DNA of 64,000 nt. It comes from Halorhabdus rudnickae (GTDB lineage: Archaea > Halobacteriota > Halobacteria > Halobacteriales > Haloarculaceae). The stretch lies in NCBI RefSeq assembly GCF_900880625.1, contig NZ_CAAHFB010000001.1, positions 2,108,001 through 2,172,000 of the forward strand. Reading direction: 5' to 3'. The position numbers were made by a program, and so were the translations under genes. Below the pieces are notes generated by a model, which saw only the letters and a program-made list of their open reading frames with translations, was not told the DNA's origin and did no database searches. Below, piece by piece: positions 1 to 64,000 of this stretch (position 1 is its first letter; each line of letters opens with the position of its first letter).

Positions 1-656
1 ATCTCGATCCCGAGACATTGACGATCGGCTTTGCCCGGCGGGCGGCCCCCTACAAGCGGGCAAACCTGGTCTTCTACAACAACGATCGGCTCCGGCACAT
101 CGCCGAGAACGTCGGGGACATCCAGCTGGTCTTCGCCGGGAAGGCCTTCCCCGGCGACGAGAACGGCGAGCAGAAGATCCGGGACATCTTCCACAACGCC
201 TGGCAGCTCAACGACGTCATCGAAACCCAGTACGTCGAGGATTACGATATGGAGGTCGGCGCGAAGCTGACCGCGGGCGTCGACGTCTGGCTCAACAATC
301 CCCGTCGGCCCCTCGAAGCCTGTGGCACCTCCGGCATGAAAGCCGCCTACAACGGCATCCCGCAACTCGGGACGCTCGATGGCTGGTGGGTCGAGGGACA
401 CATCGAGGGCGAAACGGGCTGGAAGATCGGCCCGGCCCCCGAAGAGAGCACGCCCGACCAAACCACCGACGAGGAGGAAACCCGCCAGGACGCGATGGCG
501 CTGTACAACCAACTCGAGAACGAGGTCATCCCGACCTACTACGAGGATCGCGAGCAGTGGATCAAGATGATGCGCCAGACGATCGCGTTCAACGGTCCCT
601 ACTACCACACCCGCCGGATGGTCCGGGAGTACCTCCTGGACGCCTACACGCAGTAG
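1..656 (+). CDS. alpha-glucan (glycogen/maltodextrin) phosphorylase, C-terminal part
   Basis: This is the 3' part of a gene that enters from the left edge. The frame is open from base 3 and reads LDPETLTIGFARR directly upstream of the first possible internal TTG start, so there is no real start in the window. The visible ~217 residues carry phosphorylase landmarks: the TIGFARRAAPYKRA block, a QLVFAGKAFPGDENG segment, and the EACGTSGMKAAYNG block, which in this family holds glucose-1-phosphate and PLP-phosphate contacts. The family releases glucose-1-phosphate from alpha-1,4-glucan ends using PLP. It leads a row of maltodextrin genes, so phosphorolysis of imported or stored glucan is the likely role. 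The N-terminal half cannot be judged. Confidence 0.93.
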   Translation, partial: LDPETLTIGFARRAAPYKRANLVFYNNDRLRHIAENVGDIQLVFAGKAFPGDENGEQKIRDIFHNAWQLNDVIETQYVEDYDMEVGAKLTAGVDVWLNNPRRPLEACGTSGMKAAYNGIPQLGTLDGWWVEGHIEGETGWKIGPAPEESTPDQTTDEEETRQDAMALYNQLENEVIPTYYEDREQWIKMMRQTIAFNGPYYHTRRMVREYLLDAYTQ

Positions 657-794
657 CAGACCGACCGAGGTTGCGTGCGGAGACGGATCGCAGTTGGGTG
701 AAATGGCGGACCAACGCAATTTTCAAAGACACGTCGCGGTTGGGTGAGAAGACAAGTCGAGGTTGACTGGTTTCGGAGTTCTGGTCTGTTTCCG

Positions 795-1110
795 GCCACG
801 AGATAGAACACTCTGGACGGCCAAACGATCGAAATCCTGCGTCTCGGGCCAGCCGATAGGCGCCCCCGTCTCAGGGACGCATTTCGAGGGTCGTGAGATC
901 GGTTCCGACGGCGTCGTCGCTCCCGCTTGGAAGTTTCAGGTCGTCGGATGGGTGTTGCTCGGAATCGAGGATTCCGGACACCTGCGTATCGAGACCGGGT
1001 TTCTGTGGGTCCTCCGACCAGTTGAGCACGACCAGCACGCACAGGTCGCCCCGCGTTCGCGTGTAGGCGTAGCTCTGTTCGTCCTCGGGGAGGAGCAGGT
1101 CGTACCGCCT
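795..1110 (-). pseudogene. decayed C-terminal end of a GH13 alpha-glucosidase
   Basis: Read on the minus strand from about 1104, a short stretch matches the C-terminal beta-domain of the intact alpha-glucosidases at 14110-17555. YDLLLPEDEQSYAYTRTRGD followed by LCVLVVLNWSEDP aligns with the intact pattern of tyrosine/aspartate, LxYPDHES, AYTRT and ALIVLNWADDP. Further on, in another frame, WPSRVFYLVAG near 796-822 resembles the family end PWEARVYL. The frame breaks between the two parts, no start exists upstream, and the catalytic barrel is absent. The spacing (~310 nt) is about that of the intact tail. This is therefore a remnant of a third alpha-glucosidase copy, not a working gene. Confidence 0.6.
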
Positions 1111-1290
1111 CGATGAGCACCGGGGTCTAGAACCCGACTTCCATGCACCCTTCCCTGTAGTGTGCGCCGAGGCGGGCGATGGCCCCCTTTGCGGCCTGAG
1201 GGGCTGTCGTGTCGATCGACCACTCCGGCGTGCCACTCCAGAAGTCGCTTGGTCTCCTGTTCTAGGAGAGTGATAGAGTTCTGTTTCATT

Positions 1291-1301
1291 GAGTAATACT
1301 C
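1291..1301. promoter_or_regulatory. GAGTA-A-TACTC palindrome upstream of malQ
   Basis: An 11-nt perfect inverted repeat lies in the AT-rich DNA before malQ, next to the TATA-like run TAAATATATTTT. It could be an operator for a sugar-responsive regulator, but short palindromes occur by chance and no second copy was recognised at the other sugar promoters. Confidence 0.3.
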
Positions 1302-1473
1302 CTGTTGTAAATATATTTTCGGCGACAACATAAGCGTCGTGGTGGATAGAAATTCACCCGTCTAGTGTGGTCAATCTCCTCGGAACCCGTATTTCAGTGG
1401 TGTCAATATATTTCGCTTCGACACGTCGTCGGCATGTCCTACATTGAAGTTCTCCCCGGACAAACCACCGAAT

Positions 1474-2961
1474 ATGTCCTTCGAAAGACAAAGCGGCGTC
1501 TTCCTGCATGTATCGTCGCTCCCCAGTCCTGACGGGATCGGAACACTCGGCGGACCGGCCCGCGAATTCGTCGATTTTCTCGTCGATGGCGAGCAGTCTC
1601 TCTGGCAGACCTGTCCGATCGGCCCGACTGACCCGGGCCAGGGCAACTCGCCGTATTCCGCGTATTCGGCACGCGCCGGCAATCCGCTGTTTATCGAACT
1701 CGATCCGCTGGTCGAAGCGGGCTGGCTTGAGGACCCCGAGCGGCCCACCTTCGACGACCGCGAAGTCGAATTCGAGCGCATCCGCCCGTTCAAGCAGCGT
1801 GCGCTCCGTGATGCCTTCGCAGGCTTTCAAGACGGTGCCGACGAAGACGAACGGGCGGCCTTCGAGTCCTTCCGGAGTGAGAACGCCGAGTGGCTCGACG
1901 ATTACGCGCTTTTCCGGGCGCTTTCGGACCACTTCGAGGCTGACACCTGGATGGACTGGCCCGACGACATAAAGTTTCGCGACCCCGATGCTCTTGAGCA
2001 CTATCGTGAGGAACTCGCCGAGGACGTTCGGTTCCGTGAGTTCTGCCAGTGGTGTTTCGATCGCCAGTGGGCCGATCTGCTGGCCTACGCCCACGACCGC
2101 GGGATCGACCTCGTCGGCGACATGCCGATCTACGTCGGCACCAACAGCGTCGATGTCTGGGCCAACCCCGAGATCTTCAAACTTGACGACGAGCGCGAGC
2201 CGATCTACGTCTCCGGGGTGCCGCCGGACGACTTCTCGGATACGGGTCAGCTCTGGGGTACGCCCGTCTACGACTGGGAGGCCCTGGCCGACCGGGACTA
2301 CGACTGGTGGGTGACGCGCTTTGCGGGGCTGCTCGATCGCTTTGACGTCTTCCGGATCGACCACTTCAAAGGCTTCGAGAGCTACTACCAGGTCCCTGCC
2401 GAGGAGGACACCGCGATGAACGGCGAGTGGGTTTCGGGACCGGGCCGGGACTTCTTCGAGGCCGTGCGGGACCAGCTCGGGGAGCTCCCGATCGTCGTCG
2501 AGGACCTGGGCGTGATCACCGACGCGACACGCCAACTCCGGGACGCCTTCGAATTCCCCGGGATGCGCGTGGCCGGGATGGCCGACTGGTGTGACGCCGA
2601 GCAAACCCATCATCCGGCCAGTTACGACGAACCTTCCGTCGCTTACACCTCCACGCACGACACGAGTACGACGGTCGGCTGGGTCGACGATCTTTCGCAG
2701 AAACAGCGCGAGTGTCTGCACTTCGCCGTCGACTACGAGGGCGGAGCGATCAACTGGGACGTCATCGAAACCGTCTGGGAGACGCCGGCCGTCATCACGT
2801 TCGCACAGTTCCAGGACTTCCACGGCCTTGGCGACGAACACCGCTTCAACCTCCCCGGGACCGCCGAGGGCAACTGGCGCTGGCGGATGCGCGAATCCGA
2901 ACTCGAGCCCGCAGTCGCCGACCGACTCGCCGACGTGACACGGGACGCCGATCGGGCCTGA
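1474..2961 (+). CDS. malQ: 4-alpha-glucanotransferase (GH77, amylomaltase)
   Basis: A 495-residue GH77 enzyme, the usual length for bacterial/archaeal amylomaltase. It transfers maltodextrin segments between glucans, releasing glucose and longer chains for phosphorylase. Visible family blocks are GVFLHVSSLPSPDGIGTLG at the N-terminus, NSPYSAYSARAGNPLFI, and LVGDMPIYVGTNSVDVWANP. The catalytic residues are Asp296 (FRIDHFKGF), Glu343 (VVEDLGVIT) and Asp396 (TSTHDTSTTVGW). ATG at 1474 is preferred over TTG at 1444 because homology begins just after it. A TATA-like AATATATTT at about 1405 would start transcription near 1435. It sits immediately after the phosphorylase and the glucosidase remnant. 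The long reading frame on the opposite strand is a codon-phase shadow. Confidence 0.96.
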   Translation: MSFERQSGVFLHVSSLPSPDGIGTLGGPAREFVDFLVDGEQSLWQTCPIGPTDPGQGNSPYSAYSARAGNPLFIELDPLVEAGWLEDPERPTFDDREVEFERIRPFKQRALRDAFAGFQDGADEDERAAFESFRSENAEWLDDYALFRALSDHFEADTWMDWPDDIKFRDPDALEHYREELAEDVRFREFCQWCFDRQWADLLAYAHDRGIDLVGDMPIYVGTNSVDVWANPEIFKLDDEREPIYVSGVPPDDFSDTGQLWGTPVYDWEALADRDYDWWVTRFAGLLDRFDVFRIDHFKGFESYYQVPAEEDTAMNGEWVSGPGRDFFEAVRDQLGELPIVVEDLGVITDATRQLRDAFEFPGMRVAGMADWCDAEQTHHPASYDEPSVAYTSTHDTSTTVGWVDDLSQKQRECLHFAVDYEGGAINWDVIETVWETPAVITFAQFQDFHGLGDEHRFNLPGTAEGNWRWRMRESELEPAVADRLADVTRDADRA

Positions 2962-3001
2962 GGAGCCGCTGGCGAATCCCTGGCTGGCTGACCGTCTACG
3001 A

Positions 3002-3017
3002 AGTGTGCTCGCACACT
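3002..3017. promoter_or_regulatory. inverted repeat AGTGTGC-TC-GCACACT before the AbrB-like gene
   Basis: Perfect 7-bp arms with a 2-nt spacer lie directly before a TATA-like CTATTATTC (3016-3024), about 30 nt ahead of the ATG at 3051. The position fits an operator that would block TBP/TFB loading. Autoregulation by the encoded AbrB-type protein is inference. Confidence 0.4.
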
Positions 3018-3050
3018 ATTATTCATCAGTGAGTGTACAAACAGTCGTGT

Positions 3051-3293
3051 ATGGACAGCGACCGCGTCGATGCAGAGAGTACAGTGTCGGGGAACCAAAC
3101 GAACATCCCCCCGTACATCCGTAACGAACTCGACATCGACGACGGCGATACGCTCCGCTGGCACGTTGAAAGCGGGACGGTCCGGATTACTGTCGTCCAC
3201 CAGTGCCGGGGGACGGTTTCCGATTTCGACGGGTACGATGGAGAAGAAACGACGGATGTCGTCGAGGAACACGACGCGTGGGGCGTCTCGTAG
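3051..3293 (+). CDS. AbrB/MazE-like DNA-binding protein
   Basis: An 80-residue acidic protein. Its centre, NIPPYIRNELDIDDGDTLRW followed by a short strand-rich segment ending RITVV, fits the swapped-hairpin AbrB/SpoVT/MazE fold (x-IPxxIRxxLxIxxGDxLxW). The family binds DNA as dimers, either as stand-alone regulators or as antitoxins. ATG at 3051 is chosen because a TATA-like element lies about 30 nt upstream, as in leaderless haloarchaeal genes. The in-frame codon at 3033 would sit inside the promoter. No toxin gene follows: the next gene converges from the other strand 14 nt later, so a local regulator is more likely than half of a toxin-antitoxin pair. Its target is unknown. Confidence 0.75.
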   Translation: MDSDRVDAESTVSGNQTNIPPYIRNELDIDDGDTLRWHVESGTVRITVVHQCRGTVSDFDGYDGEETTDVVEEHDAWGVS

Positions 3294-3307
3294 CCGGAGG
3301 CACGCTC

Positions 3308-5233
3308 TTACGCTGCCTGCAGTATCACGGCGTTTTCGACGTGGACGCCGCCCTCGGCGGCCACGGTCTCGTCTGCCAGTTCGTCGACCGGCTCGACGGT
3401 CTCCCCTGGGAGTCCGACCTCGACCGCCTCGTGGCCGAAGTTCAACACGACGACGTACCGATCGTCGTTCTCGCGGGCGTAGGCGACGACCTGCTCGGAG
3501 TCGGCGTCGGTCTCGACCGGTTCGAACTCAGCGTCGCCACCCAGCGCCTCGATCGCCTCGCGCGTTCGGCTGAGTCGCTGATAGAAGTCGAGTAGATCCT
3601 CGTCAGTGTGGCCCCAGTGGGTCTCCCCGCGGCGCTGTCGCTCGCCGATCTCCTGGCCGGCGTAGATCATCGGGATGCCCGGCAGTGTGAACGTCGCCGT
3701 CGCGGCCGCCCTGACGGCGTGGTGGCCGACTTCCGAGACGTAGCGTTCCTCGTCGTGGTTCTCGATGTACGTCAGGAAGCCAGCGTGGTCCGGGAAGCCG
3801 ATCTGATAGCGACTCTCCAGGGAGCCAAAGAGTGCCTCGCCCGGCTGATCGCCGTGGCCGATCTGCAGCAGGTCGAAGTACAGCCCGGCGTCGAAGTGGA
3901 CGTCGAAACAGAGGTTGTGGAAGTCCGCAACGTAGGGGATCGTCTCGTCCATCAGTAGGAAGTCGTCGTCGATCTCCGTGACCGTCTCCCGTATCTCCTG
4001 CCAGAAGGGCTGGGGTACGGCCCAGGCCATGTCACACCGGAAGCCATCGACGACGCCGGCCCACTTCTCGACGGCGTCCAGCAGGTGCCGCCGAACTTCG
4101 AGATTCTCGTAATCGAAGTTCGCGATCAGTTCCCAGTCGAAGTACGTCTCTGGCTCGCGGGCCTCACGATCCTCCCAGTCGTACCATTCGAGGTACTGCT
4201 CGTCGCCGGCCAGCGCGCGCTGGTAGAACTCGTGGTCCCGTGCGGAGTGATTGAGAACGAGGTCGAACAGCACGCGCATGTCCCGGTCATGGGCTTCGGC
4301 GACGAGTTCCCGGAAGGCCTCTTCTCCGCCGAGGTCGTCGGCGATCGAGAAGAAGTCGGTGATGTTGTAGCCGTGCTCGTTGCCGTCGTGCTGGAGGACG
4401 GGCGTGAACCACAGCGTGTCGACGCCGAGATCCTGGATATGGTCGAGTTTCTCGGCGATCGCCCCGAAGACTGTCTGTCCGGGGTCGGGATCGACATAGC
4501 CCCGGACGTAGATCTCGTAGAGCGTCATCTCCGTGCTCCAGGCCGGCGGGTCGTTGAGCCGTTCGATCGCGCCGTCGCCGTCGATTCGAACCGAGTCGGG
4601 GACGCTGTACTGGTCGCCGACGGCGATGGCGTGGACGCGCGCCGCCTCGTCGATTGCGTCGATCGGGATCCGGAACTTCTGGCCCTCGATTGTGTGTCCG
4701 GCGAGTTCGTCGCGGTCATCGACGTAGAACTCGACGTCGAGATCGGTAGGCGGTGCCCCTCGGTGTGGTTCGGTCTGTGGACGTGCCTGCAGGACGATCT
4801 TGTCACCGTCTCGCTCGGCGTCGAGCGTGAGCCGCGGGCGCGCCTCGCCGGGTTCGGGCCGTCCCAGTCCGGAGCCGATGCCCGAGCCGGAACGCTCGCC
4901 GTATCCGCTCATGCCCGAGCGACCGCTGATCCCGCTCGCGCCGCTTTGCCCGCTCGTGGCGGGCTGGGCCACCTCCTCGTCGATCGCCATGTCGGCGGGG
5001 AACACCCGGAGCGTGAGTTCGTGTGTCCCGTCCGGTGCCGCGAGGGCGACGGTGTAGACCCCTGGGACGTCGGGGACGAACGTCTCGACGGGATCGTCGC
5101 CGAGCACTGCGTAACTCCCGTCCGGCGCGTCTTCAATACGCCAGGTGTAGGTGCCAGACGGGTCGGGATCTCGGGGGGCGAGTTCGGTCGATTCCCCGAC
5201 GGCCAGGAAACGAGGTGGTCCGGGATGGTGCAT
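3308..5233 (-). CDS. GH13 cyclomaltodextrinase / neopullulanase-like alpha-amylase
   Basis: A 641-residue GH13 enzyme with no signal peptide, so probably cytoplasmic. It has an N-terminal beta-sandwich-like part (1-90), a Gly/Ser-rich linker (94-124), a second beta domain (130-220), the TIM barrel (about 235-545) and a C-terminal beta domain. Catalytic features are region I FDLVLNH (323-329), nucleophile Asp401 (GFRCDMAW), acid/base Glu430 (LLMDETIPY) and Asp494 (ENHDEER). This layout resembles intracellular maltodextrin hydrolases with N-terminal modules; exact substrate is not certain. Start MHHPGPPRF is supported by a TATA-like element about 27 nt upstream (near 5260). It is divergent from, and homologous over its length to, the gene at 5392, sharing HHPGPPRF near the start. 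Confidence 0.9.
   Translation of the reverse strand: MHHPGPPRFLAVGESTELAPRDPDPSGTYTWRIEDAPDGSYAVLGDDPVETFVPDVPGVYTVALAAPDGTHELTLRVFPADMAIDEEVAQPATSGQSGASGISGRSGMSGYGERSGSGIGSGLGRPEPGEARPRLTLDAERDGDKIVLQARPQTEPHRGAPPTDLDVEFYVDDRDELAGHTIEGQKFRIPIDAIDEAARVHAIAVGDQYSVPDSVRIDGDGAIERLNDPPAWSTEMTLYEIYVRGYVDPDPGQTVFGAIAEKLDHIQDLGVDTLWFTPVLQHDGNEHGYNITDFFSIADDLGGEEAFRELVAEAHDRDMRVLFDLVLNHSARDHEFYQRALAGDEQYLEWYDWEDREAREPETYFDWELIANFDYENLEVRRHLLDAVEKWAGVVDGFRCDMAWAVPQPFWQEIRETVTEIDDDFLLMDETIPYVADFHNLCFDVHFDAGLYFDLLQIGHGDQPGEALFGSLESRYQIGFPDHAGFLTYIENHDEERYVSEVGHHAVRAAATATFTLPGIPMIYAGQEIGERQRRGETHWGHTDEDLLDFYQRLSRTREAIEALGGDAEFEPVETDADSEQVVAYARENDDRYVVVLNFGHEAVEVGLPGETVEPVDELADETVAAEGGVHVENAVILQAA
4862..4954 (-). 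repeat. Ser-Gly tripeptide-like repeat encoding a linker
   Basis: Residues 94-124 of the GH13 protein at 3308-5233 are a run of SG-x-SG units with serine and glycine alternating with variable residues. It is absent from the divergent paralogue at 5392, which has acidic, non-repetitive sequence there. It probably forms a flexible linker between beta domains. Confidence 0.75.
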
Positions 5234-5391
5234 GTCTATCGTCTATTCGTTTGGTACGGATGTTAAAAATATCTGTGCCACCGGGGCTACCTGTGCTCTG
5301 TGCTCCCACGGCGGTCATCGGTAAAAGTTAACACCGTTCCAGCCACTCGGAATAATTATCGACACCTGTTGTCGTCGATGTGGTTATTACA
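5234..5391. promoter_or_regulatory. divergent promoter region of the two GH13 genes
   Basis: 158 nt separate the two starts. On the minus side, GATATTTTTAAC (about 5255-5266) sits ~27 nt from the ATG at 5233. On the plus side, AATAATTAT (5351-5359) lies ~35 nt before ATG 5392. Between that TATA-like element and the plus gene is ATCGAC-N10-GTCGAT (5358-5379), an inverted repeat that could be an operator, though TCGA-type words are common in this genome. Confidence 0.5.
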
Positions 5392-7674
5392 ATGACAGTA
5401 TATGACGCTTCCGACGACCATCATCCGGGTCCGCCACGATTCGTGCAGTTGGGGGAGAGCATTGTCGATCCGATCTTCGTCGACATGGCCCACGGCTACG
5501 ACAGGGACAACCTCGCACCAACGATCGCGGGGGCGCCCGAACGCGACCCAGGTCCCTACGAGAAAGGGGAGTTCGTCTGGCGACTCGCCGAGAAGCCGGC
5601 GGGGAGCAAGGCAGGGCTGGAGTACGCGCCGACCCCCTTCGAGGACGAGGCCGAGCAGTACGACGAGGGCAATCACAACACTGCCGAGTTCGAGCCGGAC
5701 AGGCCGGGAACGTACGTCTTCGAACTCGACGCACCTGATGGCACCCACGAGCTGACAATGGAGGTGTTCCCGCCGCCGGTCACCGAGGACGGCGACGAGC
5801 TCTACGACATCGAGGGCGAGCTTCCGACCGACGCCCGGGAGACGACCGGCGGACCGCCGCGGATCGAACTCGAAGGACACTACGACACCGACGCCGACGA
5901 GTTCGTGGTCGAGTCGAACCCGGAACTCGCTCCGGATAGCTACGCCGTCCCCGAGGATCTCGACGTGACGTTCCGCCCGCACGACGCCGCGGCCCTCGAT
6001 CGCGAGGACATCGCCGTCGAGGGACACACTGCCCGAATCCCGGTCGAGGCTCTCGAAGGACCGACGCGATTGTTCGCCGCTCCCTACGACGGCGTGCGAT
6101 TGGGGACGACTGACGAGATCGTCCTCGACCCGGACGCCGAGGCGGTCGACCTCCCGAATCGTCCGCCGGAGTGGATCGATGACGCTGTCGTCTACGAGAT
6201 ATTCACGCGATCGTTCGCAGGCGAGAAGGGCGCGACGGACTTCGAATACCTCACCGAGAAGATCGAGTACCTCGACGAGCTGGGCGTCGATCTCGTCTGG
6301 CTGACACCGATCGTCCCCGCCTGGAGCGCAACGGTCGACACCCCGCCGGGCGGTCCCCACGGCTACGACGCCAGCGACTACTTCGCCGTCGCCGACGATC
6401 TCGGGACGATCGAGGACTTCGAACGTTTCGTCGAGGAATGCCACGATCACGACATCAAGGTGGCCTTCGACTTGGTCGTCAACCATGCCGGCTGGGAACA
6501 CAACCACTGGCAGGATACGATCGCGGAACTGGGTGAGGAACCCGACGATCCCTATACGTTCCCGGAGATCGACGCCTGGGATACCGACTCGCCGTACTTC
6601 GACTGGTTCGACCGCCAGTCCCGGACCAACGGTATCGACTCCACGCCGGCCCAGACGAGTTTCTTCGACGTCCGTCTGCACCCGAACCTCAACTTCGGCA
6701 ATCTCGCGTTGCGGGAGCATATCCTCGCCGTCGTGGACTTCTGGTCGGACACTGTCGATGCGTTCCGGTGTGACATCGCGTGGGGGGTCCCCCACTCCTT
6801 CTGGAAGGAGGCCCGGCAGTTGACTCGCGGGAAGGACGACGCCTTCCTCTGGCTCGACGAGTCGATCCCGCGGATTCCGGAGATGGGCGAATCCGAATTC
6901 GATCTGCACTTCGACTCGACGGAGTTCATGCGGACTGCCCACGCAGTCGCTCGCGGTGAGCGCCCGCCCAAGGACCTCATCGGCGCGATCGAGGTGCGGC
7001 AAAACGACGGTTTCCCGGCGTACTCCCGCCTCATCAACTCGACGGAGAACCACGACGAGTCCCGACTCTACTACGAGGCGAAAACCCACGGTCACCGTGC
7101 GGATCCCGCGGCGGCCCAGCGCGGTGCGCTTGCCGCTGCCTTCACGCTCCCAGGCGTCCCGTTCCTCTATTACGGCCAGGAGCGCCTCATCACGGAGTAC
7201 GGGGAACGCCGTGAGAGTCCGTATTTCGGTCGCGATGATCAGACGGGCGACATCAAGGCTGACCCCTACAAGCGCGCGTTCATGAACTGGGACGAGTACG
7301 ACGAGGCCCACTTCGAGTTCGTCTCGTCGTTGATCGACTTCTATCACGACTCGCCGGTCCTGGGTCCCGAATCGGATCTTGTCAGAGAGGCCCACCGGAC
7401 CGAGGCCGGCAACGACGTACTCGTGTTCGGCCGCGACGCGGGCGAGGCAAAACGGGTCGTCGTCATCAACTTCGCCGATCATCCCCACTGGGTCGACCTC
7501 CGATTGCCGGTCGACACGCACGATCTGTTCTCCGGCGAGGACTTACTCGTCGACCGCTCGGACGACGCGGTCACCGTCGAGGTCGAGACGCTGGCCGTCT
7601 TCGAGACGCCGACGCTGTTCGATCAGGGCCACAATCACTGGCACGCCGACGAGCCACTGCCGAACAATTCCTGA
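5392..7674 (+). CDS. GH13 cyclomaltodextrinase / neopullulanase-like alpha-amylase (paralogue)
   Basis: A 760-residue GH13 enzyme, cytoplasmic by lack of signal. It has an extended N-terminal region (1-255) with the HHPGPPRF tag at residues 10-17 and an APDGTHELT block shared with the divergent neighbour. The catalytic barrel runs from about 262 to 640. Key residues are region I FDLVVNH (359-365), nucleophile Asp461 (AFRCDIAW), acid/base Glu490 (LWLDESIPR) and Asp555 (TENHDESR). ATG 5392 is preferred over GTG 5380 because of the promoter spacing. It likely hydrolyses maltodextrins or cyclodextrins after import; the long inserts (e.g. residues 305-325) may alter specificity. The minus-strand frame covering the same DNA is a shadow. 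Confidence 0.9.
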   Translation: MTVYDASDDHHPGPPRFVQLGESIVDPIFVDMAHGYDRDNLAPTIAGAPERDPGPYEKGEFVWRLAEKPAGSKAGLEYAPTPFEDEAEQYDEGNHNTAEFEPDRPGTYVFELDAPDGTHELTMEVFPPPVTEDGDELYDIEGELPTDARETTGGPPRIELEGHYDTDADEFVVESNPELAPDSYAVPEDLDVTFRPHDAAALDREDIAVEGHTARIPVEALEGPTRLFAAPYDGVRLGTTDEIVLDPDAEAVDLPNRPPEWIDDAVVYEIFTRSFAGEKGATDFEYLTEKIEYLDELGVDLVWLTPIVPAWSATVDTPPGGPHGYDASDYFAVADDLGTIEDFERFVEECHDHDIKVAFDLVVNHAGWEHNHWQDTIAELGEEPDDPYTFPEIDAWDTDSPYFDWFDRQSRTNGIDSTPAQTSFFDVRLHPNLNFGNLALREHILAVVDFWSDTVDAFRCDIAWGVPHSFWKEARQLTRGKDDAFLWLDESIPRIPEMGESEFDLHFDSTEFMRTAHAVARGERPPKDLIGAIEVRQNDGFPAYSRLINSTENHDESRLYYEAKTHGHRADPAAAQRGALAAAFTLPGVPFLYYGQERLITEYGERRESPYFGRDDQTGDIKADPYKRAFMNWDEYDEAHFEFVSSLIDFYHDSPVLGPESDLVREAHRTEAGNDVLVFGRDAGEAKRVVVINFADHPHWVDLRLPVDTHDLFSGEDLLVDRSDDAVTVEVETLAVFETPTLFDQGHNHWHADEPLPNNS

Positions 7675-8143
7675 GACGAGAGTGTCGTTCGGCAGCGCCA
7701 TCTATCGTATCGGCGGACGCGCACGTTCTCTCACTCTCGAGAGATCTCCGGCGATAAATGCATTCATACCCGAGTTGTCTCCATGCAAGCGGAGGGAGGA
7801 AACATCATCGATCGAACGAGCCGGAAGGGCAGTGGAAGACGGAAGAGAGCTATCTAGCGGCTCGATTCCCAATGCTCTTCTCGCGGGCGGCTCTTCGAAT
7901 GTGGCCCCGAGGGCTCAGTCGGGCCGTGCTCGTAACCGGGGCGATGACCACGAGCCGATAGATTAGCCTGAGCGAGGATGACTCCGACTGGGAGTCGACG
8001 ATCGAAGAGCAAAACTGTCGTCCCTGCTTGGGCGAATCGGGACAGCGAGCCGGAATGTCACCACCCGATCGCCACCGGGAGTGCTGAGCTTCCGCGATCA
8101 GTCGTTGGAATCTGCTGCCGGTGGCCATCCGGCCTGTCAGCGT
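7675..8143. other. intergenic region, no gene recognised
   Basis: These 469 nt separate a plus-strand GH13 gene from a convergent transducer gene. Short frames exist on both strands but show no acidic bias or recognisable motif. I see nothing here that can be supported as a gene. Confidence 0.5.
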
Positions 8144-9793
8144 TTAGGGTTCGACAGTGAACGCTTCCAGACGCCTAGAGAGTCTCGCAGCATCGGTCGA
8201 CAAGCCCTCGATGGCGTCAGTGACTGATTCGACGGTCGCCGTCTGTTGTTGGGCCGCGGCTGAGGCGTCCCCGGCTTCAGTGGTCGTCTGCTCACTGATC
8301 GACGCGACTTCATCGACGAGATCGACAACCTCGGTGGCGGTCTGAGCTTGATCGTCCGTCGCCGCGCTGATCTCCTGGAGGCCGCTGTCGATATCTTCGA
8401 CGAGCGAGACGATGTCCTCGAAGTTTTCGACGGCATCTCGTACTGAATGGGCGGTCGTTCCCACCTGCTCGGTCATGTCCTCGACGTCCGCGACTGTCGA
8501 AGCAGACGACGTCTGAACAGTCTCGATTCGATTGGAGATGTCGCCCGCTGCGTCGGCCGTCTCTTCGGCGAGACTTTTGATCTCGCCGGCGACGACGGCA
8601 AAGCCCTCGCCTGCCTCGCCCGCGCGGGCGGCCTCGATTGAGGCGTTCAACGCAAGCATATTTGTCTCGGCGGCGATCTCATCGATGAACGTGGCGATCT
8701 CGTCGATCTCGCGGATGTCCGCCGCTAACTGTTCGACAGCGTTCGCCGTCTCGTCGATCCTCGCTTCGAGAACAGTCAGTTCCTCGATGGCTTCGCTGGC
8801 GACGTCCTGGCCGGTCTGGCCGCGCTCGGCAGCCGTGCTTGCGGTTCCGGCGACTCCGTCGGCGGACGCGGCGATCTCTTCGACGGTCGCCGAGAGATCG
8901 TTCATCGCTTCCGAGGCCGTCTGGAGCTGTTCAGTCTGATCGGCGGCCCCGTCACTGATCTCTTGGACGGAACGGGCGACCTCTTCGCTTGCGTCGCTGA
9001 TCGCTGTGACGTTGGCGTCAACCTCGTTACTGGCGATGTCTACACGCTCGGCGAAGCCGACCACGTCTCTGAGCGTTTCCGCGAGCGTCCCGATCAGTGC
9101 GTTGTAATTGTCGACGACGTCCCGGTAGGCCTCGTCTTCGAACTGAAAGTCGGATTCGTTGATCGTCGCTGTGAGATCACCGTCGCGTGCGCGCTCTGCA
9201 GCGCCACCGAATGCCGTGACCAACTCGTCGAGTCGCTCAGACCGACGTTCTAGTTGCTCGGTCATCTCCCGCGTCTCCCTGGCGTACTCCGTAAGACTCT
9301 CCTTCATCTCTCGTAATGACGCGCCGAAATCGCCTGGAACGTCTTGATCGAGTACTTCATCCTCAAACTGTTGACGCGCGAGCGCGTCAGCCTGTCTGGC
9401 GACGACGTCAAGATACGCTTGCATATCCGCGAACTCGTCGGTGAGATCGCCGAGTTCGTCGTCCTGATCGACCCGCGTGACATCCGTCGAGAAATCCCCC
9501 TCGGCAATCGAACTCGCGTGGGTCTCGAGTCGTTCGATCGGCTCGATGATGTCCCAGCGCGTGATGATGATCGTATTGATGAACGCGATGGCGGCGACAC
9601 CCAGTAGACCGACCGTGAGCGCAATCCGGACCAGCCCACCGAAAACCAGCGATACGAGAACCAGCGTTACCGAAATCGAGAACTGAATCACGACCGCAGC
9701 GATGACCTTCCGCTCGACTGATTGGGTGACGCTGATCTGGTCCATCATCCACCAGAGGGCATCCGTATATGGAGTAATGGGGGACCTTCTCAT
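8144..9793 (-). CDS. methyl-accepting chemotaxis transducer (Htr-like), membrane-bound
   Basis: A 549-residue chemoreceptor. Two adjacent membrane helices (about 30-51 and 55-77) are followed by a HAMP domain (78-130, with IIEPIERLE), a second helical segment and a long coiled-coil signalling domain. The hairpin tip has the highly conserved [20 protein letters not shown] motif that contacts CheA/CheW. There is almost no extracytoplasmic loop, so it has no classical periplasmic sensor domain and may sense a membrane or cytoplasmic signal or work with a binding-protein partner. It lies among maltodextrin genes, so taxis to sugars is a fair guess but not shown. A TATA-like segment (ATAAAATCATTTATTA) precedes the start. 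A shorter start at MMDQ (about 9748) is possible. Confidence 0.92.
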
Positions 9794-10142
9794 AATAAAT
9801 GATTTTATGCGACTCTAATAATCATTCCGTGTCGTTTTCAAGAATTGAAACTGTGGCGGGACCAATGTACCCGTCCATCAGCCGGTCGCAGACACGTCCT
9901 GTCAATCGGGAAGATGCCGTGTTGGCGAAAGGGCCGTTCAACCCGGAATCGGTACTGACAACAGTGTAATAATACGCTCAGTAACACCCGTCTTCGGCGT
10001 CGAATTACTGCTGGCAGAGACGTCGTGATAGACTGGTTTCCGAATGTGTGCACCCAACCGTTGGACCCATCTGAGAGACACAGCGGAAGGCCGACGTCAC
10101 GAGAACGAACCGCCTCGAACGAGACGAGGTCCGAAAACCAGC
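9794..10142. other. intergenic region upstream of the transducer gene
   Basis: 349 nt lie between the amylosucrase stop and the transducer start (both on the minus strand). The last 50 nt are AT-rich and contain the transducer promoter. The rest shows only short frames without homology. No terminator hairpin with a long T-run was recognised. Confidence 0.5.
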
Positions 10143-12425
10143 CTACGGCCGATCCAGCCCGGAGAGTATCGCTCCCTCGCCGGCTTTCGCGCCGTACCGA
10201 TCCGGCGACCACTCGATGACCTCGCCGTCGCGTTTTATGAGCCACTCGAACTCGAAGTACGTTCCCTCGGGGACCTCGATCGCTGCTGTCCACGTCGGAT
10301 ACTCCTCGGCAGCCATCGGAACAGCTTCGTCGGGATCGAACCCGCCGAGGACGTCGAGGCTTCCCGTGAGATAGACGTTCTCGCCCCAGTCCGTCTCGAC
10401 ATCGACCTCGATGGTGGTCGAGACGGGATCGCCGGGTTCGAACTCGGGATCGGGCTGGAACCATCGGTAGCCATAGGGCGCCAGGAAGATCCGCCGGTCG
10501 GCGAAAACCGCCGAGTCCCCGTTGAGGACATCTGTCAGCCCGCCGCGGTTCCAGATGTCCGCGAGCGCACCGAGAGAGACTACCTGTGGGTCTCCCGAGA
10601 AGTTCCCGAGGGCAAGCAGGCGCTCGCCCTCGAAGACGCGCTCGACGACAAAGATCTCGTCCGGACCGACGTCGAGAACGCGCACCTCGCCTTGTGCGTG
10701 TACCGGTGTCAGGCCTTTACGGGCCTCCGAGAGGGCGGCGATCGCGTCGAAGAGTCGCTGTTCGACCGTTCCGTCCGTCTCGCGACGGGCGGCCCGGTCC
10801 CAGTCGAAGGACGGTCGGTGGACCCAGCGGTTGTCGTCGGTTTTGATGGGATCGGACAGGTACGAGAAGTCGTTGAGCTGGCCGAGTTCGATTCCGCTGT
10901 AGAGCAAGGGCATTCCCTTCATCGCGTAGACGACGCTGTGGAGGAGCAGGCCGCGCCGGATGGCCATCTCGACATCCTCGTCTTCGCCTTCGATCCGGGC
11001 ACGCTGGAGGCCGGTCAGGGCCGCCATCGTCCCAGAGGTACGAGCCTCGCCGGTCGACTCCTCGACCTGGAAGCGGTACCCTTCAGCGTAACTGTCGGTC
11101 GTGTCCCCGGCGTAGAAGTCCGCACAGAACCGGCGCTCGCCGGTCGGATCACGCCCCAGGGCGGCCCGGACGTCGCCGTTGTCGAGGCCCCATCCGATGT
11201 CGTCGTGACACCGGACGTAGTTGAGCCAGGTCGCCGAACCCGGCGTCGGCGGGAGTTCCCTCATGGCATGAGAGAGCAGCCGGGTGTCTTCCCTGGCGAG
11301 GGCGTGCCAGGCGTGGGCCATCAGCGGCGCGCCGTAGGCGATCTCACATTCCTCGCCCTCGTGGCCGCCGGTCCCAAGATACTTGATCGTCTCATCGGGT
11401 GAGACGATCGCCTCGGCTTTGAACAGGACGCCCGGCGCGGCGATTCGCACGAGGGCGCGATACGCCCGCAGAATCTCGTGGGCCTCCGGCAGGTTCCGGC
11501 AGTCCGTCCCCATCTCCTTCCAGAGGAACGGGACCGCATCGAGACGCAGCGAATCCGTCCCGACGTTCGCGAGAAACAGCATCTCCTGGAGCATCTGCAC
11601 GAAGACGTCCGGGTTCCCGTAGTCTAAGTCCCACTGGAAGTCATAGAAGCTCGTCCAGACCCACCGGTCCATCGCCTCGCTGTAGGTGAAATTCCCCGGC
11701 GCGAAGTCCGGGAACACTTCCGGGACGGTCTCTTCGTATTGGTCGGGCTTGGTCCGGTCCTCGAAGGTGAGATAGAACTCCTCGAAGCGCTCCTCTCCCT
11801 CGCGGGCGGCCTGTGCCCACTCGTGTTCCCGCGCGGTGTGGTTCATCACGAAATCAAGCGACAGCAGGATGTCTTCCTCCCGGAGATCCGCCGCCAGTTT
11901 TCGGAGATCGTCCATGGTGCCGAGGTCGGGATTCACCGATCGGTAGTCCGTGACGGCGTACCCGCCGTCATTGCGTCCCTCTCGGGGTTCCAGCAGCGGC
12001 ATGAGATGCAGGTAGGTCACCCCGAGTTCCTTCAGATAGGGAATTTTCTCGCGGACGCCCTGGAGGTCGCCGGCAAACAGATCGACGTAGGCCATGTACG
12101 TGACGTGGTCGGGCCGCTGGAACCAGTCGGGATCTCGGGTACGTTCCTGATCCAGTTCACGGAGTCCGTCGTCGCGATCCTCGTAGCCCTCGATCGCGGC
12201 ATCGACGGCGCGGATCGCCCACTCGGCGGCTTCGGGGCCATCGCCGTAAACGGCTGAAAAGGCCTCCCAGAACGTCGGGAGATGTTCGTCGATCCGCTTG
12301 GAGAGGACCGTCGCGTCGGGATGGTCGGCGTACCGCTCCGCGAGATAGTCTCGCAGAAACGCCACCGGCGCGTCCCCGTCCCACTCCTGGGCCGTCACCG
12401 TCGGCTCGGATCGACCCATGGTCAT
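10143..12425 (-). CDS. amylosucrase (GH13_4-like) with C-terminal CBM20 starch-binding domain
   Basis: A 760-residue protein. The N-terminal helical domain (20-100) and barrel closely follow amylosucrases: YVDLFAGDL, LTYLHLMPLL-type block (136-145), DGGYAVTDYRSVNP, nucleophile Asp296 (LRLDAVPFLWK), acid/base Glu338 (LFKAEAI), Asp408 (VRCHDDIGW), and the YRFQV-STG block. Amylosucrases transfer glucose from sucrose to alpha-glucan, releasing fructose, or hydrolyse sucrose. Residues about 660-760 form a CBM20-like beta-sandwich (GENVYLTGSLDVLGGFDP, with later aromatic and FEFEWLIKRDG strands). This is an unusual addition that would hold the enzyme on glucan. The start at 12425 overlaps the upstream stop by ATGA, so it is translationally coupled as the last gene of a four-gene operon. 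Confidence 0.88.
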   Translation of the reverse strand: MTMGRSEPTVTAQEWDGDAPVAFLRDYLAERYADHPDATVLSKRIDEHLPTFWEAFSAVYGDGPEAAEWAIRAVDAAIEGYEDRDDGLRELDQERTRDPDWFQRPDHVTYMAYVDLFAGDLQGVREKIPYLKELGVTYLHLMPLLEPREGRNDGGYAVTDYRSVNPDLGTMDDLRKLAADLREEDILLSLDFVMNHTAREHEWAQAAREGEERFEEFYLTFEDRTKPDQYEETVPEVFPDFAPGNFTYSEAMDRWVWTSFYDFQWDLDYGNPDVFVQMLQEMLFLANVGTDSLRLDAVPFLWKEMGTDCRNLPEAHEILRAYRALVRIAAPGVLFKAEAIVSPDETIKYLGTGGHEGEECEIAYGAPLMAHAWHALAREDTRLLSHAMRELPPTPGSATWLNYVRCHDDIGWGLDNGDVRAALGRDPTGERRFCADFYAGDTTDSYAEGYRFQVEESTGEARTSGTMAALTGLQRARIEGEDEDVEMAIRRGLLLHSVVYAMKGMPLLYSGIELGQLNDFSYLSDPIKTDDNRWVHRPSFDWDRAARRETDGTVEQRLFDAIAALSEARKGLTPVHAQGEVRVLDVGPDEIFVVERVFEGERLLALGNFSGDPQVVSLGALADIWNRGGLTDVLNGDSAVFADRRIFLAPYGYRWFQPDPEFEPGDPVSTTIEVDVETDWGENVYLTGSLDVLGGFDPDEAVPMAAEEYPTWTAAIEVPEGTYFEFEWLIKRDGEVIEWSPDRYGAKAGEGAILSGLDRP

Positions 12426-14026
12426 TCGACCACCCACTCGTAATCGAAGCCGTCGAGTTCGATACCGTCGACTGTTCGAGGGTCCGGCGAGACGTTGTTG
12501 TAAATCGTCAGCCGCCGGCCGTCAGTCTCCCGGACCGAGACGAAAACGTCGTTCTCGGCGCGGTATGTCGGTGTCTCCGTGAACAGGTCGGGATTGGCCG
12601 TCCGCGTCTCGATCATCTCGCCGAGGCCGTTCCAGATGACGCCTGCGTCGCTATCTGGGTCCGTTCTCGCTTCACGCTTCCGTGCCTCGTCGAAGGGGCC
12701 CCGATGGAGGTAGCGACTGTCGTCGTAGCCGAGTTCCTCGTTCATCTCGGCGTGGAAGGCCTCGTCGTTCTCCATGCCGACTTCGTCGCCGTAGTAAACG
12801 ATCGGCGTCCCCTCGACCGAGAACAGCATCGAGTACGCCAGCAGGACACGCCCTGGATCCTCCCCGAGGAGGTTGTACAGCCGCCCGGAGATGCCTTCTC
12901 CTTCGCGGAACGACCACTGGTCGTCCTCTAAGTAGGCGTCGTTGAGCAGTCGGCGCTCGTCCGAATCGACAAACTCCAGGGTCAACTCGTCGTGGACGCG
13001 CAGGAACGTGAACCACTGGGCGCTCGCGGGGACATCGAGCGTTTCCAGACTCGCCAGTTCGTCGGTGACGTACGTGGGGTCGTTCTCGGCGAGCGCCAGA
13101 AAGAACGTCGGCATCAGCGGGAAGTTGTACGCGACGTGGCACTCATCGCCGTCGCCGAAGTAGTCGACGACGTCCGCCGGTTCGAGGTTGGCCTCCGCGA
13201 TCATGACGGTTCCGTCCGCGACGAAATCGAAGGCCGCCCGGAAGAGCTTCAGGATGGCGTGAGTCTCGGGCAAGTTCTCGCAGTTGGTCCCCTCGCGCTT
13301 CCAGAGGAAGGGTGCGGCGTCCATCCGGAAACCATCCACACCGTCGACCTTCCAGCGGGTGAGGATCCGGATCATGTCGATCAGGACATCCGGATTCTTG
13401 TAGTTGAGGTCGGGCTGGACGTCGTAAAACCGCTGGAAGTAGTAGTCGTCGGTGGGCTCGCTGTAGGTCCAGTTTGAGTCTGAGACCCCTTTCAACAGCA
13501 GACGAGTCTCCTCGTATTTCTCGGTGTCGTCGTTCCAGATGTAGTAGTCGCGGTACTCGGCCGATTCGTCCTGTCGCGCGTTCTGGAACCAGCGGTGCTG
13601 GTCCGAGGAGTGATTGATTGGTACGTCGAAGACGACCTTGATACCCCTCTCGTGGGCCGCATCGAGGAACTCCAGGAACGCCTCGTTGCCGCCGAGTTCC
13701 TCTCGGACGCGCGTGAAGTCCGAGACGTCGAAGCCCTGATCGACCATCGGCGACTCCAAGACGGGCAACAGCCAGACGACCGTGACGCCAAGTTCCTCGA
13801 GATAGTCGAGTTTCTCGACGAGTCCGTCGAAGTCATCTGCGAACAGATCGACGTACAGCGAGTAGACGACGCCGGTCTGATACCAGTCGGTCTCTTCGGG
13901 GACGTACTCGACTTCCTCGCTGCGCTGTTCGAGCAAGTCGAACAGTTCCGCTCGCTTCTCCGGATATTCAGTCCCGTAGACGTCGGTCCATAGCGTCTCG
14001 ATTTTCTCTTGTAAGTTCTCGGTCAT
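12422..14026 (-). CDS. GH13 trehalose-synthase-like (maltose glucosyltransferase) enzyme
   Basis: A 534-residue cytoplasmic GH13 protein. After an N-terminal helical segment (1-50) the barrel resembles trehalose synthases, which isomerise maltose and trehalose. Family-like blocks are FRMDAAPFLWKREGTNCENL with nucleophile Asp236, MIAEANLEPADVVDYFGDGD with Glu278, FLRVHDELTLE with Asp346, and VYYGDEVGM. The helical N-terminus and amylosucrase-like YSLYVDLFADDF block also link it to its downstream neighbour, so a sucrose- or maltose-acting transglucosidase is the alternative. It lies 84 nt after the second alpha-glucosidase and overlaps the amylosucrase gene by 4 nt (ATGA). A role in making trehalose as a compatible solute is plausible but inferred. 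Confidence 0.75.
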   Translation of the reverse strand: MTENLQEKIETLWTDVYGTEYPEKRAELFDLLEQRSEEVEYVPEETDWYQTGVVYSLYVDLFADDFDGLVEKLDYLEELGVTVVWLLPVLESPMVDQGFDVSDFTRVREELGGNEAFLEFLDAAHERGIKVVFDVPINHSSDQHRWFQNARQDESAEYRDYYIWNDDTEKYEETRLLLKGVSDSNWTYSEPTDDYYFQRFYDVQPDLNYKNPDVLIDMIRILTRWKVDGVDGFRMDAAPFLWKREGTNCENLPETHAILKLFRAAFDFVADGTVMIAEANLEPADVVDYFGDGDECHVAYNFPLMPTFFLALAENDPTYVTDELASLETLDVPASAQWFTFLRVHDELTLEFVDSDERRLLNDAYLEDDQWSFREGEGISGRLYNLLGEDPGRVLLAYSMLFSVEGTPIVYYGDEVGMENDEAFHAEMNEELGYDDSRYLHRGPFDEARKREARTDPDSDAGVIWNGLGEMIETRTANPDLFTETPTYRAENDVFVSVRETDGRRLTIYNNVSPDPRTVDGIELDGFDYEWVVE

Positions 14027-14109
14027 GGTAGGATCACTTCGCGAGGGGGTTCTCAGTTGCAGTACGTACGGCGGTCCCTAATTCGTTCCCGTCTCGAGAC
14101 GCACCGAGA

Positions 14110-15828
14110 TCACGCGAGATAAACGCGTGCTTCCCAGGGATCGAGTGCCAATCGTTCGCCTGGGGTCGCCGGGGCTGTCCTGTGGTTGGCCAGCGCGAGT
14201 TCGAAGTCGTCGATGGCAACGCCGTCCGGGGCGGCGACCGTCGTCGGATCGTCCGCCCAGTTGAGGACGATCAACGCTCGGTCGTCACCGAGCGTCCGGG
14301 TGTAGGCCAACACCGACTCGTGGTCGGGATAGTGCAACGCGAAGTCGCCGTAGACGAGGACGTCGTTCTCGTGTCTGAGGTCGATCAGTTCCCGGTAGTA
14401 GGTCAGCGTCGAGGCGGGATCGTCACGCTGTCGGTCGACGTTGATTTCAGTGTAGTCTTCGTTGACTTTGAGCCAGGGGTCGCCGTCGGTGAAGCCGGCG
14501 TTGGTGCCGTCGGTCCACTGCATCGGCGTCCGGCCGTGGTCGCGACTCTCCAGGTTGATCACCGTCCGGGCGTCCTCGAACCCCCCGATGTCGCCGTCGG
14601 CGATCGCGTTTTCGACGCGCTGTTTCGTCGACGGGTCGCCGAGTTCGTCGAGACTGTCGAACTCGACGTTCGTCATACCGAGTTCCTCTCCCTGATAGAC
14701 GAATGGGGTGCCCCGCATCGTCAGCAGGAAGGTGCCGAGCATCGTGGCCGACGCTCGGCGGTACTCCTCGCTGCCCCACCACGAGACGCTCCGAGGCTGG
14801 TCGTGGTTCTCCAGTACCGGGGCGACCCAGGCCTCGCCGGCGAGACCGGTCTGCCAGTCCGTGACGATCGAGGCCAGTTCGGGAAGCGTCCAGTCCATCG
14901 GCTCCCATTCGGGATCGTCGTCGCCACCCAGTCCGTCCCAGAGGAACTGAAAGACCATGTCGACGCCATCGCCGTCCTCGCCACAGTACTCCAGGGCGTC
15001 CTCGTGGGTGATCCCGCCCATCTCGGCGACGGTCACCGCGTCGTAGCGCTCGACGGTCCGGTCGTGGAGTTCGCCGAGATACGTGTGGATCTCCGGGCCG
15101 TTGAAGAAGTGTTCCTGGCCGGTGATCCTGTCGGTCGGGTCGCCGTCCGGCAGGCCTTCGGCCTTCGAAAGGAGGTTGACGGCGTCGAGGCGGAAACCGT
15201 CGATGCCGCGATCGAGCCACCAGCGCACCATCTCGTAGACGTCTTCGCGGACGGCGGGATTGCGCCAGTTGAGGTCGGGCTGTTTCTCGTCGAAGAGGTG
15301 GAGATACCAGGCTTGGCGTTCGTCGTCGTAGGACCAGGCCGAGCCACCGAAAATGGAATCCCAGTTGTTCGGGGGCTGGTCGGGATCGCCCTCGCGCCAG
15401 TAGTAATAGTCGTCGTAGGGTTCCTCGCCGCGACGGGACCGCTGGAACCACTCGTGTTCGTCGGAAGTATGGTTGACGACGAGGTCCATCAGCAGGCGGA
15501 TGTCACGGTCGTGGAGTTCAGCGAGGAGTTCCTCGAAGTCCTCAAGATCGCCGTACTGGTCATCGATGGCGCGGTAGTCGCTGATGTCGTAGCCGTTGTC
15601 GGCCTGTGGGGATTGATAGACGGGAGAAAGCCAGACGGCGTCGATCCCCAGGTCATCGAGATAGTCGACTTTCTGTCGGATGCCGGGGATGTCGCCGACG
15701 CCGTCGCCGTCAGTATCGTTGAAGCTTTTGGGATATATCTGGTAGATGACCGCCTCTTTCCACCAGTCCTCGTCGTTGGGATCGTCGGCCGTTCGGACGT
15801 ACGTGTCCGGTGTGTTCCCGGAACTCAT
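14110..15828 (-). CDS. alpha-glucosidase (GH13), second of a tandem pair
   Basis: A 572-residue enzyme of the oligo-1,6-glucosidase/alpha-glucosidase group. Landmarks are WWKEAVIYQIYPKSFND (22-38), region I MDLVVNH, nucleophile Asp215 in GFRLDAVNL, Glu269 (VTVAEM) and Asp343 (LENHDQPR). The residue after the nucleophile is Ala216. In this family Ala/Thr/Gly there is associated with alpha-1,4 or alpha-1,1 specificity, so this copy may act on maltose/maltodextrin. Start 15828 overlaps the upstream stop (ATGA), indicating translational coupling; a longer frame to 15861 exists but would overlap more. Large parts are almost identical in DNA to the neighbouring copy, while the middle third differs. 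Confidence 0.93.
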   Translation of the reverse strand: MSSGNTPDTYVRTADDPNDEDWWKEAVIYQIYPKSFNDTDGDGVGDIPGIRQKVDYLDDLGIDAVWLSPVYQSPQADNGYDISDYRAIDDQYGDLEDFEELLAELHDRDIRLLMDLVVNHTSDEHEWFQRSRRGEEPYDDYYYWREGDPDQPPNNWDSIFGGSAWSYDDERQAWYLHLFDEKQPDLNWRNPAVREDVYEMVRWWLDRGIDGFRLDAVNLLSKAEGLPDGDPTDRITGQEHFFNGPEIHTYLGELHDRTVERYDAVTVAEMGGITHEDALEYCGEDGDGVDMVFQFLWDGLGGDDDPEWEPMDWTLPELASIVTDWQTGLAGEAWVAPVLENHDQPRSVSWWGSEEYRRASATMLGTFLLTMRGTPFVYQGEELGMTNVEFDSLDELGDPSTKQRVENAIADGDIGGFEDARTVINLESRDHGRTPMQWTDGTNAGFTDGDPWLKVNEDYTEINVDRQRDDPASTLTYYRELIDLRHENDVLVYGDFALHYPDHESVLAYTRTLGDDRALIVLNWADDPTTVAAPDGVAIDDFELALANHRTAPATPGERLALDPWEARVYLA

Positions 15829-17555
15829 CGATTCCCAGTGAGGTAGACGCGTGCTTCCCAAGGCGAGAGTTCGAACTCTCCGTCCGGGTCAGCCGTCACG
15901 GTGTCGTTTGTGAGGACGAGTTCGAGGTCGTCAGTCGAGACGTCGTGGGGAACCTCGATCGTGGTGGGCTCGTCCGCCCAGTTCAGGACGATCAGCGCCC
16001 GCTCGTCATCGAGCGTCCGGGTGTAAGCGAACACCGACTCGTGGTCGGGATAGTGCAACGTGAAGTCGCCGTAGACGAGAACGTCGGTTTCGTGTCTGAG
16101 GTCGATCAGCTCTCGATAATACTGCCAGACTGTATCCGGTTCGTCGCGTTCGTTCGCGACGTTGATTTCAGTGTGGTTTTCGTTGACTTTGAGCCAGGGG
16201 TCGCCGTCGGTGAAGCCGGCGTTGGTGCCGTCGGTCCACTGCATCGGCGTCCGGGCGTTGTCCCGTGCGATCGCCTCGACCGCCTCGCGCACGTCGTCGT
16301 ACTCGTCGGCCTCCCCGCTTGCCAAGGCTTCCTCGACAAAGTTGATCGCCTCGACGTCTCGTAACTCCTCGACCGACTCGAAGTTCGCGTTCGTCATGCC
16401 GAGTTCTTCACCCTGGTAGACGTAGGGTGTCCCACCGAGCGTGTGCGTGAACGTCCCCAGGAGCTTGGCGGACTTCCGTCGGTACTCGCCGTCGTTACCG
16501 AACTCCGAGACCGACCGGGGTTGATCGTGATTCGAGAGATAGACGCTGTTCCAGCCGTCGGCCGCGAGTCCGGTCTGCCAGCGATCGAAGACCTCCTTGA
16601 ACGCCACGAGGTCGAATTCGCCGGCGTCCCACTTGCTGTCGCCATCGCCCAGGTTGACGTGCTCGAACTGGAACACCATCGAGAGACCGTCGCCGTCCGC
16701 GCCGACGTACTGGCGAGCGTCTTCGACTGAGACGCCTGGCGTCTCGCCGACGGTCATGATCTCGCGGTCGACGGTGTCGATAGTCTCTTCGATCATTTCT
16801 GAGAGGTACTCGTGAACCCGCGGACCGTTCATGAAATGTTCGGCCCCGACCAAACCTCCGTGCGAATCGCCGTCCGGGAGACCCTCTGTCTTTGAGATGA
16901 GGTTGATGACATCCATCCGGAAACCGTCGATGCCGCGATCGAGCCACCAGCGCATCATCTCGTAGACGTCCTCGCGGACGGCGGGATTGCGCCAGTTGAG
17001 GTCGGGCTGTTTCTCGTCGAAGAGATGGAGGTACCAGGCTTGGCGTTCGTCGTCGTAGGACCAGGCTGAGCCACCGAAAAAGGAATCCCAGTTGTTCGGG
17101 GGCTGGTCGGGATCGCCCTCGCGCCAGTAGTAATAGTCGTCGTAGGGTTCCTCGCCGCGACGAGACCGCTGGAACCACTCGTGCTCGTCGGAAGTATGGT
17201 TGACGACGAGGTCCATCAGCAGGCGGATGTCGCGGTCGTGGAGTTCAGCGAGGAGTTCCTCGAAGTCGGCGAGATCGCCGTACTGGTCGTCGATGGCGCG
17301 ATAGTCGCTGATGTCGTAGCCGTTGTCGGCCTGTGGGGATTGATAGACGGGAGAAAGCCAGACGGCGTCGATCCCCAGGTCGTCGAGATAGTCGACTTTC
17401 TGTCGGATGCCGGGGATGTCGCCGACGCCGTCGCCGTCAGTGTCGTTGAAACTTTTGGGATAGATCTGGTAGATGGCTGCCTCTTTCCACCATGGACGAT
17501 CCTCATCGTCGGGCTGTTTTCCGTCCCGTGATTGTCCGGATCGATTGTGTCTCAT
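15825..17555 (-). CDS. alpha-glucosidase / oligo-1,6-glucosidase (GH13), first of a tandem pair
   Basis: A 576-residue cytoplasmic GH13 enzyme, first gene of the minus-strand operon. It has WWKEAAIYQIYPKSFND, region I MDLVVNH (114-120), nucleophile Asp215 in GFRMDVINLISK, Glu271 (MTVGETPG) and Asp344 (SNHDQPRS). Val216 right after the nucleophile is the classical marker of alpha-1,6 activity (isomaltase/oligo-1,6-glucosidase), unlike the Ala of the second copy. Debranching of isomaltose or panose is thus the likely role. The ATG at 17555 follows a short hydrophilic N-terminal tail. The 124-nt region upstream is shared with the divergent transporter operon and holds direct repeats, suggesting joint control. 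Confidence 0.94.
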   Translation of the reverse strand: MRHNRSGQSRDGKQPDDEDRPWWKEAAIYQIYPKSFNDTDGDGVGDIPGIRQKVDYLDDLGIDAVWLSPVYQSPQADNGYDISDYRAIDDQYGDLADFEELLAELHDRDIRLLMDLVVNHTSDEHEWFQRSRRGEEPYDDYYYWREGDPDQPPNNWDSFFGGSAWSYDDERQAWYLHLFDEKQPDLNWRNPAVREDVYEMMRWWLDRGIDGFRMDVINLISKTEGLPDGDSHGGLVGAEHFMNGPRVHEYLSEMIEETIDTVDREIMTVGETPGVSVEDARQYVGADGDGLSMVFQFEHVNLGDGDSKWDAGEFDLVAFKEVFDRWQTGLAADGWNSVYLSNHDQPRSVSEFGNDGEYRRKSAKLLGTFTHTLGGTPYVYQGEELGMTNANFESVEELRDVEAINFVEEALASGEADEYDDVREAVEAIARDNARTPMQWTDGTNAGFTDGDPWLKVNENHTEINVANERDEPDTVWQYYRELIDLRHETDVLVYGDFTLHYPDHESVFAYTRTLDDERALIVLNWADEPTTIEVPHDVSTDDLELVLTNDTVTADPDGEFELSPWEARVYLTGNR

Positions 17556-17597
17556 GGATAGACCATTGCGAACGGATCACTTAATTCTGTCTAAGTC

Positions 17598-17640
17598 TTG
17601 AAGAAGGAATTCTAACTAAATTTTTGAAGAAGCGATTCTA
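17598..17640. promoter_or_regulatory. two 17-nt direct repeats in the divergent sugar promoter
   Basis: TTGAAGAAGGAATTCTA (17598-17614) and TTGAAGAAGCGATTCTA (17624-17640) match at 15 of 17 positions. Their starts are 26 nt apart. They end a few bases before the TATA-like CTTTTATTTT (about 17648-17657) of the transporter operon and lie 43-126 nt upstream of the divergent alpha-glucosidase start. This is the best operator candidate in the sugar island. The TrmB-family protein encoded at 24604 is the obvious candidate binder, but that is inference. Confidence 0.6.
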
Positions 17641-17679
17641 CCAAAACTTTTATTTTGGTGTGATTTATTGTCCACGACA

Positions 17680-19581
17680 ATGCCCGGTCCCAAAGACAAA
17701 CGTTCACACGAATCACCACTCTCGCGCCGACGGTTCGTCCAGGGCCTCGGCGTGGCGGGGGTTGCGGCCACACTTGCCGGCTGTGGCGGGAAAGCACCGA
17801 CGGAGACGGACGCGTCAGCCGGCGATTCTGGCGACGACGGCACGGGAGACAGCGACGCGGGCACGGCGACGGAAACGCCCGAGCAGATTGAGAGTGTCTC
17901 GCGGGCGACGATCCAGGAGTTGGCGTACGTCACCAACCAGACGCTGCCGGTGTTGCCGATCATGGAGAAACTGGCTCAGTCGTTCCAGGCGACCGACAGC
18001 TGGAACGTGCCGTCGGCCGGCAGTGACAAGATGCAGGTCTACTGGCCAACCAGCTGGCTCCCACGCCAGGGCGATTGGAATCCCAAAGAGGGGTCTGACG
18101 AACAACGCCTAACGTTCGCCCAGTGGGCCGTCCCCTCGGACTCCCAGTATAACGTCTGGAACGGGACCAACGACGGCGAGGCTCGCCGTGCGATGTTCGA
18201 TCGCTTCATGCGGTACAACCTCGCGACGCGGGAGTATCACCCCTACCTCATTGATGACTGGGAAATCGACGGAACGACCGTCACGTTGACTGTCCGTGAG
18301 GGCCAGACCTGGCACAACGGCGATCCGGTCACCGGTCAGGAAGTCGCTGACCACATCAAGCTGGATCTGTACAACAGCGGCGGAGCTGGTGGGCTCGGCC
18401 CGTACGTCGTCCCGGACGGCGACATGAACGCGATACCCGACCGGATCCGGGGAACCGGCGATCGAACGGCCGAGATCGAACTGGCGAACCCGGTCAACGA
18501 GGACATCATCCTCTCGTTGCTCGCGCCCGTCCAGCTCCGTGCCTACGAAGGTACCTACGGCGAGTTCGTTCAGTCGCTGGACGACGCTGAAACCGAGGAG
18601 GAGCGTTCGCAGGCGCTGGGTGATCTCACTGACTTCACCGACGAGGAACCCATCGGCAACGGTCCCTGGCAGTGGGAAGACGCAGACAGTCAGCGGACGC
18701 TCGTCACGAAGTTTGAGGACCATCCGGACGCCGATCGTATCGATATCCCGGAGATAGAGTACCTCTACAAGCCCAACAACTCCGGACGGTGGCAGTCGCT
18801 TATCAACGGCGAGACCGACGGTTCGGCGACGCTGTTCATGCCGGAGAACCAGACCCGTCGGCTACCCGATTACATGCAGACCGCGCTAGTTTCCCGCCAC
18901 TGGGGGATGGGCATCGTCTTCAACCACGAGCGGGAACCGGTCGACGATCCGCGCGTCCGGAAGGCGATCGCTCACGTCATCAACCGCGAGGCAGCGGCGA
19001 AGAACTCCGGTGCAGGCACCGGGTCGAAGATCGGCGTCACCTATCCCAGCGGTCTGACCGGCGAGTTCACCGGACAGGTCGAAGGCCACTGGCTCGAGGG
19101 CGTCGTCGACGAGTTCGACACCTACGGCCGTGCCGAAAAGCAGACCGACGAGGCCGCTGCCCTCCTCGAAGACGCCGGTTACGAGAAGCAAGGTGGCACC
19201 TGGCAGAAGGACGGGGAACCGCTTGAACTTCCGATCAAGGGACCTGCCGGCTTCTCCGACTGGGTTACCGGCGTCGAGACGATCGTCAGCCACCTCGAGG
19301 ACTTCGGGATCGAGTCCGAACCCGTCATGCAGGACTCGGCGACCTACTGGGGCGGTGACTACATCGAGGGCGACTTCAAACTCGCCCTGCAGGGCTGGGC
19401 CTCCTACGACCACGCTCACCCGTACTTCCACTTCGACTGGATCTACAACAGCGGCGACGCGACGGACTACTGGAACGTCCCGACCGAGTACGAGGCCCCG
19501 ATCCTGCACGATCAGGTACGCGATAGCGAGACGGTCACCCCCGTCGACCTGATCTCGGAGCTGGCGACGCCTGAGGAGTGA
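17680..19581 (+). CDS. ABC transporter substrate-binding lipoprotein, oligopeptide/oligosaccharide (Dpp/Opp) family
   Basis: A 633-residue family-5 solute-binding protein. It starts with a Tat signal (SRRRFVQGLGVAGVAA, 15-30) and a lipobox LAGC (Cys35), followed by a Ser/Thr/Asp/Gly-rich tether, so it is exported folded and lipid-anchored on the cell surface. The body has the family's VREGQTWHNGDPVTGQEV motif and a PRVRKAIAHVINRE-like helix. Although the family is named for peptides, several archaeal members bind sugars, and the gene lies inside a maltodextrin island, divergent from glucosidases. Maltodextrin is thus the probable ligand. ATG 17680 is chosen over TTG 17668: the TATA-like element is ~25-30 nt upstream, which fits a leaderless mRNA. 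Confidence 0.9.
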   Translation: MPGPKDKRSHESPLSRRRFVQGLGVAGVAATLAGCGGKAPTETDASAGDSGDDGTGDSDAGTATETPEQIESVSRATIQELAYVTNQTLPVLPIMEKLAQSFQATDSWNVPSAGSDKMQVYWPTSWLPRQGDWNPKEGSDEQRLTFAQWAVPSDSQYNVWNGTNDGEARRAMFDRFMRYNLATREYHPYLIDDWEIDGTTVTLTVREGQTWHNGDPVTGQEVADHIKLDLYNSGGAGGLGPYVVPDGDMNAIPDRIRGTGDRTAEIELANPVNEDIILSLLAPVQLRAYEGTYGEFVQSLDDAETEEERSQALGDLTDFTDEEPIGNGPWQWEDADSQRTLVTKFEDHPDADRIDIPEIEYLYKPNNSGRWQSLINGETDGSATLFMPENQTRRLPDYMQTALVSRHWGMGIVFNHEREPVDDPRVRKAIAHVINREAAAKNSGAGTGSKIGVTYPSGLTGEFTGQVEGHWLEGVVDEFDTYGRAEKQTDEAAALLEDAGYEKQGGTWQKDGEPLELPIKGPAGFSDWVTGVETIVSHLEDFGIESEPVMQDSATYWGGDYIEGDFKLALQGWASYDHAHPYFHFDWIYNSGDATDYWNVPTEYEAPILHDQVRDSETVTPVDLISELATPEE

Positions 19582-19590
19582 TCGCGACCG

Positions 19591-19659
19591 GCGACCACTG
19601 ACGGCGGACGCCCACAGTTCGGCTGCCATGGTCCACCACCCGGCGTCCCCTGTGGTCGC
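19591..19659. other. long-range inverted repeat between binding protein and permease genes
   Basis: GCGACCAC (19591-19598) and GTGGTCGC (19652-19659) are perfect 8-bp arms 53 nt apart in the 168-nt gap. In mRNA they could form a stem that stabilises the binding-protein message or limits read-through into the permease genes. GC-rich DNA makes chance pairing possible. Confidence 0.3.
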
Positions 19660-19749
19660 TCAGTGCTCGACCACCAGTCACCACGTGCAAAACCACGATA
19701 CATTTCGACCACCACCAACACCTTCCACCGATTTCGTCATCCGATTACC

Positions 19750-20760
19750 ATGAATTACGTACTCAAACGCCTCGGCCAATCCGTCCTTACGGTCTTCGTC
19801 GTGGTGTCGTTCAGTTTCGCCTTGATCAGACTCCTGCCCGGGGGACCAATGGACTACCTGCGCGCCAAGATCATCGAACAGGGCGGCAGCGACCTCTCCC
19901 AGGAGGCCATCAACATGCGGATCGAGGCCCAGACGGGGATCACCGCGGACAAACCGATACACGTCCAGTACATCGATTATATGACGGGGCTGCTCCAGGG
20001 CGACTTCGGCCGCTCGGTCTGGTTCGGCGACCCCGTTGCCAGCATCATCGGTCCGGCCGTCCCGTGGACCATCTTCCTGACGGGAACAGCGCTGTTCTTG
20101 GGGTTTATTGTCGGGATCTCGCTGGGCGCCTTCATGGCGTATACGGAAGGGTCGCGGTTCGATGTCGGTGCGACCGGCGTCGGCCTGTTTCTGAACTCGA
20201 CGCCCAACTACGTCGTCGCCTTGCTGGGACTGACGTTCCTGGGCTACCAGCTGGAACTGTTCCCGACCGGCGGGCGCTACGCTTCGGAGCTCACCGTGGG
20301 GTTCAATCTCCCGTTCATCCTGAGTGTACTCCATCACGGTGCCCTGCCGATCCTTTCGATGGCGATCGTCGCCTTCGGTGGGTGGGCACTGAACATGCGG
20401 GGCAACTCCATCCGGATCCTCGGGGAGGACTTCCTCCGTGTGGCCCGGCTCCGGGGACTCACGACCCGCCGGATCGCGATCCGCTACGTCGCCCGCAACG
20501 CTATTCTGCCGATGTACACCGGCCTGATGATCGCCATCGGGACCGCCTTCGGCGGTGCAATCATCATCGAGAACATCTTCGCCTACCCCGGGGTCGGTTT
20601 CTACATGATCCAGTCGATCAACTCCCGGGATTACCCGCTGATGATGGGCGCGTTCATCCTCATCACCGTGGCGATGGTCATCGGCATCACCGTCGCCGAC
20701 CTGACCTACGGCTGGATCGACCCGCGGGCCAGAGGAGGTGGTTCGCGTGAGTCCTACTGA
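19750..20760 (+). CDS. ABC transporter permease (DppB-like)
   Basis: A 336-residue inner-membrane permease with about six hydrophobic helices. The N-terminal signature VLKRLGQSVLTVFVVVSFSF and the following IRLLPGGPMD are typical of DppB/OppB proteins. The cytoplasmic EAA-like loop (EDFLRVARLRGLTTRRIA, about 220-240) contacts the ATPase. ATG 19750 is preferred: the reading frame upstream to 19663 has no hydrophobic or conserved sequence. It forms the transmembrane channel with the DppC-like protein that follows, and the end overlaps the next gene. Confidence 0.93.
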   Translation: MNYVLKRLGQSVLTVFVVVSFSFALIRLLPGGPMDYLRAKIIEQGGSDLSQEAINMRIEAQTGITADKPIHVQYIDYMTGLLQGDFGRSVWFGDPVASIIGPAVPWTIFLTGTALFLGFIVGISLGAFMAYTEGSRFDVGATGVGLFLNSTPNYVVALLGLTFLGYQLELFPTGGRYASELTVGFNLPFILSVLHHGALPILSMAIVAFGGWALNMRGNSIRILGEDFLRVARLRGLTTRRIAIRYVARNAILPMYTGLMIAIGTAFGGAIIIENIFAYPGVGFYMIQSINSRDYPLMMGAFILITVAMVIGITVADLTYGWIDPRARGGGSRESY

Positions 20761-21970
20761 CGACGAACCGACTGCAACTTCCGGGAGCCCACGCTCGGAC
20801 GGGGCGGCCGACGACCCGCTCGTCGACGCCGTCGGCGGCGACGCGACGCTTCCGGCCGACGCCCCGGATCGGTCGCCGATCACTGGCCACGACCGTCGTA
20901 GACGGGCCGCGACTGACGGCGGCGCGCCGGTATCGGAGTTTGAGCAGACGGCCGGGTTCACGATGAGTAAGGGCGAACGGCGCCGGCAGTGGCTCGACGA
21001 GAAGCTCTTCGCCCCGGCCCGTATCGTCTGGAGCGACTGGCGAGCGCGTACGGGTCTGATCGTCGTTACCTTCTACCTGCTGATGGGGATCGTCGGTCCG
21101 CACGTCGTCGCCGAACCGACCCAGAACCAGGGGCCGCGGCTCCTGGGTGCGTTCCGGATACTCGAGCACCCGCTCGGGACGACCGCCTCGGGCGTGGACC
21201 TGCTCTCACAGACGGTCCACGCGACGCCGGCAATGCTGTTGATGCTCTCTTCGGGTGCCGTCTTCTCGGTCATCCTCGGCACAGCGATCGGCACCGTGAG
21301 CGGCTACAAGGGTGGCCGCTTCGACAGTATCGCGATGACGATCAACGACATGGCGATGACGATCCCGGGGCTCCCGCTGACGATCGTGCTGGCGTCGGTC
21401 CTGCAGATCGAGGGCCATCCTATCGTCATCGGGATCCTCATCACCATCAACGCCTGGGCCGGCCTGGCGCGGGCGATCCGTTCGCAGGTGTTGACTCTGC
21501 GGGAGTCCGAGTACGTCGAGGCCTCCCGGATCATGGGGATCTCCACGCCGAAGATCGTCCTCGGGGATATCGTTCCAAACCTGATGCCGTACATCACGAT
21601 GAACTTCGTCCAGCAGGCCCGGGCCGTGATCTTCGGCTCGGTCGGGCTGTACTTCCTGGGGGTGTTGCCCTACACCAGCACGAACTGGGGCGTCATGATG
21701 GACGCCGCCGTCCACCGTGCCGGGGCGACCTCCTCGCTGCTCGCCATCCACTGGCTGTTGGTCCCGATGTTCACCGTCATCGGACTCGCACTGGGACTGA
21801 CGCTACTCGCCCAGGGCGCCGATCGCATCTTCAACCCCCGCGTTCGGGCGCGACACGCCGAGACGATCGAGGGCGATGGTGACGACGGCGACGGCGATCC
21901 CGGTGGCGGTTCCTCGTCATCGGACGCGCTTGGGATTGGACAACAGGATCAGGGAGTTGGCATGTCATGA
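20747..21970 (+). CDS. ABC transporter permease (DppC-like)
   Basis: A 407-residue permease. An unusually long hydrophilic N-terminus (about 85 residues, Asp/Arg/Thr-rich) comes before the membrane region (from TGLIVVTFYLLMGIVGP). The EAA loop is EYVEASRIMGISTPKIVLGD. The GTG at 20747 is chosen because GGAGGTG (20734-20740) is a good Shine-Dalgarno sequence 6-7 nt upstream; the GTG at 20738 lies within that sequence. The start lies inside the end of the DppB-like gene (14-nt overlap), and its own stop overlaps the next ATG (ATGA). It forms the second channel subunit. The C-terminal Asp/Gly-rich tail is also longer than usual. Confidence 0.92.
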   Translation: MSPTDDEPTATSGSPRSDGAADDPLVDAVGGDATLPADAPDRSPITGHDRRRRAATDGGAPVSEFEQTAGFTMSKGERRRQWLDEKLFAPARIVWSDWRARTGLIVVTFYLLMGIVGPHVVAEPTQNQGPRLLGAFRILEHPLGTTASGVDLLSQTVHATPAMLLMLSSGAVFSVILGTAIGTVSGYKGGRFDSIAMTINDMAMTIPGLPLTIVLASVLQIEGHPIVIGILITINAWAGLARAIRSQVLTLRESEYVEASRIMGISTPKIVLGDIVPNLMPYITMNFVQQARAVIFGSVGLYFLGVLPYTSTNWGVMMDAAVHRAGATSSLLAIHWLLVPMFTVIGLALGLTLLAQGADRIFNPRVRARHAETIEGDGDDGDGDPGGGSSSSDALGIGQQDQGVGMS

Positions 21971-24189
21971 TCGAAGAGCAAACTGCGATGGCCGGCGAAT
22001 CGAACGATCCGATCATCGAAGCGCGTAACGTCAGCGTCACGTACGACCTCGAAAACCAAGACGCGATGGTGCTCGACGACGTAGACGTCGACCTTCGCCG
22101 GGAGGAGGTACTGGGCGTCGTCGGCGAGTCCGGCTCGGGCAAGTCGATGCTCGCAAACAGCATGATGAACGCCGTCCAGCAGCCCGGGATCACCACCGGC
22201 GAGATTCGCTACTATCCGGAACCGGACGCTGACCCGGTCCACGTCCTGGAGTTGGACGACGAGGAACTGCGTTCGCTGCGCTGGGAAGAGATCTCGATGG
22301 TGTTCCAGGGCGCGCTGTCGTCGTTCAATCCGACGCTGACGATCGGTGGGCACTTCGAGGAGACCCTGAAAGCCCACGATTACGATGTCGAGGAAGGGAT
22401 GGAACGGGCCCGGCAGCTCCTTTCGGACCTTTACCTCGAACCCGACCGCGTCCTCCAATCGTACGCCCACGAATTGAGCGGCGGGATGAGCCAGCGGGCA
22501 CTGATCGCGCTGTCGCTGGTCCTCGAACCGAAGGTCCTGCTCATGGACGAGCCGACTGGGGCGCTGGACCTCCTGATGCAGCGATCGATCCTGAGTCTCC
22601 TCGAAGACCTCAAGGAGAAATACGATCTCACCCTGCTGTTCATCACGCACGACCTTCCGCTGGTCGCGGGCGTGGCCGACCGGCTGGCGATTCTGTATGC
22701 GTTCGAACTCGCCGAGGTTGGCCCTAGCGAGCAGGTTGTCCGGCAGTCCAGACACCCCTATACCCGAGCGTTGCTGAAGGCGGTCCCGAACCTGGACGCG
22801 CCACTAGAGACGATGAAACCAATCGGCGGGACGGCGCCGAATCCGGCCCACGTCCCGGATGGCTGTCACTACGCGCCGCGGTGTCCGCTGGCGACCGAAG
22901 AGTGCCACACCCAGGATCCGCCGTGGTACGATGTCGCCGACGACCAGCGATCGGCGTGCTTCCACTACGACGAGGCCGCCGATACCGTCCCGTTCGACGT
23001 GACGGAGACGGGGCTGGCCGAGTTGGCTGAACAAGAGGACACTCCGGCCGACGGTTGGACGATGGACGAGGACGACGACGTCGTCATGTCCCTAGACGAC
23101 GTCTCAGTCCACTTCGAACAGAACGAGGGGCTGATCAGTTCGATGTTCGGCGAGTCCCAGCCGGTACGTGCAGTCGACGACGTCACTCTGGATATCCGCG
23201 AGAACGACGTCATCGCGCTGGTCGGTGAGAGTGGCTGTGGGAAGACGACGCTTGGTAAGACTGTCATCGGCGTCCAGCGACCGACCCACGGCTCGGTCTC
23301 CTACCGCGGGCAGGACGTCTGGGACGCCAAGGACGGCCGTGGCGATGTCGAGATTCCCCACGACGAAATCAGGCGGACGTTACAGATCATCCACCAAGAT
23401 CCGGGATCGGCACTCAACCCGAACAAGAAGGTCTTGACGAGTCTGGAAGCGCCACTCAAAAAGTGGGAACCGGACATGTCGGTCGAGGACCGCCGCGCAC
23501 GGATCTTCGGGTTGCTCGACCGCGTCGGGATGCAACCCCCCCAGGACTACGCCCATCGGTTCCCCCACCAACTCTCCGGTGGAGAACAACAGCGGGTCGC
23601 CCTCGTCCGGGCGCTGTTGATGAACCCGGACGTCATCCTGGCCGACGAGGCTGTCTCGGCGCTGGATGTCTCCCTGCGCGTCGAGACGATGGACCTCCTG
23701 CTCGAACTCCAGGCCGAGTTCAACACTTCCTTCGTGTTTATCTCGCATACGCTGTCGAACGCCCGGTATCTTGCGGAGAAGGCCGACGGCCGGATCGGGA
23801 TCATGTACCTTGGAGAGATCGTCGAGATCGGTCCGCCCGAAGAGGTACTTGGCGATCCCCAACATCCCTATACGAAGGTATTACGCTGGGCGACCGCCGA
23901 TCTCGATCCGAGTGCCCAAGAGATCGAGGACCCGCCGGTGCGGTCGATCGACATCCCCGACCCGGTCGATCCGCCAGAAGGCTGTCGATTCCACACGCGG
24001 TGTCCGGAGGCACGCGAGATCTGCAAACGGGAAGAGCCTGCCCTCGACAACGACGAGTCCGTGCGAGACACCAGAGCGGCGGCCTGTTTCCGGACCGACG
24101 AAGACCACGACTACTGGGACAGTGAACCCTTGCCCATCGAGGAACCCAGCGCCGAGGCCGAGCCGGCGACAGCCGAGGTGGACGACTGA
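21967..24189 (+). CDS. fused double ABC ATPase (DppD-DppF-like)
   Basis: A 740-residue protein with two complete nucleotide-binding domains of the peptide-transporter type, normally separate DppD and DppF proteins. The first has Walker A GESGSGKS (53-60), signature LSGGMSQR and a Cys-rich C-terminal oligopeptide-transporter domain (CHYAPRCPLA). The second has Walker A GESGCGKTT (420-428), signature LSGGEQQR, and again a C-terminal block CRFHTRCPEA. These Cys-rich ends are the oligo_HPY regions. An acidic linker of about 60 residues joins the halves. It would drive uptake through the two permeases encoded just upstream. ATG 21967 overlaps the previous stop by 4 nt. Confidence 0.94.
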   Translation: MIEEQTAMAGESNDPIIEARNVSVTYDLENQDAMVLDDVDVDLRREEVLGVVGESGSGKSMLANSMMNAVQQPGITTGEIRYYPEPDADPVHVLELDDEELRSLRWEEISMVFQGALSSFNPTLTIGGHFEETLKAHDYDVEEGMERARQLLSDLYLEPDRVLQSYAHELSGGMSQRALIALSLVLEPKVLLMDEPTGALDLLMQRSILSLLEDLKEKYDLTLLFITHDLPLVAGVADRLAILYAFELAEVGPSEQVVRQSRHPYTRALLKAVPNLDAPLETMKPIGGTAPNPAHVPDGCHYAPRCPLATEECHTQDPPWYDVADDQRSACFHYDEAADTVPFDVTETGLAELAEQEDTPADGWTMDEDDDVVMSLDDVSVHFEQNEGLISSMFGESQPVRAVDDVTLDIRENDVIALVGESGCGKTTLGKTVIGVQRPTHGSVSYRGQDVWDAKDGRGDVEIPHDEIRRTLQIIHQDPGSALNPNKKVLTSLEAPLKKWEPDMSVEDRRARIFGLLDRVGMQPPQDYAHRFPHQLSGGEQQRVALVRALLMNPDVILADEAVSALDVSLRVETMDLLLELQAEFNTSFVFISHTLSNARYLAEKADGRIGIMYLGEIVEIGPPEEVLGDPQHPYTKVLRWATADLDPSAQEIEDPPVRSIDIPDPVDPPEGCRFHTRCPEAREICKREEPALDNDESVRDTRAAACFRTDEDHDYWDSEPLPIEEPSAEAEPATAEVDD

Positions 24190-24333
24190 AATGTTCCAGG
24201 GGACGCCGGGCCACAGAGCGCTCGATTGCATCTTTCAGCCCGACTCGTCCCGACGGCTTCCCCGCCGGCGAGACGCTTCCGACACGTCCATCGTATCCTC
24301 GGGCAAGACAATGGCCCACTGGGTGATCGACAC

Positions 24334-24546
24334 GTGACGGATATTCGCCGGGCGTTCTTCGTTGCCAGCGTGGTCCTGTTGGTCTTTCTGGCCTTCTCGG
24401 TGCCGACGATCGAGCCGGGCACCGCGACGTTCGTGATCACGATCATCACCGCTTGTATGCTGTCGGTGGTGCTCGTCGGCTCGGCGATCATGATCTACGT
24501 CGACTGGGACCCCTTCGAGGAGATCATCCAGAACGGGCGTTCCTGA
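24334..24546 (+). CDS. small two-helix membrane protein
   Basis: A 70-residue hydrophobic protein, MTDIRRAFFVASVVLLVFLA to its end, with two predicted membrane helices (about 7-24 and 30-52) and a short acidic/neutral tail. I do not recognise a family. GTG 24334 is proposed as the start because the hydrophobic sequence begins directly after it and the frame upstream looks non-coding. A 48-codon frame (24191-24337) ends in a GTGA overlap with it, which might be a coincidence. It follows the transporter operon by 144 nt and precedes the TrmB-family gene; it could be part of the same transcript. Confidence 0.55.
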   Translation: MTDIRRAFFVASVVLLVFLAFSVPTIEPGTATFVITIITACMLSVVLVGSAIMIYVDWDPFEEIIQNGRS

Positions 24547-24603
24547 CGGCACCGGCCGAACGGAATGAAAACCCATTCATTGTTACATTCCAAGTGTGAT
24601 ACA

Positions 24604-25656
24604 ATGGTTCAATCGTCATCATCGAACGAGACTGATATCCGAGATGAGCTTTCGGTCTTCGGGTTCTCCGAGACGGAGATCGATACGTATCTCGCGATCC
24701 TTGCCCAGGATGCGACGACGACCCGGACGATCGCCGAAGAGGCGGACGTCACCCAGCGGGCGGTCTACAACATCGCCGAGCGACTCGAGAACCGTGGGGT
24801 GGTCCAGGTCAACGAGCACGCTTCTCCGACCACGATCCGGGCATTCCCGCCCGCCGAAGCGATCGAGAACCTCTCTGAACGGCTCGAATCGATCCAACCC
24901 AAACTCGAGGAGACGTACAACGAAACGACGACCGAGTCCCCGGAGATTCAGGTCGTCAGGTCCCGTGAAACGGCGATCAAACACGTCCGTGAGGCGATCG
25001 CTACCGCCGAACACGAGGTCGCTCTCACTATCCCCGTAAACCTCTTCGCCGAGTTCAAATCCGAGTTGCGGGCCGCCAAAGAACGCGACGTATTCGTCCT
25101 CCTGTTGCTCGTCGACTCCACTGATCCCGTTCCCGAGGAGTTTGCCGGCCTCGCCGACGCCGTCCGATACTGGGACGAACAGCTCCCGGTATTGTACACG
25201 ACCGACGACACCGACGCGATGATCGGCGATTCGACCGTCGTTACCGGGCCACACGGCAAGGAACACGTCGTTGACGTTTCGGAGGAGAATCTCGCTGGAT
25301 CCATATTCAGCGTCTTCATCGGCACGTACTGGCCCTCCTCGGAGGTCCTCTACGAGACGGACCCGGATCCACTGCCTCGCACGTTCGAGTGGTTTCGGGA
25401 TGCGACGTTCCAGGCCACGTTACACGAGCGCGAGGGCCTGACGCTCCACGCGGAGGTCGACACTGATCAGGGCGAACACGTCTCGGGGACGGTCACGGAG
25501 GTCAATCAGCAGTTCCTCGAACCAAGGAACGGCTCGTTCCCCCTCCAGAACAGCATCGTGATCGAGACAGACCGGGGTTCGGTCAGCCTCGGCGGTCCTG
25601 GTGCATTCCTCGAGGACTACGAGATTGAGTCGATCACGCTCTCGACAGAGCGTTGA
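24604..25656 (+). CDS. TrmB-family sugar-responsive transcription regulator
   Basis: A 350-residue regulator. Residues 15-75 form a winged helix (LSVFGFSETEIDTYLAILAQ, then TIAEEADVTQRAVYNIAERL) typical of TrmB. It is followed by a coiled coil (about 80-110) and the TrmB C-terminal sugar-binding region (DAMIGDSTVVTGPHGKEHVV, then a beta-rich end). TrmB proteins bind maltose or glucose and control sugar transport and central metabolism genes. Its position between the ABC transporter and GH31 genes makes it the likely local regulator. ATG 24604 is preferred over 24565 because the first conserved residues begin after it. GGAATG (24562-24567) and CATTCC (24586-24591) upstream form an inverted repeat that might be its own site. 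Confidence 0.9.
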   Translation: MVQSSSSNETDIRDELSVFGFSETEIDTYLAILAQDATTTRTIAEEADVTQRAVYNIAERLENRGVVQVNEHASPTTIRAFPPAEAIENLSERLESIQPKLEETYNETTTESPEIQVVRSRETAIKHVREAIATAEHEVALTIPVNLFAEFKSELRAAKERDVFVLLLLVDSTDPVPEEFAGLADAVRYWDEQLPVLYTTDDTDAMIGDSTVVTGPHGKEHVVDVSEENLAGSIFSVFIGTYWPSSEVLYETDPDPLPRTFEWFRDATFQATLHEREGLTLHAEVDTDQGEHVSGTVTEVNQQFLEPRNGSFPLQNSIVIETDRGSVSLGGPGAFLEDYEIESITLSTER

Positions 25657-25690
25657 GACACGTCGAAACACCACCACACACTACATCACA

Positions 25691-28378
25691 ATGACTCAGA
25701 GACCGAACGATCGATCTGACGGATTGGCAGACAGACACGTCCCCGACTTCCAACCGGTTGCCTCCGAGGCCGCGACAATCCACGGACCGAACGTCCGTAT
25801 CACGGTTCTGACGCCTCGGGTCCTCCGGCTGGAGTACGATCCGACGGAAACTTTCGAGGATCGACCGAGTCAGTTGGTCTGGTATCGCGACCAGCCGGTT
25901 CCGGACTTCGAGGTCACCCGAGACGAGGATCGACTCGTCGTCGAGACCGACACAGTGGAACTCGAATACGACCACGGAACCGAGGAGGGCTTCACCGGCG
26001 AGACGCTGTCGGTCGAACTCGCTGACGGAACCGTCTGGACGTACGGCGACGAAAACGAGGGCAACCTCGGCGGTGCGTTGCGGACGGTCGACCAGGTCGA
26101 CGGTGCTGCTCCCCTGGAGGACGGACTCGCCTCCCGAGAGGGCTGGGCCGTCGTCGACGACACCGACCGGCTGGTCTTCGGCGAGGACGGCTGGGTACAA
26201 CCCCGCGACGCGCCCGAGGGATACGAGGATCTGTATTTCTTCGGCGACGGCACCGATTACCAGGCTCGCCTGACGGACTTCCGGTCGATCACGGGCGAGG
26301 TCCCGATGATCCCGCGGTGGGCGCTTGGCAACTGGTGGAGTCGCTACTGGGAGTATTCCCAGACGGAACTCCGCGGCGTCGTCGAGGAGTTCCAACAGCG
26401 AGACATTCCGCTGTCGGTCGCCGTGATCGACATGGACTGGCACGTCGTCGAGAACGACTACCACGACGGCTGGACTGGCTGGACCTGGAACGACGAGTAC
26501 TTCCCCGATCCGGCCGGGTTCGTCGAGTGGCTCCACGACAACGATATCCGGACGACGCTTAACCTCCACCCAGCCGAGGGCGTCCATCCTCACGAGGCCC
26601 AGTACGAGGACTTCGCGACGTTCATGGGGATCGATCCGGACAGCGAGGAACCGGTCGAGTTCGACGCGAGCGATCCCGAATTCCTTCGTGGGTACTTCGA
26701 CCACCTGATCGACCCGATGGAAGACGAGGAGGGCATCGACTTCTGGTGGCTCGACTGGCAGCAGTGGGAGGAGTCCCCGGAGATGGACGGGCTGGACCCG
26801 CTATGGGCACTGAACCACCTGCACTCGCTTGACCGGACGCGGACGGACAAGCGTCCGTTCATCTTCTCGCGGTGGCCCGGCCTGGGCGGGCACCGCTATC
26901 CGATCGGTTTCTCCGGAGACGCCTACATTAGCTGGGAGTCTCTCCGCTTCCAGCCCCACCTGACGGCCACCTCGGCCAACGTCGCCTACGGCTGGTGGAG
27001 TCACGACATCGGCGGGCACATGGGTGGGGAAGGTGATTCCCGGGAGTTCGCTGAACTCTATGCCCGGTGGACCCAGTTCGGTTCGCTCTCGCCGATCAAC
27101 CGCATCCACACGACGAAACATCGCTTCGTCGATAAGCGCCCCTGGGAATTCGACGGTGCGATCTCCGAAACCCTCGAGGACGCGCTGACGCTACGTCACG
27201 AACTGATTCCCTATCTCTACACGATGGCGTGGCGCGATCACACCGAGAGCGTCCCCCTCGTCCGGCCGATGTACTACCACCACCCGGACGCCCAAGCGGC
27301 CTACGAGACCGTCCACCAGTACTACTTCGGCAGTGAGTTGCTCGCCGCGCCACACCTCAGTGAGCGCGACGACGAGACGAACCTGGCACGTCGCTCGGTC
27401 TGGCTCCCGGCGGGCGAGTGGTTCGACTTCTTTACCGGAGAGTATCATGAGGGCGAACGGTGGCTCGCTCGCTACGGCGACCTCGACGATCTCCCGGTCT
27501 ACGCCAAGGCGGGCGCGATCGTCCCGATGGACGCCGACGCGAGCGGCGACGCCGACACCCCCGAGCGCCTGCGGATCGTCGCCTTTCCGGGGGCGGACAA
27601 TACCTTCGAACTCTACGAGGACGACGGGACCACGATGGCCCACCGCGACGGTGCCTTCGCGAGCACCGAACTCGTCCAGACGTTCGACGGCGATCGGCTG
27701 ACCTTCGAGATCGACGGAGCCGACGGTGATCTCTCGGCCCTCCCGGACGAGCGTGAGTACGAACTCGTGTTCCGCGGAGTCACGGAACCGGCGAGCGTCG
27801 ACATCGAAGCCCCGGTCGACTATGAGACGGACTACCGAACCGACGAGGCCACACTCGAGGTCACGTTCGATCCCGTCGCGATCGAGACGGGGTTGACGGT
27901 CGATGTCGAAGCTGCCGAGGAGTCGCTGGTCGATCGTCGGGATCGGACGAGCGAGCACATCGAGGACCTCCTGTGGTCCTTCAAGACCCACGTCACTGTG
28001 AAGGAGTCTATCTTCGAGGACTTCGAACCCGACGGCATCGAATGGCTGGCAGACTACGTCCGACCGCTTACCACTGCCCAGCTGCGGGCGCTCGCCGAGA
28101 CGATCACCGGGGCCGGCGTCGACTTGCTCGATCACGACGGAAACGAGCGGCTCGTCGTCTGGAATCCCGACGACGCGCCGGTATCCTATCGGTTCAGCGC
28201 CTGGGACTGGTCGGACGAACCGATCTGGGGCACGTCCGAGTCCCAGCGTGGAGATTCCCCTCCGTTTACGGTCTTCGACGTCACTGATCCGGCGGTAGAA
28301 GGCGAGGTCCGGCTCGATTACGACGACGTGTTTGCAGCCACCGCGGTGAGTTCGGCGCCCGACGAGCCCGAGAACTGA
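25691..28378 (+). CDS. GH31 alpha-glucosidase / alpha-xylosidase-like enzyme
   Basis: An 895-residue GH31 protein without signal peptide. It has the N-terminal beta-sandwich, a barrel with SVAVIDMDWH, nucleophile Asp355 (FWWLDWQQW), acid/base-type Asp410 (GFSGDAYISW), the arginine loop FSRWPGLGGHRYP and SHDIGGHMGG. It then has the usual proximal C-terminal beta domain. Family members release terminal alpha-glucose (or xylose) from oligosaccharides; alpha-glucosidase is favoured by context. Residues from about 740 onward, including a helical segment (IEDLLWSFKTHVTVKE) and a final beta-like stretch, form an extension beyond the common core. ATG 25691 lies 34 nt after the TrmB gene, so co-transcription is likely. 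Confidence 0.92.
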   Translation: MTQRPNDRSDGLADRHVPDFQPVASEAATIHGPNVRITVLTPRVLRLEYDPTETFEDRPSQLVWYRDQPVPDFEVTRDEDRLVVETDTVELEYDHGTEEGFTGETLSVELADGTVWTYGDENEGNLGGALRTVDQVDGAAPLEDGLASREGWAVVDDTDRLVFGEDGWVQPRDAPEGYEDLYFFGDGTDYQARLTDFRSITGEVPMIPRWALGNWWSRYWEYSQTELRGVVEEFQQRDIPLSVAVIDMDWHVVENDYHDGWTGWTWNDEYFPDPAGFVEWLHDNDIRTTLNLHPAEGVHPHEAQYEDFATFMGIDPDSEEPVEFDASDPEFLRGYFDHLIDPMEDEEGIDFWWLDWQQWEESPEMDGLDPLWALNHLHSLDRTRTDKRPFIFSRWPGLGGHRYPIGFSGDAYISWESLRFQPHLTATSANVAYGWWSHDIGGHMGGEGDSREFAELYARWTQFGSLSPINRIHTTKHRFVDKRPWEFDGAISETLEDALTLRHELIPYLYTMAWRDHTESVPLVRPMYYHHPDAQAAYETVHQYYFGSELLAAPHLSERDDETNLARRSVWLPAGEWFDFFTGEYHEGERWLARYGDLDDLPVYAKAGAIVPMDADASGDADTPERLRIVAFPGADNTFELYEDDGTTMAHRDGAFASTELVQTFDGDRLTFEIDGADGDLSALPDEREYELVFRGVTEPASVDIEAPVDYETDYRTDEATLEVTFDPVAIETGLTVDVEAAEESLVDRRDRTSEHIEDLLWSFKTHVTVKESIFEDFEPDGIEWLADYVRPLTTAQLRALAETITGAGVDLLDHDGNERLVVWNPDDAPVSYRFSAWDWSDEPIWGTSESQRGDSPPFTVFDVTDPAVEGEVRLDYDDVFAATAVSSAPDEPEN

Positions 28379-28445
28379 CCGACGAACGCGATTCTCGATG
28401 TCTCGTTTCTGCTTGCTGCCCAGCGAAATCAGTCTCAACCCCGCC

Positions 28446-28724
28446 TTAGAGCAGGACGACCATTGCCCCGGGGACGAACGCGACATCCAGTACTGACAGC
28501 AAGATCACGAGGATCGCACCTGGCAGGCCACCGACGGCGACGATCAATACCACTAGTGGTGTGATCGCTACACTCACTCCGAGGAACATCTCGACCAGTA
28601 CGAGCACGACGAGACCGACGATCGCGTTCCAGATGAAGGGCTTGACCGCCTTGATGATCCAGTAAGCGCCGAGGACGGCCCCAAGGACGACCAGCAGTAT
28701 CCCGACTTCAAGAAGTGTTACCAT
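28446..28724 (-). CDS. BofA-like (pro-sigmaK processing inhibitor family) membrane protein
   Basis: A 92-residue, very hydrophobic protein starting MVTLLEVGILLVVLGAVLGA, with about three membrane helices. The pattern (short helix, VKPFIWNAIVGLVVLVL, then a Gly/Pro loop VGGLPGAILVILL near the end) matches the BofA family, common in archaea where its function is unknown. ATG 28724 is used; the frame upstream runs into the tRNA gene and is not coding. It ends 67 nt from the convergent GH31 gene. Confidence 0.75.
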   Translation of the reverse strand: MVTLLEVGILLVVLGAVLGAYWIIKAVKPFIWNAIVGLVVLVLVEMFLGVSVAITPLVVLIVAVGGLPGAILVILLSVLDVAFVPGAMVVLL

Positions 28725-28806
28725 ATGACAACTTCGCTTCGGGGTGGCATGTGCTTTCTGGCCGGAACGAAACGCTTTACCTCGCGTCGTCGTAAATGGG
28801 TGATAC

Positions 28807-28879
28807 GGGACCGTGGGGTAGCTTGGTATCCTTGCGGCCTTGGGTGCCGTTGACCTCGGTTCAAATCCGAGCGGTCCCA
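28807..28879 (+). tRNA. tRNA-Pro (anticodon UGG)
   Basis: The 73-nt gene folds as a standard cloverleaf. The acceptor stem GGGACCG pairs with CGGTCCC and a discriminator A follows. The anticodon stem GCGGC/GCCGU encloses the seven-base loop CTTGGGT, giving anticodon TGG. The T-arm is CTCGG-TTCAAAT-CCGAG. No CCA is encoded and no intron is seen. A copy of its last 16 nt lies 123 nt downstream. Confidence 0.95.
28864..28879 (+). repeat. attachment-site-like direct repeat, copy 1 (tRNA-Pro 3' end)
   Basis: AATCCGAGCGGTCCCA is the 3' end of tRNA-Pro and is repeated exactly at 28987-29002. tRNA 3' ends are the usual target of tyrosine integrases, so this pair looks like attL/attR of a small remnant. 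Confidence 0.6.
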
Positions 28880-28986
28880 TTTTGCGTGGCGCGAGCATAC
28901 TCGCGAGCGCCCGCAAACCGAAAAGCGAGGATTTGAATCAGACGAGTCGCGCGCAGCGATAGCGAGCACGTCTCGGCGTGGTTCAC

Positions 28987-29002
28987 AATCCGAGCGGTCC
29001 CA
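28987..29002 (+). repeat. attachment-site-like direct repeat, copy 2
   Basis: Exact 16-nt copy of the tRNA-Pro 3' end. The 107 nt between the copies code for nothing recognisable, and no integrase is nearby. Either the element has been deleted, or the scar is left from tandem insertion. Confidence 0.6.
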
Positions 29003-29437
29003 CTATACCACCTTTTTACTGCGGGAGGTCGCACAGCGACCCCCATCTGCTCACGGACGCGGAGCGTCCGTTCGCACGGTCAGCGGGACCTTCGGTCCCG
29101 CTCGACTTGCAAAAAGCTGGACCAAAAACATCTGCTCGCGGGCCGTTGGCCCGCTCGCAGTGTTCTCGTGAGCGAAGCGCCCCGTGGAGCGTTAGCGAAC
29201 GAGAGCTCGCCAGAGCTCTGCTCTGACGGTGAAACGCACTCGCCTTGCGAGCGCGAATGCTTGGGAAACGACGTTTGATAGTTCGACCTCTCGGCAAGCG
29301 GGCTATGTTCCTCTCGCAGCCGAGCGTAGCGAAGAGACTGCTCGTGAGCGGACATTGGGGCCGCCCAGTGGTTATCGATACTGCACTTGACGGGCCTCAC
29401 ACGGTGTATACCGGACTTCGGGGGCAAGGACGTCTCT
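29003..29437. other. hairpin-rich non-coding region downstream of tRNA-Pro
   Basis: This 435-nt stretch is dense in short perfect hairpins. Examples are GGACGC-GGA-GCGTCC (29055-29069), CGGGACC-TTC-GGTCCCG (29086-29102) and GCGGGCC-GTT-GGCCCGC (29137-29153). The AAAAGCTGGACCAAAAA segment between them is AT-biased. No supported gene or promoter is seen. It may be a decayed repeat element or accumulated insertion debris beyond the tRNA. Confidence 0.55.
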
Positions 29438-29683
29438 TCACGGAACCAGTTGCTCGCCATCGTCGTCGTAGACGGCGATTGCGTCGACGGGACAGGTTCG
29501 TGCGGCGAACTTCGCGTCGAGTTCGTCGCTTTCGGGGACCTCCAGCGTGATGACGCCGTCGTCGCTCTCTTCCCCACCGTCGAGAACGGCCTTGCCGGCT
29601 CCCTCGTCGCGTTCGAAGGCGTTGTACTCGGCGACGCACTGGAACATCCCGATGCAGGTGTCACGGTCGAATTCGATGTGCAT
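29438..29683 (-). CDS. [3Fe-4S]-type ferredoxin
   Basis: An 81-residue acidic protein. MHIEFDRDTCIGMFQCVAEY followed later by ARTCPVDAIAVYDDDG gives the pattern C-x5-C ... C-P. This is the three-cysteine arrangement of single-cluster [3Fe-4S] ferredoxins, in which the middle cysteine of a CxxCxxC motif is missing. A long acidic insert (ERDEGAGKAVLDGGEESDDG) sits between the cysteines. It is a cytoplasmic electron carrier; its partner is not evident from neighbours. ATG 29683 is chosen because homology begins there, while the longer frame upstream reads as a shadow. Confidence 0.85.
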   Translation of the reverse strand: MHIEFDRDTCIGMFQCVAEYNAFERDEGAGKAVLDGGEESDDGVITLEVPESDELDAKFAARTCPVDAIAVYDDDGEQLVP

Positions 29684-29750
29684 ACCGGCGATTCGGCGGA
29701 AGCAGTGAAATGTGTGACGGCGCGGCCCGTCAAACACCCTCAGATGGCGC

Positions 29751-29963
29751 TCAGGCCAAGACGGTCGCCCTCGACTCGAACAGGAGCCACTCGCCGCCGT
29801 ACGAGAGCCCCATCGCCGGGTCACCGCTACCGGTGTCGGTCCCATTGTCCTCGTTGCTGTCGTCGCGCGTCTCGTTGCTGACTTCGGCGTACTGGTCGTG
29901 CTCGAAATCGTCTGATTCAGCGACGGAGTAGTTCGTCCCACAACCAGCTGAACCAATCGACAT
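29751..29963 (-). CDS. small acidic hypothetical protein
   Basis: A possible 70-residue protein beginning MSIGSAGCGTNYSVAESDDF. The middle is extremely Asp/Glu/Asn/Thr-rich and the end (GLSYGGEWLLFESRATVLA) is hydrophobic. The strong acidic bias is like real haloarchaeal coding sequence, but no family is recognised. It lies between the ferredoxin and the divergent zinc-ribbon gene, 67 nt upstream of the ferredoxin, so it could share its transcript. It may be spurious. Confidence 0.4.
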   Translation of the reverse strand: MSIGSAGCGTNYSVAESDDFEHDQYAEVSNETRDDSNEDNGTDTGSGDPAMGLSYGGEWLLFESRATVLA

Positions 29964-30111
29964 CGATTCGCCTGGATGTCGCTGGATGCCCGTCTCCACA
30001 CGTGTCACGTGGCGGAGTTGCGATACGGTACGGCCAAGATTCGTCTCCGTCGAACGCCCTCATGACAAATCCCACACTTTTTTACTCTTACCTTGATAGC
30101 TGTCTGTCACT

Positions 30112-30903
30112 ATGGTGGAGTGTCCGGCGTGTGGCGCGCCAGTGGGGGAACAGCACCAGTTCTGTCGACAGTGTGGGGCGTCGTTGGGAGGAGAACAGCC
30201 TGGCGGACAGCAGGCCCCAGCGCACGGCCAGCCTGGTGCGGGACAGTCCCAGTCCAGTCAACAGGGCCGTCCCGCCCAGACGCCCGCCGAGGGGGGCCGA
30301 CAACCGCCTGCCCAGAACGCTCGCCAGGGTGAGGCTGGCTCCCCTCACGGGTCCGGGACTGCTCGCCCACCCAGAGGGGGCCAGGGATCCGAGCTTACCC
30401 GCCGCAAACTGTTGATGTACGGTGGGGTTGGGGCGCTGGCTCTCGGCGGCGGTGGCGTCCTGGCGAGTAATGTCCTGCTTGGCCCCGATTGTAGCGGACC
30501 AATGGGATCCGTCCGGTGTTTCTTTCATGCACTGAACAAGGAGAACACCGAACGGGCGAAGGAGCTGACCCACTCCGAGAAGCGAAACCAGTTCGACGAG
30601 ATGATGCAGGGGAACTTTCAGGAGTTGATCGATATGGCTATGCAGATGTACGGTGAGGAGGAACTCCAAAGCGACGAGAGCGGCCCGTCGATCAACTCTT
30701 CGATCGAGGAACTTACCCTCGAAAGCGGTGGCGGAGACGGCGACGAGACGGCGACCGTCGTTGCGGACCTGTCCTACGAAATCCCGATGGTTGAGCAGAG
30801 CGGATCGTATACGGCGACGGTCGACCTTCGAATGGAGGATGGCGACTGGAAGGTCTGGGCGATCGACTACCAGTTCGATGTGTTTTCGGGAATGGGTGGG
30901 TAG
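30112..30903 (+). CDS. zinc-ribbon membrane-anchored protein
   Basis: A 263-residue protein. It begins with a zinc ribbon (CPACGAPVGEQHQFCRQCG, residues 4-22). A Gln/Pro/Gly-rich unstructured linker (25-98) follows, then a single membrane helix preceded by arginine/lysine (RRKLLMYGGVGALALGGGGV, about 100-122). After it comes an extracytoplasmic alpha/beta domain with an NTF2-like look (RCFFHALNKENTERAKELT, ending VDLRMEDGDWKVWAIDY). That last pattern is shared with DUF4878/lumazine-binding-like domains. Function is unknown; the layout suggests a cytoplasmic zinc module linked to an external ligand- or protein-binding domain. It stands alone, 78 nt before hel308. Confidence 0.7.
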   Translation: MVECPACGAPVGEQHQFCRQCGASLGGEQPGGQQAPAHGQPGAGQSQSSQQGRPAQTPAEGGRQPPAQNARQGEAGSPHGSGTARPPRGGQGSELTRRKLLMYGGVGALALGGGGVLASNVLLGPDCSGPMGSVRCFFHALNKENTERAKELTHSEKRNQFDEMMQGNFQELIDMAMQMYGEEELQSDESGPSINSSIEELTLESGGGDGDETATVVADLSYEIPMVEQSGSYTATVDLRMEDGDWKVWAIDYQFDVFSGMGG

Positions 30904-30947
30904 ACGCGCGAACAGATGGGCAATCGACTGCCCAGGCCGCGAGCGAA

Positions 30948-30957
30948 CCCTTAAACC
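30948..30957 (+). promoter_or_regulatory. TATA-like element of hel308
   Basis: CCCTTAAACC centred about 29 nt before the hel308 ATG, in otherwise GC-rich DNA. Spacing fits a leaderless archaeal transcript. Confidence 0.5.
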
Positions 30958-30981
30958 GGGGGACGACCCTACCACCTCTCA

Positions 30982-33444
30982 ATGGACGTCGCGGACATTC
31001 CGGGGGTACCCGGGTGGTTGCCCGAGCACCTTCGCGAGGACGGGATCGAGGAACTGTATCCACCGCAGGCCGAGGCCGTCGAGCGGGGCGTCACCGATGG
31101 AGCCAATCTGGTGGCGAGCGTTCCCACAGCCAGCGGGAAGACTCTCATCGCAGAACTCGCGATGTTTTCGGCGATCACGGACGGGAAGGACGACGAAACG
31201 GCCACTGACGGCACCGCGCTCTATATCGTCCCGTTGCGGGCGCTGGCCAGCGAGAAACGTGCGGAGTTCGAGCAGTTCGAGGCGTACGGCCTGGAGGTCG
31301 GCGTCTCGACGGGGAACTACGAGAGCGACGGGGGCTGGCTCGCCGACAAAGACGTCGTCGTTGCCACCAGCGAGAAGGTCGATTCCCTCGTGCGAAACGA
31401 TGCGCCCTGGATCGCCGACCTGGACTGCGTGGTGGCCGACGAGGTCCACCTGGTCGACGACGGCCAGCGTGGCCCGACCCTGGAGGTGACCCTCGCCAAG
31501 TTGCGAAAGCGGAATCCGGATCTCCAAACTGTCGCGCTGTCGGCAACCATCGGCAACGCCGACGCACTGGCTGAGTGGTTGGATGCCGAACTCGTCGATT
31601 CGACGTGGCGGCCTATCGACCTGAAGAAAGGGGTCCACTACGGGCAGGCCCTCCACCTCGAAGATGGCAGCCAGAAGCGCCTGCCCGTGCGGGACAGCGA
31701 AAAACAGACCGCGGCTATCGTTCGGGACACCCTGGAAGACGACGGTTCGACCCTGGTGTTCGTCAACTCTCGCCGGAACGCCGAAGCGGCCGCCCGACGA
31801 CTCGCCTCGACGACCGAGCCACATCTCGACGGCGTCGAGCGTGATCGGCTCGCAGAGATCGCGACGGAGATCCGCGAGGTCAGTGATACCGAGACCAGCG
31901 ATGACCTGGCCGACGCTGTCGAGGGGGGAGCGGCGTTCCACCACGCCGGTCTCTCCCGTGAACACCGCTCGCTCGTCGAGGACGCCTTCCAGGAGCGACT
32001 GGTGAAAGTCATCGCCGCGACGCCCACGCTGGCGGCCGGCGTCAACACTCCCTCGCGTCGCGTCGTGGTCCGGGACTGGCGACGCTACGACGGGACTGCC
32101 GGCGGGATGCAACCTCTCTCGGTTCTGGAAGTCCACCAGATGATGGGCCGGGCCGGCCGCCCCGGCCTGGATCCCTACGGGGAGGCACTGCTGCTGGCGA
32201 GCAGCCACGACGAACTCGACGAACTGTTCGAGCGCTACGTCTGGGCCGATCCCGAACCGGTCCGGTCGAAACTCGCTGCCGAACCGGCCCTCCGGACGCA
32301 TATCCTCTCGACGGTGGCGTCTGGCTTTGCCAACTCCCGAGCGGGGTTGCTGGACTTTCTGGAAGCCACGCTGTACGCCAGCCAGACGACCGAAGGCGGT
32401 CGTCTGGAGACGGTCGTCGACGAGGTGATCGCCTATTTGGAGGCCAACGACTTTCTCACGCGTGAGGAGAACGAAGATGGGACGCTGCGGGCCACCTCGC
32501 TCGGTCAGACCGTCTCGCGGCTGTATCTCGATCCGATGAGCGCGGCGGAGATGCTCGACGGACTCCGCGAGTTCGAGCGGACGGCCGGGCAGCGAGCGAC
32601 CTCGCCACACGACGGAGAGGCGACAGCGGGTGACGAGCCGCCGGGCTTCGAGACGGCCAGCGAACTGGCTGCCGAGGCGGATGGGACCGAAAACAGCGAG
32701 GGGACAGACGCCATTCCGGACCCGACCGCGATGGGGCTGTATCACCTCGTCTCCCGGACGCCGGACATGTACGAGTTGTACCTCCGCTCTGGCGACGAGG
32801 AGGAGTACACGATGGAGGCCTACGAGCGCGAGGAGGAGTTCCTCGGGGCGATACCAAGCGAGTTCGAAGAGGGGCGTTTCGAAGATTGGCTGTCGGCGCT
32901 GAAGACGGCCAGACTCCTCGAAGACTGGGCTGATGAGGTCGAAGAAGGGACGATCACCGAACGGTACGGCGTCGGCCCGGGTGACATCCGCGGAAAGGTC
33001 GAAACGGCGAGCTGGCTGCTCAACGCTGCCGAGCGACTGGCCGGCGAGGTCGGCCTGGACGTGACGCCAGCGATCCGGGAGGCTCGCGTCCGGGTCGAAC
33101 ACGGCGTCCGGGCGGAACTGGTCGACCTCGCAGGCGTGCGCGGCGTCGGGCGAAAGCGCGCCCGGCGACTGTTCGCGGCCGGGATCGAGTCCCGTGAAGA
33201 CCTCCGTGAAGCCGAGAAAGGCGTCGTGCTGGGAGCGTTGCGCGGGCGGGAGAAGACCGCCCAGAACGTCCTGGAGAACGCCGGCCATCGTGACCCCTCG
33301 ATGAACGGGGTGACGCCAGTCGAACCCGATGGCACTCCCTCGGCAGCTGGCGATAGCCAGACTGCCGCAAACGGCGCTGGATCCGGCCAGCGGGACGGCG
33401 ACGAGGACGGCCCGGCCGACCAGTCTAGTCTGGGTGACTTCTGA
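30982..33444 (+). CDS. hel308: ATP-dependent DNA helicase Hel308
   Basis: An 820-residue superfamily-2 3'-5' helicase. The Q-motif region [12 protein letters not shown] is followed by Walker A PTASGKT (48-54), DEVH (about 154), [21 protein letters not shown], motif V ([13 protein letters not shown]) and motif VI ([16 protein letters not shown]). The C-terminal half has the winged-helix and ratchet domains and ends with an HhH-like segment ([23 protein letters not shown]). Archaeal Hel308 acts on stalled replication forks. The overall length is slightly longer than the ~720 residues of well-studied examples because of an acidic insert (about 535-575) and a Gly/Asp tail. Cgi121 follows, 17 nt downstream. 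Confidence 0.95.
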
Positions 33445-33460
33445 TGGAGGTCGATTTCTG

Positions 33461-33997
33461 ATGGAAGTCGTCGAAGGGACACTCCGGATCGACGATCTGG
33501 ACGAGTTCCTCGAGCGACTTGCGGCAATCGGAGACGACCATCGAGTGGCCGTTCAGGCGTTCGACGCGCGGTACGTCGCCGGACGCGAGCACCTCCGGCG
33601 GGCCGGTGAACTGGCTGACCGCGCGCACGCACGCGAGGAGATGATCGCACGCGATCCGGCGGTAGAACTGTTACTGTACGCGGCTGGTCGCCGCCAGATC
33701 CAGGATGCCCTGACGATGGGCGTTTCTCGAGGCGAGCAGCCGGCTGTCGTCGTCTGTCACGCGGTAGGTGGCCGCCAGAGTGAGAACGGTGACGACAGCA
33801 CGACCGAACGCGAGCGGGCGGCCTGCGAGGTCGTCGAGGCGATGGAGTGTTTCGAACCAGCCGGGCTGCTCAATGCGTCCGACTCCGAACTGATCGCTGA
33901 ATTCTTCGACGTGACCGACGCTGAGCGAGAGGCGACGGATGCGACGCTGACGGATCTCGTTCTCGAACGCGTCGCGATGCTCGTCGTCGAGAAGTAG
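33461..33997 (+). CDS. cgi121: KEOPS complex subunit Cgi121
   Basis: A 178-residue protein, MEVVEGTLRIDDLDEFLERL to a C-terminal TDLVLERVAMLVVEK, with the family core FDARYVAGREHLRRAGELADRA and LLLYAAGRRQIQDALTMGV. Cgi121 is the KEOPS subunit that binds tRNA and helps make the t6A37 modification. ATG 33461 follows the hel308 stop closely. The segment between (ATGGAGGTCGATTTCTG) looks like a partial duplication of the start region, so an alternative start exists only in theory. Haloarchaea commonly keep hel308 and cgi121 adjacent, which supports the call. Confidence 0.9.
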   Translation: MEVVEGTLRIDDLDEFLERLAAIGDDHRVAVQAFDARYVAGREHLRRAGELADRAHAREEMIARDPAVELLLYAAGRRQIQDALTMGVSRGEQPAVVVCHAVGGRQSENGDDSTTERERAACEVVEAMECFEPAGLLNASDSELIAEFFDVTDAEREATDATLTDLVLERVAMLVVEK

Positions 33998-34011
33998 CGA
34001 GCCCCCTGTCT

Positions 34012-34485
34012 TCAGGGCTCTTCGTCGATCAGGACGACTGCTTCGCCGTCGATGACTGCCTCGTCGTCGACGAGGACCTGCGTCGAGAGCCGAAACCTCT
34101 CTCCTTCGAGGGTATCAACCACCTCGACTTCCGCAGTGGCCCGGTCACCGATACGGACGGGTCCCTTGAACTCGAAGTCCTGGGAGAGGTAAACGACTGT
34201 CCCGGGGAAACGGGCCAGGGCGGCGCTAATGAGGCCACCGACGAGCATGCCGTGGGCGATACGACCGCCAAAGCGCGTCTCTGCGGCGTAATCGTCCTCG
34301 AGGTGGAGGGGGTTGGTGTCGCCGCTGGCTTCGGCGAAGCTGGTCACGTCGTCGTCGCTGATTTCCTTGCTAAAGGTGACGCGATCGCCGACGTCGACTG
34401 CGCCGCTGTCCTCGACCGTGCGTTCCCACTCCCACTCCGGGAGATCCGTCCCGCCTTCGAGTGTCGTATTTGGGTCGTTGCTCAT
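34012..34485 (-). CDS. MaoC-family (R)-specific enoyl-CoA hydratase (PhaJ-like)
   Basis: A 157-residue hot-dog-fold protein. The catalytic signature FAEASGDTNPLHLEDDYA (Asp and His of the hydratase dyad) is followed by RFGGRIAHGMLVGGLISAAL. Such enzymes convert enoyl-CoA from beta-oxidation to (R)-3-hydroxyacyl-CoA, the monomer for PHA synthase. It lies divergent from the PHA genes with 229 nt between starts, so a supply role is likely. ATG 34485 is used; an N-terminal tail of about 28 residues precedes the fold. Confidence 0.88.
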   Translation of the reverse strand: MSNDPNTTLEGGTDLPEWEWERTVEDSGAVDVGDRVTFSKEISDDDVTSFAEASGDTNPLHLEDDYAAETRFGGRIAHGMLVGGLISAALARFPGTVVYLSQDFEFKGPVRIGDRATAEVEVVDTLEGERFRLSTQVLVDDEAVIDGEAVVLIDEEP

Positions 34486-34657
34486 TGCGTTGGTCGGTTC
34501 GACGGCCCGCTACTAAACTGTGGGTGACGTGAGCGAAAGCGTCGTTCCGTCTTGTCGATCCGCTGGCTGGCGTCGAACCGATTTCACTTCCCGGAGTATA
34601 GTCGTCTCTTGAGCCGTCCGTACCGGACTGTTCCACTTCCTATGCCATTTGATGGTA

Positions 34658-34672
34658 CTCAATGGTATTGAG
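34658..34672. promoter_or_regulatory. CTCAAT-GGT-ATTGAG inverted repeat at the PHA operon promoter
   Basis: Perfect 6-bp arms with a 3-nt spacer, only a few bases before the TATA-like AGCTTATGTA (about 34678-34687) of the PHA operon. It would overlap the BRE region, so a bound protein would repress. The AbrB-like protein of the first gene is a reasonable binder (inference). Confidence 0.45.
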
Positions 34673-34714
34673 GGGAAAGCTTATGTACCTGTAGGAAGTA
34701 TGTATAGTTGACCG

Positions 34715-35005
34715 ATGACAGACGAGGATGACGGCTTTCCATGGCCGCCCGCGATGTTCACGGAAGCGAGCGAGCAGGCGCTCGAACAACAGCAGGATTT
34801 CCTCCGCCGAATGATGGGCGGAGGGGCAGCCGGGATGGACATGAACCAGCTCGGGACGATGAGTCAGTTGGCGACGTTCAAGACCCGTGTGCAGAGCGGC
34901 GGCCGGATTTCCATTCCTGACGCCGAGCGTGAGGCGCTGGACATCGAGGAAGGCGACATCGTCCAGGCCGTCGTCCTGCCGGTCAAACGTAACCGGAGTG
35001 AATAA
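34715..35005 (+). CDS. AbrB-like regulator of the PHA operon
   Basis: A 96-residue protein. The first 50 residues are rich in Phe/Gln/Met (FPWPPAMFTEASEQALEQQQ, then MMGGGAAGMDMNQLG). The C-terminal half is an AbrB/SpoVT hairpin (FKTRVQSGGRISIPDAEREA followed by a LDIEEGDIVQAVV core). It is the first gene of the PHA operon and is followed by the phasin gene after 2 nt. In haloarchaea a similar protein upstream of phaP acts as a PHA-responsive repressor of the operon. The N-terminal amphipathic part could bind granules or phasin. ATG 34715 has a TATA-like element ~30 nt upstream. Confidence 0.85.
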   Translation: MTDEDDGFPWPPAMFTEASEQALEQQQDFLRRMMGGGAAGMDMNQLGTMSQLATFKTRVQSGGRISIPDAEREALDIEEGDIVQAVVLPVKRNRSE

Positions 35006-35007
35006 CC

Positions 35008-35559
35008 ATGGCAGACTACACCACACCCGTCACGACCGCATTCGAAGCACAGCGCGCGACCATCGAACAGAGCCAGAAGGCTCTCGAACAGGGCGTCGAG
35101 TTCCACAAGCGGATGAACGAAGTCGTTCTCGGTAGCCTCGAGAGTCAGGAGTCCGTCCAGCGCCGGGGCGTCGAGCTGAGCCAGACGGCGATCCACACGT
35201 ACCTCGACACGCTCGAATCGAGCGTCCCCGGCGTCGAGCCGGCCGTCGAGGAGCTGCGGAGTACCGCCGACGAGCAGTTCGAGTTCCTGCTGGAAAATCA
35301 TGCCGAAGCCTTCGATATTGCCGAAGAAGAGCTCGGTGAGGGCGTCGATGTCTACGACGAGATGACCGCCGACTCCCTCGATGCGCTTGACGAGCAGATC
35401 TCGATGCTGATCGAGGCCCACGAGGATCTCGAGACCCAGTCAGTCGACGCCGTTGAGGGCATGGCCGACCAGGTCGAGGACCTCCAGGCCCAGGTCGAGG
35501 AAGTCAGCGAGCAGATTCAGGACGTCCAGGATCAGGCCGCCGAGGCCGTCGAAGCCTGA
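35008..35559 (+). CDS. phaP: PHA granule-associated phasin (PhaP-like)
   Basis: A 183-residue, almost entirely helical, highly acidic protein (ATIEQSQKALEQGVEFHKRM, DQVEDLQAQVEEVSEQIQDV) with heptad-like coiled coils. It lies directly between the AbrB-like regulator and phaE. Haloarchaeal phasins coat PHA granules and limit their size. No membrane segment or signal is present. A T6 run 13 nt after the stop may separate its message from that of phaEC. Confidence 0.85.
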   Translation: MADYTTPVTTAFEAQRATIEQSQKALEQGVEFHKRMNEVVLGSLESQESVQRRGVELSQTAIHTYLDTLESSVPGVEPAVEELRSTADEQFEFLLENHAEAFDIAEEELGEGVDVYDEMTADSLDALDEQISMLIEAHEDLETQSVDAVEGMADQVEDLQAQVEEVSEQIQDVQDQAAEAVEA

Positions 35560-35570
35560 ACGAGTACGTA

Positions 35571-35580
35571 GTTTTTTCTC
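35571..35580 (+). terminator. poly-T element between phaP and phaE
   Basis: GTTTTTTCTC (six T at 35572-35577) lies in the 43-nt gap. Archaeal RNA polymerase terminates on T-runs without a hairpin, so this might end part of the transcripts after phaP. Confidence 0.45.
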
Positions 35581-35602
35581 CCACGCGCACACGTGATAAA
35601 CC

Positions 35603-36151
35603 ATGAGCGACAAGAACGCGGACATCGGGGCGGAGTACAGTGAGATGATCGAGGAAATGAACGAGGCCGTCGCGGAGTCCATCGAGCAGAACATGAAAGC
35701 CCAGGCAGCGTTCGTCGAGTCCTGGACCGAGGCGATGTCGGATTCGATGGTCGAGGAGAACGAACTCGCCGAGGGGACTGAAGGGTACAACCAGGCGACG
35801 GAAGTCTGGATGGACGCCGCCGAGCGGATGTTCGAGCGTTCCGCTGACGCAGCCCAGGGCGAGGAGATCGACCCCACCGAGTTCCGGGACATCTGGCTGC
35901 AGTCGGCCAACGAGGCCGCAAAGGAGATCATGGGTACCAGCGCCTTCGCGGCGGCCAACGGCCAGCTCATCCAGTCGATGCTCGATATGCGCCAGCAGGC
36001 CGACGACGTGGGCCAAGAGACCATCGCCGAACTCGGCTTCCCCACGCGCGATGACGTAGACGAGGTCGGCGAGCGCCTGGTCGAACTCGAGCGTCGCCAG
36101 CACGAAGTCGAGGAGAAACTCGACCGGATCCTCGAGGCCATAGAGGAGTGA
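35603..36151 (+). CDS. phaE: class III PHA synthase subunit PhaE
   Basis: A 182-residue acidic, helical protein beginning [20 protein letters not shown], with a central [12 protein letters not shown] segment and a C-terminal coiled coil ([19 protein letters not shown]). Haloarchaeal PhaE is shorter than bacterial class III PhaE and is required for PhaC activity. Its stop overlaps the PhaC translation start region (GTGA at 36148-36151), consistent with a coupled pair. Confidence 0.9.
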
Positions 36152-36156
36152 TTACG

Positions 36157-37524
36157 ATGGCCGACCCACTGAGTGCCGCGCTGGACGTCCAGCGCCGGGC
36201 CCTCGAGGAGATGCAAGAGGCCGGCGAGACCGTCCAGGTGCTCGACGAGCGCCTCGAGACCATGGCCGACGTCGAGGTGGGGCAGACCCCCGCCGATGTC
36301 GTCTACGAGGAGAACAAACTCGAACTCCTCCACTACGATCCCGAGGCGGCTGGCATCGACGTTCCCGAAGACGAACGCGAGGACGTTCCGATCCTGATCG
36401 TCTACGCGCTGATCAACAAGCCCTACATTCTCGATCTCCAGCCGAACCGTTCGGTCGTGCGTCGCCTGCTGGAAGCGGGTCATGACGTCTACCTGATCGA
36501 CTGGAACGAGCCGTCGCGCCTCGACCAGCACCTGACGCTTGAGGACTACGTCGATCGCTACATCGACAACTGCGTCGACGTGGTGCGGGAGCGCTCGAGT
36601 CAGGGCGCTATCAACATCCTGGGGTACTGCATGGGCGGAACGATGAGCGTGATGTACAGTGCCCTCCACCCGGCGAAGGTCAACACCCTCGGGTTGATGG
36701 CGACCGGGCTGTACTTCGAGGAGTCGGGCGGCGTCCTCGAGCGGTGGGGCGACGAGGAGTACTACGATCCCCAAAACGTGATCGAGACGTTCGGGAACGT
36801 TCCCTCGGAGTTCTTAGACGAGGGCTTTGCCCTCATGGACCCGGTTGACAACTACGTCACCAAGTACGTCCGCTTCGCCGAGAATATCGACAACGAGGAC
36901 TTCGTGAAGAACTTCGCGCGGATGGAGCAGTGGCTCGAGGAGGGTGTCGACGTCGCCGGCGCGACCTACGCGCAGTTCCTCGAGGACATCTATCAGGGCA
37001 ACAAGCTCTACGAGAACGAGCTGTATCTCGGCAATCAGCACGTCGACATCGGCAACATCGACATGCCGGTCCTGCAGATCGTCGGGGAGTACGACCACCT
37101 CGTCCCGCCGTCAGCGAGCAAGCCATTCAACGACGTCATCCCCAGTGAAGACACGGGGATTATCGAGTACTCGACGGGTCACGTCGGTATGGCCGTCTCC
37201 TCGAGCACCCACGAGGATGTCTGGCCCCAGGTCGCCGAGTGGTTCAGCGAGCGCTCGCAGGTAGCTGTGGGAGAAGACGAGGCCGAATCGGTCGACTCGC
37301 AGGATACTGAAGCGACAGAACCGGAGGACGCCGAGGTTGACACGACCGAGGGGTCCCCCGACGTCGCGACGGTCGACGGCATCGGCCCAACGTACGCCCA
37401 GCGGCTCCGCGAGGCGGGTATCCAGACGGTCGAGGACCTTGCCGAGTCCGATCCTGAGACGGTCGCCGAGGTTGCCGAGGCCCCGGCTGGCCGCGTCGAG
37501 GACTGGTTCGGCGCGCTCGAGTGA
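36157..37524 (+). CDS. phaC: class III poly(3-hydroxyalkanoate) synthase subunit PhaC, with C-terminal HhH tail
   Basis: A 455-residue alpha/beta-hydrolase polymerase. The lipase-like box GYCMGG puts the nucleophilic Cys at 158; the other triad residues are Asp313 (GEYDHLVP) and His342 (GHVGM). It polymerises (R)-3-hydroxyacyl-CoA on the granule surface together with PhaE. ATG 36157 is chosen because GAGGAG lies ~10 nt upstream; GTG 36148 is an alternative giving three more residues. After an acidic linker (about 365-400) the last ~55 residues form a helix-hairpin-helix-like module ([20 protein letters not shown] followed by [20 protein letters not shown]). This resembles the small HhH domains of Hel308 and RadA and is not part of the catalytic fold. 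Confidence 0.93.
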
Positions 37525-37629
37525 CGGACTGGTCGTCGCGACAGCGGGATACCCGCTTCGTGTCCCGATCCACTTTCACCCTGGTTTGGGAACCTTCTTG
37601 AGGCAGTACGCACAACAGGAGTTACCATA

Positions 37630-40600
37630 ATGGCTCGCGCGGAGAACACGGAGTTCATCGATCTCTTCGAGGAGTTCTATCGCGATTACTACCGCAACGA
37701 GATCGGCGAGCTCGCCCAGAAGTACCCCACCGAGCAAAAGTCGCTGTTCGTCGACTGGCAGGACCTCTACCGCTTCGATCCTGACCTCGCGGAAGACTAC
37801 CGCAACAAACCCGAACAGCTCCAGGAGTACGCCGAGGAAGCCCTCAGACTGTTCGACCTCCCGATCGACGTGAAACTCGGGCAGGCCCATGTCCGGATGA
37901 CCAACCTCCCGGAGTCGACGGACATCCGGGCGATTCGGGCCGACCATCGCGGTCAGCTCGTCAGCATCCAGGGCATCATCCGGAAAGCCACCGAAGTCCG
38001 GCCCAAAATCACCGATGCCGCTTTCGAATGCCAGCGCTGTGGGACGCTGACACGCATTCCTCAATCCACCGGCGACTTTCAAGAGCCCCACGAGTGCCAG
38101 GGCTGTGAGCGTCAGGGTCCCTTCCGGATCAACTTCGATCAATCGGAGTTCATCGACGCCCAGAAGCTCCGGGTTCAGGAATCCCCGGAGGGGCTGCGCG
38201 GCGGTGAGACGCCCCAGAACATCGACGTCAACATCGAGGACGACATTACCGGCAACGTCACTGCAGGCGACCACGTCCGGGTGACGGGCGTGCTCAAACT
38301 CGATCAGCGTGGCAACGACCGCGAGAAGTCGGCCATGTTCGACGTCTACATGAATGGCGTCAGCGTCGAGATCGAGGACGAGGAGTTCGAAGAGATGGAC
38401 ATCGACGAGGACGACAAAAAGGAGATCGTCGCCCTCTCGGAGGAACGTGACATCTACGAGCAGATGACCGACTCCATCGCTCCTTCGATCTATGGCTATC
38501 CCGAGGAGAAACTCGCCATCGCTCTCCAATTATTCTCGGGAGTGACAAAACATCTTCCTGACGAATCTCGGATTCGGGGCGACCTCCATGTGCTCCTGAT
38601 CGGGGACCCTGGTACGGGTAAGTGCGTTAAATCTGACACTAGTGTCCGCCTCGCAAGTGGATCGACGAGATCGATCGGTGACCTCGTCGAGGCGAACCTC
38701 GACGACCCAAAGCCCGTTGACGACGGCGTCTGGGATCACACGTCGATTGCATTGCCGACGCTCGCGCCGGACGGGACGGTCACGACAGCCGAAGCGACGA
38801 AGGTCTGGAAACGGGAGGCTCCCGAACACCTGTATCGGATTCGGACCGAGAGTGGGAGAGAACTCGATGTGACGCCATCCCATCCGCTGTTCGTCCAGCA
38901 GGACGGGGGGCCGACGGCGCTGGAAGCTGAGCACCTCGCGGAAGGCCAGTTCGTCGCCACACCGCGATCAGTTCCGACAGCAGCGGACGATCGAATCGAA
39001 GCGGACTATCGAAGGTCACAATCCCCGAACGCGGTCCGGTTTTCTGCACCCGAAACGTGGACTCGCTCGCTTGCTCGGCTTGTGGGGTACATCGTCGCGG
39101 AAGGTCACGTCGTACATCGGACGGACAACACGGCCGATCTCCGGATCACGGACGCGGATGAACCAGTGCTGAAGGACGCCCGAGCGGCCTTCGAGGCGCT
39201 CGACTTACCGTACTCCGAGGACGTGCGAGAGGAGTCTGACGTTTCCCGCCTCCGGTGTCATTCGAGCGAGTTCGTTAGTTTTCTCGAATCCATCGAGCCG
39301 GCGATCCTCGAAAAATCGGGACAGCAACGCGTCCCGGAAGGGATTACACGGGCAAGCGATCCCATCCGTCGAGCCTTCCTTCGTGCCTATGTCGAGGGCG
39401 AGGGTCACGTTGCCACGTCCGAACGCGAACTCACGGTCGCCTCGATGAGCGAAGTGCTCCTTGAAGACGTGCGTGCACTCCTCACCACCTTCGGTATCGA
39501 CGCAAGTATCCACGAACGTCATAACGGGAGTTACCGCCTCCGGATTAGCGGGGATGATTTCGGCTGCTACGTTTCGGAGATCGGCTTCGTCACGGATCGG
39601 AAACAACTTGCCGCAGCGTCCTACGAGGAGACGGCGGGGAATACGAACCGAGATGTCGTTCCAATCTCCGGGGACACGTTACGTGAGGTTCGTGAATCGC
39701 TCGCGCTCACACAAACGGACTGCAACGTTCCCAGAACTACCTACCAGCATTACGAGCGCGGCGATCGAAACCCCAGCCGGGAATCGTTACGGGCCGTCGT
39801 CGACGCGTTCGAGGAGCGATTGGCGTGGCTGAAAGACCAGCGTGACGGGTTGGCTGCCGACGACTGGCGGACGATCGTCGAACTGCGCGAGGAACTCGGG
39901 ATCTCACAGCGATCGCTTGCCGACGGGATGGACGTCACTCAGACGGCGATCAGCTACTACGAACGGAACGAAGTCGCACCCGACGGCGGTGAGACGGTTG
40001 CCGCCAGCGCGGTCGTCCGCGACCGACTTGAGGCGGCGCTCGCCGTCGAAGCCACTGTCGAGCGCTTGGGCGATCTCGCCTCGAACGACGTTCGCTGGGA
40101 TCGTATTTCGTCGATCGAAGCGGTCGAACCCGACGACGAGTGGGTTTACGACCTCGAAGTCGAGGGCACTCATAGTTACGTTTCCAACGGCGTCGTCTCA
40201 CACAATTCACAGATACTCCAGTACATTCGCCACATTGCACCGCGGTCAGTGTTCACGTCGGGGAAGGGCTCATCCAGCGCTGGCCTGACCGCTGCGGCTG
40301 TGAGAGATGACTTCGGCGACGGCCAGCAGTGGACCCTGGAGGCGGGTGCGCTGGTGTTGGCCGACCGGGGGATTGCGGCAGTGGACGAACTGGACAAGAT
40401 GAGATCCGAAGACCGTTCGGCCATGCACGAAGCGCTTGAGCAGCAGTCCTACCACCCCGATTCAGAAATTCTCCTTGCAGACGGTCGGCGTGTCGAAATC
40501 GGTGACTTCGTGGATGAACAGATGGCCGAACGCTCCGAAGAGGTAATCGACGGCGTCGATTGTGACATCTTGCCCGTCGATGACGTTCGAGTCCATTCGG

Positions 40601-42879
40601 CTGACCTGGACGACAACGACGTACAAAAACTCCCCGTGGATCGAGTCAGTCGCCACGAGGCTCCCGAGGAGTTCGTCCGCGTCTCGTTCTCGAACGGACG
40701 AGAAGTCGTCGTCACTCCGGAGCACCCGATGTTCGTTGCGAAGAACGGTGATATTTGTACGACCGAAGCAAGTCTGGTCGACGAAGGAGATTTCATCCCG
40801 GCACCTCGCAACCTTCCGAACTCTGCCGCGACGGTCCCACTCGAAGACGAATCCCAGCGCGGTAAAGAGAAAGACGTAGCCCTACCAGCTGCTATGTCGC
40901 CTGATCTCGCCGAAATTCTTGGCTTTCTCGTCGCTGAAGGGCACTCCTATGCGGGCTCCTCCCACGAGATCGGCTTCTCCAATCAGGACGAACAGCTACT
41001 CGATCGGATGGATGAATTGATGGGTCGCGTTTTCGGTTTGGAAAGCACGGATACGACCAACGCTGCGGGCACCGTGACCAAACGGTGGATCTCGACGCAA
41101 TTCTATCGCTGGTTCCAAGAGAACTTTCCCGAATTCATGTACACTGCACGGGATAAACGGATCCCGTCGAAAGTACTCGGTGCCTCCGAAGAGGAGATCA
41201 GGCGCTTCTTGGTCGGCGCGTTCCAGGGAGACGGTGGCGTTGAGAGCGAAGCGATGGCGTTTTCGACGGCGTCCCCGGGTCTCGCCGAGGATTATGCCGA
41301 CGCGCTGGCAAAGATCGGCGTTGGGACCCGGATCCATCATGACGACGCGGAGGATTCGTGGAAAACGTACGTGATGGGAGATTCGACGGAGAAGTTTGTC
41401 ACAAAGATCGTTCAACCACGTGACGACCGATACGACGACGCCCAAGCGTTCGTTGAGCGAAGTAATGAGACGCCGAGACACCACGACGTTTTGCCGACGG
41501 ATGCAGCCCGGGAACTCCGCGAACTGCGGAATTTACTCGGGTTACGGAAGACTGGGCAATTCAAGCCCAATCTCGATAATGGCTTTGGCGTTCATATCGG
41601 CACCGTCGAAGTGGAACTTGATACACTCCGCGAGCGTGCCAAAGAGATCCGATCTGCACTAGAACGAGCGGACGATCTCGCGTCTGTTCGGAACGCTATC
41701 GGCTGGTCCGGTCGGCAACTCGCCAAGCGTCTGGAGAACGAAACGACGAGTGCAGTTCACTACGCTGAGTCTGGCGGATACGACGCTGAACGACGCGCTT
41801 CGCTCACGAGACAGGCCCTGGAAGCTGCCAAGTCTGCTCTCACGGAATTCGAGCAGCGGGCGGAGGCTCTCGAATCACGAACTGAATTCCGATATTACCG
41901 CGTTACCGACGTAGAAACGCTCCCCAACGAAGGCGAGCACGCTACGGAGTGGGTCTACGACGTGACGGTCGAACCGACCAACACCTTCGTGAGTCATGGT
42001 GTCATCCTGCACAATTCGATCAGCATATCCAAGGCCGGAATCAACGCCACACTCAAATCCCGTTGTTCGCTACTGGGCGCGGCCAACCCCAAGTACGGCC
42101 GCTTCGATCAGTACGAACCGATCGGCGAGCAGATCGACCTCGAGCCGGCGCTGATCTCCCGCTTTGACCTCATCTTCACTGTCACCGACCAGCCCGACGA
42201 GGAGGAAGACGCCAATCTGGCCGAACACATCCTCCAGACGAATTACGCGGGCGAACTCAACACGCATCGCCAGCAGAACAGCACGCCCGATTACAGCGCC
42301 GAGGAGGTCGAGAACGTCACCGAGACGGTCGCTCCCGAGATCGACCCCGAACTCCTCCGGAAGTACGTCGCCTACGCAAAGCGGAGTTGCTTCCCGACGA
42401 TGACCGAGGAGGCAAAGGCTGCCATCCGGGACTTTTACGTCGAGTTGCGGACCAAGGGGTCAGGCGAGGACGCGCCGGTGCCCGTCACGGCCCGCAAGTT
42501 GGAAGCGCTGGTCCGCCTTGCGGAGGCAAGCGCACGCGTCCGGCTCTCCGATACCGTCGAGGAGGAGGACGCCGAACGGGTCATCGGGATCGTCCGGTCG
42601 TCGCTCGAGGACATCGGCATCGATCCCGAGACGGGCGAACTTGACGCCGACGTGGTCGAGACGGGCACTTCGAAGTCCCAGCGCGATCGGATCAAGAACA
42701 TCCGCGGGATCATCGCCGACATCGAGGAGGAGTACGACGAGGGTGCACCTGTCGATGTCGTGATCGAGCGCGCCGAGGAAGTCGGGATGGAGGCCAGCAA
42801 GGCCGAACACGAGATCGAGAAACTCAAACAGCAGGGTGAGGTCTACGAACCCCGCACCGATCACTTGCGGACGACCTGA
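37630..42879 (+). CDS. mcm: replicative helicase MCM with two inteins
   Basis: A 1749-residue precursor. Removing two in-frame inteins (38623-40206 and 40447-42015) leaves about 698 residues, the normal length of an archaeal MCM. The extein has an N-terminal Cys4 zinc motif (CQRCGTL ... CQGC), a beta-hairpin region, Walker A GDPGTGK-S (split by intein 1), Walker B AVDELDKM, sensor/arginine finger SRFDLIF, and a C-terminal winged helix (IEEEYDEGAPVDVVIERAEE). The hexamer unwinds DNA ahead of the replisome. Both inteins sit in the most conserved ATPase motifs, so function depends on splicing. Start is ATG 37630. The gene is 105 nt after phaC and has its own likely promoter. Confidence 0.97.
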   Translation: MARAENTEFIDLFEEFYRDYYRNEIGELAQKYPTEQKSLFVDWQDLYRFDPDLAEDYRNKPEQLQEYAEEALRLFDLPIDVKLGQAHVRMTNLPESTDIRAIRADHRGQLVSIQGIIRKATEVRPKITDAAFECQRCGTLTRIPQSTGDFQEPHECQGCERQGPFRINFDQSEFIDAQKLRVQESPEGLRGGETPQNIDVNIEDDITGNVTAGDHVRVTGVLKLDQRGNDREKSAMFDVYMNGVSVEIEDEEFEEMDIDEDDKKEIVALSEERDIYEQMTDSIAPSIYGYPEEKLAIALQLFSGVTKHLPDESRIRGDLHVLLIGDPGTGKCVKSDTSVRLASGSTRSIGDLVEANLDDPKPVDDGVWDHTSIALPTLAPDGTVTTAEATKVWKREAPEHLYRIRTESGRELDVTPSHPLFVQQDGGPTALEAEHLAEGQFVATPRSVPTAADDRIEADYRRSQSPNAVRFSAPETWTRSLARLVGYIVAEGHVVHRTDNTADLRITDADEPVLKDARAAFEALDLPYSEDVREESDVSRLRCHSSEFVSFLESIEPAILEKSGQQRVPEGITRASDPIRRAFLRAYVEGEGHVATSERELTVASMSEVLLEDVRALLTTFGIDASIHERHNGSYRLRISGDDFGCYVSEIGFVTDRKQLAAASYEETAGNTNRDVVPISGDTLREVRESLALTQTDCNVPRTTYQHYERGDRNPSRESLRAVVDAFEERLAWLKDQRDGLAADDWRTIVELREELGISQRSLADGMDVTQTAISYYERNEVAPDGGETVAASAVVRDRLEAALAVEATVERLGDLASNDVRWDRISSIEAVEPDDEWVYDLEVEGTHSYVSNGVVSHNSQILQYIRHIAPRSVFTSGKGSSSAGLTAAAVRDDFGDGQQWTLEAGALVLADRGIAAVDELDKMRSEDRSAMHEALEQQSYHPDSEILLADGRRVEIGDFVDEQMAERSEEVIDGVDCDILPVDDVRVHSADLDDNDVQKLPVDRVSRHEAPEEFVRVSFSNGREVVVTPEHPMFVAKNGDICTTEASLVDEGDFIPAPRNLPNSAATVPLEDESQRGKEKDVALPAAMSPDLAEILGFLVAEGHSYAGSSHEIGFSNQDEQLLDRMDELMGRVFGLESTDTTNAAGTVTKRWISTQFYRWFQENFPEFMYTARDKRIPSKVLGASEEEIRRFLVGAFQGDGGVESEAMAFSTASPGLAEDYADALAKIGVGTRIHHDDAEDSWKTYVMGDSTEKFVTKIVQPRDDRYDDAQAFVERSNETPRHHDVLPTDAARELRELRNLLGLRKTGQFKPNLDNGFGVHIGTVEVELDTLRERAKEIRSALERADDLASVRNAIGWSGRQLAKRLENETTSAVHYAESGGYDAERRASLTRQALEAAKSALTEFEQRAEALESRTEFRYYRVTDVETLPNEGEHATEWVYDVTVEPTNTFVSHGVILHNSISISKAGINATLKSRCSLLGAANPKYGRFDQYEPIGEQIDLEPALISRFDLIFTVTDQPDEEEDANLAEHILQTNYAGELNTHRQQNSTPDYSAEEVENVTETVAPEIDPELLRKYVAYAKRSCFPTMTEEAKAAIRDFYVELRTKGSGEDAPVPVTARKLEALVRLAEASARVRLSDTVEEEDAERVIGIVRSSLEDIGIDPETGELDADVVETGTSKSQRDRIKNIRGIIADIEEEYDEGAPVDVVIERAEEVGMEASKAEHEIEKLKQQGEVYEPRTDHLRTT
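38623..40206 (+). other. intein 1 in MCM (Walker A site), with LAGLIDADG endonuclease
   Basis: 528 residues. It starts with Cys (CVKSDTSVRLASG) directly after GDPGTGK and ends with GVVSHN, followed by Ser as +1 residue. Block B-like TPSHPLFVQ and block F/G-like GTHSYVSNGVVSHN are seen. Two LAGLIDADG motifs, LARLVGYIVAEGH and FLRAYVEGEGH, indicate a homing endonuclease. Between the endonuclease and the C-terminal splicing half are two helix-turn-helix-like units of XRE type (LREVRESLALTQTD and ELREELGISQRSLADGM with TAISYYER), which could help recognise the homing site. Confidence 0.95.
40447..42015 (+). other. intein 2 in MCM, Ser1 type, with LAGLIDADG endonuclease
   Basis: 523 residues, inserted between EALEQQ and SISISKAG. 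The first residue is Ser (SYHPDSEILLADG) instead of Cys. It ends VSHGVILHN before +1 Ser. Splicing block B TPEHPMFVAKNGD and the terminal FVSHGVILHN are intact. Endonuclease motifs are LAEILGFLVAEGH and RRFLVGAFQGDGG. A helical region late in the protein (RNAIGWSGRQLAKRLENETT) could be another DNA-binding unit. Confidence 0.95.
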
Positions 42880-42979
42880 AACTTCCGGACCATTGGGCGA
42901 GCACTGGGATCACTCGAAACTTCCAGGCTATGAGCGAGTACTTGCGGACGATGTCGAGGGGTTTTGGCGAGATCATTCG

Positions 42980-43855
42980 TCAGTCGGACGCGGGTTCGAC
43001 GCTTCTCTCGCTGATGTCCTGGTATGTCGAGCGGAGCGTCGCGGGTGCTACGCCGGCCACCTCCGCCGCGTCCTGTTGTGTGACTTCGGTACCATGTTCC
43101 TGTGCGGCGGTGTACAGACAGGCGGCGGCGACACCGCTCGGTGCCCGTCCACCTGCGAGATCTCGATCCGTAACGATCCCGACGAATTCCCTGGCGCGGC
43201 GTTCGACTGCGGGTGTCAAGTCGAGTCGGTCGGCAAATCGCGGCAGGTACTCGCGTGGGTCGATCGGTCCGGTCTCGAGTCCGAGTTCGCGGTTGAGGGC
43301 AGCGTAGGCGACGGTCAACTCATCGCTGTCAGCCTGGGCGACGGCCGTGACTTCTTCGACCATACGGGAAATATCTGCTGACCGACAGACGGCGTAAACC
43401 GCTGCTGCCGCCATTCCTTCGATCGTCCGTCCATGTAACAGTCCAGCGTCCTGGCCGGTTTCGAACAGGACGCAGGCGTCGTCTCGGAAACCCTCGGTTA
43501 GCGACAACCGGTCGACGACCCGGCGGATCTCCATCATGCCGTACATCAGATTTCGTTCGGCCTTCGAGGCGGTTCGCGAGCGTCGATGCTGGCGACGGAG
43601 TCGAGCCATCCGCCGTCGGCGTCTGGGTCCCGCCCCGCTGTCCCGGCCGATTCGCGTCGAGAACCCCCGATCGTGCCGGGCCCGCGAGAGCGGCGGCCCA
43701 GTACGGCGCCGATTCTTGCCCTCGTCGTCGAAAGTGCGCCACTCCGGTCCGTGGTCGATTCGCGATTCGGCGACGACTAATCCACACTCGCTACAGATTG
43801 CTTCGCGGCCGTCACGCGTCAGTCTATTCCCACACTCCGGGCAGTCCCCGGCCAT
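42980..43855 (-). CDS. tfb: transcription initiation factor TFB
   Basis: A 291-residue general factor. The N-terminal zinc ribbon CPECGNRLTRDGREAICSECG is followed by the GLVV...IDHGPEWR segment, a B-reader/linker (GPPLSRARHDRGFSTRIGRD, then an Arg-rich stretch), and two cyclin-like repeats. The first repeat runs from about 100 and the second from about 195 with ARAFVGIV-type and SGVAAACLYTAAQEHG motifs. TFB bridges TBP-TATA and RNA polymerase. Haloarchaea have several TFB copies; this one has a divergent, Arg-rich linker and lacks the usual Lys-rich form. ATG 43855 is chosen over the codon five residues upstream. It is convergent with mcm. Confidence 0.93.
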   Translation of the reverse strand: MAGDCPECGNRLTRDGREAICSECGLVVAESRIDHGPEWRTFDDEGKNRRRTGPPLSRARHDRGFSTRIGRDSGAGPRRRRRMARLRRQHRRSRTASKAERNLMYGMMEIRRVVDRLSLTEGFRDDACVLFETGQDAGLLHGRTIEGMAAAAVYAVCRSADISRMVEEVTAVAQADSDELTVAYAALNRELGLETGPIDPREYLPRFADRLDLTPAVERRAREFVGIVTDRDLAGGRAPSGVAAACLYTAAQEHGTEVTQQDAAEVAGVAPATLRSTYQDISERSVEPASD

Positions 43856-43877
43856 TTCTGGTGCGTGCACGGTTATC

Positions 43878-43925
43878 GTGAAAAAGTAACTTGGATGTAA
43901 TTAATCTATTGAACTTATTTTTCAC
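43878..43925. promoter_or_regulatory. GTGAAAAA...TTTTTCAC inverted repeat upstream of tfb
   Basis: Perfect 8-bp arms (43878-43885 and 43918-43925) flank 32 AT-rich nt between the HIT gene stop and tfb (both minus strand). On the minus strand the inner arm ACTTTTTCAC is also the TATA-like element of tfb, 25-30 nt before its ATG. It may be a terminator for the HIT gene or a control site. Confidence 0.35.
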
Positions 43926-43939
43926 TGTCTAGAACGACT

Positions 43940-44362
43940 TCACGTTCGAGCGGCAATATCGGCCGCGAGGTCCTCCTGGCGACTCTCGGAGACGGATGGG
44001 CGATCCCGGAATAGGGTGTGGATCGGTCCCCCGCTGTCGCCATCGAAGCGGGGGACGACGTGGGCGTGAACGTGGGGAACTTCCTGTCCAGCTTCCGTGC
44101 CGTTGTTGATCGCGACGGTCGTCGCCGGCGCATTGACGGCTGCTTCGACAGCTGGGACTACCTCGTGGATGGTGTCGTAGAACTCTGTCGCGGTCTCAGT
44201 TGGCACGTCCACAAGTCGTTGATGGTGAGCTTTCGGAACCACGAGCGTGTGTCCTTTCGCGAGTGGGTTTGCGTCGAGGAAGGCCAGGGTGTCCTCGGTC
44301 TCGTGAACGGTGTGGCTCGGCAACTCCTCGGCGACGATCGCACAGAACACGCAATCGGTCAT
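43940..44362 (-). CDS. HIT-family nucleotide-binding hydrolase
   Basis: A 140-residue HIT protein. An N-terminal MTDCVFCAIV with zinc-type cysteines, ANPLAKGHTLVVPKAH in the middle, and the catalytic histidine triad HVHAHVVPR (about residue 100-108) are present. HIT proteins hydrolyse or transfer nucleotide-linked phosphates such as AMP-lysine or dinucleotides. The ATG 44362 is supported by this conserved start. It is divergent from the GalT-like gene, which belongs to the same superfamily. Confidence 0.92.
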   Translation of the reverse strand: MTDCVFCAIVAEELPSHTVHETEDTLAFLDANPLAKGHTLVVPKAHHQRLVDVPTETATEFYDTIHEVVPAVEAAVNAPATTVAINNGTEAGQEVPHVHAHVVPRFDGDSGGPIHTLFRDRPSVSESRQEDLAADIAART

Positions 44363-44443
44363 ACGCGATCGAACGGATCCACGATGCAAAAACCGCGGGG
44401 TCGCGAGTACCTTTTTGAGTCGTCTCTCCGAACAGTCGATCGC

Positions 44444-45451
44444 ATGCCCTTCCAGTTCGATCCCGAGATCCAGGCGACGTGGTTTCACAGCCCCCTCGAG
44501 GACTTCGAGGAAGTCTCCGTCGAGACGGAGGTCCGCCGGGATCCGCTCACCGGCCGACAGAGTCGCATCGTTTCGGATAACTTCGTGCGCCCCGAGAACG
44601 AACCGGACATTGACGCCATCGTGGGTGACAGCGAGGGGTGTTTCTTCTGTCCGGAGATGGTGACCGACGCGACCCCGACGTATCCAGACTGGGTCGGCTT
44701 CGATCGTGGGTCGTGGGGCGAGGCGACTTCCTTCCCGAACCTCAACCCTTACGGTGACCACTCCAACGTCATCGTCCTGACGGAGGACCACTACGTCCCG
44801 ATCGAAGCGTTCACTGACCAGCAGTTCACAGACGGTCTCGCCGCAGCTCTGGAGTTCGTCGACGTGGCACTGGAATCGGACGCCGCCGACGAGTACGCCT
44901 CGATCAACATGAACTTCCTGCGACCGGCGGGCAGCAGCATCATCCACCCGCACATGCAGACGCTGGTCGACGAGTGCGGGACGAACCGCCAGGCCGAACG
45001 CGCCGAAGCGGCTCGGGCGTACCGCGAGGACGAGGGCGAGTCATACTGGGAGGCGCTTCTCGAAGAGACGGTCGAGACCGATCGCCATGTCGGATCGACC
45101 GGTGACGTCGAGTGGATCGCCCCGTACGCGCCGAAACACCACCGCCACGTCCGCGGGATCGCGCCCGACGCGACCGTCCCGGATCCTGAAGATCCAGTCG
45201 TCGAGGACTTTGCGGCCGGGATCGTGAACGTCCTCGAGTATTATGCCTCGGCCGGGCACAACAGCTTCAATCTCGCCGTGACGCTGCAGGACGACGATCC
45301 GGCGAATCCGCCGGTGATCGACATCGTCGCGCGATCGGTGTTCGATCAGTATTACTGGTCGGACTCGCCGTTTTTCGTTACGCTCCACGACGAAAATGTC
45401 GTTGACGTGCCGCCAGAAACCTACGGCGAAGAAGCAGCTGACTGGTTTTGA
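44444..45451 (+). CDS. GalT-like (galactose-1-phosphate uridylyltransferase family) protein
   Basis: A 335-residue protein of the HIT/GalT superfamily. CFFCPEMV (residues 66-73) is a metal-site type motif, LNPYGDHSNVIVLTEDH matches the nucleotide-binding core, and the active-site triad is IIHPHMQT (His-x-His-x-Gln, about 165-172). The second half repeats the fold with HHRHVRGIAP and NSFNLAVTL. GalT moves UMP between glucose- and galactose-1-phosphate; haloarchaeal members may have related nucleotidyl-transfer roles. ATG 44444 has a TATA-like CTTTTTGAG ~30 nt upstream. Confidence 0.85.
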   Translation: MPFQFDPEIQATWFHSPLEDFEEVSVETEVRRDPLTGRQSRIVSDNFVRPENEPDIDAIVGDSEGCFFCPEMVTDATPTYPDWVGFDRGSWGEATSFPNLNPYGDHSNVIVLTEDHYVPIEAFTDQQFTDGLAAALEFVDVALESDAADEYASINMNFLRPAGSSIIHPHMQTLVDECGTNRQAERAEAARAYREDEGESYWEALLEETVETDRHVGSTGDVEWIAPYAPKHHRHVRGIAPDATVPDPEDPVVEDFAAGIVNVLEYYASAGHNSFNLAVTLQDDDPANPPVIDIVARSVFDQYYWSDSPFFVTLHDENVVDVPPETYGEEAADWF

Positions 45452-45466
45452 CCTCCCGGGGCGTTT

Positions 45467-45682
45467 TCACTCCGTGAGCGGCAGGACGATCCCGAAGGTC
45501 AGCGGCGAGAGGAGACCCACGAGAATGCCTCCGATCTCCATATCGAGGAGGAGTCCCGACTCCCAACCCTGGAGCGTGGGGCCAACCATGTGACCGATAC
45601 CGCCGAGCAGAAACATCGCCGCGCCGAGGACGAACCCCCAGCGGGCCAGTTTCACGTAGTCCATGTCACGATAGCCTGACAT
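45467..45682 (-). CDS. small two-helix membrane protein
   Basis: A 71-residue protein: MSGYRDMDYVKLARWGFVLG, then a second helix (MEIGGILVGLLSPLTFGIVL) near the end. Two hydrophobic helices with an extracytoplasmic loop are visible. No function is recognised. It converges with the GalT-like gene (15 nt between stops). A shorter start at 45664 is possible. The hydrophobic, in-frame composition, unlike the shadow frames, supports it as a gene. Confidence 0.65.
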   Translation of the reverse strand: MSGYRDMDYVKLARWGFVLGAAMFLLGGIGHMVGPTLQGWESGLLLDMEIGGILVGLLSPLTFGIVLPLTE

Positions 45683-45771
45683 ACGTCCTACTTCGATAGC
45701 GCAGAGAAAACCGTTTCGTCTCGACGCAGCCCAATAGAAATGGTCATAATGCTCGACGGTGAAGCAACCAT

Positions 45772-45993
45772 ATGATCGAAATCGTCGTCGAACAGCTGTC
45801 CGCGATCGTATACGCCCTTCTAGCGGGTGCCCTCGGCGTGGGTGGCTTCCTCGTCGAATCGGCTGGCTTCGAGACCCTGACACAGGGCCAGAACGTCCTC
45901 GGCGCCTGGGAGGCCGTTATCGGGCTCCTGTTGTTGATCGCCGCCGCGAAGCTGATCCGCGAGAAAGTGCTGGCCCGTCGCGCCGAAGCCTGA
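45772..45993 (+). CDS. small membrane protein
   Basis: A 73-residue protein with two hydrophobic stretches (about 8-28 and 45-62) and a basic C-terminus (KLIREKVLARRAEA). The start MIEIVVEQLSAIVYALLAGA follows the divergent small membrane gene by 89 nt. Function unknown; it could be a conserved haloarchaeal membrane protein. It ends 21 nt before the convergent aldo/keto reductase stop. Confidence 0.65.
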   Translation: MIEIVVEQLSAIVYALLAGALGVGGFLVESAGFETLTQGQNVLGAWEAVIGLLLLIAAAKLIREKVLARRAEA

Positions 45994-46014
45994 GTTCCGG
46001 TCGGACGCACCTCG

Positions 46015-47004
46015 TCACCAGCGGTGGTGGACGTCGTCGTAAAGCTGTTTCTCGTAGATGTCTCTGACTGCGCCGTGAGTTTCGTGTGAGAGCGGATCGA
46101 AGTCCGCTGCAGCGGCGTTCGCCTCGACGTGGTCGGGCGAGGTCGAACCGGGAATGACCGTCGAGACGGCGTCGTGATCGAGGATCCACCGGAGGGAGAA
46201 CTGGGCCATCGACATCTCCTCGGGAACGTGCGCTCGCAGATCTTCGACGGCGTCCAAACCGGCCTCGAAAGGCACGCCAGCGAAGGTCTCTCCGCCGGCG
46301 CGACCGATCCCGGCATCGACGCCCCCCTCGGCGGCACTCTTGCGGTGGTCCCCTTCCTTGAAGTCCTCAATGCCGTCGAAGGCGTCGGCGAGCAGGCCGG
46401 AGGCCAGCGGCACGCGGACGATAATGCCCACGTCTTCGGCGGCCGCCCGTTCGAAGAACCGCTCGGCGGGGCGATCCCGGAACGGATTGAAGATGATCTG
46501 GACCGTTTCGACCACGGGGTACTCGATGGCCTTCATCGCCTCCTCTACCTTCTCGACGCTGACGCCGGCGTGAGCGATCTCACCCACTTCGCGCAGTTCT
46601 TCCAGCGTCTCGAACGTGTTGGGATCGTAGAACGCCCCCGTCTCGGGGCAGTGCAACTGCACGAGGTCGATGGTCTCGACGCCGAGGCGGTCTTTCGACC
46701 CCGCAATGGACTCCTGTAGCCCCGTTTCGGAGTGCCCGCCGTCCTCGTCGGGTGCGGCCTTCGTCGGGACGAAGATCCCGTCGCGGCCGCGTTCCTCGAG
46801 TACCTCGCCGATGAGTCGTTCCGCACGGCCGCCGCCGTAGACTTCGGCGGTGTCGATCAGGTTGACGTCTGCGTCCAGGGCCGTATGGATCGCTTCTTTG
46901 GCCCGTTCGTCGCTGACCTCGCCCCAGGCGGGGCCGACGTTCCACGTACCGAGACCGACCGCCGACACGTCTACGCCGGTCGATCCGAGAGTGCGAAACT
47001 CCAT
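46015..47004 (-). CDS. aldo/keto reductase
   Basis: A 329-residue NADPH-dependent oxidoreductase. MEFRTLGSTGVDVSAVGLGT, then DTAEVYGGGRAERLIGEVL (catalytic Asp and Tyr), KAAP (Lys), LVQLHCPE (His) and a C-terminal FSLRWILDHDAVSTVIPGST are family landmarks. Such enzymes reduce carbonyl groups; the substrate is unknown. ATG 47004 is chosen as the start of homology. The gene is divergent from ileS (145 nt between starts). Confidence 0.92.
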   Translation of the reverse strand: MEFRTLGSTGVDVSAVGLGTWNVGPAWGEVSDERAKEAIHTALDADVNLIDTAEVYGGGRAERLIGEVLEERGRDGIFVPTKAAPDEDGGHSETGLQESIAGSKDRLGVETIDLVQLHCPETGAFYDPNTFETLEELREVGEIAHAGVSVEKVEEAMKAIEYPVVETVQIIFNPFRDRPAERFFERAAAEDVGIIVRVPLASGLLADAFDGIEDFKEGDHRKSAAEGGVDAGIGRAGGETFAGVPFEAGLDAVEDLRAHVPEEMSMAQFSLRWILDHDAVSTVIPGSTSPDHVEANAAAADFDPLSHETHGAVRDIYEKQLYDDVHHRW

Positions 47005-47149
47005 GACTCTACTGACGAGGACCGAAGCGAAAAACCCGGGGGCTGGCAGAGAGCCAGAGGCCGGGCGACAGTGGCTACGGCACACGGGTTTCGACAGATC
47101 TGGGCGTGGGATCGATTTGCCTTTAATCCCGGCGATGGTGTGAACAGGT

Positions 47150-50100
47150 ATGACAGATACCGAGGACCAGGCCGACCTGTCGCCGACCTACGACCGGTTC
47201 GGCGAGGTGGCCGACCAGTACGACCCCGAAAGCGTCCGCGAGCGGGTGTTCGCCCACTGGGACGCCGTCGAGGCCTACGAGCAGACCAAGGCCCACCGCG
47301 CCGACGGCGAGGACTTCTTTTTCGTCGATGGCCCACCGTACACCTCCGGGGCGGCCCACATGGGCACGACCTGGAACAAGACGCTGAAAGACGCTTATAT
47401 CCGGTATCTCCGCATGCAGGGCTACGATGTGACCGACCGGCCGGGCTACGACATGCACGGCCTGCCCATCGAGACGAAAGTCGAGGAGAAACTCGATTTC
47501 CAGAACAAGAAGGACATCGAGGCGTTTGGCGAGGAGGCGTTCATCGAGGAATGTAAGGACTTCGCCGAGGAGCAACTCGAGGGGCTCCAGTCGGACTTTG
47601 AGTCCTTCGGCGTCTGGATGGACTGGGACAACCCCTACAAGACGGTGTCCCCGGAATACATGGAGGCAGCGTGGTGGGGGTTCGAGCAGGCCCACGAACG
47701 GGGACTGGTCGAACAGGGCAAGCGCTCGATCTCGCAGTGTCCCCGCTGTGAGACGGCCATCGCTAACAACGAAGTCGAATACGAGGACGTCTCTGACCCC
47801 TCGATCTACGTGAAGTTCTCCCTGCAGAGTCGGGAAGGCAGCCTCGTCATCTGGACGACCACGCCCTGGACGATCCCCGCCAATACCTTCGTCGCCGTTG
47901 ACGAGGAGCTGACCTACCAGGGCGTCGAGGCAACCAAGGACGGTGAGACGGAGGTGCTGTGGATCGCCGAGTCCTGCGTCGAGGATGTTCTCTCGAAGGG
48001 GCGCTACGAGGACTACGAGATCGTCGACGAAGCGAGCGGCGAGGAGATGGTCGGCTGGGAATACGAACACCCACTTCGTGAGGAGGTCCCGAACGCACCT
48101 GACGGCGAGGACGCCCTGCAGGTCTACACCGCCGAGTACGTCGAGGCCGACCGGACTGGACTGGTCCACTCCGCACCGGGCCACGGTGAGGAGGACTTCG
48201 AGCGCGGCCAGGAACTCGGCCTGGACGTGTTCTGTCCGGTCGGTGGCGACGGCGTCTACGAGGAGGCGGCCGGGAGATACGCCGGCGAGTTCGTCAAGGA
48301 CGCCGACGAGGCGATCATGGACGACCTCGAAGCCAACGGCAATCTACTCTCCCGAGGGACGACCAACCACAGTTACGGCCACTGCTGGCGCTGTGATACG
48401 GGCATCATCCAGATCGTCACCGACCAGTGGTTCATCACGGTCACGGATATCAAAGACGAGATGCTCGACAACATCGCGGACAGCGAGTGGCACCCCGAGT
48501 GGGCGCGTGACAATCGCTTCCGGGACTTCGTCGAGGAGGCCCCCGACTGGAACGTCTCTCGGCAGCGTTACTGGGGGATCCCTCTGCCGATTTGGCTGCC
48601 GAGCGAGGCGCATAGCGCCTCGGAACCGTCGAGCGGCGACGAGCCGCGAGACCCGATCGACTGGAACGGCTCGATGCAGGAAGCCATCGTCATCGGCGAC
48701 CGCGAGGAACTCGCAGAGCGCGTCGATCAGGAGATCGACCCCGAAGCCGTCGACCTCCATAAGGGGACCGTCGACGACCTGACGATCACCGAGGACGGTG
48801 TGGTCTACGAGCGGGTCCCGGACGTCTTCGACGTGTGGCTCGACTCTTCGGTCGCCTCGTGGGGGACCCTCGATTACCCCGAGCAGGAAGGCGACTTCGA
48901 TGAGTTGTGGCCGGCCGACCTTATCATGGAGGCCCACGACCAGACCCGCGGGTGGTTCTGGTCGCAACTCGGGATGGGGACGGCGGCGGTCGGCGAGATC
49001 CCCTACGACGAGGTGCTGATGCACGGCTACGCGTTGATGCCCGACGGCCGGGGGATGTCCAAATCCAAGGGCATCACCGTCGAGCCACAGGAGGCCATCG
49101 ACGAGGGCGGGGCGGACCCGATGCGGGCGTTCCTGCTCTCCCAGAACCCCCAGGGCGAGGACATGCGCTTCTCCTGGGAAGGGATGGACTCGATGGGGCG
49201 CAACCTCAATATCCTCTGGAACGTCTTCCGGTTCCCGCTGCCGTACATGCGGATGGACGGCTACTCTCCCGAGGACACGACTGTCGAGGATGTCTCTCTC
49301 CAACAGATCGACGAGTGGGTGCTCTCCCGGCTGCAGACCGTCGAAGCCCAGATGGGCGAACACTTCGAGGATCGACGCCAGGACCGGGCGATCGATGTCC
49401 TAATGGACTTCATTGTCGAGGACGTTTCACGGTTTTACGTCCAGGCCGTTCGGGATCGCGTCTGGGAAGAAGGCGAAGACGGCTCGAAGGACGCCGCGTA
49501 CGCAACCCTGTACCGCGTGCTGGAGGATACTGTCGCGTTACTGGCTCCCTTTACCCCCTTCATCGCCGAGGAGATCTACCAGTATCTGACCGGCGACGTC
49601 GGCTACGATACGGTCCACATGTGCGACTGGCCCGAACCCGACGCCGACCTGCGCGACCTTGGCCTAGAGGACGAGATCAGCGTCGTCCGAGCGGTCGAAG
49701 AAGCCGGCTCGAACGCTCGCCAGCAGGCCGAGCGGAAACTCCGTTGGCCCGTCAAGCGCGTGGTCGTCGACGTCGACGATCAGGAGGTCGGCGGGTCGAT
49801 CGAACTACAGGCAGGCTTGCTCGGAGAGCGCCTGAACGCCAAGTCGATCGAGGTTGTCGATCCCGACGAGGCATGGGGTGAACTCACCTACAGCGCCGAG
49901 GCCGACATGAGCAAACTCGGTCCCGCCTTCGGCGACGACGCCGGCACGGTCATGAACGCGCTCAACGAGGCAAGTGTCGCCGAGCCGACCGTCGAGGCCC
50001 TGGAATCGGCCGTTGCGAGCGAACTGGGTCGGGGTGTCGATCTCGAGGCAGAGATGGTCGAGTTCGTCCGGAACACGCCCGAGGGCGTCGCGAGCACGGA

Positions 50101-50416
50101 GTTCGAGGCCCTCGACGGTGGCGGTATCGTCTACGTTGATACCACACTGACCGAGGCCATCGAGAGTGAGGGCTACGCCCGCGAGGTCGTCCGGCGTGTC
50201 CAGGAGATGCGGAAAGATCTCGATCTGGAGATGGATGCCCGCATTCGGGTCGAGTACGATATCGACGACGAGCGTGTGGCCGAACTCGTCGCCGAACACG
50301 AAGATATCATCGCCGAGGAAGTCCGGGCCGACACGTTCGGTGCGATCGAAGACGGCTATCGCAAAACCTGGGAGATCGAGGGACTCACCGCTGAGATCGC
50401 GATCGAAGAAGTCTGA
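47150..50416 (+). CDS. ileS: isoleucyl-tRNA synthetase
   Basis: A 1088-residue class I synthetase. The HIGH-type motif is DGPPYTSGAAHMGT (HMGT at 70-73), and the KMSKS loop is GMSKSKG (M636). The editing domain (about 200-400), a zinc-type CPRC motif (SQCPRCETA) and the C-terminal anticodon-binding domain are recognisable. It attaches isoleucine to tRNA-Ile in the cytoplasm. A loop rich in Ser/Glu/Arg (WLPSEAHSASEPSSGDEPRD) near 482-500 is an unusual insertion. The TATA-like CTTTAATCC (47121-47129) is 24-28 nt upstream of ATG. Confidence 0.97.
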   Translation: MTDTEDQADLSPTYDRFGEVADQYDPESVRERVFAHWDAVEAYEQTKAHRADGEDFFFVDGPPYTSGAAHMGTTWNKTLKDAYIRYLRMQGYDVTDRPGYDMHGLPIETKVEEKLDFQNKKDIEAFGEEAFIEECKDFAEEQLEGLQSDFESFGVWMDWDNPYKTVSPEYMEAAWWGFEQAHERGLVEQGKRSISQCPRCETAIANNEVEYEDVSDPSIYVKFSLQSREGSLVIWTTTPWTIPANTFVAVDEELTYQGVEATKDGETEVLWIAESCVEDVLSKGRYEDYEIVDEASGEEMVGWEYEHPLREEVPNAPDGEDALQVYTAEYVEADRTGLVHSAPGHGEEDFERGQELGLDVFCPVGGDGVYEEAAGRYAGEFVKDADEAIMDDLEANGNLLSRGTTNHSYGHCWRCDTGIIQIVTDQWFITVTDIKDEMLDNIADSEWHPEWARDNRFRDFVEEAPDWNVSRQRYWGIPLPIWLPSEAHSASEPSSGDEPRDPIDWNGSMQEAIVIGDREELAERVDQEIDPEAVDLHKGTVDDLTITEDGVVYERVPDVFDVWLDSSVASWGTLDYPEQEGDFDELWPADLIMEAHDQTRGWFWSQLGMGTAAVGEIPYDEVLMHGYALMPDGRGMSKSKGITVEPQEAIDEGGADPMRAFLLSQNPQGEDMRFSWEGMDSMGRNLNILWNVFRFPLPYMRMDGYSPEDTTVEDVSLQQIDEWVLSRLQTVEAQMGEHFEDRRQDRAIDVLMDFIVEDVSRFYVQAVRDRVWEEGEDGSKDAAYATLYRVLEDTVALLAPFTPFIAEEIYQYLTGDVGYDTVHMCDWPEPDADLRDLGLEDEISVVRAVEEAGSNARQQAERKLRWPVKRVVVDVDDQEVGGSIELQAGLLGERLNAKSIEVVDPDEAWGELTYSAEADMSKLGPAFGDDAGTVMNALNEASVAEPTVEALESAVASELGRGVDLEAEMVEFVRNTPEGVASTEFEALDGGGIVYVDTTLTEAIESEGYAREVVRRVQEMRKDLDLEMDARIRVEYDIDDERVAELVAEHEDIIAEEVRADTFGAIEDGYRKTWEIEGLTAEIAIEEV

Positions 50417-50445
50417 TCGGACATAATTCATACCGTTGAGTCTTC

Positions 50446-50466
50446 GCGGCCTGTGGCCGCGTTTTA
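50446..50466 (+). terminator. possible terminator hairpin after ileS
   Basis: GCGGCC-TGT-GGCCGC (50446-50460) followed by GTTTTA, 30 nt after the ileS stop. The T-run is short, so activity is uncertain. Confidence 0.45.
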
Positions 50467-50805
50467 CCGGACAGGACCGAAAGAGGTATGTCAAAAAGGA
50501 GGACGGTGTTGATCAACGACCACGGGAGCATCGACGAACCATTGGCCTGCACATATCCAATATGTGTAAGCGCAACTGGCGATGGAAACTCGATACCGTC
50601 ACTCTGTAATTACAGTGAAAAACAACTAGTCAGGTACTGATATATCTGCGACTGGGACCGTCCTCTCAGATGGTGATGTCGTCGAATGGCCCTTCAACTT
50701 CACCTGAAGCTAGATCCGGGACTGTTTGAGCCTCCAAGCGCCAGTTCACTTTTGATATTTCTCGTCACCGAGACTGGATTCTCACAGGAGGTATTTTCAT
50801 TGACT

Positions 50806-50988
50806 GCACAATAGTATCGCAAATCAGGTACAATTACAAACCGTCTTATATCACCAATAGAAATTATTACTCAACCATAGTGTGGTTTATTACGCACAGG
50901 TTTATGTGTATACAAACCGTAGTAATGGTTGTAATAGACAAAACCGAGAGGCCTTTCTGAGGTCTTCTCGGTCGGGAATTTACTACTC
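50806..50988 (+). repeat. conserved upstream region of FAD oxidoreductase, copy 1
   Basis: 183 nt homologous to 60623-60802. Shared blocks include GCACAATAGTAT at the left end, TATATCAC-AATAGA, TACTCAACCAT, TTTATTACGC, TTTATGTGTAT, and TTTACTACTCATGA at the start codon. These include the promoter and possible operators. Confidence 0.85.
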
Positions 50989-52272
50989 ATGACCTCACAG
51001 CCTTTTCGGGACGGAACCGACGCGTCGTACGTCGTGGTCGGCGACGGTATCGCCGGCAGCTCGGCGGCGGCCGAACTCGCTGACCGAACAACTGACGCCT
51101 CGATCACAGTGGTAACTGGCGAATCCGAGCCCCTCTACAATCGGATCCTGATCAAGGAGTTCGCCAAGGGAGCTCTGTCGGCGGACGTCGTCCGCATGCA
51201 TGATCGATCGTGGTATGACGACCGCGACATCGACCTCCGCCTCGGCACGCGCGTCGAGACCGTCGACACCACGGCACAAGTCCTCGAGATAGAGTCCGGC
51301 GAGTCGATCGCCTACGACGAGTTGCTCGTTGCGACCGGGAGCACACCGCGGCCGTTGCCGGTCGAAAACGCTGACGCCGACGGTGTGACCACGTTCTGGA
51401 CGATCGAGGACGCCGCTCAGATTCGACAGAACGCTGCTAGGGCCGAACACAACGTGATCGTCGGTGGTGGCCTGCTGGGGATCGACTATGCTGCCATCGC
51501 CGCCGCCCAGGACATCAACTCTCACTACCTCATCCGGGAGGGACACTGGTTCTCGGGAGCTCTCTCAGAAACCGGCGCAGAAATCGTTCACGAAGCGCTA
51601 CGTGAGCGTGGTGTGACGCCTGTTGTCGAGACCGAGGTCAGTCGCTTCGAGACCGACGACGCTGGACAGCTCCGTGCAGCAATCACATCGGATGGCCGTC
51701 GATACGAGGCCGATTGTGCCGGCGTCGCCATCGGGACGACGCCGAACACGGGCCTGCTTGAGGAGACGCCGGTCGCCCTCGAGGATGGCGTCGTCGTCGA
51801 TGAGACGCTGTCGGCGGACGTCCCGTCAGTGTGGGCGGCGGGTGATGTCGCTCGCTACGATGACCCTCGACTCGGGCGACACGTCAGCAACGGTACCTGG
51901 GGAAGTGCGGCTGCACAGGGTGAGTTGGCCGCTCGGAACATGCTCGCCGCGCCCGACGCGGCAGCGCCCTTCGAGTACGTCCCGTCCTATTCGGTTTCGC
52001 ACTTCGAGTTTCCACTCGCGTCGTTCGGTCACCCGCGACTCGGGGACACCTATCACGAACGCCGGTACGGCGATCGGGAGTGGCGGCGACTCGCTTTCCG
52101 GGATGGCCAGCTCGTCGGTGGCGTCTTGATCGGCGATCGCGAGCCACTTCAGGCGTACAAGCAACTCACTGCCAGCGGTCGCCACGTGCAACAACAGGTC
52201 CAGCAGTTGCTCGCCCCGTCCTTTGATGGGACCGACTTCGAGCGTCAGTCCTCGCCGCTGGCCTCGGACTAA
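50989..52272 (+). CDS. FAD-dependent NAD(P)H oxidoreductase, copy 1 (NirB/rubredoxin-reductase-like fold)
   Basis: A 427-residue flavoprotein with two Rossmann folds: an N-terminal FAD motif VVVGDGIAGSSAAAEL, an NAD(P)H-binding VGGGLLGIDYAAIA (about 158-171) and the second FAD contact VWAAGDVARYDD. This is the pyridine-nucleotide-disulfide-reductase class II type (NADH oxidase, rubredoxin reductase, nitrite reductase NirB N-terminal part); no redox-active cysteine pair or added iron-sulphur domain is visible. The C-terminal ~100 residues (HFEFPLASFGHPRLGDTYHE and GGVLIGDREPLQAYKQL) form the dimer domain. It has a close second copy at 60803, including upstream DNA. The electron acceptor is unknown. 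Confidence 0.88.
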   Translation: MTSQPFRDGTDASYVVVGDGIAGSSAAAELADRTTDASITVVTGESEPLYNRILIKEFAKGALSADVVRMHDRSWYDDRDIDLRLGTRVETVDTTAQVLEIESGESIAYDELLVATGSTPRPLPVENADADGVTTFWTIEDAAQIRQNAARAEHNVIVGGGLLGIDYAAIAAAQDINSHYLIREGHWFSGALSETGAEIVHEALRERGVTPVVETEVSRFETDDAGQLRAAITSDGRRYEADCAGVAIGTTPNTGLLEETPVALEDGVVVDETLSADVPSVWAAGDVARYDDPRLGRHVSNGTWGSAAAQGELAARNMLAAPDAAAPFEYVPSYSVSHFEFPLASFGHPRLGDTYHERRYGDREWRRLAFRDGQLVGGVLIGDREPLQAYKQLTASGRHVQQQVQQLLAPSFDGTDFERQSSPLASD

Positions 52273-52321
52273 TACTGGTGGCTGTTGGTATCGCTATTCT
52301 ATACACCGTGATGTCGAATCA

Positions 52322-53030
52322 TCAGGTGGCGTCGACCTGCTCGCTCGCGCGTGCGTCGAGCGTTTCGGTCGCTTGTGTAAGCAGCGCGTCGATGATCTCG
52401 GGCGTCGTCGGGTGGTAGGCCCGGTTGGGAATTACCGGACATTCAGTTCCATCTCGACGGCCAGTTGCATCGTCTTAGCCATGGCGTCGGCGTGATAGTG
52501 CAGGCCCTGATAGCCCAGCAGGGTGCCGCCCGTGCCGACGACGAGACGCGCTCGCCCCTCGGGGACGTCTTTGGCCTTGACAATGCCGTCGTCCGCAGCG
52601 GTGGTATCGACCGTCACGTCCTCGATGCCGGCCGCCGTGGCTGACTCCTCAGAGTATCCGACACGAACGAACGGCAGCCGACCCAGCGTCGAAAAGATGA
52701 CGTGATGGTGGACGGGCTGGTGGGTTTCGAGTAATTTCCCAGTGCGGTGGGCCTGGATGTTGGTGGCTGCCGTCTTGGTCTGGTGCTTTCCGACGTGCAC
52801 GATCGGCTCACGGCCGTTGACATCGCCAACGACGAACACATGCTTCTTCGCGGGCGTGCTCGTCATCGACAACGAAAACGGACGCTTTGGGTTCCTCGAA
52901 GCCGGCGGGAGCGTCAACTGTCTCGGCGGCGATATTGGCGGAATCGGTGCGCTCGGCTCGGCGATCGTCCAGAACCCGGACGACGCACTCCAGGAGAGGG
53001 CGGACGGGCTGGCGAACGTTGACATCGAGT
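52322..53030 (-). pseudogene. broken dihydrolipoamide dehydrogenase/mercuric-reductase-like gene
   Basis: The C-terminal dimerisation part of a class I pyridine-nucleotide-disulfide oxidoreductase. HVFVVGDVNGREPIVHVGKH, then VGYSEESATAAGIEDVTVDT and RLVVGTGGTLLGYQGLHYHA are family-typical. At about 52432-52436 the frame shifts: NVR is followed by a stop, while the -1/+1 frame continues RAYHPTTPEIIDALL to a stop at 52322. A second frame change seems to occur near 52855, upstream of which fragments such as TDSANIAAETVDAPAGFEEP appear. The FAD-binding N-terminal half and the CxxxxC motif are missing. It converges with the first FAD oxidoreductase gene. Confidence 0.75.
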
Positions 53031-53159
53031 GAGAGGGGTCATCCGGGATCGCCCCAAAGCGCGTCGGCGATCCTGGGAGAGACAGTCACCTCGCTGACGA
53101 TCCTTTCGAAGGTGCCCGTGGCGTCGGCGCTCCGATGTCCGAATCAGAACGGCAGTTAC

Positions 53160-54389
53160 TCACAGGAGGCCGGCGACCAGCAAAATACCGAGCCCGACAA
53201 GGAGCCCGCCGGCCACGAAGTGTAAGGTTTCGATGTGTTTCTCGCGCCACGCACCGACGGCTTCGGCTTTCGTGTAGCCACCGGCGACGGCGACCGTGAT
53301 GACGATCATCGGCAGGACGAACACGAAATTATACGCCACCAGGAGCGGAATCGACTGGCTCCAGGCCATCTCGGCAAGGATGCCGCCCGCAACGATGTAG
53401 GGGCCGCCGGTACAGGGCAACAGGAAGAGGCTCACCGCGATACCGGCGAGTAGGCCACCGAGGACGGCGGCCCGGTTCCACAGCGGTTTCGTCAGATAGC
53501 GCTGCATCGTCGGCCGCCAGGATCGGGGTACTTCGAAGACGAACCCGCCAGCGCCGTGACTGACCCCGTCTTTGACGTTGAGCAGCCCCAACCCGATAGC
53601 CAGCAGGCCGAACAGTCGTCTGAGGCCGCCGATCTCGACGGTGGCGGCGTTCGCTGCGGATTTCAGGCCGAAGATGAGAAGCAGACCCAGCCCTGCGTAG
53701 GTCAGGCCGACAGCGAGTGAGAACGCCAGCCCTGATTTGAGCACCGTGACTGGCTGCTCGGGGTTTCGGGTTAGGATCGTCGTGAGCAAAACCACGAGCA
53801 CCGCCAGCGCACAGGGATTGATCGCATCACCGATGGCCAGCCCCGCCAGGGAAACGAGTGTGATCGTCTCGGGACTATCGCTGCCAGCCGGTCCTGCCGT
53901 CGCGTTGTCGGCCTCTGGGCCCTGTTCGGTTGTTGCGTTGTCGGCCTCTGGGCCTGGTTCCGTTGTCACTTCGTCCTGCTCGGCGGTCGCTTCGAAGCGC
54001 TTTTCGAGGAGTTTAATCGCTGGTCTGTCCCCGATGGCGTACGCATCATCGACGAAGACGACTGGGACTGTACCCCAATATTTCCGTGGAACGTCGTATT
54101 CGCGCAGGTAGTCGGTCATCCGATCCGTGTGCTTGCGGGCGTTGTACTTCTCGACCGAGAACTTGTGATCGTCGCGCTGTTCCTCGAGGAATGCCTCGAC
54201 GTTGGCACAGTGCGGACAGGTCGGGAGATGGAAGAAGACAACGTGGACCTCCCCGCTGTCGGTGTCGTTGCTGATAGTCGTAGTCTGTTCGACCGCTTCC
54301 GCGTCCGCCATGGTAGTGGCCCCGCCGACGAGGACGGCCAACAGTACGACGACGGCAAGACCAATGCGATGGATCCCCCGAAACCCCAT
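53160..54389 (-). CDS. thioredoxin-like / CcdA-DsbD-like membrane fusion protein
   Basis: A 409-residue protein. A signal/membrane segment (about 9-24) is followed by an extracytoplasmic thioredoxin-like domain with CPHC at 58-61 (VHVVFFHLPTCPHCANVEAF). A Thr/Glu-rich linker carries an almost exact tandem 9-residue unit (PEADNATTE-type, about 155-175). The second half is a CcdA/DsbD-like domain of about six helices with two conserved cysteines, DAINPCALAVL and FLLPCTGGPY. It would carry electrons from the cytoplasm to outside thiols, for protein disulphide or cytochrome maturation. ATG 54389 is preferred over 54419. No cytochrome gene is near. Confidence 0.85.
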   Translation of the reverse strand: MGFRGIHRIGLAVVVLLAVLVGGATTMADAEAVEQTTTISNDTDSGEVHVVFFHLPTCPHCANVEAFLEEQRDDHKFSVEKYNARKHTDRMTDYLREYDVPRKYWGTVPVVFVDDAYAIGDRPAIKLLEKRFEATAEQDEVTTEPGPEADNATTEQGPEADNATAGPAGSDSPETITLVSLAGLAIGDAINPCALAVLVVLLTTILTRNPEQPVTVLKSGLAFSLAVGLTYAGLGLLLIFGLKSAANAATVEIGGLRRLFGLLAIGLGLLNVKDGVSHGAGGFVFEVPRSWRPTMQRYLTKPLWNRAAVLGGLLAGIAVSLFLLPCTGGPYIVAGGILAEMAWSQSIPLLVAYNFVFVLPMIVITVAVAGGYTKAEAVGAWREKHIETLHFVAGGLLVGLGILLVAGLL

Positions 54390-54555
54390 TTGCTTTCGAT
54401 CAGCTGATTGTACAAACAAATACTCGCCACCCCAGTATTACGGGCGTTTATAATAGATAGGTGGGGCATGGTATCACTTCACATGTAATAACTCGGCAAT
54501 CAGTATTACTGAAGATCGAAAAAGTATTATTCTACGATCGAGTACCTCGCTGTTG

Positions 54556-55665
54556 ATGCGAACCCGACGATCGGTACTCAGCGCACTTGGGGCCAGCACT
54601 GTGGGAGGACTCACAGGCTGTACCGCGTCGTTTTCGGCGTCGAGTGGTGGGACGACCACGGCCGCTCGCGAAATCACGGACGGGTTCGGTCGGTCGGTGA
54701 CCGTTCCGGAGACGGTCGAGCGCGTCGTTGGCGTCGGGCCGGGCGCCCTCCGACAGATCGCCTATCTGGACGCCACCGACCGCGTGGTCGGTATCGAAGA
54801 CGCAGAGGCTGGCTGGGCGAGACGTGTGCCGTACAACCAGGCCAACCCCGTGTTACGAGACAAGCACGTGATCGGTTCGGCCGGCCCCTCTGCTGGGGGC
54901 AACAGTGAAGCCATTCTTTCAGTCGACCCGGACGTACTCTTCTATTATGGGGACAGCTCTCGGGCGGAGTCGTTGCAGTCTCAGACGGACACACCGGTTG
55001 TCGGTCTCGATATCGTCGACTTCGTCTATCCGGCCGCTCGCGAAACGATGTTCGGCACCTGGCAGCTCGTCGGCGACGTGCTGGGCCAAGACGGGCGGGC
55101 CGAGACACTGATCGAGTTCGTCCGTGGGACGATCGACGACCTCCGGACACGGACGGACGAGATCGCAGTCGGCGAGCGAGACGCTGCGTACGTCGGCGCG
55201 ATCAACTACAAGGGGGGCCACGGCATCGCGACGACACGAAAGTGCTTCGCGCCGTTTCGCTGGACCGGTGTCGAGAACGTCGCCGGCGCGATCGGTACCG
55301 ACGCCGCGTCCGTCGAGGTGAGCGACGAACAGCTCCTTCGGTGGGATCCAGCGACGATGTTCGTCAGTGCGTCAAACCTCGGCCAGGTCCGCGAGGACGC
55401 GGCCGCGAGCCCTGAGTATGCCTCGATCCGAGCGGTCGAGACCGGCGAGACGTATTCGATTCTCCCGCACGCCAGCTATCACCACAACTATGGATCGATC
55501 CTCGCGAACGCCTATTTCGTCGGGCGTACAGTCTATCCTGACCGCTTCGAGGATGTCGATCTCAAGACAAAGACGAACGAGATTTTCGAGACGATGCTCG
55601 GTACGGGTTTGTACGAGAATCTGCTCGAAGCCTACGACGCGTTCGACCGACTCGAATTGCCATGA
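54556..55665 (+). CDS. TroA/BtuF-like ABC substrate-binding lipoprotein
   Basis: A 369-residue solute-binding protein. It begins MRTRRSVLSALGASTVGGLT with a twin-arginine (RR) and lipobox GLTGC (Cys near 22), so it is exported and lipid-anchored. The body has the class III pattern: ITDGFGRSVTVPETVERVVG, DPDVLFYYGDSS and later an AYVGAINYKGGHGIATTRKC segment typical of archaeal metal-complex binding proteins (iron, cobalamin or molybdate/tungstate-type). ATG 54556 is used; an overlapping TTG is just upstream. The next gene's ATG overlaps its stop (ATGA), so the transporter is an operon. Confidence 0.88.
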   Translation: MRTRRSVLSALGASTVGGLTGCTASFSASSGGTTTAAREITDGFGRSVTVPETVERVVGVGPGALRQIAYLDATDRVVGIEDAEAGWARRVPYNQANPVLRDKHVIGSAGPSAGGNSEAILSVDPDVLFYYGDSSRAESLQSQTDTPVVGLDIVDFVYPAARETMFGTWQLVGDVLGQDGRAETLIEFVRGTIDDLRTRTDEIAVGERDAAYVGAINYKGGHGIATTRKCFAPFRWTGVENVAGAIGTDAASVEVSDEQLLRWDPATMFVSASNLGQVREDAAASPEYASIRAVETGETYSILPHASYHHNYGSILANAYFVGRTVYPDRFEDVDLKTKTNEIFETMLGTGLYENLLEAYDAFDRLELP

Positions 55666-56711
55666 CAGAGACCGCTGTGGCGGGTCATCAAAGATCGTTC
55701 CGTCGACGAGTCGCCTTTCTCGGCGGTGTCGGCGCTCTGTTTGCCGGTACCGCCCTGCTGGCGCTGGCGATCGGCTCCGTTCGCGTTCCGCTGGTTGATT
55801 TGTTTGGGGCTCTGTTCGGCCGCGGCACGGAACTGCATTCCAACATCGTCTGGCGAAATCGCTTACCGCGGGTCCTCGCCGCTGCCGCGGCCGGCGGTGG
55901 TCTGGCCGTCGCGGGAGCGGCGATGCAGACCGTCCTCCGCAATCCGCTCGGCGCGCCATACACGCTTGGTATCTCCCAGGCGGCGGCCTTCGGGGCCGCA
56001 CTGGCGATTTCCATCACTGGCGTGGGGGCGGGGTCGGCGGCCGGTGGGTTCCTCGCGACGTCTCTGACACCGATCGCCGCGTTTGTCGCAGGGATGGTCT
56101 TGACGGGCGTCATTCTCGCGTTGGTCACGTATCGGCGGGCCACACCCGAAACGATGATCCTCACCGGCGTCGCACTCGGGTCGCTGTTCCAGGCTGGGTT
56201 GACGCTGTTGCAGTACTTCGCCAGTGATACCGAGGTCGCGGCCATCGTTTATTGGACGTTCGGCGATGTCGGACGGGTTGGCTGGCCGAAGGTGCTCGTG
56301 ATGCTCGCGTTCGTCCTTGCGGCGACCGCATACTTCGTTCGACACGGCTGGGATTACGACGTGCTCGATGCGGGAACGGACACGGCAAAGAGCCTCGGGG
56401 TGAACGTCGAATCGCTACGGATTCGCGGGATGGCAGTTGCTTCGATCGTCACTGCACTAATTGTTTCTTTTGTGGGAATTATTGGCTTCGTCGGGCTGGT
56501 TGCCCCCCACATCGTCCGGATGGTTATCGGCGGTACGGAGCGCACGCTCATGCCGGCCTCGGCGCTGGTCGGAGCGACCCTGCTTGTCGCGGCCGATACG
56601 ATCGCCCGGACGGTGCTTGCGCCGGTGGTGTTACCGGTCGGGATTCTCACGTCGTTCATCGGTGCGCCGCTGTTTATCTATCTCGTCCTCAGGGGGAGGG
56701 AATACTGGTGA
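55662..56711 (+). CDS. FecCD/BtuC-family ABC permease
   Basis: A 349-residue permease with about nine to ten helices. Characteristic sequences are VWRNRLPRVLAAAAAGGGLA near 65, NPLGAPYTLGISQAAAFGAA and the C-terminal GFVGLVAPHIVRMVIGGTER. Such permeases import iron-siderophore, heme, cobalamin or metal chelates. It starts inside the binding-protein stop and its own stop overlaps the GTG of the ATPase gene. Confidence 0.95.
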   Translation: MTETAVAGHQRSFRRRVAFLGGVGALFAGTALLALAIGSVRVPLVDLFGALFGRGTELHSNIVWRNRLPRVLAAAAAGGGLAVAGAAMQTVLRNPLGAPYTLGISQAAAFGAALAISITGVGAGSAAGGFLATSLTPIAAFVAGMVLTGVILALVTYRRATPETMILTGVALGSLFQAGLTLLQYFASDTEVAAIVYWTFGDVGRVGWPKVLVMLAFVLAATAYFVRHGWDYDVLDAGTDTAKSLGVNVESLRIRGMAVASIVTALIVSFVGIIGFVGLVAPHIVRMVIGGTERTLMPASALVGATLLVAADTIARTVLAPVVLPVGILTSFIGAPLFIYLVLRGREYW

Positions 56712-57550
56712 CACTCGACATTCGGCATTTGGCGTTTGCCTACGACGACGAACGTGTCCTCGACGGGATCAACCTCACGGCCGAATCGGGCGAACTGCTC
56801 GGTCTCCTCGGGCCAAACGGGTCCGGGAAGAGTACGCTCTTAGAGTGCTGTAATCGGCTGCTGGAGCCTGATTCGGGAACCGTCTCCCTCGGCGGTACCT
56901 CCGTCGGCGACCTCGTGGCCGACGAACGGGCCCGTCGAATCGGATACGTCCCGCAGGCGGAATCCCGGGCGTTTCCGGCCTCGGTCTTCGAGACGATCCT
57001 GCAGGGACGACGGCCCCACGGTGGATGGACGCCGAGCGATAGCGACCGGGCGGCCGTCGAGGCGACGATCGATCGACTCGACCTCGACGGACTGGCGACC
57101 CGAAACGTGGGCGACCTCTCCGGGGGGCAGCGTCAGAAGGTCTGCCTCGGGCGGGCGCTCGTGGGCGATCCGTCGGTCCTGTTGCTCGACGAGCCGACAA
57201 GCGCGCTCGACCTGAAACACCGCCTGGATGTCATGGACCGCATCCTCGGTGAAGTCCGAGACGGGGTTGCGGGCTTGATCGCAATTCACGACCTGAACCT
57301 GGCGGCCCGCTACTGCGATCGGGTTGCGCTCCTCTCAGACGGCCGGGTCTACGCCGTGGGCGAACCAGACGTACTCACGCCCGAGACAGTCCGGGCGGTC
57401 TACGACGTCGAGGCAAGCGTCCGCGAGCACGGCGATCGGCGACTTGTCGTCCCCGAATCGCCGGTCGATCGCGAACCCGGGGGTTCACCAGCGCTGGACC
57501 GACCGGCTGACACCTCCGTGGCGGGCGAACCGGTGGCGACTGACGACTAA
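56708..57550 (+). CDS. FecE/BtuD-like ABC ATPase
   Basis: A 280-residue ATPase. GTG 56708 (GTGA overlap with the permease stop) is the start; a longer reading frame upstream is only a shadow of the permease. It has Walker A GPNGSGKST (35-43), Q-loop, signature LSGGQRQK (about 138-145), Walker B VLLLDEPTSALD and H-loop IHDLNLAARYCD. It powers the permease. The C-terminal tail is Pro/Asp-rich. Confidence 0.95.
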   Translation: MTLDIRHLAFAYDDERVLDGINLTAESGELLGLLGPNGSGKSTLLECCNRLLEPDSGTVSLGGTSVGDLVADERARRIGYVPQAESRAFPASVFETILQGRRPHGGWTPSDSDRAAVEATIDRLDLDGLATRNVGDLSGGQRQKVCLGRALVGDPSVLLLDEPTSALDLKHRLDVMDRILGEVRDGVAGLIAIHDLNLAARYCDRVALLSDGRVYAVGEPDVLTPETVRAVYDVEASVREHGDRRLVVPESPVDREPGGSPALDRPADTSVAGEPVATDD

Positions 57551-57564
57551 CTGAGCGTGATACG

Positions 57565-58695
57565 ATGGATGACCCCCTGACACAGATCGGGACGGTGCAC
57601 AGCGCCTTCGAGGAACCAGCCGATCCGGACGAGATGCGTTCTCGGGAGAGTACGATCGTCGTCGATCCCGACTACGAGGCGGGCCTCTACCGGATCGAGG
57701 ACACCGACCACCTCAAGATCGTCTTTTTCCTCCACGAGGCCGACGAGCCGACGCTCCGGGGTCCCCGGCGCTATGGCGTCGAACGCGGGACCTTCGCCTG
57801 CCGAAGTCCCAATCGACCGAGTCCGATCGGGACCACGACCGTCGAGTTACTTGAGCGAGACGGCCGGCAACTGCGCGTCTCCGGTCTCGACGCTATCGAC
57901 GGGACGCCCGTGCTTGACATCAAGCCTTACGCGCCGAGTTTAGACCAACCGGACACCGTGGACGAAGACCGCCGTACAACCCCCCGTGGGCGAGTCGAAC
58001 GGGCGATTCGCAATCGTAGCCACAGGGAACTTCTGCTCCGTACCGGCGAGATCCACGGGCATTTGTGTCCGTATCTCGCGCTGGGTGTGATGGCCGGGGT
58101 CCACGCGATGCGGGAACTCGGGGCGACCAGCGAGGGGATGGAGGATCTTGTGGCCGTCGTCGAGACGAACAGTTGCTTCGCCGACGGTGTCCAGTACGTG
58201 ACGGGCTGTACGTTCGGGAATAATGCGCTGATCTATCGTGATTACGGCAAGACTGCTGTGACGCTCGTCTCACGGGACGACCCCGACGACGGCGTCCGAA
58301 TCCACGTCCGCGAGCGCGAGGGGATCATCGAGCGGGACTATCCCGAGGCCAGCGAGTTGTTCGAGCGGGTCGTCAGCGAGCGTGAGGGGACGCCCGTGGA
58401 GCGTGAGCGCCTCGACGAACGGTGGGCCGAGGTTGCGTTCGACCTGATCGAGCGCCCAATCTTTGACTGCTGTGACGTCGAGACGGGCGTGTCGGTCGCC
58501 CTCCCCGAGAAGGCGCCGATCTTCGAGGACGCCGTCTGTTCTGATTGTGGGGAGCAGGTCATGGCTCCCAAAACGGTCGAGCGCGACGGCGAGCAATACT
58601 GTCGGGGGTGTGTCGACGTGCCGTACTGCCACCTGGACGGGCGCGGACTGAGTCGAATCGAGGCTTCTGAATCCTCTATCGGCCACCCACAGTAA
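57565..58695 (+). CDS. TrmO-like (TsaA) domain fused to FmdE-like domain
   Basis: A 376-residue two-domain protein. Residues 1-140 match TrmO/TsaA, the tRNA t6A37 N6-methyltransferase fold: IVFFLHEAD, RGTFACRSPNRPSPIGTTTV, then LDAIDGTPVLDIKPYAPSLD. Residues 150-310 match FmdE (formylmethanofuran dehydrogenase subunit E family): LLRTGEIHGHLCPYLALGVM, TNSCFADGVQYVTGCTFGNN. The end is a zinc-ribbon-like CSDCGEQV ... YCRGCVDVPYC. FmdE proteins bind metal, and their role outside methanogens is not known. It is 14 nt after the ABC ATPase, so it is probably co-transcribed and linked to whatever the transporter imports. Confidence 0.85.
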   Translation: MDDPLTQIGTVHSAFEEPADPDEMRSRESTIVVDPDYEAGLYRIEDTDHLKIVFFLHEADEPTLRGPRRYGVERGTFACRSPNRPSPIGTTTVELLERDGRQLRVSGLDAIDGTPVLDIKPYAPSLDQPDTVDEDRRTTPRGRVERAIRNRSHRELLLRTGEIHGHLCPYLALGVMAGVHAMRELGATSEGMEDLVAVVETNSCFADGVQYVTGCTFGNNALIYRDYGKTAVTLVSRDDPDDGVRIHVREREGIIERDYPEASELFERVVSEREGTPVERERLDERWAEVAFDLIERPIFDCCDVETGVSVALPEKAPIFEDAVCSDCGEQVMAPKTVERDGEQYCRGCVDVPYCHLDGRGLSRIEASESSIGHPQ

Positions 58696-59135
58696 CTCAC
58701 TCCGGGTGGAAGGCCTGCCTGCCGCGGAGTATCTAACTCCCCATTAATGTGGACGCGAACCTGTACTTCCTGTTCATGGTCCCGCGTGATATCGTCGCCG
58801 ACAGCGTCGGCGTGCCGGATTGCGGCGTCGTGGCGTAAGTCGCTCTTCGCGACGCCGCCGACTCCGGGGCGAAATCAACCATGCGAAGAAGAGCCTGGGT
58901 TCAGCTACTCGTCGGGCTGAGGCCGGCGCTCCGACATTGTCTGCTTGTTTCGGCGTTTTTTGCCACTATCTTGCCTGTACTTTCGTGAAAGAACTATCGC
59001 AATTTCTATCTATCGTCTCAATACGATCACATATATCCACTTTCGTCACTCTAGAATGTAATATCTAAGGTTAAATTGGCATATTTAGAAACAGTTCGGA
59101 ATCTTCAAGCTTCTCACCGAGATAATCCTTCAACA
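58696..59135. other. intergenic region before the MFS gene
   Basis: The first ~250 nt are GC-rich and contain an open stretch (about 58749-58839, VDANLYFLFMVPRDIVADSV then a stop) that may be debris. The last 160 nt are AT-rich and hold the likely MFS promoter (GTTAAATTGG about 59070-59079, CATATTTAG about 59081-59089). No complete gene is recognised. Confidence 0.5.
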
Positions 59136-60416
59136 GTGGAACGGATCCGGGCCTCTCGTCGGGCGTCGTGGTCACCGAGTCGACAGACGCTGATACTCGC
59201 GAGTGTCGCCGGCGGCTGGTTTTTCACGTTCGGTTTGCGTTTTGCTCTTCCGGGCATCTTGCCGACGATCACTGCTTCGTTCCCTGATGCGACCGAAACG
59301 CAGGCGGGGATCGCAGTGACTGTACTCTGGGCAAGTTACGGTATCATGCAGTTTCCGGCGGGCATCGCGGCCGACCGGATCGGCGAGCGCCGGGTCCTCG
59401 TTGCGAGTCTCGTCTTGGCCGCGCTCGGGTTGTTCGCGTTTTCGTTCACGCCGACATTCTCCCTGTTTGTCGTCGCGACGGGGACGTTCGGTGCGGCCAC
59501 TGGCCTGTATGGCCCGCCTCGGGGGACGCTCCTCACGCGGACGTTTCCGAAACACGCAGACCGGGCACTGGGAATCACGCTCGCCCTCGGGAGTATCGGT
59601 GCCGCAGCCCTTCCCGCGATCGCGGCCGTACTTGTCGCCGGATTGGGGTGGCGGGCCACACTTGGACTCGCTATTCCTGGCTTCCTGCTCGCTTCTATCG
59701 GTGTCTACGTTGCTGTCGGCGCAAAGCAGACCGACGGGGGGAAAGGCGCAAATCAGTCCGCCGTCGAGCAAGGCCAGGACCGTGAGGGACCGTCGATTGC
59801 GAGCGTCCTCGTCTCGGCGGGCCGTGCGATCACCAATCGCCAGACTGCGCTCGCCATCCTGGCGGCGATCGTGATGTACTTCGGCTTTCAGGGAATTACG
59901 GCCCTCCTGACGACCTATCTCGTCACCGAGAAAGGATTTACACAGCCCGACGCGGGCCTTCTGTTCGGATTGCTCTTCCTCGTCGGCGCACTGACACAGT
60001 GGCTCGCCGGTCGTTTTGCCGACCGTCGGCGATCGGCTCGCGTCCTCGCAGCCATCGCCTTCGTGAGCGTGTTCCCACTGTTGGGACTGGTCGCCTTCGA
60101 TAGCCGACTTCTCGTTGCGGCCAGTACCGTTACGATCGGCATTCGCATGGGATTCGCACCTGTCTCGAACGCGTTCATTATCGACTTGCTCCCCGACGAC
60201 GTTGCTGGCACTGCCTGGGGCGGTGTCCGTACGGCATTGTTTGTCGTGAGTGCGTTCGGTTCCACCTTCGTCGGCGTCCTGGCTGCCGAGGACTACTTCG
60301 ACGAAGCCATCCTCTTGTTGGCCCTTTTTACCGCTGGTGCTGCAGTCCTGTACCTTGCGCTGCCCACCTGTTGCCCGAGAACCTTCTTGGCTGACTGTTT
60401 GGATCGAGGGTCGTAA
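59136..60416 (+). CDS. major facilitator superfamily transporter
   Basis: A 426-residue permease with about twelve helices in two halves. The loop-2 motif is GIAADRIGERRVLVA, and the second-half counterpart is GRFADRRRSARVLAA. There is a short hydrophilic central loop (about 195-225, Glu/Gln-rich). The substrate is not evident; nothing suggests a specific sugar, nitrate or drug type. Start: GTG 59136 is preferred, as a TATA-like element lies 50-60 nt upstream; TTG 59076 would add 20 residues but overlaps the TATA. The C-terminal PTCCPRTFLADC has two adjacent cysteines, unusual for the family. Confidence 0.85.
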   Translation: MERIRASRRASWSPSRQTLILASVAGGWFFTFGLRFALPGILPTITASFPDATETQAGIAVTVLWASYGIMQFPAGIAADRIGERRVLVASLVLAALGLFAFSFTPTFSLFVVATGTFGAATGLYGPPRGTLLTRTFPKHADRALGITLALGSIGAAALPAIAAVLVAGLGWRATLGLAIPGFLLASIGVYVAVGAKQTDGGKGANQSAVEQGQDREGPSIASVLVSAGRAITNRQTALAILAAIVMYFGFQGITALLTTYLVTEKGFTQPDAGLLFGLLFLVGALTQWLAGRFADRRRSARVLAAIAFVSVFPLLGLVAFDSRLLVAASTVTIGIRMGFAPVSNAFIIDLLPDDVAGTAWGGVRTALFVVSAFGSTFVGVLAAEDYFDEAILLLALFTAGAAVLYLALPTCCPRTFLADCLDRGS

Positions 60417-60622
60417 CCGTCGCAGGTGTACGCTACTGCGTAGCTGGACCTGAGCGACGAGCGACGGCTGTGACGGAGAACTTGTGGTGATCGGCGCCAA
60501 CTGCCCGGGTAACCGTTACGAACGCGTTCGTTCGCGAACCGTGCTGATCGCCACGATACTGCACGGCCCTTTGCGTACTCATTGCCGTCTCGGTGTCTCA
60601 CAACCTGGCATTCTCAGCGCTC
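60417..60622. other. intergenic region after the MFS gene
   Basis: 206 nt without a recognised gene or hairpin terminator. From 60623 the DNA becomes homologous to the region before the first FAD oxidoreductase. Confidence 0.5.
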
Positions 60623-60802
60623 GCACAATAGTATTGCACGTTAATTACAATTTCAAACTATCGTATATCACTAATAGAGATTACTACTCAACCATTTTGT
60701 AGTTTATTACGCCTAGATTTATGTGTATGCAACCTGTAGTAGTGGTTGTAGCAGACAAGACCAAACCCATCCAGGGTCTCCTCGGTCGGGGGTTTACTAC
60801 TC
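60623..60802 (+). repeat. conserved upstream region of FAD oxidoreductase, copy 2
   Basis: 180 nt homologous to 50806-50988, with only 3 nt difference in length. It includes CAACC-N9-GGTTG (60730-60748), an inverted repeat that is imperfect in copy 1, and TTTACTACTCATGA at the start. Confidence 0.85.
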
Positions 60803-62086
60803 ATGATATCACAGCCTGTTCGAGACGAAACCGACGCGTCGTACGTCGTGGTCGGCGATGGTATCGCCGGCAGTTCGGCAGCGGCAGAACTGTCCGACCG
60901 GACGACCAACGCTTCGATCACGGTAGTGACTGGCGAATCGGAGCCACTCTACAACCGGATTCTGATCAAGGAGTTCGCCAAAGGGACGCTGTCGGCGGAC
61001 GTCGTCCGAATGCACGACCGATCGTGGTACGACGACCGCGACATCGACCTCCGCCTCGGCACACGCGTCGAAGCTGTCGATACCGCCGCCCAGGTCCTCG
61101 AAACCGAGGCCGGCAAGTCGATCGCTTACGACGAGTTGCTGATTGCGACCGGGAGCACACCGCGGTCGTTACCGGTCGAGAACGCCGACGCCGACGGCGT
61201 CACCACGTTCTGGACGATCGAGGACGCCGAGGAGATTCGGCAGAACGCTGCTAGGGCCGAACACAACGTGATCGTCGGCGGCGGCCTGCTGGGGATCGAC
61301 TACGCTGCCATCGCCGCCGCCCAGGACATCGACGCTCACTACCTCATTCGGGAGGGCCACTGGTTCTCGGGCGCCCTCTCGGAAACTGGTGCCGAGATCG
61401 TTCACGAGGCCTTGCGCGAGCGTGGCGTGACGCCCGTCGTCGAGACCGAGGTCAGTCGCTTCGAGACCGACGACGCTGGGCACCTCCGTGCCGCAATCGC
61501 ATCGGATGGCCGCCGATACGAGGCCGATTGTGCCGGCGTCGCCATCGGGACGACGCCGAACACGGGCTTGCTCGAGGAGACGCCAGTCCCCCTCGAAGAT
61601 GGCATCGTCGTCGACGAGACGCTTCAGACGGACGTCCCGTCGGTGTGGGCGGCGGGTGACGTGGCTCGTTACGACGACCCTCGGCTCGGGCGACACGTCA
61701 GCAACGGGTCCTGGGGGAGTGCGGCTGCTCAGGGTGAATTGGCCGCCCGGAACATGCTCGCCGCGCCCGACGCGAGAGCGCCCTTCGAGTACGTCCCGTC
61801 CTATTCGGTCTCCCATTTCGAATTTCCACTCGCGTCGTTCGGTCACCCGCGCCTCGGCGACACCTATCACGAACGCCGGTACGGCGATCGGGAGTGGCGA
61901 CGACTCGCCTTCCGTGACGGCCAACTCGTCGGTGGCGTGTTGATCGGGGATCGTGAGCCACTCCAGGCGTACAAACAACTCACTGCTAGCGGTCGCCACG
62001 TTCACCACCAGGTCCAGCAGTTGCTCGCCCCCTCCTTCGATGGAACCGTCTTCGAGCGCCAGTCCTCGCCGCTGGCCTCGGACTGA
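60803..62086 (+). CDS. FAD-dependent NAD(P)H oxidoreductase, copy 2
   Basis: A 427-residue flavoprotein of the same length as, and nearly identical to, the protein at 50989. It keeps VVVGDGIAGSSAAAEL, VGGGLLGIDYAAIA and VWAAGDVARYDD. Differences are scattered and mostly conservative, for example EIRQN for QIRQN, and HVHHQVQQLL for HVQQQVQQLL. Both copies look functional. The copy lies after the MFS gene and converges with the ECF transporter. Either a recent duplication or gene conversion keeps the two alike. Its substrate is unknown. Confidence 0.88.
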   Translation: MISQPVRDETDASYVVVGDGIAGSSAAAELSDRTTNASITVVTGESEPLYNRILIKEFAKGTLSADVVRMHDRSWYDDRDIDLRLGTRVEAVDTAAQVLETEAGKSIAYDELLIATGSTPRSLPVENADADGVTTFWTIEDAEEIRQNAARAEHNVIVGGGLLGIDYAAIAAAQDIDAHYLIREGHWFSGALSETGAEIVHEALRERGVTPVVETEVSRFETDDAGHLRAAIASDGRRYEADCAGVAIGTTPNTGLLEETPVPLEDGIVVDETLQTDVPSVWAAGDVARYDDPRLGRHVSNGSWGSAAAQGELAARNMLAAPDARAPFEYVPSYSVSHFEFPLASFGHPRLGDTYHERRYGDREWRRLAFRDGQLVGGVLIGDREPLQAYKQLTASGRHVHHQVQQLLAPSFDGTVFERQSSPLASD

Positions 62087-62107
62087 TCGAACAGACGTCG
62101 GTAGATT

Positions 62108-63052
62108 TCAGTCGTCGGAGGCGGCGACAGCACGCCTGGTCTTGTTCGCCCCGTCGCCCAGGTGATCGACGAGTTCGGCCTCGGTGACCGGCGGTCGATC
62201 ACTCGCGTCCAGGCCGACATCGCGAGCGATCCGAACCGGCGTCGGCGGTGTGAGGTTCGCCCGATCGAGCAGGGCGTCGTCGTAAAACACCTCGCGTGGG
62301 GTGCCGCCGCCGATCGCGTTGCCGTCGGCCATCACGCAGACCCGATCGGCCAGATCGGCGGCCGTATCGAGGTCGTGCGTCGAGAGGACGACGCTGATCC
62401 CTTCCTCGGCGCGAATGTCGCGCAAGCGCTCGGCAACCATCGCCGAGCGCTCGGGATCCAGCCCCGCGAACGGCTCGTCTAACACGATCACGCTCGGTTC
62501 CATGGCGAGGACGCCAGCGAGCCCCACGAGGCGCTTTTCGCCGCCGCTGAGGTAATGCGGGATCCGTTCTTCGAGATGGCTCGCGCCGACCGACGCCAGT
62601 GCGTCACGGGCGCGTTCGAGCGCCCCCTCGCCGGTCACGCCGTGGTTGTTGAGACCAAAGGCCACGTCGTCGACTACCGTCGGCGCGACCAGTTGTGTGT
62701 CCGGGTCCTGGAAGACGAATCCGACTTCCGAGCGGGCTAACTCGCGATTCTCGTCTGTGATCTCGGTACCGTGGACGACGAGCCGTCCCTCGTCGGGGAC
62801 CAGCGTTGCGTTGAGGTGTTCGAGACAGGTCGATTTCCCGGAGCCGTTACCGCCGACGACGGCGACAATTTCCTCTGGATAGACGCTGAACTCGATGTCG
62901 TGGACCCCGACGGTCCCGTCGGGATAGGTGTGTGACTGGCATTCGAGGTCTATTAGTGGCGTGTCATCGGTCATGGATTCGTCGGTCGTATCTGTGGCTC
63001 GGTAGGCGGACTGGATGTCGGTCGCTCCATCGGTTGTGTCGTCGTTGCTCAT
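62108..63052 (-). CDS. ECF/cobalt-type transporter ATPase (CbiO-like)
   Basis: A 314-residue ATPase. Walker A is GGNGSGKST (near 70-78), Q-loop FVFQDPDTQLVAPTV (the DPD-Q variant typical of CbiO/EcfA), signature YLSGGEKRLVGL, Walker B VIVLDEPFAGLDP and H-loop STHDLDT. An N-terminal hydrophilic extension of ~32 residues precedes the domain, but the start at 63052 is supported by the ATGA overlap with the upstream CbiQ gene. Internal ATG at residue 27 is an alternative. It energises import of cobalt, nickel or a vitamin with CbiQ. Confidence 0.93.
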   Translation of the reverse strand: MSNDDTTDGATDIQSAYRATDTTDESMTDDTPLIDLECQSHTYPDGTVGVHDIEFSVYPEEIVAVVGGNGSGKSTCLEHLNATLVPDEGRLVVHGTEITDENRELARSEVGFVFQDPDTQLVAPTVVDDVAFGLNNHGVTGEGALERARDALASVGASHLEERIPHYLSGGEKRLVGLAGVLAMEPSVIVLDEPFAGLDPERSAMVAERLRDIRAEEGISVVLSTHDLDTAADLADRVCVMADGNAIGGGTPREVFYDDALLDRANLTPPTPVRIARDVGLDASDRPPVTEAELVDHLGDGANKTRRAVAASDD

Positions 63053-63858
63053 GCGAGCACCCCCATGCTGGTTAGCACGTACGCGGCAACGAGCCCATAG
63101 GCCGCGAGGACGGCCGCCAGTTCGAGCAGCGACGGTCTCGGAATCGCACTGTTCATGGCGATGTCGCCGTCATATCCGCGGGCCTCCATCGAGGCGACGA
63201 GTCGTTCGGAGCGCTCGATCGCGGTCAGCATCGTCATTCCCAGCATGCGGGCGTAGAGGCCCCGGTTCGACCAGAACGTTGAGAGCGTCGCGCCGCGTGC
63301 CTGGGCCGCCTTGACGAGATCTTCGAGCGTTTCGAGCATGACGAACGTGAACCGGTAGGTCAACAGCGCGACCTGATCGATCGGACTCGGGAAGAGTCGA
63401 TCGAGGACCGTCGCGACGTCGGCGTACCGGGTCGTCATCGCCGTCGCGAGCACGAACGTGACGACCGTCAACGAGCGAGCGGCGAGTTCGACGACGAGCG
63501 TCGCCCCTGTCCAGGTGACTGAGAGACCGCCCAGTGGCGTCTCCAGGATGCCCCCGATCGGTGTCCCGGGTTCCATGATCAGCAGTGGCCCGCCGATGGA
63601 AACGACGAACAACGTGGGCAGGGTGAACCACCCGAGGAGCCGTCGAACCGGCAGGCCAGCCCCCACGTAGGCGACCAGGACCGCGCCGTAGAGACCGACC
63701 AGCGGGACGAGGTCCTCGAGGATCGTCACTGCCAGGACGAGCGCCCCAAGCAGCCCGATTTTCGTCCAGGGATTGAGTCGGTGCATCGGCCCCTCCTGGT
63801 GCTCGGCGTAGGCTGTCATCAGCCGGGGATCCGGAACGTGATTCGAGAGCGCCGTCAC
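63049..63858 (-). CDS. ECF/cobalt-type transporter transmembrane protein (CbiQ-like, EcfT)
   Basis: A 269-residue membrane protein: HRLNPWTKIGLLGALVLAVT at the N-terminus, several helices, and two Ala-Arg-Gly signatures (KAAQARGATLSTFW and ASMEARGYDGD) that couple to the ATPases. GTG 63858 is used because of its GTGA overlap with the upstream partial gene. The substrate-binding component is not fully in the window. A role in cobalt or nickel uptake is likely but biotin or another vitamin is possible. Confidence 0.92.
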   Translation of the reverse strand: MTALSNHVPDPRLMTAYAEHQEGPMHRLNPWTKIGLLGALVLAVTILEDLVPLVGLYGAVLVAYVGAGLPVRRLLGWFTLPTLFVVSIGGPLLIMEPGTPIGGILETPLGGLSVTWTGATLVVELAARSLTVVTFVLATAMTTRYADVATVLDRLFPSPIDQVALLTYRFTFVMLETLEDLVKAAQARGATLSTFWSNRGLYARMLGMTMLTAIERSERLVASMEARGYDGDIAMNSAIPRPSLLELAAVLAAYGLVAAYVLTSMGVLA

Positions 63859-64000
63859 GGGTATCGCCCTCCTTCGACCAGTCGGTCACCGTAGACGTAC
63901 AGGCCGACTCCGACCGCTGCCAGCAATCCTAAGAGGGCGAGCCATTCGAGCACAAGTCCGCCGTTTCGGATCGGGCCGGCGATGACGACCCCGCGACCGA
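63855..64000 (-). CDS. small membrane component of the ECF-type transporter, C-terminal part
   Basis: Partial gene running off the right end. The last ~48 residues are GVVIAGPIRNGG followed by one hydrophobic helix (about LVLEWLALLGLLAAVGVGLY) and a short tail ending GRYP. The stop overlaps the GTG of CbiQ (GTGA). Position and topology suggest a CbiN/PDGLE-like accessory or the C-terminus of a substrate-binding component. Too little is visible to name it. Confidence 0.55.
   Translation of the reverse strand, partial: GRGVVIAGPIRNGGLVLEWLALLGLLAAVGVGLYVYGDRLVEGGRYP

Follow-up and report, generated by a model that had tools for sequence, protein, structure and literature searches.

Which compound does an importer carry when its operon ends in a gene joining a TrmO domain to an FmdE domain, and what does the joined protein do? 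This question is raised by a locus in the 64,000-nucleotide stretch of Halorhabdus rudnickae DNA analysed here (the window). The importer is complete in gene content, with binding protein, membrane permease and ATPase all encoded in one operon. Together with the fusion they form a single tight operon (54556-58695), in which two 4-nt overlaps are followed by a 14-nt gap before the fusion gene, exactly the spacing that the original prediction had given. The features of this module, and those of a NikR-NikMNQO operon that lies nearby, are as follows:

54503-54530, plus strand: 28-bp box GTATTAC-N14-GTATTAT, a candidate NikR operator over the BRE/TATA region (CGAAAAAGTATTAT), 25 nt before the ATG
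54556-55665, plus strand: binding-protein lipoprotein (SBP; PF01497, Peripla_BP_2; Pfam 9e-18), a predicted extracellular metal-complex binder of Tat type
55662-56711, plus strand: FecCD-type permease (PF01032; Pfam 6.4e-90)
56708-57550, plus strand: ABC ATPase of the importer (PF00005; Pfam 7.4e-33)
57565-58695, plus strand: TrmO-FmdE-zinc finger fusion of 376 aa (Pfam, AlphaFold2, Foldseek)
57616-57945, plus strand: TrmO_N beta-barrel domain of the fusion (aa 18-127; Pfam 1e-29)
58051-58458, plus strand: FmdE domain of the fusion (PF02663; aa 163-298; Pfam 7e-39)
58522-58611, plus strand: C-terminal Cys4 zinc finger of the fusion (zf-dskA_traR; aa 320-349; Pfam 3e-6; Cys325, Cys328, Cys346 and Cys349)
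62108-63052, minus strand: CbiO/NikO-type ECF ATPase, last gene of the NikR-NikMNQO operon (profile match)
63049-63858, minus strand: CbiQ/NikQ-type ECF transmembrane protein of the same operon (PF02361, 3e-27; coordinates from locus L161)

The twin-arginine signal and lipobox Cys22 of the SBP were read from the sequence, and the Cys is kept in 35 of 38 aligned proteins. An alternative in-frame TTG start lies at 54553.

The four genes stay together across distant genomes. Strong FmdE matches were found in 5 of 293 genomes of the order, four of them Halorhabdus and one from another genus of the same family. In all five the order SBP-FecCD-ABC-fusion was the same, while the flanking genes were rearranged. 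About 16 other haloarchaea gave weak FmdE matches (E 1e-4 to 1e-7), which were left out of the comparison as members of a different subfamily. In Archaeoglobi the fusion stands directly before the same importer genes. A wider scan used contigs from a collection in which each species is represented by a single genome. Its selection criterion was TrmO patterns, the importer playing no part in it, and it yielded 34 fusion loci. Importer genes lay on the same strand and no more than 5 kb from the fusion in 27 of these 34 independent loci, which span Bacillota including Halanaerobiales, Bipolaricaulota, Spirochaetota, Bacteroidota, Archaeoglobi, Methanofastidiosia and others; the remaining seven fusions had no importer nearby, one of them at a contig edge. 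The coupling of fusion and importer proposed for the window is thus supported. Because the gene order is constant in the five haloarchaea despite changing flanks, and recurs in most fusion loci elsewhere, the arrangement is not due to chance. Several Methanomicrobiales loci have an unfused form, in the order SBP-FecCD-ABC-FmdE-TrmO. In three loci (L117, L121 and L130) FmdE is missing and the order is SBP-FecCD-ABC-TrmO; L121 also carries nikR. In the tree of fusions the haloarchaeal proteins formed one clade (100/97); deeper forks were weak. Since their identity to proteins of halophilic Halanaerobiales (48-51%), the nearest outside the archaea, exceeds that to Archaeoglobi (∼43%), the gene appears to have been exchanged between halophilic anaerobes.

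The neighbours of the module point to nickel. A nikR gene was present in 14 of the 34 fusion loci versus 1 of 25 TrmO-only loci without importer (Fisher p = 9e-4, a guide rather than an exact probability, because kinship among the species makes the samples partly dependent); these nikR counts cover the retrieved locus stretches only, and some neighbour counts are lower bounds because gene calls in GC-rich loci were mechanical. The nickel-binding domain was confirmed by Pfam in those NikR proteins that were tested. In H. amylolytica nikR directly adjoins the module, ∼60 nt away. Apart from nikR, the most recurrent neighbours include TonB receptors (in Bacteroidota loci), LarC, LarB, LarE and [NiFe] hydrogenase. 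In a methanogen-like genome (L089) the nickelochelatase gene cfbA starts 12 nt after the fusion and is followed by CfbE-like and nitrogenase-type genes, a gene set as in F430 synthesis. Halorhabdus genomes encode LarC and [NiFe] hydrogenases in which the DPCxxC nickel motif is present. [NiFe] hydrogenases are likewise encoded in three Halorhabdus genomes that lack the module, which is therefore not essential. For an ATPase beside the Archaeoglobi module, NCBIfam did not confirm an identity as CooC, and it was dropped as evidence. In H. rudnickae the nikR of the NikR-NikMNQO operon lies ∼1.1 kb past the window end. This operon encodes a second nickel importer near the module, and the genome holds two such systems.

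Control signals of the NikR type were found upstream of the module. The search used the consensus that has been published for NikR of delta-proteobacteria, GTGTTAC-N13/14-GTAACAC (PMC545781). At spacing 13 it occurred in 9 of 53 module upstreams versus 2 of 411 control upstreams, which belong to non-module genes of these loci (p = 8e-8, again a guide only). Enrichment peaked at this spacing, and some other spacings were weakly positive. E. coli-like half-sites (GTATKA-N16) showed no excess over shuffles and were replaced by the delta-proteobacterial consensus; de novo inverted repeats, sought promoter by promoter, were not uniform. The geometry of the 28-bp box in the window matches the N13/14 spacing of the published consensus (PMC545781), and its right half deviates in haloarchaea from the inverted repeat. 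The box is kept upstream of the module in four Halorhabdus genomes, and with one mismatch in genome G003. Each of the four Halorhabdus genomes holds exactly two perfect copies, one before the module and one in the gap between a second nikR and the divergent nikM, ∼30 nt before nikM; simple arithmetic at equal base frequencies gives an expectation of ∼0.05 perfect copies per genome. The promoter of the nikMNQO operon ∼10 kb from the module carries no such box. Among nine promoters compared, both half-sites were nearly invariant and the flanks variable, although part of this conservation may belong to the promoter because the box overlaps its core. The module thus combines linkage to nikR with a putative NikR operator. 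Because of the nikR and nickel-gene neighbours, the NikR-type operators and the box shared with the nikR2/nikM gap, we consider it likely that the module is a NikR-repressed importer of nickel, probably of an organic nickel complex, with the fusion as its dedicated cytosolic partner.

Other cargoes have to be weighed against nickel. If the importer carried cobalt or cobalamin, its linkage to NikR would reflect a shared control of nickel and cobalt. Among NCBIfam models, it is indeed those of corrinoid importers that give permease and ATPase their best partial matches, and TonB receptors accompany the Bacteroidota loci. Both proteins stay far under the curated cut-offs, however, so that neither reaches the level expected of the cobalamin importer BtuCDF: the permease scored 208 bits versus 334 for BtuC, the ATPase 236 versus 537 for the corrinoid ATPase, and the ATPase also missed the BtuD and FecE cut-offs. 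Cobalamin-synthesis families are absent among the recurrent neighbours listed, while the nickel-specific LarB, LarC, LarE, CfbA and hydrogenase recur. We regard a cobalt or cobalamin importer as very unlikely, although FecCD-class nickel importers can also carry cobalt, as NiuBDE of Helicobacter pylori does (PMC5140060), which makes a specificity for nickel alone less certain. The original prediction had favoured tungsten, molybdenum or a pterin compound, and FmdE does take its name from operons of Mo/W formylmethanofuran dehydrogenase. MolA, of the molybdate/tungstate importer MolBCA, is the second-best PDB match of the SBP (2.6e-12). The SBP is closer by a wide margin to TM0189 (2ETV, 1.6e-64), its nearest solved structure, the control signals are of the NikR type, and no genes for Mo/W transport or cofactors occur among the recurrent neighbours listed. 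This cargo is extremely unlikely, and NikR, the shared NikR-type box and the nickel-cofactor genes direct the assignment to nickel instead.

The fusion gene contains the only FmdE and the only TrmO of the H. rudnickae genome. Its FmdE profile score is 133 bits versus a cut-off of 22.9, and the predicted metal ligands are His164, His166, Cys168 and Cys204. This His-x-His-x-Cys plus Cys pattern is kept in 38-39 of 39 aligned fusions. In crystals of FmdE proteins the corresponding His2Cys2 site held zinc and nickel at mixed occupancy (2GLZ) or zinc (2GVI) (PMC2954224). Of the SAM-site residues described for TrmO, Gln22, Arg82, Asp111 and Lys122 in AF0241 numbering (PMC4132733), the fusions have Asp in 39/39, Lys in 39/39 and Arg in 38/39, but Gln in only 5/39. 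The window fusion retains Arg80, Asp109 and Lys120 and has Glu23 in place of Gln. An AlphaFold2 model (pLDDT 86, pTM 0.64) gave confident domains, their mutual arrangement being unreliable, and Foldseek matched the modelled domains to 2NV4 (with SAM) and 2GVI. For the C-terminal zinc domain, the closest resemblance is to the treble-clef finger of the FmdE structures 2GVI and 3D00. As the original prediction had stated for this organism, the fusion stands outside methanogenesis here, with no formylmethanofuran dehydrogenase genes adjoining the window locus.

We propose that the lipoprotein would capture the nickel complex outside the cell, and that the FecCD dimer and the ABC ATPase would carry it inward. 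The FmdE His2Cys2 site may then take up or buffer nickel, and the SAM-binding TrmO barrel may act on, or sense, the nickel ligand or its delivery. With nickel in abundance, Ni-NikR would occupy the 28-bp box over the promoter and switch the operon off. The fusion is cast as the recipient of nickel, with a presumed action on the nickel ligand, because it unites an FmdE site suited to taking up metal with a site for SAM and mostly accompanies the nickel importer. Chemistry by the TrmO domain is the weakest step of this proposal, and the loss of the SAM-site Gln in most fusions counts against the supposed role of SAM. A more specific version, in which the fusion strips nickel from the imported organic complex onto FmdE, helped by a SAM-dependent modification of the ligand in the TrmO barrel that makes it let go, is possible but rather doubtful; we know of no described counterpart of such a SAM-driven release of nickel. 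Some Archaeoglobi and Methanomicrobiales (L058, 3271-4254; L072, 8026-9087; L103, 13929-14975; L144) have a SAM methyltransferase of the PF00891 family within the importer operon or immediately behind it, which would fit chemistry on a small ligand.

Two other roles for the fusion were considered. The TrmO part could be an ordinary tRNA m6t6A methyltransferase, fused and co-transcribed by happenstance; it is the sole TrmO of the genome and narrowly passes the NCBIfam TrmO cut-off (99.5 versus 93.25). E. coli TrmO needs the DPRxxY motif of its C-terminal domain. This motif of the proven enzyme is found in none of the 39 fusions, and m6t6A is not known in archaeal tRNA, including that of a haloarchaeon with a TrmO homologue (PMC4132733). 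Genome G003 encodes a second, separate TrmO (L027, 15004-15399) a few kb from its fusion operon, and TrmO without FmdE follows the importer in the three loci named above, one of them with nikR. We thus find a plain tRNA enzyme highly improbable. The earlier suggestion that the TrmO domain acts off tRNA remains plausible. Somewhat less improbable, though still unlikely, is a role in regulating the nickel regulon or in sensing metal for it, in which the fusion, with its zinc finger, metal site and SAM site, would be neither carrier nor enzyme. We know of no reaction of the fusion, and the structure authors took the treble-clef finger and the metal site as a hint of regulation (PMC2954224). Against this, the transcriptional role is already filled by NikR, the fusion shares its transcript with the very importer whose expression it would govern, and Pfam recognised no DNA-binding domain in it apart from the small zinc finger. 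The reading as a nickel-receiving partner of the importer is preferred.

Relatives of the proposed nickel system are known in part. H. pylori NiuBDE is a FecCD-class importer with experimentally established nickel transport and a possible NikR target, its niuDE promoter having been recovered in NikR ChIP-Seq; like CeuE-FecDE of H. mustelae, also a nickel importer, it resembles the window module in its FecB/FecCD/ATPase class (PMC5140060). This likeness is one of transporter class alone, not of orthology, and the available text mentions no TrmO or FmdE partner for either system. The ECF importer NikMNQO with NikR shares nickel import and NikR control with the role proposed here, but belongs to another transporter class and lacks both an extracellular binding protein and TrmO-FmdE. 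TrmO (YaeB), the tRNA m6t6A methyltransferase, shares with the fusion the beta-barrel class VIII SAM fold and the SAM-site Arg, Asp and Lys; the fusion differs in having no DPRxxY domain, in being joined to FmdE and, in most members, in the lost SAM-site Gln.

The fusion itself is not new, and its earlier description as uncharacterised is partly outdated: the FmdE-UPF0066 architecture and a link of FmdE to metal-ion transporters were noted in 2010, in proteins with the same domains and the same His2Cys2 site (PMC2954224). The description stands in so far as no function was assigned there; the available part of that account identifies neither nickel import nor NikR nor the recurring four-gene set. 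FmdE-tRNA methyltransferase fusions of the same kind in Methanosarcinales and Archaeoglobales were interpreted as what may be a regulatory subunit of formylmethanofuran dehydrogenase (PMC11237513), a context outside which Halorhabdus and most bacterial carriers stand. What is new is the assignment of the metal, nickel; the fusion and the link between FmdE and metal transporters were already published (PMC2954224, PMC11237513). In the literature searched, which left subscription journals largely outside, no paper was found that ties the fusion, or the link of FmdE to metal transporters, to nickel import or NikR. Judged by its genes, the module stays within the known category of NikR-controlled nickel import, of which it would be a widespread form accompanied time and again by one partner protein.

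To our knowledge FmdE has had solved structures and no function since 2010, and no substrate is known for archaeal TrmO. A link of the two to nickel import makes both questions directly testable, in culturable Halorhabdus with the NikR-type box and in Halanaerobiales with the same gene set. In anaerobes of many phyla the module would be a probable source of the nickel needed for F430, hydrogenases and the Lar cofactor, and many genes annotated as iron, B12 or tRNA-modification genes could be renamed.

Several further observations were made around these loci. A third NikR of H. rudnickae (L163, contig C5, 8593-9279 and 10381-14440) lies beside genes resembling a cation diffusion facilitator and a His-rich heavy-metal P-type ATPase; read by eye, this is perhaps a nickel efflux locus. 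A Nitro_FeMo-Co protein is encoded near the module in unrelated genomes (L079, 14682-15901; also L085, L091 and L102), and in three of these loci it is paired with a metallo-beta-lactamase-like protein. On either side of the window operon lie two visibly near-identical genes for NirB-type FAD oxidoreductases (50989-52272 and 60803-62086), in the same orientation and ∼9.8 kb apart, which may mark a duplication or recombination. A frame on the minus strand (52432-53025) matches only the C-terminal part of dihydrolipoyl dehydrogenase and is probably a gene remnant; its intact relatives adjoin nikR just past the window end and are also found in sister genomes.
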